Assembly: GCA_009694475.1 (NCBI GenBank)
Contig: SHUX01000006.1
Span: forward strand, 1 to 39,971
Length of the DNA stretch: 39,971 nt
Direction of reading: 5' to 3'
DNA from: Thermoleophilia bacterium
Lineage (GTDB): Bacteria > Actinomycetota > Thermoleophilia > Gaiellales > F1-60-MAGs149
Positions 1 through 39,971 of this stretch are shown here, piece by piece; within the stretch, counting starts at the first letter, position 1; each line of letters starts with the position of its first letter. A model generated the notes under the pieces. That model did no database searches and was not told where the DNA came from. It was given only the letters and a program-made list of their open reading frames with translations. Both the position numbers and the translations under genes were made by a program.

Positions 1-1674
1 GTCGCGGCACTCTCCAGCCTCTGGTCGCTGTCGGCCAACAACTCCGTCGGTACCGGAATCCTCTCGGCCGGGTATCTCGGCGCACTCGCCCTCGGCGTGC
101 TGCTGGGGCCGGCACTGCGCCGGCCCGGCGTGGTCTTCGCGACTGGTCTCACAGCACTTGCCACGCTTGCCAGTGGATGGGCTCTCGTGGCGCGCTCCTT
201 CCCTGCCACCACGGGCGTCCAATTGAGCCCGCGTCTTTCGGGCACGCTCACAATCCCGAATGCGCTCGCCATCCTTGCGCTGACTGGTCTCTTCGGTGGC
301 CTCGCACTATGTGCTCACCGCGACCGCCGCTATCGCGCAGCCGGCGGTGCGATTGCATCGATCAACATGCTCGCGCTGGTCCTGACCTCGTCGCGCTCCG
401 GGCTTGGTCTGGCTCTGATCGGGATTATTGCGCTACAGCTCGTGCTGCCAGCGGCACCCCGGATGCGGCTGGTCGGACTCCTCGCGGTCATTCCAGCTGG
501 CATTTGTGGTTTCAAGATTGCTCTGTGGACGGCCTTCACAGCACCAGAACAAAGCGTCTTGCCAGTCGGCTGGGGGCTCATCTATGCGCTCGTGGGCTCC
601 GCGGTGCTCGGTGCAGTGATTGCTGCCGCTGCCGTCCGTGTGCTGCCCGGTGCTCAACCCGCTGGCCACCGTGGTCATGCCTCACGCCGTACGCTGCTGA
701 TCGCGCTTAGCGGCATGATCATCTTGATGATCGGCTTCGTTGTGAGAACGGGCGGCCCAAGCGCTGCGATCAGCGCTATCCGCTCCGGCTTCGCGGGCCC
801 TATCGGTCAGGCGGGCGTTCGCGTTGGCATCGGTTCAAACCTCCGCGACCATTGGTGGGCAACCGCGTGGGATGGCTTCCGCGCTGAGCCGTGGCACGGT
901 TGGGGGGCTGGCACCTTCCGCCTACTCGAGCAGATTACGCAAGACCCAATGTACGTTACTGACTCGGCTCACAACACGCTGCTGGAGGCGCTCTCTGGGA
1001 CCGGTCTCGCTGGCGGTGTGCCCTTTATCGTCGGTGGTATTGCGCTTGTCGTGATGGCGGTCGTGGGTGTCCGTCGCCCCCGCGTTGGCGACGAGGTTGG
1101 TGTAACCGTTGTTGCGATCGGAGCGATCGCATTTCTGGTACAGGGCCTCGTCGATGTCGACTGGAACCTGCTCGCACAAGGAATCCTGGTGTATGCGGCG
1201 ATCGGTGCAATCGCACCCGCACCCCACCAACAAGCCCGCGTCACAACGCCCGTCCGTGCGATCGCGGGTGTCGTCTGTATCGGTCTCATCTTTGCCGGAC
1301 TCCTCGGTGTGCCAACGTGGCTGAGCGCGCGTGACACCGTGCGCAGTGAGGCGATCCTGATAGACAATCCGCAGGCTGCCTACGAGGCAGCAGCCAGCGC
1401 CCACCGCTACAACCCGCTCGCCGTCGAGCCCCTGATCGCAGAGGCCGACGCGTTGCAAGAACTCGGCGACACACAGGGTGCACAGACCGTGCTGCTCCAG
1501 GCGATCGCGCTCGAGCCAAAAAACTACGAACCGTGGCTCGTCTACGGCACCTACCTCGCGTACGCGTGGAACCAACTCGAAATGGGCCGTGCCGCCCTCC
1601 AACAGGCACTTAAGCTGTCCGGCAACGACAACTCCGTCCACGTCGTCGTCGACACCTTGCCGGCCGCAAAATGA
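1..1674 (+). CDS. O-antigen ligase/polymerase-like membrane protein with C-terminal TPRs (5' end missing)
   Basis: The reading frame is open from base 1, so the true start lies outside the window; a GTG at 97 is only the first in-frame start codon visible. The protein is a polytopic membrane protein with about ten hydrophobic segments. Near 965-1030 it has the HNTLLE...GTGLAGG motif typical of the Wzy_C O-antigen ligase loop. After the last membrane segment, about 90 residues (roughly bases 1370-1670) are alanine/leucine-rich helices with TPR spacing (for example the ALEPKNYEPW segment). In known families this architecture polymerises or ligates surface glycans at the outer face of the membrane, with the TPR part binding a partner. 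It overlaps the next gene by four bases (ATGA), so the two are probably co-translated. The exact substrate cannot be told from sequence. Confidence 0.85.
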   Translation, partial: VAALSSLWSLSANNSVGTGILSAGYLGALALGVLLGPALRRPGVVFATGLTALATLASGWALVARSFPATTGVQLSPRLSGTLTIPNALAILALTGLFGGLALCAHRDRRYRAAGGAIASINMLALVLTSSRSGLGLALIGIIALQLVLPAAPRMRLVGLLAVIPAGICGFKIALWTAFTAPEQSVLPVGWGLIYALVGSAVLGAVIAAAAVRVLPGAQPAGHRGHASRRTLLIALSGMIILMIGFVVRTGGPSAAISAIRSGFAGPIGQAGVRVGIGSNLRDHWWATAWDGFRAEPWHGWGAGTFRLLEQITQDPMYVTDSAHNTLLEALSGTGLAGGVPFIVGGIALVVMAVVGVRRPRVGDEVGVTVVAIGAIAFLVQGLVDVDWNLLAQGILVYAAIGAIAPAPHQQARVTTPVRAIAGVVCIGLIFAGLLGVPTWLSARDTVRSEAILIDNPQAAYEAAASAHRYNPLAVEPLIAEADALQELGDTQGAQTVLLQAIALEPKNYEPWLVYGTYLAYAWNQLEMGRAALQQALKLSGNDNSVHVVVDTLPAAK

Positions 1675-2300
1675 GCGACGCCCCCATCAGCCACGAACGC
1701 CCACTAGGATTGGACATCGTGTCCCCCCGACATGCCCCCATCCACCTGCTCGTCGTGGCCGCACTGATGTTCGGTACGCTCCTGCTCGCCGTGCCCTCGG
1801 CAGGTGCCGCCAACTGCGGTAAGGCCCTGATCAGCGAGTACTTCTTTACGGGCCGCCTCGCCTACCACTCACAAGCGTGCTACGCCTCCGCGCTCAAACA
1901 GATCGATCCTGATGCGCGGATGTACTCGGGTATCCTGGGCGGGATCCGCGCCGCCCGCGCGCGCGACAAGGCCGCCGATGCGAAGGCCGCTACCCCCGTT
2001 GTCGAGCCGGACACGACAAATACGACGGACACGACGGACCCGACGGAGGGCCCACCCGTCGACGCTCTGCCGATTGATGCCGCAGTGCCACCGACCCTGA
2101 CGACCGATGCCGGGACCATGACAGCCGAATCGCGTGCGGGTGCCGTTGTGCCAAGCCAGACGACACAGGCAGCACTGCCGACGGTGACGACCCCCAGTCA
2201 GGTACCTCTACCTGTGATTCTGCTCGCCGGTCTTGCTGTTGTGTTGACGCTGGTCGGGCTCGGTGGCCTGACCGTGCGTTGGCTCGACCGTTCCACCTAG
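1671..2300 (+). CDS. Secreted protein with Thr-rich linker and C-terminal membrane anchor, unknown function
   Basis: I do not recognise a family. The 209-residue product has a hydrophobic export segment (LLVVAALMFGTLLLAV, then AGAANCG), a small folded region with two cysteines (NCGK and QACY), a long Thr/Asp/Pro-rich linker (repeated TTD-type residues), and a C-terminal hydrophobic segment ending in RWLDRST. It therefore probably sits outside the membrane, tethered by its C-terminus. The ATG at 1671 overlaps the upstream stop. An in-frame GTG at 1719 gives a cleaner signal peptide and is preceded by TAGGAT at 1705-1710, so a second, leaderless start there is plausible. Coupling to the O-antigen-ligase-like gene suggests a surface-glycan role, which is inference. 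Confidence 0.7.
   Translation: MSDAPISHERPLGLDIVSPRHAPIHLLVVAALMFGTLLLAVPSAGAANCGKALISEYFFTGRLAYHSQACYASALKQIDPDARMYSGILGGIRAARARDKAADAKAATPVVEPDTTNTTDTTDPTEGPPVDALPIDAAVPPTLTTDAGTMTAESRAGAVVPSQTTQAALPTVTTPSQVPLPVILLAGLAVVLTLVGLGGLTVRWLDRST
1705..1710 (+). promoter_or_regulatory. Possible -10 element (TAGGAT) for leaderless start at GTG 1719
   Basis: TAGGAT lies 8 bases before the in-frame GTG at 1719. It fits the TANNNT hexamer plus short spacer seen ahead of many genes here, but it lies inside the coding region and the ATG at 1671 is also good. Confidence 0.35.
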
Positions 2301-2312
2301 TACCAGTAACGA

Positions 2313-3515
2313 TCAGGCGCGGCGGAAGATCAGCGCCGCGTCGTGCCCGCCGAAGCCGAAGCCGGTTGACATCACATAGTCGGGAGTCGCTGGACGCGCC
2401 TCCCGCACCAGGTCGAGTTCGACGTCGGGTTGGACGAGGTTGGCGCACGGGGGCAATTGATTGCGGGCAAAGCAGGCCAGCGTCGCGATCGCCTCGATTG
2501 CTCCAGCGGCACCAATCGTGTGTCCGTGCTGGCCCTTGGTCGAGGAGACCGGCGTCTGCCCGAGCCCAGCGCGCTGCAGTGCGTGCGCCTCGGCGGTATC
2601 CCCGACCGGCGTGGAGGTGGCATGGGCATTGACGTAACCAATCGCCGCCGCCGTGAGGCCCGCGTCGTCAAGCGCAGCCTGCACCGCTCGGGCCGGCCCC
2701 TCACCTGTTTCGTCTGGGCTCGTCAGGTGTCCTGCGTCGCACGACTGGCCATAGCCGACGACCTCGCCGTAGATGTGCGCATCGCGCGCTACCGCGTGCT
2801 CCCACTCCTCGAGCACGAGGACGCCGGCACCCTCGGCCATGACAAAGCCATCGCGGGCTGTGTCGAAGGGCCGCGAGGCTGCTGCTGCACCATGCGTCAG
2901 CGAGGCGATCGCACCAAGGCGGATGTATCCCGCCAGCACGGACGGCACGATCGCCGCCTCTGCACCACCGGCCACCATCGCCTCGGCACGGCCATCGCGA
3001 ATCCGTTCGTAGGCCCAGCCGATCGCATCTGAGCCGGCTGCACAAGCCGTGGCAGGCGCTGCCGATGGGCCCTTGAGCGCATGCAGTCGTGCCGTACCTG
3101 CCACCGGCGAATTGACGAGACCGAGCGGAATGGCAAAGGGGCTAACACGATCAAGCCCACGTTCCAACAGCGTTCGCTGCGTCTCTTCAACCGTGCCAGC
3201 ACCACCGTGGGCGCAACCGATCGCTGTCCCAATGCGTTCTGGTGCGACACCATGCTGACCGGCGTCAGCCAACGCATGCGCGGCTGCTACCGCTGCGAAG
3301 ATTCCAACGCGATCCATCCGCCGAGCCTCACGCTTGCCAATCACGGCATCCACGTCGAACTCTGCGACCCGCACTCCAGGCAGCACCGGTAAACCCTCAA
3401 GGGCAACGTCCGAGCCACCTGTCTGGCCTGCCAAGACCGCGTCCCAAAATGCGTCGACGACGTTGCCGAACGTCGAGACGATGCCCACACCGGTGATTGC
3501 CACGCGTCGCTGCAT
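2313..3515 (-). CDS. fabF: 3-oxoacyl-[ACP] synthase, FabF/KAS II type
   Basis: The 400-residue product carries the full ketosynthase signature. The nucleophile Cys158 lies in ATACAAGSD, the first catalytic His298 in VNAHATSTPVGD, Lys327 in STKGQ and the second His332 in GHTIGAAG. The N-terminus RRVAITGVGIVS is the usual KAS start, and the length is normal for FabF. The enzyme condenses malonyl-ACP with acyl-ACP in the cytosol during fatty-acid elongation. It stands alone: no acyl carrier protein, malonyltransferase or FabH is adjacent, so it may be a second KAS or serve a specialised lipid rather than the main fab operon. It converges with the gene ending at 2300, with only 12 bases between stops. 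CACACT at 3522-3527, six bases before the ATG, is a weak match to the local -10 pattern. Confidence 0.93.
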   Translation of the reverse strand: MQRRVAITGVGIVSTFGNVVDAFWDAVLAGQTGGSDVALEGLPVLPGVRVAEFDVDAVIGKREARRMDRVGIFAAVAAAHALADAGQHGVAPERIGTAIGCAHGGAGTVEETQRTLLERGLDRVSPFAIPLGLVNSPVAGTARLHALKGPSAAPATACAAGSDAIGWAYERIRDGRAEAMVAGGAEAAIVPSVLAGYIRLGAIASLTHGAAAASRPFDTARDGFVMAEGAGVLVLEEWEHAVARDAHIYGEVVGYGQSCDAGHLTSPDETGEGPARAVQAALDDAGLTAAAIGYVNAHATSTPVGDTAEAHALQRAGLGQTPVSSTKGQHGHTIGAAGAIEAIATLACFARNQLPPCANLVQPDVELDLVREARPATPDYVMSTGFGFGGHDAALIFRRA

Positions 3516-3561
3516 AGAGGCAGTGTGCCGGACGCGATCAACCGACGTGCCCGCGTGGCGT

Positions 3562-3578
3562 TTCTCAGCGTATTTTCA
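3562..3578 (+). promoter_or_regulatory. Possible OmpR-type response-regulator binding site (direct repeat)
   Basis: TTCTCA (3562-3567) and TTTTCA (3573-3578) are half-sites exactly 11 bases apart. That is the spacing used by OmpR/PhoP-family regulators on direct repeats. They lie upstream of the truncated secreted-protein gene at 3621 and may be the leftover control site of the regulator lost in the deletion described below. Two half-sites alone are weak evidence. Confidence 0.35.
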
Positions 3579-3620
3579 TCTCCACACGCAAGGCTGTGAC
3601 TGCACAAAGGAGGACCACCT

Positions 3621-3710
3621 ATGCGTTACAGCAAGAAGACCATGATCATCGGCACCGTCGCCGCCAGCGTGGGTCTAGCCAGGATTGCCGGCCCCGTGCT
3701 CGCCGCTAAC
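3621..3710 (+). pseudogene. 5' fragment of a secreted-protein gene, cut off after the signal peptide
   Basis: A strong ribosome-binding site (AAAGGAGG, 3606-3613) precedes ATG 3621. The start MRYSKKTMIIGTVAASVG leads into a clear export signal ending near GPVLAAN. After about 30 residues the frame continues for another 400 bases but reads only an Arg/Ser/Cys-rich shadow of the overlapping kinase frame, so the original protein ends here. The 5' end is intact and translatable; the body is gone. Small secreted proteins such as PepSY-domain proteins often precede response-regulator/kinase pairs, which would fit the adjoining kinase remnant, but the identity of this one cannot be proved from 30 residues. 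Confidence 0.7.
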
Positions 3711-4308
3711 TGCGCTGCGGACGGATGTCGAGACGCTGGGCGATCCCAACAGTTCGCTTTCCGATCTGGACCGCCAGCAGATCGCTGCTGCGCTGGACCG
3801 CGAGATCGATCAGGTATCGCAGATGATCACGGGCACCGTCGATCTCGCGCGTGGGGCTCGGCCGGTCGAACAATCCGAACCCCTGCTGCTGGACGATCTG
3901 GTGGCCGATCTGGTGGCGCGTGCGCACTCGCGGCATCCAGCGGCGATAATCGATCTGGACAGCGAGGCAGCACCGTATGTTGGCGATCAGGCCCGACTCG
4001 AGCGAGCGCTCGGCAACCTTGTCGAAAATGCGCTCCTCCACGGTCAGAGCCCAGTTCTGGTGACTGTGCGCCCGGGGTCGATGATCGTCGACGACACGGG
4101 AGCGGGGATCCCGGCTGCTGAGCGGGAGGCGATGTTCGAGCGCTTCCGACGCGGCGTTGGCGTCCAAGATCGGCCTGGCTCGGGGCTGGGGCTAGCGATC
4201 GTGCGTCAGGACATCGCCGCGCACGGCGGAACGGTGGAGATCGGTACTGCTCCGTCGGGGGCTGTCGGATTACGATCCTACTCCCTGATAAGTAATCATT
4301 ATTTTTAG
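3703..4308 (+). pseudogene. 3' fragment of a sensor histidine kinase (HisKA remnant plus HATPase domain)
   Basis: From about base 3703 the frame reads PLTALRTDVETL, which is the part of a HisKA helix that normally follows HELR(S/T). The phospho-accepting His, the sensor domain and the membrane segments are absent. What follows is a good ATP-binding domain: an N-box (LGNLVENALLHG), a G1 box (VDDTGAGIP), an F-box (FERFRRG) and a G2 box (GSGLGLAIV). Normal kinases end a few residues after GTVEIGTAPSG with a short beta strand, but here the end is AVGLRSYSLISNHYF, so the 3' end is probably altered too. A TTG at 3687 region could start a 207-residue product, but with no His it could not autophosphorylate. 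It is not in frame with the signal peptide at 3621. Confidence 0.8.
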
Positions 4309-4335
4309 CATAAGTACGCATACGCGTAAAGTTGG

Positions 4336-4341
4336 TATCCT
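4336..4341 (+). promoter_or_regulatory. -10 element TATCCT for the comA operon, leaderless
   Basis: TATCCT lies six bases before the ATG at 4348, so the transcript would start at or next to the start codon. The 40 bases before it are the most AT-rich stretch nearby and end in TACGCATACGCGTA, which could hold a regulator site. No Shine-Dalgarno sequence is present. Confidence 0.6.
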
Positions 4342-4347
4342 ACGCCC

Positions 4348-5115
4348 ATGAACCCCGATTTCCTCGGCCTGCTACCCCGCGCCGCGAAGCCCCGCAACAT
4401 CGGCATCACGCACGTGCTGGACAAGGGGCTCGGCCTGGCCGACATCGAGTCGCTGGTGGAGATGAGCGGCGACTACATCGATATCGTCAAGCTCGGCTGG
4501 GGCACGTCGTACGTGACGCCCATCCTGCGCAAGAAGCTCGATCTCTACAAGTCCCTCGGCATCCCCGTCGTCTGCGGCGGCACACTGCTCGAAGTCGCCG
4601 AGGCGCGCGGGCGAATCGAGGATTACCGCACGTGGCTGTCGGCTCAGGGCTTTACCCACGTCGAGGTCTCTGACGGCACGATCGACATGTCGCGCGAACG
4701 CAAACTCGAGTTGATCACCATGTTCGCCAAGGACTTCGAGGTGATGAGCGAGGTCGGCTCGAAGGACGCGGAGGAGATCTACGCGCCGTACCAGTGGGTC
4801 GAATGGATCAAAGAAGAGTTGGCTGCTGGTGCGTGGAAGGTCATCACCGAGGCGCGAGAATCGGGTACCGCCGGCATCTTCCGGAATACCGGCGAGGTCC
4901 GCAGTGGTCTGATCGACGAGATCGCGCACGAGATCGACGTTACGTCCCTGCTCTTCGAGGCGCCCCAGAAGGAGCAGCAGGCGTGGTTTATCAAGCACTT
5001 CGGCCCCGACGTCAATCTCGGCAACATCCCCCCCGATGAGGCGATCCCGCTCGAGACGTTACGCCGGGGCCTGAGGAGCGACACGTTGTCGATGATCCTC
5101 GGTCTCGACCACTGA
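4348..5115 (+). CDS. comA: Phosphosulfolactate synthase family (ComA)
   Basis: The 255-residue product matches the ComA family over its length: GITHVLDKGLGLADIE, the Asp/Lys/Trp-rich VKLGWGTSYV, CGGTLLEVA, HVEVSDGTI, SEVGSKD and FEAPQKEQQAWFIKHFGPDVNLGNI. It is a (beta/alpha)8 enzyme that adds sulfite to phosphoenolpyruvate to give (R)-2-phospho-3-sulfolactate. That is the first step of coenzyme M synthesis in methanogens and in a few bacteria. It is the first of three genes; the next begins two bases after its stop. The usual next steps (ComB phosphatase, ComC dehydrogenase or the bacterial Xcb lyases) are not adjacent; two flavoproteins are. Family assignment is strong, but the pathway in this organism is open. 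Confidence 0.9.
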   Translation: MNPDFLGLLPRAAKPRNIGITHVLDKGLGLADIESLVEMSGDYIDIVKLGWGTSYVTPILRKKLDLYKSLGIPVVCGGTLLEVAEARGRIEDYRTWLSAQGFTHVEVSDGTIDMSRERKLELITMFAKDFEVMSEVGSKDAEEIYAPYQWVEWIKEELAAGAWKVITEARESGTAGIFRNTGEVRSGLIDEIAHEIDVTSLLFEAPQKEQQAWFIKHFGPDVNLGNIPPDEAIPLETLRRGLRSDTLSMILGLDH

Positions 5116-5117
5116 CG

Positions 5118-6302
5118 ATGCCAGACGTGCTCGTGATCGGCTCGGGCGGTGCGGGGCTCGCCGCCGCGCTGGCCGCGAACGCTGCTGGTGCCTCGGTGGT
5201 GCTCGCCACGAAACTCGGCGTCGCCTCGTGTAATACCGCCAAGGCCCAGGGCGGCATCCAAGCCGCCATCGGTGAAGACGATGCGATCGAGACACACTTT
5301 GCCGACGTCATGCGCTCGTCGCACGACACCGCCGACACCACGCTCGCCCGCCGGCTGGTGGAGGAGGGGCCCGCCACGATCCGGTGGCTCGAAGAGCTGG
5401 GCGTCGCGTTTACGCGCGAGCAAAACGGTTCGCTCCGCGTTGCGCGCTGTGGCGGAGCCACCCGCAAGCGTCTGCTGCAGGTCGGCGACCGCACGGGGCT
5501 GGCCATCGCCGGTGCCTTGCGCGACGCCGTCACAGCCAGCGACGGCATTACCGTGCTCGACCACGCACCACTGATTGCCCTTGCCAGCGACGGCACGGCG
5601 CTGCTCGAGCGCGGTGGTGAGCGGCTCGAACTGCGGATGGGCGCCACGATCCTCGCCGCTGGTGGGCGCTGTAAGCGCGTGGCCGAGGAGACAGGCGAGC
5701 TCTCGACAAACGGCGATGGCGCCACCGGTGAGGTCGCGGCGCTCGCCGTCGCCTTGGGCTGTGCCGAGCGCGACCACGACTCGTTGCAACGCCACCCCAC
5801 CGGTGCCGCTTGGCCCGAGCCGTTGGCGGGCTACGCGGTCCCCGAGACGACGCGCGCCTACGGCGCCCTGCTACGCAATGCGTCCGGCGAGCAGTTTGTC
5901 GACGAACTCGCACCGCGCGATGTCGTCGCCGAGGCGATTATCCGCGAGTGTGCTGAGGGGCGAGGGATCACGACACCCACAGGCCGCCCAGCCGTCCACC
6001 TCGACTGTCGCCCCGTTGACCCCGCCGACGCCGAGATTTCGTTTCCCTACATGCTGCGTCGCTATCGCAAAGCCGGTCTTGACCCATTGACCGAGGTGAT
6101 TCCCGTCTATCCCGTCTTGCATTATCAGAATGGCGGTCTCGTGATCGACGAAGACGGCGCCACCACGGTGGCTGGGATCTGGGCAGCCGGCGAAATTACT
6201 GGTGGCGTTCACGGCTGCAATCGCATGATGGGTAACTCGCTACTCGACGTCTGCGTCTTCGGCCGCCGCGCAGGTGCGGCCGCCGCCGCCGCGGTGCGCT
6301 GA
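5118..6302 (+). CDS. FAD-dependent fumarate reductase / L-aspartate oxidase-like flavoprotein, short form
   Basis: The 394-residue product starts with a dinucleotide-binding loop (VLVIGSGGAGLAAALAA) and has the family's flavin motif AKAQGGIQAAIG, the active-site segment HPTGAAW, an Arg-containing GEQFVDELAPRDVV, and the C-terminal FAD motif AAGEITGGVHGCNRMMGNSLLD. These match the FAD and capping domains of succinate dehydrogenase, fumarate reductase and NadB. It stops right after the FAD domain, so the helical C-terminal domain of SdhA/NadB (100-200 residues) is missing. Such enzymes move hydride between FAD and a C4 dicarboxylate. Because the operon begins with ComA, a sulfonated analogue of malate or fumarate is a reasonable substrate guess, not shown. 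No quinolinate synthase or phosphoribosyltransferase is nearby, which argues against a role as NadB. Confidence 0.82.
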   Translation: MPDVLVIGSGGAGLAAALAANAAGASVVLATKLGVASCNTAKAQGGIQAAIGEDDAIETHFADVMRSSHDTADTTLARRLVEEGPATIRWLEELGVAFTREQNGSLRVARCGGATRKRLLQVGDRTGLAIAGALRDAVTASDGITVLDHAPLIALASDGTALLERGGERLELRMGATILAAGGRCKRVAEETGELSTNGDGATGEVAALAVALGCAERDHDSLQRHPTGAAWPEPLAGYAVPETTRAYGALLRNASGEQFVDELAPRDVVAEAIIRECAEGRGITTPTGRPAVHLDCRPVDPADAEISFPYMLRRYRKAGLDPLTEVIPVYPVLHYQNGGLVIDEDGATTVAGIWAAGEITGGVHGCNRMMGNSLLDVCVFGRRAGAAAAAAVR

Positions 6303-7372
6303 TGCCCGAGGTCTTGATCGTCGGTGCCTCATTTGCCGGCCTCACTGCTGCCCGCGAACTCTGTGGGCGTGACGTCCTAATCGTCGATCGCTCACCGATT
6401 GGTGCCCACCAAACCTCCGCCTGTGCACTTCCCCTACGCCTAGTGCGCTGGCTTGGTGCGGAAGAATCCGTGCTCTACGCCGAGTCGCGGATGCGCGTCG
6501 AGATTGGTGATGCCCAGTGGAACGTTCGGTTGCCCGAGGAGTTTGCGGTGATCGACTACGCAGCCTGCTGCCTGGCAATTGCCCAGCAGACAAATGCGCG
6601 TTTCGAGCAGGTCCGCGTGGTCGGACGTGATCGCACAACCGTGCTCGGATCCTCTGGCGAGCGGCTCGAGGCGGAGTGGCTGATTGACGCCTCAGGCTGG
6701 CGACGCGTGCTCGACAGTGCCGGACCAACGCGTGGCAGCCAACCCAGCCTCGTGATCGGCACCGAGGACCACGTACCGACCGCCGCCGCTCCCCACGCCG
6801 ATGGCTTCGCCTTCTACCTCGGAAAGCACCTGCTCAAATCTGGCTATGGCTGGTCGTTCCCCGCGGGCGACCACGTCCGGGCAGGTGTCGGCTCGTTTAT
6901 CAAGGAGCCACTGCAGGCACCGATGAGCCGGCTCCGCCAACAAGACGAACTTGGCCCGGGTCGCGAGCACCATGGCGGTGCGATCGCCTGCATCCCACGC
7001 GATCCAGTCGCCGATAACGTGCTGTTTATCGGTGACGCTGCCGGACAGGCACTGCCTGTCACCCTCGAGGGAATTCGCCCCGCCGTCTACTTTGGCGCCA
7101 GCGCCGGGCGGCTCGTCAGGCATGCCCTCGTGGGCGGCCTCACCCGCCCTCAGGCACAGGCACGCTACGCCGCACTCCACCACCAGCACCTCGGCGGCTA
7201 CGAGCGCCTCAATCGAGTGCAGCGCTGGTACCGCTGGCTGCCCGAGTTTGCCCTCAAACGGCTCGCTACGAAGGCCCTTGGCCAACCGCACGCCGATGGT
7301 CGCGAGACGAGTTTTCGCAGCACGCGCTACCTCGACGTGCTGCGCGCCGAGCACCTCGCACCACTGCCGTAG
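6302..7372 (+). CDS. FAD-dependent oxidoreductase, geranylgeranyl-reductase-like
   Basis: The ATG overlaps the previous stop (TGATG), so translation is coupled. The 356-residue product begins VLIVGASFAGLTAARELCG, a Rossmann FAD loop with Ser/Phe variants. It has the second FAD motif NVLFIGDAAGQALPVTLEGI followed by RPAVYFGASAGRLV, a pattern typical of geranylgeranyl reductases and related PHBH-fold enzymes. Known relatives reduce isoprenoid double bonds or hydroxylate/cyclise lipids, using FAD and an NAD(P)H or ferredoxin donor. The C-terminus (GYERLNRVQRWYRWLP) is rich in aromatic and basic residues and could touch the membrane. Substrate unknown. Position as third gene after comA and a fumarate-reductase-like protein suggests a joint pathway. 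Confidence 0.8.
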   Translation: MPEVLIVGASFAGLTAARELCGRDVLIVDRSPIGAHQTSACALPLRLVRWLGAEESVLYAESRMRVEIGDAQWNVRLPEEFAVIDYAACCLAIAQQTNARFEQVRVVGRDRTTVLGSSGERLEAEWLIDASGWRRVLDSAGPTRGSQPSLVIGTEDHVPTAAAPHADGFAFYLGKHLLKSGYGWSFPAGDHVRAGVGSFIKEPLQAPMSRLRQQDELGPGREHHGGAIACIPRDPVADNVLFIGDAAGQALPVTLEGIRPAVYFGASAGRLVRHALVGGLTRPQAQARYAALHHQHLGGYERLNRVQRWYRWLPEFALKRLATKALGQPHADGRETSFRSTRYLDVLRAEHLAPLP

Positions 7373-7394
7373 ATAGTCATCGCGCGGGTTCGCG

Positions 7395-7400
7395 TACCCT
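7395..7400 (+). promoter_or_regulatory. -10 element TACCCT, leaderless start at 7408
   Basis: TACCCT lies seven bases before the GTG at 7408, with no Shine-Dalgarno sequence in between. Confidence 0.55.
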
Positions 7401-7407
7401 CTGCTCC

Positions 7408-7887
7408 GTGGCTCCCGACTCCCCGCTCCTGATCACCGCACTCGCCGCCCTCGACCCACTGTTGCTGGAGCAGGAGTTTTCCCTGCTTGGCTACGGGCGC
7501 GGCTCCGCACCACCGTCGCCGGAGGCCCTGCTCGCGGAGGGTTTTGGCGCCCGCATCGACGATCCACTCGAGACAACATTCGTGCTGCGCAGTTCGCTTG
7601 CCGACACGCTGCCCCCCGCCGACACACGCCAGGACCACCTCCGCGTGATCCTCCTCGTCGCCGAGCTGCCCACCGACCTGACCGGCTTCGCCTCGACCAT
7701 CAGCGGCGCCCTCGCCGAGCGTGGCGTCCCGATCGTGCTCGTCGGCACCGCCTCGCGCGACCACCTGCTGGTGCCCGACAGCGCCTGGCCCGAGGCGCTC
7801 GCCGTGCTGCGCGGGTTGCGCGACGCCTCCCGCCGAATCCTCGAGGCGACGGCTGCCGATCAGCCGCTCGACGCCGATCCCCTCTAG
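7408..7887 (+). CDS. Small protein with a CASTOR-type ACT-like C-terminus
   Basis: This 159-residue protein starts at a GTG placed just after a -10 element. The C-terminal half (TGFASTISGALAERGVPIVLVGTASRDHLLVPDSAW, read in pieces) has the helix-turn-strand pattern of CASTOR-type ACT domains: 'allelic' helix, 'G(I/V)P(I/V)' strand, then 'D(H/Y)(L/V)LVP'. Those domains bind amino acids or other small ligands. The N-terminal half is not recognised. The gene is followed one base after its stop by a membrane-anchored protein gene, so they are likely one transcript. The ACT call is by pattern only. Confidence 0.6.
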   Translation: MAPDSPLLITALAALDPLLLEQEFSLLGYGRGSAPPSPEALLAEGFGARIDDPLETTFVLRSSLADTLPPADTRQDHLRVILLVAELPTDLTGFASTISGALAERGVPIVLVGTASRDHLLVPDSAWPEALAVLRGLRDASRRILEATAADQPLDADPL

Positions 7888-7888
7888 C

Positions 7889-9388
7889 ATGAGTGCTGTG
7901 GAGCGACTCGTGCGAATACTGGCTGCTCTGCTGATGCTCGCACTGGTCGCGGGTGCCGCAGTTATGTTCGTTCGGGCGCAGTTCTTAAAGAGCGCGCCAT
8001 CACCGATTATCGCACCAACGATTACCAGCGTGACCTTCTCGCCCGACGCCTATCGCCCACACCGTCGCCACGCCACACTGACCTTTGGCCTCGTCAAGCC
8101 CGATACCGCCACCGTGCTGATCTTCGATACCAACGATCACACGATCGCCACGGTACCCGTCGTGAAGAAGGGAAAGAAGCTCTGTGCCGTATGGGGCGGC
8201 AAGCTGGCCAACGGCAACCTGGCCCCCGACGGCCCCTACCGCTTTGCGATCTCGTTGCAGCAGCAGAAGCGGCTGATTCGCATCCCGGATCCGATTGTCC
8301 TTGATGCTACGCCTCCCGTTGTCACCTCGACCGCGAAGCCTAGCCAACGCATCTCGCCCGGGCTCGATGGCGCTGCCGGCACGTACACCTTCACGCTGAG
8401 CGCGAACGAGCCCACCCGCTTCCGTCTCGACGTCCGCCAGATCGATCCCAGCGGAGCCGCCCGGCTGATACGCCGCGAAACCGCACTCCAATGGACTCAA
8501 CGTAAAGAACTACACTGGTCTGCCGACATCGGCAACCTGCCACTCGATACGGTCGGCGCGTTCGTCCAGCCAGGCTCGTACATCGTCGGCTGGCATGCCG
8601 AAGACCGCGGCGGCAACCTCGTAAACGCACCCGCGGTGGTCGAGCCGAACAGCCTCGCGCCTGCACAGGTCGTCGGTGTCGAGACCGTCGCGCTGACCCC
8701 AAGCCTGCAAGCCGTGACACTGCTGGCGGATGTCACGCTCGTACGCCATCAGCCAGGCGTGGACTTCCCGGGCGACATCGTGGCGCGCGCCAAGGGTGCC
8801 CCCGGGGCGGCAACCCTGCCGCCGACGACCCCTGGGTTCTACGCCATCCAAATCTCTGGCGGTGGCTGGCAGGCGTGGGCACCAGAGGCGCGGGCCGGAC
8901 GCGCCCGTGTGCTGGTGATGGAGCCACTTTACTCGTGGCAGGCAAGCAACCCGAGCGATGCCGACCTCTCCGGCTTTCCCGATGTCCCGCCTGCGCCACT
9001 GACGCTCGATCGCCCCTTTGCGGCAGGGATCGATACCGAGCTCGCCGCTCTTGGCCGCACGGTTGCCGCGACCCAACGCAGCGGCGTACGAACCGTGGGT
9101 GCCATCACTGACCAGACGATCGAGAGCCGCGGCCTACCGCGCAGTGCACGCATCCTCGTGATCGCCAATGCACCCGTCTGGACTGCCGGACTGATGGTTC
9201 GCCTGCGCAGATTCGTCGCGCGGGGTGGACAGGTAGTGATCCTTGACAGCACGAGTCTGACGCGTCTGGCGACCATCTCGCAGAATGCCCTGACACTCGT
9301 CGGCGAAGAAGCCGCCAACACCACTGCCCTCCAGCCGCTTGCGGCGCTGAGCGAGATTCGTCGCGGCCGCGCTCAACTACACCAGTAG
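7889..9388 (+). CDS. Membrane-anchored extracytoplasmic protein, N,N-dimethylformamidase-subunit-like C-terminus
   Basis: I place the start at ATG 7889 because it opens a clean N-terminal anchor (MSAVERLVRILAALLMLALV...) right after the previous stop; the same frame stays open upstream to 7721 but only shadows the preceding gene. The 499-residue product has one membrane segment (about 8-28). It then has beta-rich regions with FlgD/Ig-like features (VTFSPDAYRPHRR, DTNDHTIATVPV, DGPYRFAISL), a second beta domain with GSYIVGWHAEDRGGN, and a C-terminal alpha/beta part (VLVMEPLYSWQASNPSDAD ... FVARGGQVVILDS). The last part resembles the glutamine-amidotransferase-like fold found in the large subunit of N,N-dimethylformamidase. 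No hydrolase active site is certain. It probably acts at the cell surface. Confidence 0.65.
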   Translation: MSAVERLVRILAALLMLALVAGAAVMFVRAQFLKSAPSPIIAPTITSVTFSPDAYRPHRRHATLTFGLVKPDTATVLIFDTNDHTIATVPVVKKGKKLCAVWGGKLANGNLAPDGPYRFAISLQQQKRLIRIPDPIVLDATPPVVTSTAKPSQRISPGLDGAAGTYTFTLSANEPTRFRLDVRQIDPSGAARLIRRETALQWTQRKELHWSADIGNLPLDTVGAFVQPGSYIVGWHAEDRGGNLVNAPAVVEPNSLAPAQVVGVETVALTPSLQAVTLLADVTLVRHQPGVDFPGDIVARAKGAPGAATLPPTTPGFYAIQISGGGWQAWAPEARAGRARVLVMEPLYSWQASNPSDADLSGFPDVPPAPLTLDRPFAAGIDTELAALGRTVAATQRSGVRTVGAITDQTIESRGLPRSARILVIANAPVWTAGLMVRLRRFVARGGQVVILDSTSLTRLATISQNALTLVGEEAANTTALQPLAALSEIRRGRAQLHQ

Positions 9389-9420
9389 CCCGACAGACGC
9401 ACGTGATGTGCCACGCCCCG

Positions 9421-9426
9421 TACCAT
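9421..9426 (+). promoter_or_regulatory. -10 element TACCAT, leaderless start at 9433
   Basis: TACCAT lies six bases before the ATG at 9433. This supports 9433 over the in-frame ATG codons at 9403 and 9406, as does the Rossmann start MRVLVTGGAGFIG. Confidence 0.6.
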
Positions 9427-9432
9427 GCGGGT

Positions 9433-10545
9433 ATGCGTGTTCTGGTCACAGGCGGTGCCGGTTTTATCGGCTCGCACCTCGCCGACCGCCTGCTGGTAGC
9501 AGGCCACCACGTGCGTGCGTTCGATTCGCTTGATCCACAGGTCCACCCCAACGGACCTCCCGACTATCTCGATGCGAATGTCGAACTCGTGGTGGGCGAC
9601 GTCCGCGATGAGGCTGCCCTCGGCAGGGCGCTGGACGACATCGATGCGGTCGTTCACCTCGCCGCCGCCGTCGGTGTCGGTCAGTCGATGTACGAGATTC
9701 GTCGCTACATGGATGTCAACACGGTCGGCTGTGCCGTTATGCTCGAGCAGTTGGTCGCACGGCGCGAACGCATCCAACGCCTCGTCGTCGCTTCGTCAAT
9801 GTCGATCTACGGCGAAGGGCAATACCGCAACGCGCGCACCGGCGAAGGGGGCCTCGCCCCGGGACTCCGGGCCGAAGCGCAACTCGCCGAGCGCCGCTGG
9901 GAACTCGAGACGGCGGCTGGGGATGCCCTCCTGCCGGAACGGACGGCAGAGACGAAGCCGTTGCTGCCAACGAGCGTCTACGCCGTCTCGAAGCGCGACC
10001 ATGAGGAGCTCTGTCTCTCGATCGGCGCGGCCTACAACGTGCCAACGCTCGCGCTGCGGCTCTTCAACGTCTATGGCCCTCGCCAGGCTCTGAGCAATCC
10101 CTACACCGGCGTCGCCGCGATTTTCGCCAGCCGGTTGCTGAACGGGCACGCACCCGTCGCCTTTGAGGATGGTCTGCAGACGCGCGATTTCGTGCACGTC
10201 ACCGACGCCGCCCGTGCCTTTCATCTGGCGACAGAATCGGCAGTGACCGGTGCCGCCCTCAACGTCTGCACGGGCGAGGCCTCCAGCATCTTCGATGTCG
10301 CCCAGGGCCTCGCACAGGGTCTCAACCTCGCGATCGAGCCCGAACTGGTTGGCCGTTACCGCGCCGGCGACATCCGCCACTGCATCGGCGATCCCACGCG
10401 AGCCGCAGAGTTGCTCGACTTTCGCGCCGCGGTCGAGATCGGGGCCGGCCTCGGTGAGTTGGCGACCTGGCTCGCAGATCAGGAGGCCGACGATCGTGTC
10501 GACCAGGCGATGGATGAGTTGCGTCAACGAGGTCTCGAACGGTGA
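9433..10545 (+). CDS. NAD-dependent sugar-nucleotide epimerase, dTDP-L-rhamnose 4-epimerase-like
   Basis: The 370-residue extended short-chain dehydrogenase has the NAD loop TGGAGFIGSHL at residues 6-16, Ser residues at 121-123 (VASSMSIYG), and the catalytic pair Tyr183/Lys187 (YAVSK). Residues 130-180 form an insertion before the catalytic Tyr with a WELE...ALLPERTAETKPLLPTSVY pattern. This is the place and shape of the insertion of dTDP-L-rhamnose 4-epimerases, where the usual version is WEP.CP.CG and binds metal through cysteines. Here those cysteines are absent. The enzyme should interconvert dTDP- or UDP-hexoses in the cytosol for surface glycans. It overlaps the glycosyltransferase gene by four bases (GTGA). 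Confidence 0.85.
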   Translation: MRVLVTGGAGFIGSHLADRLLVAGHHVRAFDSLDPQVHPNGPPDYLDANVELVVGDVRDEAALGRALDDIDAVVHLAAAVGVGQSMYEIRRYMDVNTVGCAVMLEQLVARRERIQRLVVASSMSIYGEGQYRNARTGEGGLAPGLRAEAQLAERRWELETAAGDALLPERTAETKPLLPTSVYAVSKRDHEELCLSIGAAYNVPTLALRLFNVYGPRQALSNPYTGVAAIFASRLLNGHAPVAFEDGLQTRDFVHVTDAARAFHLATESAVTGAALNVCTGEASSIFDVAQGLAQGLNLAIEPELVGRYRAGDIRHCIGDPTRAAELLDFRAAVEIGAGLGELATWLADQEADDRVDQAMDELRQRGLER

Positions 10546-11510
10546 GCGCAAGGCTCGCCGTCGCCATCGTCGCGCACAGCAATCGCGCCCTCCTGCTCGA
10601 GGCGCTCGCAGCGGTGACAGGACCCGGTGCGGCCACTGAGCCTTGCAGCATCCTCGTCCTCGACAACGCCTCCAAGGACGGCACCTGCGCGGCCGTGCGC
10701 GAGTCGTTCCCGTCCGTCGAACTGCTCGAGCAGTCCTACCGTGCGGGTTTTGGTGCCAACCATAATCGCCTGCTCGAGCGCAGCACGGCCGACTATCATC
10801 TCGTCCTCAACGACGACGCTACGGTTGAGCCCGGAGCCATCGATGCGCTCGTGGCCTACCTCGATGCACACCCCGACGTAGCCGTGGCCGCGCCGACTGT
10901 CGTCTACCCCGATCGGCGCCACCAAGCGACCTGCTTCCGCTTTCCCGATCCGGCACGCTGTTTCGTGAGCCTCGCCACGCTCGGGCAGGCCGGGATCGAG
11001 CAGCACATCACGGGGGCGCCGGCTGCTGTCGACTGGGCAAGCGGCTGCGCGCTGCTGCTACGCCGCTCGGCAATCGAGGTCACCGGGCCATTTGACGAGG
11101 GCTTCTACATGTTTTCCGAGGAGACCGATCTTCAGCAACGCCTTCGGCAGCGTGGTTTCGCAACCCACCTCGTGCCAGCGGCAATCGTCCGCCATCACGT
11201 GCGCGCCTCGACGAGCGCTGACCCGTCCCGGCGTATCGTCGAGTTCTGGCGCAGCCGTCGCCGCTACTGGGCCAAGCATCACCCCGGCTTCTCTGGGACC
11301 GCAGCGCGCACCGCCCTCGCCGGGCAGTACGCGGCTCTGAGTGGGCTCTCACGACTGCCGCCCCTGCCGGGCCCGCTGCGGCGCCTTAGCCCCAGCCTGC
11401 CTCGCAGCGAACTTGATCTCCACGTGCGTAATGCCCTCGAGGGAGCGACCGGGCCTGGCCTACGGGAAAGCGCGGTCGAGTGGAATCGCGAGCATGGCGT
11501 CGCGCCATGA
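10542..11510 (+). CDS. Family 2 glycosyltransferase (rhamnosyltransferase-like)
   Basis: The GTG start overlaps the previous stop. The 322-residue GT-A fold protein shows VAIVAHSNRALLLEAL at the N-terminus, the nucleotide-binding VLDNASKDGT, the metal-binding LNDDATVEPGA (DxD-like), and the acceptor-side FYMFSEETDLQQRLRQRGF, in which Glu-Glu-Thr-Asp holds the catalytic base. These are hallmarks of WbbL-type rhamnosyl- or related GT2 enzymes. It would transfer a sugar from the nucleotide sugar made by the upstream epimerase onto a lipid-linked or cell-wall glycan at the inner face of the membrane. It overlaps the next gene by four bases (ATGA). Confidence 0.9.
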   Translation: MSARLAVAIVAHSNRALLLEALAAVTGPGAATEPCSILVLDNASKDGTCAAVRESFPSVELLEQSYRAGFGANHNRLLERSTADYHLVLNDDATVEPGAIDALVAYLDAHPDVAVAAPTVVYPDRRHQATCFRFPDPARCFVSLATLGQAGIEQHITGAPAAVDWASGCALLLRRSAIEVTGPFDEGFYMFSEETDLQQRLRQRGFATHLVPAAIVRHHVRASTSADPSRRIVEFWRSRRRYWAKHHPGFSGTAARTALAGQYAALSGLSRLPPLPGPLRRLSPSLPRSELDLHVRNALEGATGPGLRESAVEWNREHGVAP

Positions 11511-12385
11511 ACGAGGTTGTCCGTCTCGCGATTGGCGGCCCTGTTGCGCTTGGTGCTCGAGCCTCGGCAACGCTGACGGATCTCCTCGCGACAAGTGGTA
11601 TCAGCGTTGCGCACACGGGCAGCGTGGTGCTTGATTGGCCGTCGGCGACTCTGCCCTTCTCTGCCGCTGCCTGGGAGGCTCTTGACACGCCCGAGGCCGA
11701 TCCGATCGCATTCGCCTATCACCACCTGACCGCACGCAGCACAACCGGCGTCTGGGCGAACCCCGTCGATGCCGTGCGGACTCGCGTTGGCGATTGGGTC
11801 GCTGCCGAGCGTCTACGCGTCACCCACCCCTGGCCCGCAGGGGCGACGTGCGCGATTGCCCTCGTTCACGAGGCCTCTGCGATCGCAGCACCCCGTAGCG
11901 GTGTGCTGGGCCGTCTACGCCGCTCGCAACCACCCAATCCATTGGCTGCATACACCGAGCTCGCAGCGATCGAGAAGCGCTACCGCGCCACAGCCGCATT
12001 GCGTTCGATCGATTTGCTCGAACCCGTGCAGCAGGCACGCGTACGCATGCTCGGCTTCTCGCTTGGGGCCGGCGTCGGCATCCAGATCGCTGGCCGTCCA
12101 GGCTTTCGCCGTGGCACTGCATTCCCAAGCCGTGGCTACGACACCGCCAGCGACCGTCCGACCGACACAATCGAGTTTCCACTGTTCGACGATGCGGTCT
12201 CGGCTGGTTTGGCGGCGCTGCTCGCTGTCGGTGGTGCTGCTGCACTGAGTGTGCCGATCGAACGCTTTAGCGGCGAGCATGGTGCCGCCGAACTCCTGCT
12301 CTACGACGAACTCCTCAGTCGACTCGATTCGGTCGGCGCCTGGCTAACCACGCCTGAGGCGATCGCCGAACGCCTTTACGCCTAG
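11507..12385 (+). CDS. Divergent polysaccharide-deacetylase-like protein
   Basis: The start is taken at ATG 11507, which overlaps the glycosyltransferase stop; an in-frame GTG at 11480 would add nine residues inside the upstream gene. The 292-residue product has no signal peptide. The segment IQIAGRPGFRRGTAFPSRGYDTA followed by IEFPLFDDA (read in pieces) resembles the 'R.GT.FPF.P.D...... E.PL...D' region of deacetylases associated with capsule and exosortase clusters. The usual N-terminal HDVD motif would fall at ALVHEAS, where the aspartates are missing, so the protein may be inactive or use other residues. Its place after an epimerase and a GT2 supports a glycan role. The family call is tentative. 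Confidence 0.5.
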   Translation: MNEVVRLAIGGPVALGARASATLTDLLATSGISVAHTGSVVLDWPSATLPFSAAAWEALDTPEADPIAFAYHHLTARSTTGVWANPVDAVRTRVGDWVAAERLRVTHPWPAGATCAIALVHEASAIAAPRSGVLGRLRRSQPPNPLAAYTELAAIEKRYRATAALRSIDLLEPVQQARVRMLGFSLGAGVGIQIAGRPGFRRGTAFPSRGYDTASDRPTDTIEFPLFDDAVSAGLAALLAVGGAAALSVPIERFSGEHGAAELLLYDELLSRLDSVGAWLTTPEAIAERLYA

Positions 12386-12675
12386 GCCTGTTCGAGCGGG
12401 GCCATCGTCAGACCATGCGCGGCCAGCTGCTCGTGGTAGAGCTCAGCGAGCTCCTGGTGGCCTGTCCAGACGATCGCCTGGCCCGACTTGTGGATGCGGT
12501 TGGCGAAGCCCATGCCCTGGCGATAGTTGACACCAGGCAGCACGGCAGCAAGCGTGCGCGCAACGCCCTCGAAGGTGTTGTGTGCGTCGTTGAGGACGAT
12601 CACGCGCCAAGGTGGCCCGAGACCTGTACCCCCGGCCGTCTTGCGTCGCTCGATCACATCGGGGGCCGCCGTCAC
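12382..12675 (-). CDS. clpS: ClpS, ATP-dependent Clp protease adaptor
   Basis: The 97-residue product has the ClpS fold signature: PPWRVIVLNDAHNTFEGVARTL (read in pieces), where Asn-Asp of VLNDAHNT shape the N-degron pocket, then the HKSGQAIVWTG strand and the LAAHGLTMAP ending. ClpS delivers proteins with destabilising N-terminal residues to the ClpAP/ClpCP protease in the cytosol. The start overlaps the stop of the ANTAR regulator gene by four bases, so ClpS output is translationally tied to that regulator. Its stop overlaps the stop of the convergent gene at 12385 by four bases, within a CCTAGG palindrome. Confidence 0.92.
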   Translation of the reverse strand: MTAAPDVIERRKTAGGTGLGPPWRVIVLNDAHNTFEGVARTLAAVLPGVNYRQGMGFANRIHKSGQAIVWTGHQELAELYHEQLAAHGLTMAPLEQA

Positions 12676-13250
12676 TCGGTGCCATCCTGCTCGAAGGTGG
12701 CGATCAACGCATCCGCGACAACGCGCATCGTGCGGCCCGTCTTCTGGCTTGCAGCCCGAATCCGCCGAAAAGCCTCCGCCTCATCGATGCCGTCCTTGCG
12801 CATCAAGATCCCCTTGGCGCGCTCGACGGCCTTGCGAGAAGCCAAGGCCTCGGCCAGATCTGCCGCCTCCTCGCGTAGCGCTGAGAGTTCCTCGAAACGG
12901 GCCCGTGCCGTATCGAGTGCCGGCAGCAGGTCAACCTCGCGAAACGGCTTAACCAGATAGGCGAAGGCGCCGGCCTCCGAAGCGCGCGTTACGAGATCCT
13001 GCTCCGCATAGGCCGTCAGCATGACGATCGGCACGGGCTTACGGTCCGTGATCTGGCGCGCCGCCTCGATGCCATCCATGTGCGGCATGCGCACGTCCAT
13101 CACGATTAGATCGGGGTTGTGCTCGACCGCCAGCGCGACCGCCTCCTCACCGTCGCGAGCCTCGGCCACGACCTCATGACCAGCCTTCTCGAGCAGCGTG
13201 CGTACGTCGAGACGGATAATCGTCTCGTCCTCAACAATCAGGATCCTCAC
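12672..13250 (-). CDS. pdtaR: ANTAR-domain response regulator (PdtaR type)
   Basis: The 192-residue protein has a receiver domain with acidic residues near 8-9 (VEDE), the phospho-acceptor Asp52 (VMDVRMP), a Thr/Ala switch (MLTAYAE) and Lys101 (YLVKPF). A coiled linker (about 115-135) leads to an ANTAR RNA-binding domain (AVERAKGILMRKDGIDEAEAFRRIR). ANTAR regulators, when phosphorylated, dimerise and bind twin hexaloop hairpins in nascent RNA to prevent termination. The gene overlaps the upstream sensor kinase by four bases (ATGA), which pairs the two proteins. It is also coupled to clpS downstream. Confidence 0.92.
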   Translation of the reverse strand: MRILIVEDETIIRLDVRTLLEKAGHEVVAEARDGEEAVALAVEHNPDLIVMDVRMPHMDGIEAARQITDRKPVPIVMLTAYAEQDLVTRASEAGAFAYLVKPFREVDLLPALDTARARFEELSALREEAADLAEALASRKAVERAKGILMRKDGIDEAEAFRRIRAASQKTGRTMRVVADALIATFEQDGTE

Positions 13251-14749
13251 GTGTTGCTCCAGACAAGGCGTGCACGAACGCCTGGCGCCGCATCCTCGAG
13301 CACCAGTTCTCCCCGCAACTGATCGATCGTCAAAGCCCGAGCGATCTTGAGTCCGAGAGAACGGTCTGGCTCAAACCCAACAGGAAGACCCGACCCACGA
13401 TCGCTGACCGTCAACTCGATCTGCTTGTTCACCAGGCGGAGTGCCACGCGCACGTCACCACCACCATGCTCGTGCGCGTTTGCATACAGCTCGGAAAAGA
13501 TCAGAGCAACAGCAGTCGCCGTGTCGCCCGGGACCTCGACATGGGCGAGCTCCTCGGCGGCCGCCGGCGTACCGAGCCCGTGCCCGAGCATCGCCGAGAC
13601 GCGGCGGAGCAGGTCTGCGAGATCGACATCGCCCTCGCGGCTCGCCGTCAGCAGGTCGTGGACCTCGGCGATCGAGAGGATCCGGTCCACGCTATCGGTC
13701 AACGCGCGCTCTGGATCGGCACTGCCTGCCCGCAGGCGCAGCAGCGAGGCGACAGTCTGCAGATTGTTCTTGACGCGATGATGGATCTCTTGCGCGACGA
13801 TGCCGCGCAGCACACCGCGACTTGATTCCACTGCTGCGGCCGCCTGGTTGGCGACAGAGCGCAAGAGCATCTGCTCCTCGGGTGTAAACGAGCGGCCGTC
13901 GGGCGCCGTCGTCACGAGCGCACCGAGCCGCCGCGACTTCCACACGAGCGGCACCGCAAACACGCCGCGCTCGTCGACGGGCGCGCGCAGACCCAGTGCC
14001 GCCAGCTCCTGATCGTCAGGCCCTGCCGTGCTCGAGCGTCGCGCGACGCTTGGACCCTCCGGGCCATCGAGCACGAGCGCGCACACCTCGGCATGGGCCG
14101 CCCTCCCAGCCGTCTCGACGATGTGCGCCAAGGCCTCCTCCAAATAGAGCGACTCGGTGACTGCCTGCGAGATGCTGCCGAGCGCCTCCAACTCGGCGAC
14201 TCGTCGCTGCGAGCGCTCGTACAGACGCGCATTCTCGATCGCCTGCGCAACCTGGCGGGCGATCGTCTGCAAGAGCTCGATCTCGTCATCGTGGTACTCA
14301 CGCGGCTCGACCGTACGGACATTCATGGCGCCGGCCAGACGCTCGCGGCGATCAAGGATCGGTACGGCCAGCAGACTCTGAAAACGACGCTCCGGCAGGT
14401 TGGGAAACTCCTTGAAACGAGGATCGAGGTGCGCGTCCGCGGCAATCGCAACTGCCTCGCGGGTCTCGGCCGCCCAGCCCGTCAGACCCTCGCCCACCCG
14501 CATGCGCGGTGGCCCCGCCGTCGCCTCGACGTGCGTGCCATACACCGCCTGCAACACCAGTTCGTTGGTAGCGTCGTCATAGGCGTAGACGAAGCACGCA
14601 TCCGTCCCGAAGGCTCGGGCAACGGCCACCGCAACCGTGTCGGTTACCTCCGCTAGATCGAGTGAACTGGTGACCGCCTCGACCGTCTCGGAAAGCAGAC
14701 TGAGATGCCGTACCGCGCGCGTTGTCGATGCATTCGTTGGGTCTGTCAT
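13247..14749 (-). CDS. pdtaS: Cytosolic sensor histidine kinase, GAF-GAF-HisKA_2 (PdtaS type)
   Basis: The start is set at ATG 14749 because AGGAGA (minus strand) sits about four bases before it; an upstream in-frame start at 14773 would add eight residues and overlap the promoter. The 500-residue protein has two GAF domains (about 20-175 and 190-310). A HisKA_2 helix follows with the phospho-accepting His near 323-324 (AQEIHHRVKNNLQTV) and a HATPase domain (SELYANAHEHG, then SDRGSGLPVG and SLGLKIA). No membrane segment is seen, so it senses a cytosolic ligand. It phosphorylates the ANTAR regulator encoded immediately downstream. Confidence 0.92.
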   Translation of the reverse strand: MTDPTNASTTRAVRHLSLLSETVEAVTSSLDLAEVTDTVAVAVARAFGTDACFVYAYDDATNELVLQAVYGTHVEATAGPPRMRVGEGLTGWAAETREAVAIAADAHLDPRFKEFPNLPERRFQSLLAVPILDRRERLAGAMNVRTVEPREYHDDEIELLQTIARQVAQAIENARLYERSQRRVAELEALGSISQAVTESLYLEEALAHIVETAGRAAHAEVCALVLDGPEGPSVARRSSTAGPDDQELAALGLRAPVDERGVFAVPLVWKSRRLGALVTTAPDGRSFTPEEQMLLRSVANQAAAAVESSRGVLRGIVAQEIHHRVKNNLQTVASLLRLRAGSADPERALTDSVDRILSIAEVHDLLTASREGDVDLADLLRRVSAMLGHGLGTPAAAEELAHVEVPGDTATAVALIFSELYANAHEHGGGDVRVALRLVNKQIELTVSDRGSGLPVGFEPDRSLGLKIARALTIDQLRGELVLEDAAPGVRARLVWSNT

Positions 14750-14797
14750 GCCGTCTCCTGCCGACGGTAGCACGGTGCTCCTAGCCGACTCTACGGC

Positions 14798-15349
14798 TTA
14801 GGCCGCGAGCGGTGTCTCCACCTCGACCTCGGTGGCCTCGCGGGCACGGGCAGGGAGATACGGATGCCACGAGTGCGGGATTGCTCGGGTGCCGAGCGTC
14901 AGATAGACATCCGGGTGCGGCGCACGCGGCGCCTTCCGGAGGGGCATGCCTGCTTCGTGGGGCAGGCGGTCGCGTTTGCGCAAGTTGCAGGGCGAACAGG
15001 CCGTGACCACATTCTCCCACGTCGACTCGCCACCCCGCGAGCGCGGGTTGACGTGATCGATCGTTAGCCGAATGCCACTGCCACAGTACTGGCAGAGGTT
15101 GCGGTCACGGGCAAAAAGTGCACGCCGCGTAATGCGGCGCGACGTGAAGCGCGGAACCTTGACGTACGCAACCAGCCGAATCACCACGGGGTGCGGCAAC
15201 GTCGTCGACGGCGAGCGGATCATGCGCTCCGGATGCGCCTCAAGCACGACTGCCTTCTGCGAAAGCACAAGGCTGCAAGCCCGCCAGACGCTCGTCACGT
15301 TGAGCGGTTCGTACGTCGCGTTCAACACGAGCACACTGCCAGTTATCAC
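14798..15349 (-). CDS. HNH endonuclease-domain protein
   Basis: The 183-residue protein starts at a GTG (SVLVLNATYEPLNVTS follows). It carries the zinc-supported HNH fold: NLCQYCG, then LTIDHVNPRSRGG with the catalytic His, ENVVTACSPCNLRK with the second Cys pair and Asn. This stand-alone type is widespread and chromosomal in actinobacteria, cyanobacteria and others. It is thought to be a DNA nuclease whose physiological role is not established. It is not next to any restriction, phage or toxin gene, so nothing here points to mobility. Confidence 0.88.
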   Translation of the reverse strand: MITGSVLVLNATYEPLNVTSVWRACSLVLSQKAVVLEAHPERMIRSPSTTLPHPVVIRLVAYVKVPRFTSRRITRRALFARDRNLCQYCGSGIRLTIDHVNPRSRGGESTWENVVTACSPCNLRKRDRLPHEAGMPLRKAPRAPHPDVYLTLGTRAIPHSWHPYLPARAREATEVEVETPLAA

Positions 15350-15355
15350 ACCCCG

Positions 15356-15361
15356 AGGGTA
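15356..15361 (-). promoter_or_regulatory. -10 element TACCCT (minus strand), leaderless start at 15349
   Basis: On the minus strand TACCCT is followed by six bases and the GTG start of the HNH gene. Confidence 0.55.
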
Positions 15362-15395
15362 GCAGTGTGCTCCCGGAGTTCACCAAAAGTAATCC

Positions 15396-15884
15396 TCAGC
15401 GCAACGCGTGAGTAATCGCCTGCTGCTCCTCGGGCGTCAAGGCCAGCGAGCCGGCACCCCCGCGCAGGACGTCCTTGACGAACAGGCTCGTCGTCGAGCC
15501 AGCATGGACCGCGCTGATCACGATGCCGGAGCCGTTGCGATCGAGCAAGGCCAGAGCGGTCGAGCGGCGCCCCTCCTCATCGTCATTGGCATCAAAGCGG
15601 ACGATCGCGCGGCGGCGCAGCAAGGCATCGAGGGTGCCGAGGGCGGAGACGACCTCGTCCCGCAGGTGCACGCCATCTCGTTCGAGGCGTTCCATCCTCG
15701 CCTGCATACCGACGGCGAACTCGACAAGGTCGACTGGTTTGCCGTCCAGCAGCGCCTGCTCGGCGCGACGCAGCCGCCCGGCCCAAAGTGCGGTTCGCGC
15801 CGCGATCACCAGCGCGATCATGGCCAACACGACGCCGCCAGCCGCGACGGCCAATGCCACCGTCCCCTGCAGTTCGGTGGTCAC
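15396..15884 (-). CDS. DUF4446 family membrane-anchored protein
   Basis: This 162-residue protein begins at a GTG preceded by a weak AGGAA ribosome site. It has one N-terminal membrane segment (about 9-30), a helical, probably coiled region (about 35-90, with RMERLERDGVHLRDEVVSAL), and a C-terminal beta part with VRFDANDDEEGRRSTALALLDRNGSGIV and ISAVHAG. The latter matches the DUF4446 pattern (VR(F/Y)(N/D).., SLALLD..G.G(I/V)(V/L).S..). The family's function is unknown. It lies 14 bases downstream of the CARDB-like membrane protein gene on the same strand and is likely co-transcribed with it. Confidence 0.8.
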   Translation of the reverse strand: MTTELQGTVALAVAAGGVVLAMIALVIAARTALWAGRLRRAEQALLDGKPVDLVEFAVGMQARMERLERDGVHLRDEVVSALGTLDALLRRRAIVRFDANDDEEGRRSTALALLDRNGSGIVISAVHAGSTTSLFVKDVLRGGAGSLALTPEEQQAITHALR

Positions 15885-15898
15885 CGCAGTTCCTGCAC

Positions 15899-17146
15899 TC
15901 AGGCGGGCTTAAGGCGGAACTGGATCTGGTAGACGCCGATGTTGTTATCGATGTTCTGCTCGCCCGGTACCTTCTCGACCGTCACCTTAGCCGTCACGAC
16001 GCTATCGAAAACGATGTCGGAGAGCCCAAACGGAATCTCGACGGTACCCTGGGCGCCCGGGTCGAGCGTGGTGATCTCACCCGTCGGCAAGGCACGATCG
16101 TCCATGCCCTTGGCACGCAGTACGATGTTGATCTTGACCGAGACCTCGGTGGCGTCGCCCGAGTTCTGCACCGTAATCGCCAGCGACATGCTGTTTGCAC
16201 TATCGACTTCGTTGACGGAGGCCGGGTCGAGTTGCACGGTGCCGGGGTTGAAGGCAGTGCTGATCAGGGTCGTCCCGTGCAGTGCCCCGGCGGTTGGGGC
16301 GCCCGAACTCTCTGTCACCGTGACCACGGAGCCGTCGGCGGCGGTGCTGGTGACAACCGTGCCACCACCATCGACGGGCGTACCACCGAGCAGGGCGTTG
16401 AGGATCGACTGCATGCGTTGTGGCGCGGCAAACTCAATCAGCTTCGGATCGACGAACTGTGAGTCGTCAACGGTGGCATTGATCGATTTTTGGGCAAGCA
16501 CTTGCTTGCTGGGGTCCTGGTAGGAATCGGTGTAGACGACGTCCGAGGCGATCAGGCGCTGGAACGTGGCGGCCACAGCCGCCGATTGCTCGAGCGGGAC
16601 CTGCCCTGTGGTGCCTGCCGCCGCGAAGGCTGCTGTTAGCGCGCGTTGGAGCCCTTGCAGTCCACTGACGCGGTACTGCATCGACTGCACGAGAAACGGC
16701 GTGTAAGGGGAGAGCCCATCGGGCGCACTGAGCGCCGCTGCGTTGGTGGCGATCTGCTGCTGCGCCTGGATCTCACGATTCAGCGACTTGTTGAGCCCAT
16801 CAGGCGTCTGGCCAGCAGTCAGGATCGCGGCCGAGAATTCCGAGCCGACGGTCCCCGAGGCCTTGGCGACCTCATTCGACTGCGCCACGAAGCCCTGGTA
16901 CGAGGACACCTCGCGGTCGCGTTGGCAGCGCTGGACGAGGAAGTACCCGGCGACGATTACAACGAGAATGCCAACGGCGAGGACGAGCAGGCGCTGTGGG
17001 CCTTTGCCACGCGGGGCGCCCGACAAGGTAGGCCGCTTTCGCCCAGAGCGCTCGGGCAGGGCCTCGTCGTACTCGTCGTCAAAAAAGGAAAGGAACGCAG
17101 GCATAGATGGCGAAACGGGAGCGGTGCTGTCTCGTGCTTTCGTCAC
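15899..17146 (-). CDS. Single-pass membrane protein with C-terminal CARDB-like domain
   Basis: The product (415 residues from GTG 17146; 401 from the in-frame ATG 17104, which is an equally good start) has an acidic/basic cytosolic tail and one membrane segment (LLVLAVGILVVIVAGYFLV). A long helical extracytoplasmic region follows (repeated Gln/Ala/Ser-rich helices). The C-terminal domain has TVQNSGDATEVSVKINIVL, LDPGAQGTVEIPF and VEKVPGEQNIDNN, the pattern of CARDB adhesion-type beta sandwiches ('N.G.....V.V', 'V.pv.gE...dNN'). It is divergent from the membrane Ser/Thr kinase at 17186 with only about 40 bases between, so the two probably share control and may share a role in the envelope. Confidence 0.75.
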   Translation of the reverse strand: MTKARDSTAPVSPSMPAFLSFFDDEYDEALPERSGRKRPTLSGAPRGKGPQRLLVLAVGILVVIVAGYFLVQRCQRDREVSSYQGFVAQSNEVAKASGTVGSEFSAAILTAGQTPDGLNKSLNREIQAQQQIATNAAALSAPDGLSPYTPFLVQSMQYRVSGLQGLQRALTAAFAAAGTTGQVPLEQSAAVAATFQRLIASDVVYTDSYQDPSKQVLAQKSINATVDDSQFVDPKLIEFAAPQRMQSILNALLGGTPVDGGGTVVTSTAADGSVVTVTESSGAPTAGALHGTTLISTAFNPGTVQLDPASVNEVDSANSMSLAITVQNSGDATEVSVKINIVLRAKGMDDRALPTGEITTLDPGAQGTVEIPFGLSDIVFDSVVTAKVTVEKVPGEQNIDNNIGVYQIQFRLKPA

Positions 17147-17185
17147 ATTACCACTCGATCCTCCCCTTCACACGCGGTGGGGGCT
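17147..17185. promoter_or_regulatory. Divergent promoter region between CARDB-like protein and membrane Ser/Thr kinase
   Basis: Only 39 bases separate the two divergent start codons, so both promoters must overlap each other or the genes. On the minus strand TAATGT (17150-17145) is a -10-like hexamer; it overlaps the GTG at 17146 and would better suit the ATG at 17104. No clear hexamer is seen for the plus strand. Confidence 0.4.
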
Positions 17186-19006
17186 GTGACCGTTCGTCCC
17201 CTCCGCAGTGCACCGCACGGTGTACCGCCGCTCTTTCCCGAGGGAATCGTCGCTGACCGGTACCGCATTATCGAGACAATCGGGGTTGGTGGCAGTGCCA
17301 CTGTCTTCGAGGCGGAGGACCTTCAGACCGGTGAACTCGTTGCCCTCAAGGCGATTCCGGCCGAGGAGAAACTGCGTCGACGCGCGCGCCGCGAGATGCA
17401 AGCCGTCAGTTCACTTGACCACGGCGCCATCGTGCGCATGCTCAGTAATGCCGAGGACGAGAACTACATTTTCGTCTCGTTCGAGCTCGTCCGCGGTAAT
17501 GACCTCTCGGTCGTATTGCGAGAGAAACGGCTTGAGGAGTCGGAAATCCTGCGTGCCGTCGCCGCCGTCTGCGATGCCCTCGAGCACGCGCATGCCCGTG
17601 GCGTGATCCATCGGGACGTCAAGCCCGGGAACATCCTGCTGCGCGAGGACGGCATCCTCAAATTGACCGATTTCGGCATCGCACAGATGGACCACCCCGA
17701 TGCGACCGTCGATGAGAGCCTGCTCGGCACGCTCTCATATATGGCGCCCGAGCAGGTGCGGGGCGAGATGCTGACCGGCTCGGTCGACGTCTGGGCTGCC
17801 GCGCTCGTAGCCTATGAGGCGCTGACGCGCAAGAACCCGTACCGCTCGAAGAACCCGGTCGAACTAGCGGAGAAGCATCGCAAGTTACGCCTCTCGCTGC
17901 GCTCGGAACGCCCTGATCTGCCCGAGGCAGTGACCAAGATGATCGACCGCGCTCTCGATTTGGACAACCAGCGCCGGCCGCTGCCAAGCCAGTTGCGTGA
18001 TGCTCTCCTGCGCGGTGCGGTTGCCATGGAGCGAGGTGGCGCCGAGCTCGACTCGTCGAGCGAGTTGCCGCCGATGGAGCCGCGTGTCCGGCTCCGCAAG
18101 CGTTGGTTGCGCGCTGTGCCGGACCTGATCGACGGTCACCGCGAGCGCCACGAGCGGGCCGAACCGGACGGGCAGTCCCAGACCGAGGCTCGACTTGTCG
18201 CCGCACTGACACGGCTGCAGCCCCATTGGCCCGTCGCCCTGACAGCGGTCTCCAGCGTCTTCTTGCTCGGCGCGCTGCCGTTCTATCCGACCGGCTGGCC
18301 GCTCGTGATCGCCTTGCTCGCAGCCCTTGTCGCGCTCCGACTGCCGCTGCTCGCCGGTGCTCTCGTGCTGGCAGCCACCATACCGCTGCTCGGCAACCTC
18401 GCCTTCGGACTGGCCCCTAGTGGTGCACTGATTGCAGTCGCCTGGGTGCTGCTGATGGCCCGTGATGGTCGGCGCGTGCTCCTGCCAATGCTCGCTCCTT
18501 TGTGTGCGCTCTGCTTTGCCTGGTCGCTCTACCCCCTGCTGGCGGGCTCCTCACCCCGAGCGTATATTCGTGGCGCTGTCGGTGCGGCTGGCGGCTTGGC
18601 GATGGCAGGGGCGCTCGGCCTGTCGGGCTATGGCACACCGTTTAGCCCAACACCGCAGCTGGCGACCCTCGGAACGCAGTTTGCCGGTGCTGACGATGTC
18701 ATCGCCACCACCGCGATGGTTGCCGCAGCACTTGGCTTTGGGCCGCTCGTGTTGGCGGCCCTCTGGGCCGCTCTTGCCATCACCGCCCCGCTGGTGCTTG
18801 CAGCCAGCGGCCGTGCGCTCGCCGTGGCTGCTGGGTTGTGGCTCGGCCTTGGTACGTTGGCCACTCTGGCAATCCCCGTCGTGCTGACCGGCGCGCTGTT
18901 CGCGCCGATCCCGATCGTACTAGGCGCTGGCGCGGCCGGTATAGTGATTTTTGTCCGCTCTCGCAGCCTTGACACCGCCGTCGAGGCGGCCGTGGACAGC
19001 AAGTAA
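17186..19006 (+). CDS. Ser/Thr protein kinase with polytopic membrane domain
   Basis: The start is set at GTG 17186 (GTG 17177 is also in frame). The frame is open far upstream to 16646 but there only shadows the opposite-strand gene. The 606-residue product has a Hanks-type kinase domain at about 24-275: a Gly loop (IGVGGSATVFEAE), catalytic Lys55 (VALKAIP), the HRD motif at His142 (VIHRDVKPGNILL), the DFG motif at Asp162 (LTDFGIAQ) and the APE motif (YMAPEQV). All catalytic residues are present. A basic linker leads to about 250 residues with nine or ten hydrophobic helices, in place of the single helix plus PASTA of PknB. It heads the fhaA-pknB cluster, where mycobacteria have no kinase, and could phosphorylate FhaA/FhaB partners. 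It probably senses a membrane signal. Confidence 0.9.
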   Translation: MTVRPLRSAPHGVPPLFPEGIVADRYRIIETIGVGGSATVFEAEDLQTGELVALKAIPAEEKLRRRARREMQAVSSLDHGAIVRMLSNAEDENYIFVSFELVRGNDLSVVLREKRLEESEILRAVAAVCDALEHAHARGVIHRDVKPGNILLREDGILKLTDFGIAQMDHPDATVDESLLGTLSYMAPEQVRGEMLTGSVDVWAAALVAYEALTRKNPYRSKNPVELAEKHRKLRLSLRSERPDLPEAVTKMIDRALDLDNQRRPLPSQLRDALLRGAVAMERGGAELDSSSELPPMEPRVRLRKRWLRAVPDLIDGHRERHERAEPDGQSQTEARLVAALTRLQPHWPVALTAVSSVFLLGALPFYPTGWPLVIALLAALVALRLPLLAGALVLAATIPLLGNLAFGLAPSGALIAVAWVLLMARDGRRVLLPMLAPLCALCFAWSLYPLLAGSSPRAYIRGAVGAAGGLAMAGALGLSGYGTPFSPTPQLATLGTQFAGADDVIATTAMVAAALGFGPLVLAALWAALAITAPLVLAASGRALAVAAGLWLGLGTLATLAIPVVLTGALFAPIPIVLGAGAAGIVIFVRSRSLDTAVEAAVDSK

Positions 19007-19029
19007 ACTGGCAATCAGAGGATGTTCTA

Positions 19030-19947
19030 ATGGGTTTTCTGCGACGCATCGAGAGTCGACTGGAGGGGGTCTTCGAGGGCGGCATCGGTCGGACCTTTCG
19101 CTCTCACGTTCAGCCGGTCGAGTTGGCTCGCAAGTTGACGAAAGAGATGGACGACAACAAGGTTATCTCGGTCCAGCAGGTCTACGTCCCGAACGCCTAC
19201 ACCGTCTTCCTCGCGCCTGCTGATCGCGAGCAGTTTCTTGCCTACGAGGCGCGGCTGCGGACCGAATTGGCTGGCTATTTGACGGAGCATGCCCGGCGCG
19301 AGGGCTACTCGCTGCCCGGTCGTGCACGCGTGATTATCGAGACCGCCGACGAGCTCGAGGTCGGTACCTTCGGGATTGCCGCCGAGATGGAGGAGACACC
19401 ACCACCGGTGGCGATGGAAAGCGCGCCACCAGCCGATGCGCTGCCCGCCGAGTTTGGTGGCGGTGCTGCCGCGCCCGTCGCAGCCGAGCCTCCTGTAGCA
19501 CCAGAGCCGCTCGTCGCCCCGATCCCGCCGGTCGCCCCAATCATCGACCCCTTTGCCGTTGACTCGCCGGACGCGTTTGCCCCGGCTACACCCGAACCCG
19601 CCGTGACGGCGGCAGTTACTCCACCAGCACCCGCCGAACCGCCTGCCGCAGCACCGACCGCCGTCGCCAGTTGGACTCTCGTCTGGCCTGGTGGCGAGGT
19701 GACTATCGGTGGCAATGCCCTCGTGATTGGGCGCAGCAAGGACTGCGATGTCCCACTTGCCGATGGCAACGTTTCGCGGCGCCATGCCGAGCTCGGCCGC
19801 AGCGAAGAAGGCTTCGTCCTGCGTGATCTCGATTCAACCAACGGCACGCTGGTCAATGGACGCCGCATTCGCAGCGCCACGATCGGTGCCGGCGACGAGA
19901 TCACGATTGGGATGAGCACGCTGCGAATCGAGCAGCGGCACGGCTGA
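19030..19947 (+). CDS. fhaA: FhaA: DUF3662 plus FHA domain
   Basis: The 305-residue product begins with the DUF3662 domain (GFLRRIESRLEGVFEGGIGRTF, read in pieces, to about residue 120), then a Pro/Ala/Val-rich linker (about 120-215), then a C-terminal FHA domain (VIGRSKDCDVPL, VSRRHAEL, LDSTNGTLVNGRRI). FHA domains bind phosphothreonine. In mycobacteria FhaA is phosphorylated by PknB and docks on the pseudokinase part of MviN to restrain wall synthesis. A purine-rich AGAGGA lies about ten bases before the ATG. It opens the conserved run fhaA-fhaB-pstP-rodA-pbpA-pknB, and a matching pseudokinase is encoded at 27314-28735. Confidence 0.95.
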   Translation: MGFLRRIESRLEGVFEGGIGRTFRSHVQPVELARKLTKEMDDNKVISVQQVYVPNAYTVFLAPADREQFLAYEARLRTELAGYLTEHARREGYSLPGRARVIIETADELEVGTFGIAAEMEETPPPVAMESAPPADALPAEFGGGAAAPVAAEPPVAPEPLVAPIPPVAPIIDPFAVDSPDAFAPATPEPAVTAAVTPPAPAEPPAAAPTAVASWTLVWPGGEVTIGGNALVIGRSKDCDVPLADGNVSRRHAELGRSEEGFVLRDLDSTNGTLVNGRRIRSATIGAGDEITIGMSTLRIEQRHG

Positions 19948-19950
19948 GCC

Positions 19951-20445
19951 ATGGTCGATCAGGCACTCCTCCTGCTCCGCATCGGAGTGCTGGTCTTGCT
20001 CTACCTCTTCGTCTGGCGGATTGCGCGGACGGCGATTCGTGATGTTCGAGGCTCTGCCGAGAGCATGATCCTCAGCCCTGGGCACGGCTTCGACCGACAG
20101 CCAGCCCCGGTCGCGGCTCTGGCGGAGCCCGCCATGCCGGGCCGGCTCGTCGTGGTTGCGAGCGACATTCTGCCGATCGGTGCTGCCGTGGTGCTGGATC
20201 AGCCCGAGGTGCTGCTCGGCCGCGACCCGCATGCCGCCGCCGTACTCGATGGCGATGGTTTTGTCTCTGGCCGCCACGCGATGGTGCGACTGCGTGGTGG
20301 CGCCCCCACCGTCACGGACCTCGGTTCGACCAATGGCACCTACGTCAACGGCAACCGGATCGCGGCAGAGACACACCTGCAGGAAGGTGATGAGATCGCC
20401 GTTGGCTCGACGCGGATGATCTACGAGCCGGGGGCGACGCCATGA
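19951..20445 (+). CDS. fhaB: FhaB: membrane-anchored FHA protein
   Basis: The 164-residue product has an N-terminal hydrophobic helix (LLLLRIGVLVLLYLFVWRI, residues about 5-23), a short linker and a C-terminal FHA domain (LLGRDPHAAAVL, SGRHAMVRL, DLGSTNGTYVNGNRI). The start is three bases after the fhaA stop. Known FhaB (FipA) links kinase signalling to the septal division complex. It reads phosphothreonine at the inner face of the membrane. Confidence 0.94.
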   Translation: MVDQALLLLRIGVLVLLYLFVWRIARTAIRDVRGSAESMILSPGHGFDRQPAPVAALAEPAMPGRLVVVASDILPIGAAVVLDQPEVLLGRDPHAAAVLDGDGFVSGRHAMVRLRGGAPTVTDLGSTNGTYVNGNRIAAETHLQEGDEIAVGSTRMIYEPGATP

Positions 20446-21587
20446 TGCTCGTCGTTCGCGAAACGGGTGCCTGTAGCGATGTTGGCCAGGTCCGCCAGTC
20501 CAACGAGGACGCGCTGCTCCTGTCGGACCCGGTCTTTGCGGTCGCCGATGGAATGGGCGGGGCCCGGGCGGGTGAGGTCGCGAGCGCGATGGCCGTGGCG
20601 GCGCTGCACGGGCTGCAGGGTGGCGAGCAGGCTCTGGCGCGGGCAATCGAGGACGTCAATGGGCGCATCTACAATGCCGCCCGCGATGACACCTCACTGC
20701 TCGGCATGGGGACAACAATCACTGCGGCCATGCTCGATGGCGACGCGCTGGTGGTCGGCCATGTCGGCGATTCGCGCGCCTACCTGTTTCGCTCGGGCCG
20801 ACTCCAGCAGTTGACAGAGGACCACTCCCTGGTCGGTGAGCTCGTGCGCCGCGGCACCCTCACTCCCGCCGAGGCCGAGCGGCACCCTCAGCGTTCGGTG
20901 ATCACACGCGCCTTGGGTGCCGAGGGACATGTCGATATCGATGTCTTGCACATTGCGATCGAAGCCGACGATCTGATCTTGCTCTGTAGCGATGGTCTGA
21001 CGGGGATGGTCTCTGACTCTGAGCTGACCCGCATCTTGCGGGGCGGCGGCTCGCTCGAGCAGCTCGCCCAGCAGCTTGTCACCGCGGCCAATGGGGCAGG
21101 TGGTGAGGACAACGTCACGGCTGTGCTGTTGCGGATGGGTACGCGTGGGGCCGACGACACAGAGCCAGAGCTCCCCGCGATCGTGATCCTGCCGCCGACC
21201 GCGCTCGACAGTGGCCCGCTCGCCCCACCCCCGACGCCGAAGCCGCTTCGACCGCGCGGGCCGAGACTACTGGCTGCCGGCATCGTGGCCGCCGTGGGCA
21301 TTGTGCTCGCCGTTGTGATTGCAGTTGGCCTGCAGTGGGCTCACTTTGTCGGCGCGACGCCTGCTGGTCGCGTCACGATCTATCAGGGCCTGCCCTTCGA
21401 GCTGACCGACAGCGTCACGCTCTACCGCGAAGTCAGGCTGACCGACGTTCCGACCGCCGCGTTGTCGGCAGATCAACGAGCCAGCTTGCTCGACCAGCGC
21501 ATCGGCTCACTTGGCAGCGCGGAGGACCGCATCGCCACGCTGACCGCCACCTCGCCCTGGTTGCGGTTGCCAGCGAGCGCGCCGTGA
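20442..21587 (+). CDS. pstP: PstP: PP2C-type Ser/Thr phosphatase
   Basis: The 381-residue product has the PP2C metal-binding and core motifs in order: SNEDALLL, VADGMGGARAGEVAS, GMGTTITAAML, VGHVGDSRAYLFR, LLCSDGLTGMV and GGEDNVTAVLL. A membrane helix (about 272-296) and a roughly 80-residue extracytoplasmic tail follow. It removes phosphate from the kinases, FHA proteins and wall enzymes of this cluster, using Mn/Mg. It overlaps fhaB by four bases (ATGA) and the next gene by four bases (GTGA), so the ratio of these proteins is probably fixed by coupling. Confidence 0.95.
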   Translation: MMLVVRETGACSDVGQVRQSNEDALLLSDPVFAVADGMGGARAGEVASAMAVAALHGLQGGEQALARAIEDVNGRIYNAARDDTSLLGMGTTITAAMLDGDALVVGHVGDSRAYLFRSGRLQQLTEDHSLVGELVRRGTLTPAEAERHPQRSVITRALGAEGHVDIDVLHIAIEADDLILLCSDGLTGMVSDSELTRILRGGGSLEQLAQQLVTAANGAGGEDNVTAVLLRMGTRGADDTEPELPAIVILPPTALDSGPLAPPPTPKPLRPRGPRLLAAGIVAAVGIVLAVVIAVGLQWAHFVGATPAGRVTIYQGLPFELTDSVTLYREVRLTDVPTAALSADQRASLLDQRIGSLGSAEDRIATLTATSPWLRLPASAP

Positions 21588-22897
21588 CGCCCGGCCGCGG
21601 ATTAGTCCGCCTGCCTCTGCGCAACCGTGAATTAGGGCTGATTGCGCTTGCGCTGCTGATTACCACCGTGGGCTTCGCAGCCGTCCAGCTGGCGCGCGCT
21701 CAGGAGTTTGCCTCGTCTCCCCTGATCGCCACCGCCTTCTTCGCCGGCGCCTACCTTGTCGCCCACCTCGTGGTGCGCATCACGCTGCCGGTTGCCGACC
21801 CGTACGTCCTGCCGATCACTGCTGTTTTGACGGCGATTGGACTGATCGAGATCTACCGCATCGACGCGACGCTGGCTCGTGATCAGGGCGTCTGGATCGT
21901 GATCGGGCTCGCGCTCTTCGTCGGTGTGATTATCGCCTTTCGCGACATTCGTCGACTCGAGACCCTGCGCTATACGTGCGGCGCCCTCGCCGTTGCGCTG
22001 CTGCTCACCACGATTACCCTCGGCACACAGGTCAATGGTGCACGCCTATGGATACGCATCGGTGAGCTGCAGATTCAGCCAGGCGAGTTCGCCAAGATCC
22101 TGCTTGTGATCTTCCTCGCGGGCTACCTCCGCGAGCGGCGCGAGGTGCTGACCGCGCCCACCCGTAACGTGCTCGGTGTTGGCGTGCCTGCGCTGCGGCA
22201 TTCGCTGCCGCTCCTGATCATCGCCGGTGCCTCCCTCGTACTGCTGGTGGCAATGAATGACCTTGGCTCGTCGCTGCTCTTCTACGTGATCGCACTGGCG
22301 ATGCTCTACATCGCGACCGGACGCCTGCTCTTTGTTGGCCTTGGCGCCGGGCTCTTCGCGCTCGGCGCGGCTGCCGCAGTGCAGATCACACCGCGTGTGC
22401 AGACCCGTATCGACGGCTGGTTACACCCCTGGGCGAACGAGCAGGCGCAGTGCTGTTACCAGATCACCCAGTCGATCTACACGATTGCCGATGGGGGTGT
22501 GCTCGGCGCGGGCTTTGGCCGCGGGTTAATTCTCAACGGGAATGGCGAGACGATCATCCCGTATGCCCAGACGGACTTCATCTACTCCGTGATTGCGAAC
22601 GAGCTAGGGCTCGTTGGGGCTACGGCTGTGATCCTGCTCTACCTGCTCTTGGCCTGGCGTGGCTTTCGAATCGCCACCTCGGCCGACGATGGATTCTCCA
22701 AACTGCTGGCCGCTGGCCTCGCAACCGCCGTCGCCTTCCAGGTCTTCGTGATCGTCGGTGGCGTCATCCGCCTGCTGCCACTGACTGGCCTGACGCTGCC
22801 GTTCGTGTCGTATGGAGGCTCGAGCGTGACCGCCAACTTCGCGATCGCCGGGATCCTGCTCTGCATTTCGCAACGCGCGAATCGAGAGCGCGGATGA
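21584..22897 (+). CDS. rodA: RodA/FtsW-family SEDS peptidoglycan glycosyltransferase
   Basis: The start is GTG 21584, overlapping the pstP stop; the frame is open upstream but only shadows pstP. The 437-residue polytopic protein has about ten membrane helices and the SEDS signatures GARLWIRIGELQIQPGEFAKI (read in pieces), NDLGSSLLFY, and the C-terminal ELGLVG ... LPFVSYGGSS. SEDS proteins polymerise glycan strands from lipid II, working with a class B penicillin-binding protein, which is encoded next with a four-base overlap. By position it is the RodA of this cluster; FtsW proper is expected in the dcw cluster elsewhere. Confidence 0.94.
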   Translation: MTPGRGLVRLPLRNRELGLIALALLITTVGFAAVQLARAQEFASSPLIATAFFAGAYLVAHLVVRITLPVADPYVLPITAVLTAIGLIEIYRIDATLARDQGVWIVIGLALFVGVIIAFRDIRRLETLRYTCGALAVALLLTTITLGTQVNGARLWIRIGELQIQPGEFAKILLVIFLAGYLRERREVLTAPTRNVLGVGVPALRHSLPLLIIAGASLVLLVAMNDLGSSLLFYVIALAMLYIATGRLLFVGLGAGLFALGAAAAVQITPRVQTRIDGWLHPWANEQAQCCYQITQSIYTIADGGVLGAGFGRGLILNGNGETIIPYAQTDFIYSVIANELGLVGATAVILLYLLLAWRGFRIATSADDGFSKLLAAGLATAVAFQVFVIVGGVIRLLPLTGLTLPFVSYGGSSVTANFAIAGILLCISQRANRERG

Positions 22898-24336
22898 ATC
22901 GGCGGATCGGCAACCTCTTCGTCGTGCTGGCTGTTGGCCTCGTGGCACTGATCGGGATGACAACGTACTGGCAGGTCTGGGCTCGCTCGTCGCTCGAGGC
23001 ACGCCAGGCCAACGTGCGCCTGGTCTACCGCGACCTCGCGATCGACCGGGGCTCAATCGTCTCGTCCGACGGTGTCACGCTGGCCGAGTCGAAGCCAGGC
23101 ACGCTCGATGGGCGCCCCGTCTTCTTCCGTGACTACCCGCAGGATGGCCTCGCCGCTCACCTTGTTGGCTACTCGTCGCTGCTTGCGGGACGCTCGGGTC
23201 TCGAGCGCTCACTCGACACCGAACTGACGGGCAGTACGGGCGATCTGGCGGGCGTCGTCAACTCGTTCGATCGTATGAAGGGCGACACTGTCCGCGGCGA
23301 CGATGTTGTGTTGCGACTCAACGCGGCTGCCCAACGGGTGGCGATGGACGAGTTAGAACGGCTCGGCGTGCGGGGCAGTGTCGTCGTACTCGATCCGAGC
23401 AACGGTGGCATTCTCGTGATGGCATCGACGCCCACGTTCAACCCCAATACGGGCCTCGAGGAGGCCCTCAGAAACCCCAACTCGCCGCTCCTCAACCGTG
23501 CCACGCAGGGGCTCTACCCGCCCGGCTCGACGTTTAAGGTCGTCACTGCCGCCAGCGCTCTCGATGCCGGTATCGTCACGACCGCGACGACGTTTCCTGG
23601 CCCGGCCTGTATCGATTCGGGGGGACAAAAACTCTGCAACTTCCGCGACCATACCTACGGGCCTCACACCTTCGGCTACGCGTTAGCCCACTCGATCAAC
23701 ACGACGTTCGCAAAGGTAGGCGCCGACTTGGGCAAAGAGCGGCTCGCGGCGACCATGCGTGGCTTCGGCTTCTTCTCTCGCTTCTCGTGGGACTATCCGC
23801 CCGAGCAGTCATTGCCCTCCGGCGTCTTTAATCGCCGTGGCAACCTCGTCGACCCCAGCGGAACGTTCGATGTCCCTCGCCTCGCAATTGGACAAGAACG
23901 ACTGCTCGCTACACCGCTGCAGATGGCCGAGGTGGCTGTGGCGGTCGCGAATGGGGGTCAGATCATCCAACCCGAGCCGGTCCTCGAGGTTCGCGCACCT
24001 GATGGTGCTGTCGTGCGACGCCCGTCTCCGGTCTACCTCGGCCGGGCCATGACGACCGAGACGGCGGCGACGCTCCGCGAGCTGATGAAGCAGGTCGTCG
24101 ACGATGGCACCGGTGGTGCGGCAGCCGTGGCAGGGCTCGACGTAGCAGGCAAGACAGGCACTGCAGAGACGGGGCGCGAAAGCAAAAATGACGTCTGGTT
24201 TATCGGCTTCGCTCCGGCTAAGGCCGCGCGCTTTGCGTTCGCCGTGCTGGTCGAAGACGTGGCTGGAACCGGTGGCGATGTGGCCGCTCCGATCGCCGCC
24301 GCGGTGCTACGGGCGCTCACTGCACAGACAACGTGA
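22894..24336 (+). CDS. pbpA: Class B penicillin-binding protein PbpA (transpeptidase)
   Basis: The start ATG 22894 overlaps the rodA stop and opens a proper N-terminal anchor (IGNLFVVLAVGLVALIG). The 480-residue product has the pedestal motif YRDLAIDRGSI, then the transpeptidase motifs: SxxK at Ser212 (PPGSTFKVV), SxN at Ser267 (AHSINTTF) and KTG at Lys420 (VAGKTGTAE). It cross-links peptidoglycan at the outer face of the membrane, partnered with the SEDS protein upstream. In mycobacteria it is phosphorylated on a cytosolic or juxtamembrane Thr by PknB. Confidence 0.95.
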   Translation: MNRRIGNLFVVLAVGLVALIGMTTYWQVWARSSLEARQANVRLVYRDLAIDRGSIVSSDGVTLAESKPGTLDGRPVFFRDYPQDGLAAHLVGYSSLLAGRSGLERSLDTELTGSTGDLAGVVNSFDRMKGDTVRGDDVVLRLNAAAQRVAMDELERLGVRGSVVVLDPSNGGILVMASTPTFNPNTGLEEALRNPNSPLLNRATQGLYPPGSTFKVVTAASALDAGIVTTATTFPGPACIDSGGQKLCNFRDHTYGPHTFGYALAHSINTTFAKVGADLGKERLAATMRGFGFFSRFSWDYPPEQSLPSGVFNRRGNLVDPSGTFDVPRLAIGQERLLATPLQMAEVAVAVANGGQIIQPEPVLEVRAPDGAVVRRPSPVYLGRAMTTETAATLRELMKQVVDDGTGGAAAVAGLDVAGKTGTAETGRESKNDVWFIGFAPAKAARFAFAVLVEDVAGTGGDVAAPIAAAVLRALTAQTT

Positions 24337-24358
24337 GACAATCCCTAATGAACTCCTA

Positions 24359-26278
24359 ATGAGCCAAATCGACGACACCTCTCCCGGCGCCCTCTTCGAC
24401 GGTCGCTACCGCATCATTAGCCGCCTCGGCCAGGGCGGCATGGCACGCGTGTTTCTTGCCCAAGACGAGTCGCTGCATCGCCAGGTCGCCATCAAGGTGC
24501 TGGCCGATCGTCACAGCGACGATCCACATTTCATCGAGCGCTTCCAGCGCGAGGCGCGCGCAGCCGCGCGTCTCAACCACCCGAACATCGTGCAGGTCTA
24601 CGACCAGTCGCAGACCACCGGCATGTCGTACATCGTCCAGGAGTACGTCGAGGGCGAGACGCTTAAGGACCTGATTCGCCGCGAGTCGCCGATCGAGCCA
24701 CGGCGAGCGATCACGATTGCGCTGCAGATTCTTGCTGCCCTACGCGTCGCGCATCAGCAGGGTGTTATTCACCGCGATGTCAAGCCGCAGAACATCCTCG
24801 TGCAGCCTGATGGCAAGATCAAGGTCGCGGACTTTGGCATCGCCAGTGCGGGTGACACCGAGATGACAGAGGCCGGCTCGATCGTTGGCACGGCCCAGTA
24901 CCTCGCACCCGAGCAGGCACGCGGGTTGTCCGTGGGGCCACCCGCCGACCTCTACGCCGTCGGCATCGTGCTCTACGAGATGCTATCCGGACGCGTGCCC
25001 TTCGAAGGCGAGGCCGCCGTCACGGTCGCAATGCGCCACGTGCAGGAGGCTCCGGAGGCCCTGACCGATCGCAATCCCCTCGTGCCAGTCGCACTCGAAT
25101 CGGTCGTCATGCGCGCACTCGCGAAGGATCCAACCCAGCGCTATCAGAGTGCCGATCAGATGGGTATCGAGCTCGACCGCGTGCGGCAGGGACTGCCGAT
25201 CAGCGACGAGACCGCCGTCATTGGTGCCGCCACGATCGCCATGACCCGGCTGGCCAGCGAGACGCTCGTCGCGCCCATGCCGCCACCCCGCAAACCGCAA
25301 CCAGCGCGCACGGGCAATCCGAATCGCAAGCGCTTGTGGGTTCTCGTGATCGTGCTTGGCATCCTCCTCCTCGCTGGTGCCGCCGGTGTCTTTGCCTTTA
25401 CCCGCGGAGACTCGAATAATGGCGGCACGACGACAGCATCGACCGCAACGACCAGTGCACTGGTCCAGATTCCCGATCTGATCGGCCAAACGGAGGCGAA
25501 CGCAACGGCGGCACTGAACGCTCTCGACCTAGCCGTCCTGATCACCCAGCAGGCCTCAGCTGACGTCGCCGAGGGTGCCGTCATCGCCATGCGCCCCAAC
25601 CCCGGTGGCGAGGTGCCCGTGGGTACCACGATCGAACTGCAGGTCTCATCGGGTCCTAACGTCGTCGCCGTCCCGAGCGTCCAGGGCTCGGCACTCGGCG
25701 ATGCGACCACCCAGATCGAGGCGGTTGGTCTACTCGTCTCGGTGATCGAGGATGCGTCGGATAGCGTCGCCGAGGGGAATGTCATCTCGCAGGAACCGGC
25801 GGCGGGCGTCGAGATCAAGCCCGGCTCGACGGTCACGCTGACGATCTCGAAGGGCAAGCAGACGAGTACGGTTCCGAACATCACCAAGATGGACATCACG
25901 AATGCGCAGAATGCCTTGATCGCTTCGGGTCTGGTCTTGGGATCGCAGTCCGAGGCCAACGATGCTGCTCCAGCCGGGCAGGTAATCAGCCAAGACCCGG
26001 CCGCCGGTACGAGCCTGCCAGAAGGAGGCTTTGTCAACGTGGTTCTTTCGAAGGGTCCTGCCGCTGCGATCGTGCCTGCCGTCGTCAACCTCGCGCGTGG
26101 TGATGCTGAGGCGCAGATCACGAGCGCTGGCTTTGTCGCCAACACACAGGAAAGCTCCGTCCCAGACCCATCCCAGGACGGCATTGTGATCTCGCAGAAC
26201 CCGGCCAGCGGCTCGTCAAAGCCGCAGGGCTCGACCGTCACGATTGTCGTCGGGCGCTACACGGGGACGACGACGTAG
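24359..26278 (+). CDS. pknB: PASTA-domain Ser/Thr kinase (PknB type)
   Basis: The start is ATG 24359; the frame upstream only shadows pbpA. The 639-residue product has a kinase domain (about 12-275) with Gly loop LGQGGMARVF, Lys46 (VAIKVL), HRD at His138 (VIHRDVKPQN), DFG at Asp158 and an activation loop TEAGSIVGTAQYLAPEQ containing phosphorylatable Thr. A juxtamembrane region rich in Thr/Pro, one membrane helix (about 325-347) and four PASTA repeats (about 370-435, 436-502, 503-569, 570-636) follow. PASTA repeats bind muropeptides and lipid II outside the cell. Only one PASTA kinase follows pbpA here; mycobacteria have pknA and pknB. The stop overlaps the next start by one base. Confidence 0.96.
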   Translation: MSQIDDTSPGALFDGRYRIISRLGQGGMARVFLAQDESLHRQVAIKVLADRHSDDPHFIERFQREARAAARLNHPNIVQVYDQSQTTGMSYIVQEYVEGETLKDLIRRESPIEPRRAITIALQILAALRVAHQQGVIHRDVKPQNILVQPDGKIKVADFGIASAGDTEMTEAGSIVGTAQYLAPEQARGLSVGPPADLYAVGIVLYEMLSGRVPFEGEAAVTVAMRHVQEAPEALTDRNPLVPVALESVVMRALAKDPTQRYQSADQMGIELDRVRQGLPISDETAVIGAATIAMTRLASETLVAPMPPPRKPQPARTGNPNRKRLWVLVIVLGILLLAGAAGVFAFTRGDSNNGGTTTASTATTSALVQIPDLIGQTEANATAALNALDLAVLITQQASADVAEGAVIAMRPNPGGEVPVGTTIELQVSSGPNVVAVPSVQGSALGDATTQIEAVGLLVSVIEDASDSVAEGNVISQEPAAGVEIKPGSTVTLTISKGKQTSTVPNITKMDITNAQNALIASGLVLGSQSEANDAAPAGQVISQDPAAGTSLPEGGFVNVVLSKGPAAAIVPAVVNLARGDAEAQITSAGFVANTQESSVPDPSQDGIVISQNPASGSSKPQGSTVTIVVGRYTGTTT

Positions 26279-27276
26279 TGGCCGAGCGGTTACGGGTTGC
26301 CGTCCTTGGTGGCGGTCGCTCCTCCGAGCATGACGTGTCATTGCGCTCGGCTGCGAGCGTTGCTGCGGGTCTCGACTCGGCGCGCTTTGACGTCGTCTCG
26401 ATCACCATCAGCCGTACTGGTCTCTGGACCGATGCCGCGGGCGAGCCCGTCGCCGTTACGCCTGGCGCCGGTGGCCCGTTGGCCTGTGACGTCGTCTTCC
26501 CGGCCTTGCACGGGCCCTTCGGCGAGGACGGCACGGTGCAGGGTCTGCTGGAGATGCTCGGAGTCCCCTACGTCGGCTCGGGCGTGCTCGGCTCTGCCCT
26601 GACGATGGATAAGGAGCGCTGCAAGTCGGTCTTACGCGAGGCGGGTATCGATGTGGCCCGCGAGGTTGTCGTGCACCGCTACCAGGCGCGGGCCGAAATG
26701 CACGAGCAGATTGCAGCGCTGGGCTACCCCGTCTTCGTCAAGCCAGCACGGCTGGGCTCGAGTGTTGGTATCTCTCGCGTCGAGACGGCTGCCGCGATCG
26801 ACGCTGCCCTCGACCTCGCGATCGCCCACGACGACAAGGTACTGGTCGAGGAACTCTTGGTTGGCGACGAGGTGGAGTGCAGCGTGCTTGGCCTCGCCCC
26901 GAACCTAAACGTCTCCAAGGTCGGCCGTATCGGCTTTCATAACGAGTGGTACGACTATGACGCCAAGTACTCGGATGGCGGCTCATGGCTCGAAGTCCCC
27001 GCACACCTACCTGCCGAGACGGCGAGCCGCCTACGGGATACGGCTGCCCGGGCCTTCACCCTCTGCGACTGCCACGGCATGGCCCGCATCGACTTTTTCC
27101 ACACCCGCGAGGGTCGCCTCGTACTGAACGAGATCAATACGATCCCCGGCTTTACGGCGACGAGCTACTACGCACGGATGTTCGAGGCCAGCGGCATCGC
27201 TTACGGCGACCTCCTGGCACGCCTGATCGAGCTCGCGCTCGAGCGCTTCGCCAGCGAGTCCTCACTGCTGCGTTAA
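26278..27276 (+). CDS. ddl: D-alanine-D-alanine ligase
   Basis: The GTG start shares its first base with the pknB stop (TAGTG). The 332-residue ATP-grasp protein shows VLGGGRSSEHDVSLRSA, PALHGPFGEDGTVQGLLE, PYVGSG, KPARLGSSVGI and the substrate/metal segment LNEINTIPGFTATSYYARM (read in pieces). It joins two D-Ala to make the dipeptide for UDP-MurNAc-pentapeptide in the cytosol. Its position as the last gene of the kinase cluster links precursor supply to the wall-signalling system. The final codons run into a strong terminator. Confidence 0.95.
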   Translation: MAERLRVAVLGGGRSSEHDVSLRSAASVAAGLDSARFDVVSITISRTGLWTDAAGEPVAVTPGAGGPLACDVVFPALHGPFGEDGTVQGLLEMLGVPYVGSGVLGSALTMDKERCKSVLREAGIDVAREVVVHRYQARAEMHEQIAALGYPVFVKPARLGSSVGISRVETAAAIDAALDLAIAHDDKVLVEELLVGDEVECSVLGLAPNLNVSKVGRIGFHNEWYDYDAKYSDGGSWLEVPAHLPAETASRLRDTAARAFTLCDCHGMARIDFFHTREGRLVLNEINTIPGFTATSYYARMFEASGIAYGDLLARLIELALERFASESSLLR

Positions 27277-27317
27277 CTAAATGTCCGGAAGGGGCCAAAC
27301 CCCTTTCGAACATTTAG
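27277..27317. terminator. Bidirectional hairpin terminator between ddl and the pseudokinase gene
   Basis: CTAAATGT (27277-27284) pairs with ACATTTAG (27310-27317). The inner arms CGGAAGGGG and CCCCTTTCG pair with one G-T, after a single C-A mismatch, and the loop is CCAAA (27295-27299). In all about 18 base pairs close a five-base loop. The outer AAAT/ATTT parts give T-rich tails in both directions, as expected for two convergent genes. The stop codon of the minus-strand gene (27314-27316) lies inside the right arm. Confidence 0.88.
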
Positions 27318-28735
27318 GCCCCCCGTGGCACGCCGACGACTCGAATGTCGTTGATGCGCAGCACGTAGGCCCCGCTCTCTGCTGGCAGCCGATTAATCCA
27401 GACCAGCACCGTCCTGACGGGAGCACGGTGGCGGACCCGGAGCACTGCCTGTTCGCGCCGCAGCGTGACGGGCTCGGTCAGAGTGGTCCAGCCCCGCGGT
27501 GCCGTTGCCGGCTCGTCGCCGCGGACCGCGTAGAGCGTGACCGTCGCACCCACGGGTGCGGTGCGCAGCACGAGGCGCGTGACCCGACTTGGCAACTCGA
27601 GCCGAAGGGCAAGACCGACACCACCCTTGTTGCCGAACGTCGTGCTCTTGTAGACCTCTGTCGACCAACCCGTTTTCGGTGAGCGGTCGATCGCGAGCCG
27701 CACATCCGCACTGTTTTCTTGGCGATCGCCAGCCGGGTCGAGGGCAGTAATACCCAAGACCCGAAGCGGCCGCGGCGTCCGGTCCGCCCCCCTCGGCTCC
27801 ATCGCAGTCGACGTCGTTGCCACTTGCTCTGTCGTCATCTCGGCCCGAATCGTCGCCGGTACCGTGGTGACAGGCCCGGGTAGACCCGTCGTGACCGCAC
27901 GCTGATCCACATTGCGCCGGTCGGCGATGCCCACAGCCACGACAATCGCCAGCACCACAACGACGATCACTAAGGCACCAACGAGCATCTTGAGCCCACG
28001 GTTGCGGTGCTCGACCGGCTCGCGCGCGGGTGTCTCGACCAGAGCAAACGGCTCCCAGTCCACGGAGCCCGTCGCCGGCTGGTACCCATCGGCGATCCGC
28101 CGCAAAGCATCGCAAGCACTCGCGGCCGACGGTGGGTTGATTGACGCCATGCTCTGCAACAGGCCGGCAAAACGCGGTAGGAGACCGGGGACCTCGAGCA
28201 GGTTGGCATCGTCCGAGATCGCGAGCACCTCACGCAGGGTCGCCGCGAGCGCGCGCACGTCATCGTCGGGTTGGTCGGCTGGTCGCGCCAATCCGGCCGT
28301 CGCTAGGTCTTCAAGCCGTGGCGGTCCAGTCTCGTCCAGCGTCAGCGCGTCGAGACCGACCACTCCCTGCACTAGGCCGCGTTCGTGCAGCGTCGCGAGC
28401 GCGTCGGCGATTGCCGCGCCGAGTGCGGCCGCGTCGGCTCCCGTCAGCTGGCCCCGAGACGCCAAGCGCAGCCGTGCCGTCTGCCCCGCGCGAGCGGGTG
28501 TCACGACGTAGCGCGTGTCACCGTCGCTACCGTGATCCAAGATCACGGGCAATGACGGATGGCGCACAGCGACCAGTGCCGCGAGCGTGGCGTCGGTCTG
28601 TGGCTGCTGATCAAGCAGGGACAGAACCACCGCGCCACCACTAACGGCGTCGCGCCCTCGCCAAACCGCACGCCCCGGCCCCGGAGCCTCTGGCACCTCC
28701 AGCGTGTAGCGGCGTGCTATGACCCGACTGCTCAC
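27314..28735 (-). CDS. Pseudokinase with membrane helix and extracytoplasmic sugar-binding-like domain (MviN C-terminal type)
   Basis: The start GTG 28735 (SSRVIARRYTLEV) follows a -10 element by seven bases; the frame beyond it overlaps the dcd promoter. The 473-residue protein has a kinase fold (about 8-245) whose catalytic residues are lost. The VAIK lysine is Ser (AVVLSLLD). The HRD loop reads LVQGVVGLDALTL, and DFG is replaced in RLEDLATAGLAR. One membrane helix follows (MLVGALVIVVVVLAIVVAVG). The outer C-terminal domain has VRLAIDRSPKTGWSTEVY, FGNKGGVGLALRL and VLVWINRL, the discoidin/galactose-binding-like pattern seen at the C-terminus of mycobacterial MviN. There, the pseudokinase is phosphorylated by PknB and binds FhaA. 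Here the MurJ-like flippase part is absent. It converges on the fhaA-pknB-ddl cluster. Confidence 0.85.
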   Translation of the reverse strand: MSSRVIARRYTLEVPEAPGPGRAVWRGRDAVSGGAVVLSLLDQQPQTDATLAALVAVRHPSLPVILDHGSDGDTRYVVTPARAGQTARLRLASRGQLTGADAAALGAAIADALATLHERGLVQGVVGLDALTLDETGPPRLEDLATAGLARPADQPDDDVRALAATLREVLAISDDANLLEVPGLLPRFAGLLQSMASINPPSAASACDALRRIADGYQPATGSVDWEPFALVETPAREPVEHRNRGLKMLVGALVIVVVVLAIVVAVGIADRRNVDQRAVTTGLPGPVTTVPATIRAEMTTEQVATTSTAMEPRGADRTPRPLRVLGITALDPAGDRQENSADVRLAIDRSPKTGWSTEVYKSTTFGNKGGVGLALRLELPSRVTRLVLRTAPVGATVTLYAVRGDEPATAPRGWTTLTEPVTLRREQAVLRVRHRAPVRTVLVWINRLPAESGAYVLRINDIRVVGVPRGA

Positions 28736-28742
28736 ACGCCGC

Positions 28743-28748
28743 AGCGTA
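28743..28748 (-). promoter_or_regulatory. -10 element TACGCT (minus strand), leaderless start at 28735
   Basis: On the minus strand TACGCT is followed by seven bases and the GTG at 28735. This supports that start over upstream in-frame codons. Confidence 0.55.
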
Positions 28749-28799
28749 CTGCACTGCGCTGGCACCGGCCGTCCCCCAGGCCTGCCAAACTGACGCGAG

Positions 28800-29363
28800 A
28801 TGGTTCTCTCTGACCGTGGAATTCGTGCCGCCCTTGCGGCAGGGCGCATTGCGCTCGATCCGTTCGACGAGGCGCTGATTCAGCCTGCCAGCGTGGACGT
28901 CCGCTGCGATCGGCGCTTTCGTGTCTTTCGCAACAGCCGCTACGGCCACATCGACGTCAAAGAAGAGCAGGCGGAACTGACCGAACTGATCGAGATTACG
29001 GACGGCGGCCCTTTCATTCTGCACCCGGGTGAGTTCGTGCTCGGGGCCACGCTCGAGCGCGTCACTCTCGGCGACGATATCGTCTCGCGTCTCGAGGGCA
29101 AGAGCTCGCTTGGTCGGCTTGGTCTTCAGGTCCACTCGACGGCGGGCTTTATCGATCCTGGCTTCGATGGCCACGTCACGCTCGAACTTGCTAACGTCGC
29201 GAATCTGCCGATCACGCTTTACCCGGAGATGAAGATCGGCCAGTTGTCGTTTCTCAATCTTGACGGCCCGGCCGAGCATCCGTACGGCTCGGGTGCACTC
29301 GGCTCGAAGTACCAAGGCCAGGTTGGACCGACGCCGAGCGCGTACTGGAAAAACTTCCAATAA
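28800..29363 (+). CDS. dcd: dCTP deaminase, probably bifunctional dCTP deaminase/dUTPase
   Basis: The 187-residue product has the dUTPase-fold motifs [19 protein letters not shown], the catalytic [21 protein letters not shown] (read in pieces), [15 protein letters not shown] with the catalytic Glu, and the C-terminal [16 protein letters not shown] that closes over the nucleotide. The C-terminal form matches actinobacterial enzymes that convert dCTP straight to dUMP, avoiding free dUTP. The length is normal. CAAACT (28786-28791), eight bases before the ATG, is a weak -10 candidate. It is divergent from the pseudokinase gene, with 64 bases between starts. Confidence 0.94.
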
Positions 29364-29383
29364 CGCCCGTCCGACCCCGCTGG

Positions 29384-29389
29384 TACCTT
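29384..29389 (+). promoter_or_regulatory. Possible -10 element (TACCTT) for the 29395-29592 RNA
   Basis: TACCTT fits the TANNNT pattern and would start transcription around 29395, just before the 5' arm of the long-range helix of the predicted RNA. No good -35 hexamer is visible. Confidence 0.4.
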
Positions 29390-29394
29390 GCCGC

Positions 29395-29592
29395 TACCGC
29401 AGAAGGGGGGTGGTCCGTTCTTGAGTAGCGACCGTACGGCAAGTGGAGGTCGGCGCACGTAAGGGCGCTCCCCTGAACCGACAGGGAGTCGTCTCGCCAG
29501 CGTTGGGGCAGCGGCACAATGCCGCGGCGCACCTTACGTATGACCAGCGTTCGACCGGAAGGGCCGGGTGGGCAACCATCCGGCCCTTCTTC
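29395..29592 (+). ncRNA. Predicted structured RNA of unknown class (riboswitch, attenuator or small RNA)
   Basis: No protein frame is convincing in the 251 bases between dcd and the next gene. The stretch folds into several strong helices. Helix A is 29402-29414 with 29575-29589 (13 pairs, one G-T, a two-base bulge). A small stem is CGACC 29429-29433 with GGTCG 29448-29452. Helix B is 29457-29468 with 29527-29539 (12 pairs, one bulged A). Two hairpins lie inside helix B: CCCTG/CAGGG (29471-29486, loop of six) and GCGGCA/TGCCGC (29511-29525, loop of three). A terminator stem at 29558-29567/29580-29589 uses the same 3' arm as helix A, so the two exclude each other. It does not match tmRNA, RNase P or SRP RNA motifs I know. 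A 6S-like RNA is possible, but the branched inside is unlike it. Confidence 0.6.
29558..29589 (+). terminator. Intrinsic terminator hairpin
   Basis: GAAGGGCCGG (29558-29567) pairs perfectly with CCGGCCCTTC (29580-29589), with an extra G-T at 29568/29579 and a loop of about ten bases, followed by TTCTTCGTT-type sequence. It would end transcripts from the dcd side or the predicted RNA before the next gene. Confidence 0.8.
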
Positions 29593-29601
29593 GTTGACGC
29601 C

Positions 29602-29607
29602 TACACT
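29602..29607 (+). promoter_or_regulatory. -10 element TACACT, leaderless start at 29615
   Basis: TACACT lies seven bases before ATG 29615 and directly after the terminator, giving the membrane-protein gene its own leaderless promoter. It also supports 29615 over the in-frame start at 29519, which lies within the predicted RNA. Confidence 0.6.
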
Positions 29608-29614
29608 CCGCGGT

Positions 29615-31306
29615 ATGCGACGTCTCGAGCCGCTCCTCGTGCTGCTCGGGTACGCCGTCAGCTCGGTCGTGCTGATCGGTCGCTTCGTGCTGCGAGCACC
29701 ACACGATGCGGTCGTCGGTAGTTTCGGTGCCGACCAGGGCTTCTTCGCCTGGTCGCTGGTGCACTGGGTAGAGGTTCTGGCCGGCAACCAGGCGCCCTTT
29801 CTGACCGACCGCATTGACGCCCCGATGGGATTTAACCTTGCCTGGGCGACCACGATCCCCGGCCCCGCACTCCTGTTGGCGCCCCTGACCGCTCTGGCCG
29901 GCCCGCTCGTCACCTACAACGTGTTGGCAATTCTTGCCCCTGCTCTGGCTGCCTGGTCGGCCTATCTGCTCTGCCGTCACATCACGCAGGACTCGCTGGC
30001 CGCGATCATAGGTGGCTGGATCTTCGGCTTCTCGTCGTACGTCCTTGGCGAGACCCTCAACCACCTCAACCTCGCCTTGGTGGCGGTCCTGCCACTGATC
30101 GTGCTGGTCGTCATTCGCCTCGTCGACCAGTCGCTGCGCCCGAGGCGCGGTGCCGTGACGTTGGCCGGGCTGATCGCCCTGCAGTTCCTGATCTTTACGG
30201 AGGTTGCGGCGACCGCAACGGTGATCGGCTGCATCGCGCTGCTCGCCGCCATCGTGATTGGTCCGAGCGAACTCCGCCTGCGGATCGTGCGAGTCCTTCC
30301 ATGGATCGCGGCCGGCTACGCCCTCGCGATCGCACTCGTCTCGCCGCTCTTGATTGCCGCATTCCTGCATCCGAATCCGATCGACGATCGGATTCGCCCC
30401 GACCTCTATCCGCTCGACCTGAAGAACCTCGTCGTGCCGACGGTCATTACGTGGGTCGGCGGTGCGCGCTTTCAGGCCGACTCGTTGCAGTTTGTCGGCA
30501 ACCTCACCGAGCAGTTGGCGTACCTCGGCCCCGTGCTGATCTTGGTGGCGCTGGGCGGCATCTGGCGCTGGCGTTACGAGCGGTTTGTTTGGGTGGTCGT
30601 CTTCACCACTGTCGCTGCGATTGTCCTCTCGTTTGGTGAGCACCTGACCATCAGCGGCGATCCCTGGTGGAGCATGCCGTGGCAGGTCGTTGCGCGTCTG
30701 CCACTGATCCAACTCGCCCTACCAACGCGCATTGTTGTCTATGTGTGGCTTGGGATTGCCCTGCTTGGCTCGCTGTTTGTAACGCGGCGCCGTGGTGATC
30801 TCTTGCCTTGGTTCGTCGCGCGCCTTGGTCTCGTCGTGGTCGCGCTGATCTGCCTCTTACCCACACCGCGGGCCGAGCTCTGGCGCACGGACCTACAGAC
30901 GCCAGCCGGCATCGAGAGCGGGGTAGCAACGGCGGTGATCCCCCCCGATGCGGTGGTATTGATCTTGCCGTACTCGTTCCGTGGCAACGGCATGTACTGG
31001 CAGTCGCTCGCCACGATGCGCTACCGCATGGCGGGTGGCTATAGCGCTGCGGCGATCCCGCTGGGCTACTCGGAGTACCCGGTGGTAGCCTGGTTTTACA
31101 ACGACCAGCTGCCCGCAAACCCACGCCAAGAACTGCTGCGCTACCTCGCCTTCACCGGCACGTCGTGGGTTCTGGTCGATGCGCGAGCGCCGGGGCCCTG
31201 GGCGCAATTCTTGCGCGAGGCCGGGGGTGTTCGGTCCGAGGTTGGGGGCGTCGTACGTTATCGCTTCGACCCCGCGGTCGTACGGGCGCAGGTCCACGGC
31301 GCCTGA
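29615..31306 (+). CDS. Polytopic membrane protein, GT-C glycosyltransferase-like
   Basis: The 563-residue protein starts at ATG 29615 (RRLEPLLVLLGYAVSSVV follows); codons between 29519 and 29615 read as Arg/Pro-rich RNA-region sequence and are not counted. There are about eleven to twelve hydrophobic helices. After the first helix lies an acidic loop (GSFGADQGFFAWSLVHW) and later PMGFNLAW, the arrangement of GT-C enzymes that use polyprenyl-phosphate sugars at the outer face of the membrane. The last 150 residues form a mostly extracytoplasmic domain (VLILPYSFRGNGMYWQSLATMRYRMAGGY, in pieces), resembling YfhO/PMT-like families. Donor and acceptor are unknown. Confidence 0.75.
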   Translation: MRRLEPLLVLLGYAVSSVVLIGRFVLRAPHDAVVGSFGADQGFFAWSLVHWVEVLAGNQAPFLTDRIDAPMGFNLAWATTIPGPALLLAPLTALAGPLVTYNVLAILAPALAAWSAYLLCRHITQDSLAAIIGGWIFGFSSYVLGETLNHLNLALVAVLPLIVLVVIRLVDQSLRPRRGAVTLAGLIALQFLIFTEVAATATVIGCIALLAAIVIGPSELRLRIVRVLPWIAAGYALAIALVSPLLIAAFLHPNPIDDRIRPDLYPLDLKNLVVPTVITWVGGARFQADSLQFVGNLTEQLAYLGPVLILVALGGIWRWRYERFVWVVVFTTVAAIVLSFGEHLTISGDPWWSMPWQVVARLPLIQLALPTRIVVYVWLGIALLGSLFVTRRRGDLLPWFVARLGLVVVALICLLPTPRAELWRTDLQTPAGIESGVATAVIPPDAVVLILPYSFRGNGMYWQSLATMRYRMAGGYSAAAIPLGYSEYPVVAWFYNDQLPANPRQELLRYLAFTGTSWVLVDARAPGPWAQFLREAGGVRSEVGGVVRYRFDPAVVRAQVHGA

Positions 31307-31342
31307 CACGGTTTGCCGGAAACCGGTAACGTTATGCCGTGT
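31306..31342. promoter_or_regulatory. Nested inverted repeats over the pucR-type gene promoter
   Basis: CGGTTT (31309-31314) and AAACCG (31320-31325) form a perfect six-base dyad with a five-base centre. An outer pair ACACGG (31306-31311) and CCGTGT (31337-31342) flanks it and reaches the start codon. The -10 element TAACGT lies at 31327-31332. A weak terminator is possible, but there is no T tract, so an operator for the regulator's own control is as likely. Confidence 0.4.
31327..31332 (+). promoter_or_regulatory. -10 element TAACGT, leaderless start at 31339
   Basis: TAACGT lies six bases before the GTG at 31339; there is no Shine-Dalgarno sequence. Confidence 0.55.
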
Positions 31343-32052
31343 CTGAGAATGAGCTCTCCGAGGTCGTGCTAGCTGCTCTTCGTGCCGAGCAGGATCGCGC
31401 GGTGTTGCTCGACCACCTGCTCTCGCCGGTGCCACCAGAGCAGGTGATGGAGCGTGCCACGGAACTCGGTGTCGATCTGGGTGGACGACGCAGCGTGCTG
31501 ATCGTGGGCACCGTTTCGACGGTGGTGCTGGAGCGCCTGCGCGACAGCGCCCTGCTGGTCGGTATTCGAAGCGGGACGATTGTCGCGATCATCGGCGGAC
31601 GCGTGCCGCGCGGCGCCGAGACGGCTGGTCTTGGCAGCCCGGGTCTCGGCGTGACCGGCATCCGCGCATCATTCGGCGAGGCCGAGCGTGCACTCGAGGT
31701 CGCCGGCCGGCTTGGCCTGCGCGGTGTTGTGCCGTTCGTCGAGGTGCTACCCGAGGCCGTGATTGGACAGGATCACGAAACGCTCCGCGCCTTGGCCGAC
31801 CTTACCCTCGAGCCGCTGCGGAGCCATCGCCGGAACGGTCCACAGTACATCGAAACTGCTACGACCTGGTTCCAAGAGGGTCTCAGTGTCGCCGCCACCG
31901 CCCGCACCATGGGCGTGCACGAGCGAACGGTGCGCTACCGCTTAGCGCGGATCGCAAAACTGGCGTCATTGGATCTCCAGCATGCCGACGATCGCTTTCG
32001 CCTCGAGTTGGCACTACGTGGAGCACGCCTGTTGGACGAGGCGTCCGACTAG
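31339..32052 (+). CDS. PucR/CdaR-family helix-turn-helix transcription regulator, short form
   Basis: The 237-residue product ends with the PucR C-terminal helix-turn-helix: TATTWFQEGLSVAATARTMGVHERTVRYRLARIAKL (read in pieces) then LDLQHADDRFRLELALRGARL. Before it lies a GGDEF-like/central PucR region (SVLIVGTVSTVVLERL ... GVTGIRASFGEAERALEVAGRLG) that commonly ends in 'S.gEAerAL..a...G'. The N-terminal sensory domain (PucR or GAF) of full-length family members, which are 400-550 residues, is absent. It probably binds DNA as a dimer and may respond to metabolite levels. The gene converges on sufU, with the stops overlapping by four bases. Confidence 0.85.
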   Translation: MSENELSEVVLAALRAEQDRAVLLDHLLSPVPPEQVMERATELGVDLGGRRSVLIVGTVSTVVLERLRDSALLVGIRSGTIVAIIGGRVPRGAETAGLGSPGLGVTGIRASFGEAERALEVAGRLGLRGVVPFVEVLPEAVIGQDHETLRALADLTLEPLRSHRRNGPQYIETATTWFQEGLSVAATARTMGVHERTVRYRLARIAKLASLDLQHADDRFRLELALRGARLLDEASD

Positions 32053-32471
32053 GACCAGATCATCTCGTCGGTGTCGCCCCACTCGGCGGGCAAAGGTGTG
32101 CCGGCCGCGCGATGCAGTGCCACCTTGAGGGTACCGAGGCCGAGCACCGCGCACTTGACGCGCATCGCCGAAAGTGGGATCGCCAACTCATCAAGGATCG
32201 CCTGCGAAGGCAAGGCTGCCGCCTCAGCGACCGTCAGCCCTTGTACGAGTTCGGTCAACATCGACGTCGCCGCCTGCGAGACAGCACAGCCGTGGCCGGT
32301 AAAGCGCATCTCCTCGATCGCCCCGTCAGCCAGCTTGACCTGCACCACGACCTGGTCTCCGCAGAGCGGGTTCTGCCCCTCAGCCTCGGCATCACATTCG
32401 GCCAGAGGCCCGTGGTTACGCGGGTGCTGGTAGTGATCCATCAGGTTCTCGCGATAGAGATCGTCCATCAT
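32049..32471 (-). CDS. sufU: SufU, zinc-dependent sulfurtransferase for Fe-S assembly
   Basis: The 140-residue protein has the SufU ligand set: Cys37 and Asp39 (NPLCGDQ), Cys62 (GHGCAVSQA) and Cys107 (MRVKCAVLG). It also has the extra segment between the second and third Cys that separates SufU from IscU. SufU takes the persulfide from SufS and passes it to the SufBCD scaffold. Two ATGs (32471 and 32468) are possible starts. The start overlaps the stop of sufS by four bases, so the pair is co-translated. sufBCD are not present next to it. Confidence 0.93.
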   Translation of the reverse strand: MMDDLYRENLMDHYQHPRNHGPLAECDAEAEGQNPLCGDQVVVQVKLADGAIEEMRFTGHGCAVSQAATSMLTELVQGLTVAEAAALPSQAILDELAIPLSAMRVKCAVLGLGTLKVALHRAAGTPLPAEWGDTDEMIWS

Positions 32472-33721
32472 CGGACCCCCATCACACGGCGGACGTCGTA
32501 CAGCCCCTCGACGAGCCGATCGATCTCGGCCTCTGTCGTGTAAAGGTAAAACGACGCGCGCACGGTCGCGGCCACGCCGAGGCGCTCAACGAGAGGCTGG
32601 GTGCAATGGTGGCCGGCGCGCACGCAGACAGCATGCCGATCGAGGATCTCGGCAATGTCATGGGGGTGCACGTCGTCGAGCAAAAAGGAGACCACGCCGC
32701 CCCGCTCCGCTGCGGTCTGTGGTCCGATAATCCGTAGGCCCGGTACCTCGGCGAGCCGCCCGAGTGCGTAGTCGGTAATCGCGTGCTCGTGCGCGTCGAT
32801 GGCGTCGAGACCGACGGCCTGAAGGTAGTCAATCGCGGCGTGGAGTCCAACAGCCTCTGCGAAGGCAGGGGTGCCAGCCTCGAACTTCCACGGCAAGGTG
32901 TTCCACGAGGTGCGCTCGAGTTTGACCGAGCGGATCATCTCGCCGCCCGTCAGGAAGGGCTGCAGTTCTGCGAGCAGCGACTCCCGCCCCCAGAGGACTC
33001 CGATTCCCGTTGGGCCCAGCGTCTTGTGACCCGAAAAGGCAAGAAAGTCGACGTCAAGTGCCTGCACATCGACCGGCCGGTTAGGCACGGTCTGGGCCGC
33101 GTCGAGCACGACGACTGCACCCTGTCCATGCGCCCACTGCACGAGTTCGGCGACGGGCGGGCGGACCCCAAGCGTGTTTGACTGGTGTGTGACGGCGACC
33201 AGCTTGACGCTACCGGCACGTGCAATCTCGTCGAGCGCGTCGAGTTGGAGGTTGCCCTCGTCGTCAATGTCGACAAACCGCAGCGTGGCACCGGTCTGTT
33301 CGGCGAGCACCTGCCATGGCACGAGGTTGGCGTGGTGCTCGAGTACGGTCGACACGATCACATCGCCCGGACCACAGTGCTGAACGCCGTATGTCTTAGC
33401 GACGAGGTTGATCGACTCGGTCGTATTGCGGGTAAAGATCACCTCGCGTCGAGAGGGCGCATTGAGCAGTGCGGCCACCGTATCGCGGGCGGCCTCGAAG
33501 GCCTCGGTGCTCTCAACGCCGAGCGTGTAGACGCCACGATGCACGTTGGCATTCGAGGTCGCGTAGAAGCCCGTCAGTGCGTTGAGCATCTGCTGGGGCT
33601 TCTGTGCCGTCGAGGCCGAATCGAGGTATGCGAGCGGCTGTCCGTGCAGTGCGCGCGCGAGAATCGGAAAATCCGCGCGGATGCGGTCCAGATCGGTTGC
33701 AGTAAGAGGGGAGACCGTCAC
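32468..33721 (-). CDS. sufS: SufS cysteine desulfurase
   Basis: The 417-residue PLP enzyme has the group II desulfurase features: LDSASTAQKPQQ, NVHRGVYTLG, TRNTTESINLVA, the PLP lysine Lys233 (FSGHKTLGPTGIG) and the persulfide-forming Cys373 (VRAGHHCTQPL). It removes sulfur from cysteine to give alanine and hands it to SufU. The start is GTG 33721, with TAGACT on the minus strand at 33737-33732, ten bases upstream, as a likely -10 element. In many actinobacteria sufS-sufU end a sufRBDCSU operon; here the 5' side is a divergent intergenic region, so they form their own unit. Confidence 0.95.
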   Translation of the reverse strand: MTVSPLTATDLDRIRADFPILARALHGQPLAYLDSASTAQKPQQMLNALTGFYATSNANVHRGVYTLGVESTEAFEAARDTVAALLNAPSRREVIFTRNTTESINLVAKTYGVQHCGPGDVIVSTVLEHHANLVPWQVLAEQTGATLRFVDIDDEGNLQLDALDEIARAGSVKLVAVTHQSNTLGVRPPVAELVQWAHGQGAVVVLDAAQTVPNRPVDVQALDVDFLAFSGHKTLGPTGIGVLWGRESLLAELQPFLTGGEMIRSVKLERTSWNTLPWKFEAGTPAFAEAVGLHAAIDYLQAVGLDAIDAHEHAITDYALGRLAEVPGLRIIGPQTAAERGGVVSFLLDDVHPHDIAEILDRHAVCVRAGHHCTQPLVERLGVAATVRASFYLYTTEAEIDRLVEGLYDVRRVMGVR

Positions 33722-33902
33722 AAGTTAGGGCAGTCTAACGCAGCAGCATTTGGTTGTGCCTCCATCTACAATATGTTCAAAACCGTTTCTTAATATTGCT
33801 TCGTAATACTTCCGGCATGCGCACCCTCCCAAATATGCCAGTCAGATTCTTCCTCGCTGTGCGTCGGCACGTAGACGGCTTAACGTTTTTCCCGCCACCG
33901 CA
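33722..33902. promoter_or_regulatory. Divergent intergenic promoter region between sufS and the double protease
   Basis: 181 bases with no convincing frame, clearly more AT-rich than the flanks around 33760-33810. Visible -10-like hexamers are TACAAT (33767-33772), TAATAT (33791-33796) and TAACGT (33881-33886) on the plus strand, and TAGACT (33737-33732) on the minus strand. No clear Shine-Dalgarno sequence precedes ATG 33903. No inverted repeat long enough for an operator is obvious. Confidence 0.5.
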
Positions 33903-36900
33903 ATGACCAATTCTCAATCTTTCCATCCGCGCGCCCCCCTCGTGGGACTCCTGCTCGCGATCATCTGTCTCGCGCTGCCAAGCGTCGCCGCAGCCGCAGC
34001 GTCACATGACTACGTCGTCATTCTCGACGACAACGTGAGCGTGACCACCAAGGTGCAGTCCGAGGAGGCGCGCCAAAACGACGTCAGCCAGGTTTTCCGC
34101 CACGGCATCGACGGCTTCGTCGCGAGCCTCGACGCCAGCGATGTCCACCGCCTCCGCAACGACCCTCAGGTTCTAGTTGTTGAGCGCGACCGCCAGTTCT
34201 ATTCCCTCGACGCAACCAGCGCTGCCGACGTGCCCGCGGGCGCCAAGATCGGCTCCATCATTCCAAATCGCTACATTGTCACAGTCTCCACGAACAGACA
34301 GCCCGCCTCCTTTGCGCACACTGCAGGCGCTACACCGCTCGCCGTGTTTACCCACGCCCTCAATGGGTTTACGGCCGATTTGACACCGAGCCAGGTCGCA
34401 GCGCTTGCACATGACCCATCGGTGACGCGCATTGAGCCCGATCGCGTCGTCGGTATCGACGCCACCCAATCCCCCGCCACCTGGGGGCTGGACCGCATCG
34501 ATCAGCGAAATCTGCCGCTCAACTCCACCTACATCTACAACGCCACGGGTGCCGGTGTGAAGGCCTACATCATTGATACCGGCATTCTTCAAACACACGT
34601 CGACTTTGGTGGTCGAGTGCTGAGCGGTTATTCGGCAGTCAGCGATGGCAACGGTACAACCGACTGCCACGGCCATGGTACCCACGTCTCTGGCACCGTC
34701 GGCGGTGCCACGTATGGTGTCGCCAAGAGCGTCAGCCTCGTGCCCGTACGTGTCCTTTCGTGCTCTGGCTCCGGCTCGCTCACGGGCGTGATTGCCGGCA
34801 TCGATTGGGTGACTGCCGACCATGCTGCCGGCACTCCTGCGGTCGCCAATATGAGCCTTGGTGGCTCTGCGTCAGACTCGATGGATGCAGCCGTCGCGCG
34901 GAGTGTTGCCGACGGCGTCACGTACGTCGTCGCGGCTGGCAACTCCAACACGAATGCCTGCACAGTGTCACCAGCCAGGGCGCCCAACGCCATCACCGTC
35001 GGTGCCACCGGTAGCAGCGATACGCGCGCCTCCTTCTCCAACTTCGGTACCTGTCTTGACATCTTTGCTCCAGGTCTGAGCATCACCTCCGACTGGTACA
35101 CCTCGACAACAGCCACCAACACGATCTCTGGCACGTCTATGGCCGCACCTCACGTTGCTGGTGTGGCCGCCTTGCTGCTCGGCGCCGACCCGACCGCTAC
35201 CCCCGTCACGATCACGACACGCATGCTTACCAATGCAACGTGGTCGGTTGTGGTCGACCCGCAGGCCGGCTCGCCCAACCTGCTGCTCGCGTCGGGTACG
35301 TTCGCACCGGTGCCGATCACCGCGCCCAGCACGCCACGCAACCTTGCCGCTACGGTCGCTAGCACCCGCATTACATTGACCTTCGACGTGCCGCTCGATA
35401 ACGGCGGTGCCGCGATCACCGACTACGTGATTCAGCAGGCCTCCGGGTTCCCCGGCGCCTGGGCAACCGTCGCCGATGGCGTCTCGAATGCGACCACGGC
35501 AACGATCACAGGCCTCACGAATGGCACGGCTTACTCCTTCCGTGTGGCCGCTGTCAATAGCGTCAGCACAGGCGAGTATGCGGGCGCCATCACCGCCTCA
35601 CCTATCCCCGCCATCACCAACGATGCCTTCGTCGACGCCACTCTGATGACGGGTCTGACTGGCTCTCTCACCGGCTCGACCGTCAACGGATCCCGCGAGC
35701 CTAACGAGCCAGCACACGGTGGCTACGGTGGCTCGGCTTCGATCTGGTACCACTGGACGGCTCCTTCCGACGGCACACTCGCCCTCAGCACGCGAGGCAG
35801 CTCGCACGACACGCTGCTGGGCGCCTACACTGGCTCGAACCTCGCACAACTGACGACCCTCGCTGCCAACGACGACTCTGGCGGCGGCCTGTGGAGTGCC
35901 GTGACGGTGAGTATCACTGCCGGTACGACAGTCAAGATCGCGATCGATGGCTACGGTGGTCAACGTGGTAGCACCCTTTTGGGCTGGACCTTTACCCAGG
36001 TTGCGGCTCCGACTGCGCCCGACGCCCCGACTGGAGTCACAGCCTCTGCTGGCAACGGCAAGGTCAGTGTCGGCTGGCTCGCACCCGTCTCAAACGGGCG
36101 CAGCGCGATCACGGGATACACTGCCACGGCAAGACCGGGAAGCGGCAAGTGCTCGACGACCGGCACGCGCGCCTGCACGATCGGCTCGCTCCGCAACGGC
36201 ACGGCCTACACGTTCACCGTCACGGCGACGAACGCAGTTGGCACGAGCCTCGCCTCGGTACCATCCGCAGCCGTTACGCCCGGCGCGCCGGTGCGTTCGC
36301 CTCGCGCCGCCTCGTGGGGTCTTGACCGCAGCGATCAACGCGACCTTCCACTCGACGGCACCATGGACCTGGAGGCCGCGAATGCCGCGGCTGATGGCGG
36401 CGCGGGTGTGACGGCTTACGTGATCGACACCGGCATACGCTCCGACCATGCGCAATTTGTCGGACGTGTCGAGAGTGGCTTCGTCAGTGTCGATCAAGAC
36501 ACCAACGACGGCGCTGGTACCGAGGACTGTAACGGCCACGGTACGCACGTCTCTGGCACGATCGGTGGTGCCGACTACGGCGTCGCACCGTCTGTCAGCA
36601 TTGTCCCCGTCCGTGTACTCAATTGTTATGGCTCGGGCTACCTTTCCGATGTCATCGCCGGCCTCAACTGGGTCGTGGCGAACCACGCTCCAGGCCAGCT
36701 CGCAGTGGCCAACATGAGTCTCGGTGGCGGCTACTCCGAGGCCCTCAACACCGCCGTCCAGGCCGTCATTGACGACGGCGTCACGATGGTCGTGGCAGCC
36801 GGCAACGATAGCGCTGACGCCTGCAGCGACTCGCCCGCCTCGGTGCCGGCAGCAATCACTGTTGGCGCAACCGACTCGAGCGATCAGCGCGCGCCGTTCT

Positions 36901-37610
36901 CAAATTACGGATCTTGTGTCGACCTCTTCGCTCCTGGCGTTAACATCACGTCGTCTTGGCTCGACTCGTCGACTGCCACCCGCACCATCTCCGGTACGTC
37001 GATGGCCTCGCCCCACGTCGCGGGCGCCGTCGCTCTGACCCTTGCCAGCACCCGCAGTACCTCGGTTGGCACCATCTCCACGCGCGTTGTCAACGGCGCC
37101 TCCAATAATCGTGTGCGCGGTGCCGGTGACGGCTCGCCAAATCGGCTGCTCTACATCGGTAGTGCGCTCGACGGTATCGCCGCTCCGGTCACTCCAGCGC
37201 TGCCCGTCGCATCCCCACTGCCCGTCGCATCCCCACTGCCCGTCGCATCCCCACTGCCCGTCGCATCCCCACTGCCCGTCGCATCCCCACTGCCCGGTCG
37301 TGCCAGCGGGTCGGTCGTCAGACCCGTTTCCGCCTGGCTCGCGGGGCTCGCTGCTCGGCCACGTATCGCTACTGCGGCCCGCGCCGGTAAGTCGATAGTT
37401 CTCACCCTACCCACTGTCAAGGGCACTGTCTACAAGATCTACCGCGATGGCGAGCTTGTGCTGACCACCCGCTCGTCGCACCCACGCGTGCTGGTCGGTA
37501 AGGGCAAACGCATCGTGTTCCAGGTTCGTACCGTCATGCCGACCGGCCTGTCACCCCTCTCGAACAAAGTTATTGTGATCGACACGCGCGTCATCGTTAA
37601 GCCCCGCTAA
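33903..37610 (+). CDS. Exported tandem subtilisin: two complete S8 protease domains in one chain
   Basis: The 1235-residue product has a signal peptide (to about 33) and two I9-inhibitor-like propeptide segments (about 36-105 and 118-187: YVVILDD..., RYIVTVS...). The first S8 domain has Asp225 (IIDTGI), His258 (CHGHGTHVSG), Asn347 (AAGNS) and Ser412 (GTSMAAPHVAG). Next are an FN3 domain (about 474-565), a PPC/lectin-like beta sandwich (about 573-700: WYHWTAPSDGTL, DTLLGAYTG), a second FN3 (705-793), and a second S8 domain with Asp842, His879, Asn968 and Ser1033. Five LPVASP repeats and a C-terminal beta domain follow. Both catalytic sets are intact. Both S8 domains start with WGLDR.DQR.LPL, which points to internal duplication. 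It probably degrades protein outside the cell; there is no LPXTG-type anchor. Confidence 0.93.
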   Translation: MTNSQSFHPRAPLVGLLLAIICLALPSVAAAAASHDYVVILDDNVSVTTKVQSEEARQNDVSQVFRHGIDGFVASLDASDVHRLRNDPQVLVVERDRQFYSLDATSAADVPAGAKIGSIIPNRYIVTVSTNRQPASFAHTAGATPLAVFTHALNGFTADLTPSQVAALAHDPSVTRIEPDRVVGIDATQSPATWGLDRIDQRNLPLNSTYIYNATGAGVKAYIIDTGILQTHVDFGGRVLSGYSAVSDGNGTTDCHGHGTHVSGTVGGATYGVAKSVSLVPVRVLSCSGSGSLTGVIAGIDWVTADHAAGTPAVANMSLGGSASDSMDAAVARSVADGVTYVVAAGNSNTNACTVSPARAPNAITVGATGSSDTRASFSNFGTCLDIFAPGLSITSDWYTSTTATNTISGTSMAAPHVAGVAALLLGADPTATPVTITTRMLTNATWSVVVDPQAGSPNLLLASGTFAPVPITAPSTPRNLAATVASTRITLTFDVPLDNGGAAITDYVIQQASGFPGAWATVADGVSNATTATITGLTNGTAYSFRVAAVNSVSTGEYAGAITASPIPAITNDAFVDATLMTGLTGSLTGSTVNGSREPNEPAHGGYGGSASIWYHWTAPSDGTLALSTRGSSHDTLLGAYTGSNLAQLTTLAANDDSGGGLWSAVTVSITAGTTVKIAIDGYGGQRGSTLLGWTFTQVAAPTAPDAPTGVTASAGNGKVSVGWLAPVSNGRSAITGYTATARPGSGKCSTTGTRACTIGSLRNGTAYTFTVTATNAVGTSLASVPSAAVTPGAPVRSPRAASWGLDRSDQRDLPLDGTMDLEAANAAADGGAGVTAYVIDTGIRSDHAQFVGRVESGFVSVDQDTNDGAGTEDCNGHGTHVSGTIGGADYGVAPSVSIVPVRVLNCYGSGYLSDVIAGLNWVVANHAPGQLAVANMSLGGGYSEALNTAVQAVIDDGVTMVVAAGNDSADACSDSPASVPAAITVGATDSSDQRAPFSNYGSCVDLFAPGVNITSSWLDSSTATRTISGTSMASPHVAGAVALTLASTRSTSVGTISTRVVNGASNNRVRGAGDGSPNRLLYIGSALDGIAAPVTPALPVASPLPVASPLPVASPLPVASPLPVASPLPGRASGSVVRPVSAWLAGLAARPRIATAARAGKSIVLTLPTVKGTVYKIYRDGELVLTTRSSHPRVLVGKGKRIVFQVRTVMPTGLSPLSNKVIVIDTRVIVKPR
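37200..37296 (+). repeat. 18-base tandem repeat, 5.4 copies, in the double protease gene
   Basis: The unit CTGCCCGTCGCATCCCCA is repeated without change from 37200 to 37289, followed by CTGCCCG. It encodes LPVASP five times, a Pro-rich spacer between the second protease domain and the C-terminal domain. The identical copies suggest recent expansion by slippage; length changes stay in frame. Confidence 0.97.
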
Positions 37611-37635
37611 AGCCTTCTACGTACCCTGCTCCGGT

Positions 37636-37641
37636 TACGCT
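37636..37641 (+). promoter_or_regulatory. -10 element TACGCT, leaderless start at 37649
   Basis: TACGCT lies seven bases before ATG 37649; a second hexamer TACCCT is at 37622-37627. Confidence 0.55.
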
Positions 37642-37648
37642 TCCACCG

Positions 37649-38974
37649 ATGACCGCCCCGCTCAGAATCCACCGTTGGGCTGATCTGAGTCCAGACGATC
37701 GCAACGCCATTCTCAACCGCGGCCTCGGCGATATCTTCGAACCCTCTCTCCAGGTTTCGATTGTTGACCTCGTCGCTGAGGTCCGCCGTGACGGCGACGC
37801 GGCCGTCTGCCGAGCGCTCGCGCAATTCGACGGCTGCCATGTTGAACCGGCTGGCTTGCGCGTGACTGAGGCCGAGTTCGCGGCAGCCACGAGGGAGACA
37901 CCCAAAGCAGTACAGACTGCGATCAGCCACGCGATTGACCACTCACGCCGCTTTAACGAACAGGTCTTGCAGCATGGCGATTGGCGGCTGGAACTCGAGC
38001 CTGGCCTGATGGTCGGCGAGAAGCGAACAGCCATCGCGAGTGCGGGCCTGTTTGTGCCAAGTGGTAAGGGCTCATTTCCGAGCGTGCTGGTCCAAATTGG
38101 CACGCCGGCCGTCGTGGCGGGCGTGCCCGAGATCGCCGTTGTCGTCCCACCGATCCCCGGTTCGAACGGCAAAGTCGACCCTGCAGTGCTTGTGGTGGCC
38201 GAGCAGCTTGGCCTACAAAACGTCTTTCGTGCCAACGGGCCCGCGGGTGTGGCGGCACTGGCCTTTGGCACCGAGTCGATCCCCGCCTGCCGCAAGGTGC
38301 TTGGGCCCGGCAGCCCGCCCGTGGCCAGTGCACAACTGGAAATTCAGCGCCACGGCGTGGTGGGTATGCAGATCCTGGCCGCATCCGAGAGCCTGATCAT
38401 CGCCGACGACTCGTGCAACGTTGGCCTGCTCGCGGCCGACCTGCTCAACGAGGCCGAACATGGTGCGGATTCGGCGAGCGTGCTCGTGACGTGGAGCGAG
38501 CAACTCGTCGAACGCGTCCAGCCAGAGCTCGCCAAGCGTCTGGTATTGCTCCCCGAGCCACGTCGTAGCTACGCTGCAAGCGCGATTGGCGTCGTCGGTG
38601 GTGCGATTATTGTTCGAGATCGCGCCGAGGCGATCGAGGTCGCCAATCTCTATGCCCCAGAGCACATGCAACTCGCCACTGCTGACGACGAGGCTGTGCT
38701 GGCCGAGATCGTGCATGCCGGCGAGGTGCTGCTCGGCCAGCACACACCGTTTAGCGCCGGCAACTACCTGATTGGCATTCCAGCAACGCTGCCAACAAGT
38801 GGCTACGCGCGGGTCACCAGTGGCGTCACCGCAGCCGCCTTTACGAAGACGATCTCGGTCGCGCGTGCGTCGGAAGGGGCTTTGGCAGTGCTGGCCCCGG
38901 ATATCCTCGCGCTTGCAGACCATGAGGATTTCCCAGCCCACGGCAACGTCATCCGCGAACGCCTCGGCGAGTAG
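37649..38974 (+). CDS. Histidinol dehydrogenase family protein, probably a paralogue with another substrate
   Basis: The 441-residue protein aligns with HisD throughout (VPSGKGSFPSVLV, RANGPAGVAALAFGT, IIADDSCNVGLLAADLLNEAEHGADS, LYAPEHM, in pieces). The catalytic Glu338-His339 pair (APEH) is kept. The metal and substrate sites differ from E. coli HisD. The Gln259 position is Glu268 (NEAEHG instead of SQAEHG), the Asp360 position is Asn372 (AGNYLIG instead of AGDYASG) and the NHVLPT segment is PATLPT. His271 and His431 (the other two zinc ligands) remain. No other his gene is near. It may be an NAD-dependent alcohol dehydrogenase of the wider family, which includes sulfopropanediol dehydrogenase HpsN. 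Genome annotation would probably call it hisD. Confidence 0.85.
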   Translation: MTAPLRIHRWADLSPDDRNAILNRGLGDIFEPSLQVSIVDLVAEVRRDGDAAVCRALAQFDGCHVEPAGLRVTEAEFAAATRETPKAVQTAISHAIDHSRRFNEQVLQHGDWRLELEPGLMVGEKRTAIASAGLFVPSGKGSFPSVLVQIGTPAVVAGVPEIAVVVPPIPGSNGKVDPAVLVVAEQLGLQNVFRANGPAGVAALAFGTESIPACRKVLGPGSPPVASAQLEIQRHGVVGMQILAASESLIIADDSCNVGLLAADLLNEAEHGADSASVLVTWSEQLVERVQPELAKRLVLLPEPRRSYAASAIGVVGGAIIVRDRAEAIEVANLYAPEHMQLATADDEAVLAEIVHAGEVLLGQHTPFSAGNYLIGIPATLPTSGYARVTSGVTAAAFTKTISVARASEGALAVLAPDILALADHEDFPAHGNVIRERLGE

Positions 38975-38979
38975 GGCCA

Positions 38980-39393
38980 TTACGGCAGGATCGCGAGCGG
39001 CGTTCCGTCAGTGCGGACCAGGCCGCCGAAACCACGCCGATCGAGCGTAAAGATCGTTGAGGCCCCCTTACGGTCCGCGATCTCGAGCAATGACGCGTCG
39101 GTCAGGCTCAATTCCCGGTCCCGCCAACGATCCATGATCGTGAGTGCGCGACGGAGGTCATCTCGCGAGCATTCGATCAACTCGTAGGCGCCGCTGGTCA
39201 GCTCGTCGCTGACGCGACGTGCAGTGTGCGTGTTGACTCGGCGCCGCAAGAGCGCATCCAGCTCAATCAGCACACCGCTCGTGATCATCAGCGGCGAACG
39301 TTCGGCGTCGACCAAGGCCTGCAGATCGGCATGGCGGCGCGCACTGGAGTCGAAATAGGCATAGAGAGCGCTGGTATCGACTACGACTGCCAT
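38980..39393 (-). CDS. vapC: PIN-domain toxin ribonuclease (VapC-like)
   Basis: The 137-residue PIN protein has the four acidic active-site positions Asp6 (VVDTSAL), Glu44 (LIELDALL), Asp99 (LTDASLLE) and Asp118 (TLDRRGFG). Such toxins cut tRNA or rRNA using Mg/Mn unless bound by their antitoxin. The start overlaps the end of the antitoxin gene by 13 bases, so the two are coupled. The stop lies five bases from the stop of the convergent histidinol-dehydrogenase-like gene. Confidence 0.92.
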   Translation of the reverse strand: MAVVVDTSALYAYFDSSARRHADLQALVDAERSPLMITSGVLIELDALLRRRVNTHTARRVSDELTSGAYELIECSRDDLRRALTIMDRWRDRELSLTDASLLEIADRKGASTIFTLDRRGFGGLVRTDGTPLAILP

Positions 39394-39614
39394 GCGCCGA
39401 AGCCCGTCTCGGACAGAAGGTCATCGACCCGGTCCGCATCGAGAGGGTTGCCTGAGGCGAAGAGCGCTCCGCGAGGACGTGGTCGCTCCAGTAGTTGTTG
39501 AATGGCGCCACGTACTACCTCCGCCTCCGTCACGCCCTGGATCCTGGCTGCCTCAGCAACACGAGCCTTCATCTCCTCCGGCAGATAGATCGTCGTGCGG
39601 TGCATGCCATACAT
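39381..39614 (-). CDS. vapB: Ribbon-helix-helix antitoxin (VapB-like)
   Basis: The 77-residue product from ATG 39614 (MYGMHRTTIYLPEEM) starts with a ribbon-helix-helix domain: strand RTTIYLPEE, helix KARVAEAARIQG and helix EAEVVRGAIQQLLE. The C-terminal tail (ALFASGNPLDADRVDDLL) would block the toxin. ATG 39605 is an alternative start. TATATA on the minus strand (39627-39622), seven bases upstream, is a likely -10 element, giving a leaderless message. The dimer would bind DNA at its own promoter and repress both genes. Confidence 0.9.
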   Translation of the reverse strand: MYGMHRTTIYLPEEMKARVAEAARIQGVTEAEVVRGAIQQLLERPRPRGALFASGNPLDADRVDDLLSETGFGAWQS

Positions 39615-39641
39615 CGTGCCATATATAGCCACTCGCGGCCG

Positions 39642-39697
39642 GGTGGCACGGTTGCGGACCCGACCGCGGCAGCACACCCACGCGTGCCCGTGCCACC
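39642..39697. repeat. Inverted repeat in the vapB upstream region
   Basis: GGTGGCACGG (39642-39651) and CCGTGCCACC (39688-39697) are perfect ten-base inverted copies separated by 36 bases. A smaller GCGG/CCGC pair lies inside. The region (39615-39761) separates vapB from the divergent secreted-protein gene and has no convincing frame. It could be an operator for the antitoxin, since RHH dimers bind paired sites, or a hairpin of an RNA. Confidence 0.6.
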
Positions 39698-39749
39698 AGT
39701 GTTCGCTGACGCATCGCCAACCACGGCAGGATTCGGACTAAATCGCGCG

Positions 39750-39755
39750 TAGAGT
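39750..39755 (+). promoter_or_regulatory. -10 element TAGAGT, leaderless start at 39762
   Basis: TAGAGT lies six bases before ATG 39762. Confidence 0.55.
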
Positions 39756-39761
39756 GAGCGC

Positions 39762-39971
39762 ATGCGTCTTGCTCGTATCGTGGCGATGCTCGCCGTCGCC
39801 AGCGCGGCAACGCTGACACTGACCGCCACCGCCTCTGCCGCCACCTGCGCGGGATCGGGGTACCTCGCCACCTCGACGGGCACGTTGCAACGGTTCTCGA
39901 TGACCACGAACGCGGTCACTACGACGAGTTTGAGCTTCGGCGCGCGCTTCGATGACATCGCGGTGTCTGCC
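39762..39971 (+). CDS. Secreted protein, N-terminal 70 residues only (cut by window end)
   Basis: ATG 39762 opens MRLARIVAMLAVASAATLTL, a standard signal peptide with likely cleavage after ATASA. The mature part begins ATCAGSGYLATSTGTLQRF and reads as a beta-rich extracellular domain, but too little is present to name a family. The frame is open to the last base. Confidence 0.75.
   Translation, partial: MRLARIVAMLAVASAATLTLTATASAATCAGSGYLATSTGTLQRFSMTTNAVTTTSLSFGARFDDIAVSA

Follow-up and report, generated by a model that had tools for sequence, protein, structure and literature searches.

A structured RNA gene downstream of dcd

The window, i.e. the whole stretch of 39,971 nt that was analysed, carries a structured RNA between dcd and a gene for a membrane-type protein. 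The RNA spans 29396..29592 (+), with a predicted 5′ end at A29396, where conservation sets in sharply in alignments of homologues, and a 3′ end past a terminator. Upstream of dcd lies a 511-aa ORF (27314-28849, minus strand); neither its product nor the downstream membrane-type protein (29615-31306, plus strand) has a Pfam match at E 0.001.

The segment 29395-29600 folds at −103.3 kcal/mol, against −86.2 ± 4.5 kcal/mol for 200 dinucleotide shuffles (z = −3.85), none of which folds as well. An earlier note on this DNA had claimed strong pairing here, which is confirmed, and so is its 12-pair helix (29457-29468/29527-29539), present in the minimum-energy fold and covarying in relatives. At the 5′ end, the consensus fold has an ACCGC/GUGGU hairpin (29396-29400/29410-29414; 29396..29414, +), almost invariant and kept in nearly all rows of the alignment; the Shine-Dalgarno region lies partly in its loop and partly next to it. 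A variable inner domain with small hairpins (29468..29527, +) is delimited by fold and alignment. The terminator proposed earlier is a real hairpin, but the ten pairs assigned to it were too few: the predicted intrinsic terminator (29558..29589, +) has 14 pairs (arms 29558-29571/29576-29589), a GCAA loop and a weak U-tract. A hairpin is kept at this position in relatives, with altered sequence.

Just upstream of the RNA, a candidate extended −10 promoter, TGGTACCTT (29381..29389, +), follows the pattern TGnTAnnnT in a 16-row alignment. Among 98 homologues, 71 have TAnnnT upstream of the conserved 5′ end, 3-18 nt away, and 16 have the full TGnTAnnnT. The element TGGTACCTT, the terminator and the convergent neighbours found at most loci would fit an independent transcription unit, as predicted from DNA.

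The 16S rRNA complement, the short ORF and the helices over its end

The 5′ region contains a 16-nt complement of the 3′ end of 16S rRNA, Shine-Dalgarno included (29401..29416, +), which the earlier note overlooked. It pairs 16/16 with the 16S tail GGCTGGATCACCTCCTTTCT, as read from the relative G020, and is the sole such place in a scan of both strands of the window at a step of 2. Pairing is 16/16 in 92 of the 98 homologues, and 1562 of the 1568 cells are paired. Opposite C there is always G, opposite U either A or G, and nearly every substitution keeps the pairing; the model that located the homologues selects for similarity in this segment, not for the pattern of allowed changes. By this comparison, the constraint on the 5′ end of the RNA is base pairing with the 16S rRNA 3′ end.

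The region had been described as having no good frame. It does hold one, an ORF of 13 codons with a TTG start and a TAA stop (MSSDRTASGGRRT; 29421..29462, +) that is conserved throughout the phylum in start, frame and stop. The ORF was examined at 99 loci, and one of them, L174, a false match in a coding-like region, was excluded, leaving the 98 homologues. In all 98 an ORF terminates at the same point of the structure; its length is mostly 10-15 codons (one was counted as 8). An NTG start at the right distance is found in the ORF frame of 92, against 4 and 0 in the control frames, which are the fair comparison given a parser that sought such an ORF; in the remaining six the best start is only ATT or ATC. 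The start in the window is UUG, preceded by a strong Shine-Dalgarno, and several members of the genus offer only CUG. Stops are UAG in 80 homologues, UAA in 9 and UGA in 9, so that a stop codon is retained whichever of the three triplets spells it. A second GGAGGU (29445..29450, +) lies within the ORF, at a distance of 9 nt from the stop codon; in 97 of the 98 a GAGGU precedes the stop by 9 or 10 nt, and L066 has UAGGU. This motif is read in frames that differ by lineage, as SGG in the order of the window and in family f6 and as EV elsewhere; therefore, the peptide varies from one lineage to another.

The end of the ORF is taken into two helices. In P0, the GGU and the last codons (29448..29456, +) pair with a strand that ends in ACC before the terminator (29547..29556, +; placed by L001 and covariation). 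Among 71 homologues in which the partner site was fixed by the linker motif alone, the P0 duplex reaches −15.6 kcal/mol with its own strand versus −9.4 kcal/mol with a foreign one. Positions 3-8 are paired in 93-100% of cases with the own partner versus 61-75% with a foreign one, and four Watson-Crick types, or nearly four, occur at each of positions 4, 5, 6 and 8. The window copy stands outside these 71; its linker is off pattern and its P0 was located by duplex search. In P1, the strand that holds the stop codon (29457..29467, +) pairs with 29528..29539 (+; A29531 bulged), as seen in the fold and in covariation, with −13.0 kcal/mol for own versus −8.2 kcal/mol for foreign strands in the 71 homologues. 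Because the sequences behind both helices are related, the values lack independence, but swapping strands between relatives lessens the contrast and does not enlarge it. Counted with our own scripts rather than R-scape, this covariation marks P0 and P1 as conserved helices that take in the last codons and the stop. A hairpin around the start codon, H1 (29415-29418/29436-29439), is inconspicuous in the swap test because its sequence hardly varies.

A further pairing concerns the tetranucleotide GUCC, which recurs in the 3′ hairpin loop of homologues outside the order (e.g. L144, L167 and L104). The loop could pair with a GGAC in the ORF, itself also able to pair with a 5′ GUCC, and these alternative pairings are a possible switch.

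Distribution and kinship with Ms_IGR-5

By DNA search, each of the 12 other genomes of the genus has the RNA, and it also turns up in other families. R1, a covariance model built on 16 sequences from the order, matches 112 of 129 genomes of the order, including 42 of the 43 good ones, almost always in single copy, and gives weak but systematic matches through the class. R2, which models sequence alone over the first ∼73 nt, matches 162 of the 216 good genomes in the class and, in a phylum sample, 131 of 390; the weakest of these matches may include false ones like L174. Of two families of the same class, f5 has no match to R1 or R2 in the genomes listed and f7 almost none; judging from these searches, the RNA has been lost or has diverged in both. 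A plasmid blastn search gave no matches.

No Rfam family is found in the window at gathering thresholds. Up to E = 10, two matches fall in the region, the best being PtaRNA1 with 19.6 bits versus a cut-off of 47; PtaRNA1, mir-935, CC3552 and similar weak matches were rejected as chance level. The actinobacterial sRNA family Ms_IGR-5 (RF02471) gives nothing up to E = 10 on the window copy, below its cut-off of 45 bits, and nothing in the genome of the window; the control genome of Corynebacterium glutamicum is likewise without a match. Because the RF02471 score test fails, the window RNA is not termed a member of the Rfam family.

The same model exceeds its cut-off at 11 loci of the phylum, with 49.9-182 bits (182, 161.6, 137.9 down to 49.9), and bridging loci follow at 25-40 bits (39.5, 36.8 and 36.2, then L101 with 30 and L104 with 25.8). 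The series grades down to the class of the window, and its top loci are those already matched by R2. In the same-class genomes G240, G157 and G235, the RF02471 matches have the same 5′ ends as the R1 and R2 matches. Conversely, R1, which contains no member of other classes, places most of 39 phylum loci correctly (best E = 1.9e-7). It finds RF02471-positive loci at the same place, namely L167 (182 bits to RF02471) at E = 2.4e-5, L147 at 5.4e-4 and L144 at 5.6e-4. The R1 cross-matches, the RF02471 matches within the class and a shared anatomy all point to common descent with accepted RF02471 members. From the chain of RF02471 scores and the cross-class matches of R1 it follows that, at the level of sequence comparison, the window RNA is a divergent homologue of Ms_IGR-5 beyond the reach of the Rfam model.

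Ms_IGR-5, named from Mycobacterium smegmatis, shares with the window RNA a 5′ start of the GAAAGGAGGUGGUCC type, a short ORF that stops after GAGGUG, the P0 and P1 helices, the linker, the terminator and a free-standing locus. The window copy differs in that RF02471 does not match it, in the reading frame of GGAGGU and in its inner domain. In the Rfam structure of Ms_IGR-5, as seen on L167, L168 and L151, other bases are paired and the 3′ strand of P0 is left unpaired although it covaries with the ORF end, which suggests that this structure needs revision. Ribosomes leave footprints on homologues of Ms_IGR-5 in M. abscessus and M. smegmatis (PMC4974804); RNA-seq supports the RNA in S. lividans (PMC8079986), S. 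avermitilis has it as a free sRNA unit (PMC8780764), and in M. smegmatis a transcript overlaps IGR-5 (PMC10454040). The Rfam entry is an sRNA gene, and the open-access literature yielded no function for it.

A resemblance of another kind links the RNA to CC2171 (RF01867), a Caulobacter sRNA whose consensus holds GAAAGGAGGUGAUCC, a full complement of the 16S tail near the 5′ end, as here. RF01867 gives only weak matches at homologue loci (L071:1994-2182 on the minus strand, L016:1460-1535, L070, L101 and L155), the best being 26.5 bits at L071 versus a cut-off of 75, and none is listed for the window. Common ancestry or a shared ORF is unsupported, and CC2171 may be an analogous RNA in Alphaproteobacteria.

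Probable ribosome engagement and competing readings

Comparison of the homologues supports the 16S pairing potential, the ORF, the helices and the terminator, and the RNA is probably a ribosome-engaging RNA rather than a riboswitch for the next gene. In the reading that we favour, with a probability of about one half, it is a mini-mRNA or sRNA homologous to Ms_IGR-5, whose fold is opened by translation of its own ORF. The long 16S pairing would capture 30S subunits. For the steps after binding, including a hold at the stop codon, we infer the following course. The ribosome would translate about a dozen codons, open P0 and reach the stop in P1. With the stop in the A site, the P-site codon lies 6-7 nt past the second GGAGGU, which could then pair with the same 16S tail and so keep the ribosome in place. 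In this way translation would set the fold of the RNA, and with it stability, ribosome hold or partner binding. It would be the act of translation that matters and not the peptide sequence, since start, stop and GAGGU persist across lineages whose peptides differ. The two GGAGGU motifs may instead have other partners, and ribosome footprints on a structured RNA are no proof of translation.

It is possible, though doubtful, that the RNA is a plain base-pairing or dual-function sRNA, in which the main work falls to an unpaired stretch that acts on mRNAs, with the ORF as a side function or a control of turnover. The free-standing gene with its promoter-like element and terminator suits such an RNA, as do conserved stretches, among them the linker around AAUCCA that joins P1 to P0. 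Constraint is, however, strongest in the ORF frame, the ORF-end helices and the segment that pairs with 16S rRNA, and not in a seed outside them. A mini-mRNA whose functional part is the short peptide of about 10-15 aa is unlikely. Peptide ends do share T-x-E-V-x-x-[RGS] in much of the phylum, and S-G-G is shared in the order; this likeness is mostly due to the nucleotide motif, and, with the shift of the GAGGU frame, the peptides of the order differ at that point from those of other classes.

The earlier note had preferred a cis-acting attenuator or riboswitch that turns on the downstream membrane-protein gene, which is now very improbable. The next gene in the window does lie on the same strand just past the terminator, and the proposed 13-pair helix A, between 29402-29414 and the 3′ arm of the terminator, can be drawn there as a duplex of −18.9 kcal/mol, but it is absent from the minimum-energy fold. 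Outside the genus it fades to −9 to −12 kcal/mol (L014, L016, L070 and L101), leaving no conserved antiterminator; the terminator-like hairpin downstream is kept. The 5′ arm of helix A is conserved for another reason, the complementarity to 16S rRNA. Synteny shows no fixed position upstream of a same-strand gene to be regulated. In the order, the RNA gene sits after a suf cluster and an O-methyltransferase gene or after dcd, and at the loci examined in families f8, f10 and f11 after gyrA-like genes; a rough gene call puts the next gene on the opposite strand (convergent) in 18 of 23 loci, and its identity varies by lineage. Neighbours that vary by lineage and are mostly convergent thus exclude a cis-regulator of one gene. 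The comparisons instead mark a free-standing, single-copy small RNA gene; the description as an unclassified structured RNA, with a free small RNA as fallback, is supported.

A divergent housekeeping RNA (6S or tmRNA) is hardly conceivable: near universality and single copy in the order are as expected of such RNAs, but the genome of the window has a tmRNA (G000:C35, 165 bits) and a 6S-like RNA (G000:C78, 45 bits) at separate loci, and no tRNA or tmRNA gene was found in the window. The 6S-like locus scores 45.0 bits versus a cut-off of 46.4, which its relatives elsewhere exceed, and its presence excludes the divergent 6S RNA offered as an example in the earlier note. The window RNA resembles 6S RNA (RF00013) in size and as a single-copy free-standing gene, and differs in giving no match to that model. 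tmRNA (RF00023) is a structured RNA with a short ORF ending in a stop inside the fold, as here; the window RNA gives no match to its model, is without a detectable tRNA-like domain and has its own Shine-Dalgarno.

For the widespread RF02471 family, the ribosome-engaging reading starts from what is new here, the 16S pairing, the ORF with its second GAGGU and the ORF-end helices in 98 homologues. The family gains a conserved ORF, a complement of the 16S tail and two covarying helices that its translation must open. Its range now takes in orders that the Rfam model fails to detect, and its function becomes directly testable in laboratory strains. More tentatively, these RNAs could form a class of actinobacterial ribosome-capturing regulatory RNAs, in which a 30S subunit docks via the whole free 16S tail, is led through a dozen codons to a stop codon that lies within a helix, and is held at that point by a second Shine-Dalgarno. 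If ribosome capture is indeed their role, the RNA would sense or store free ribosomes.
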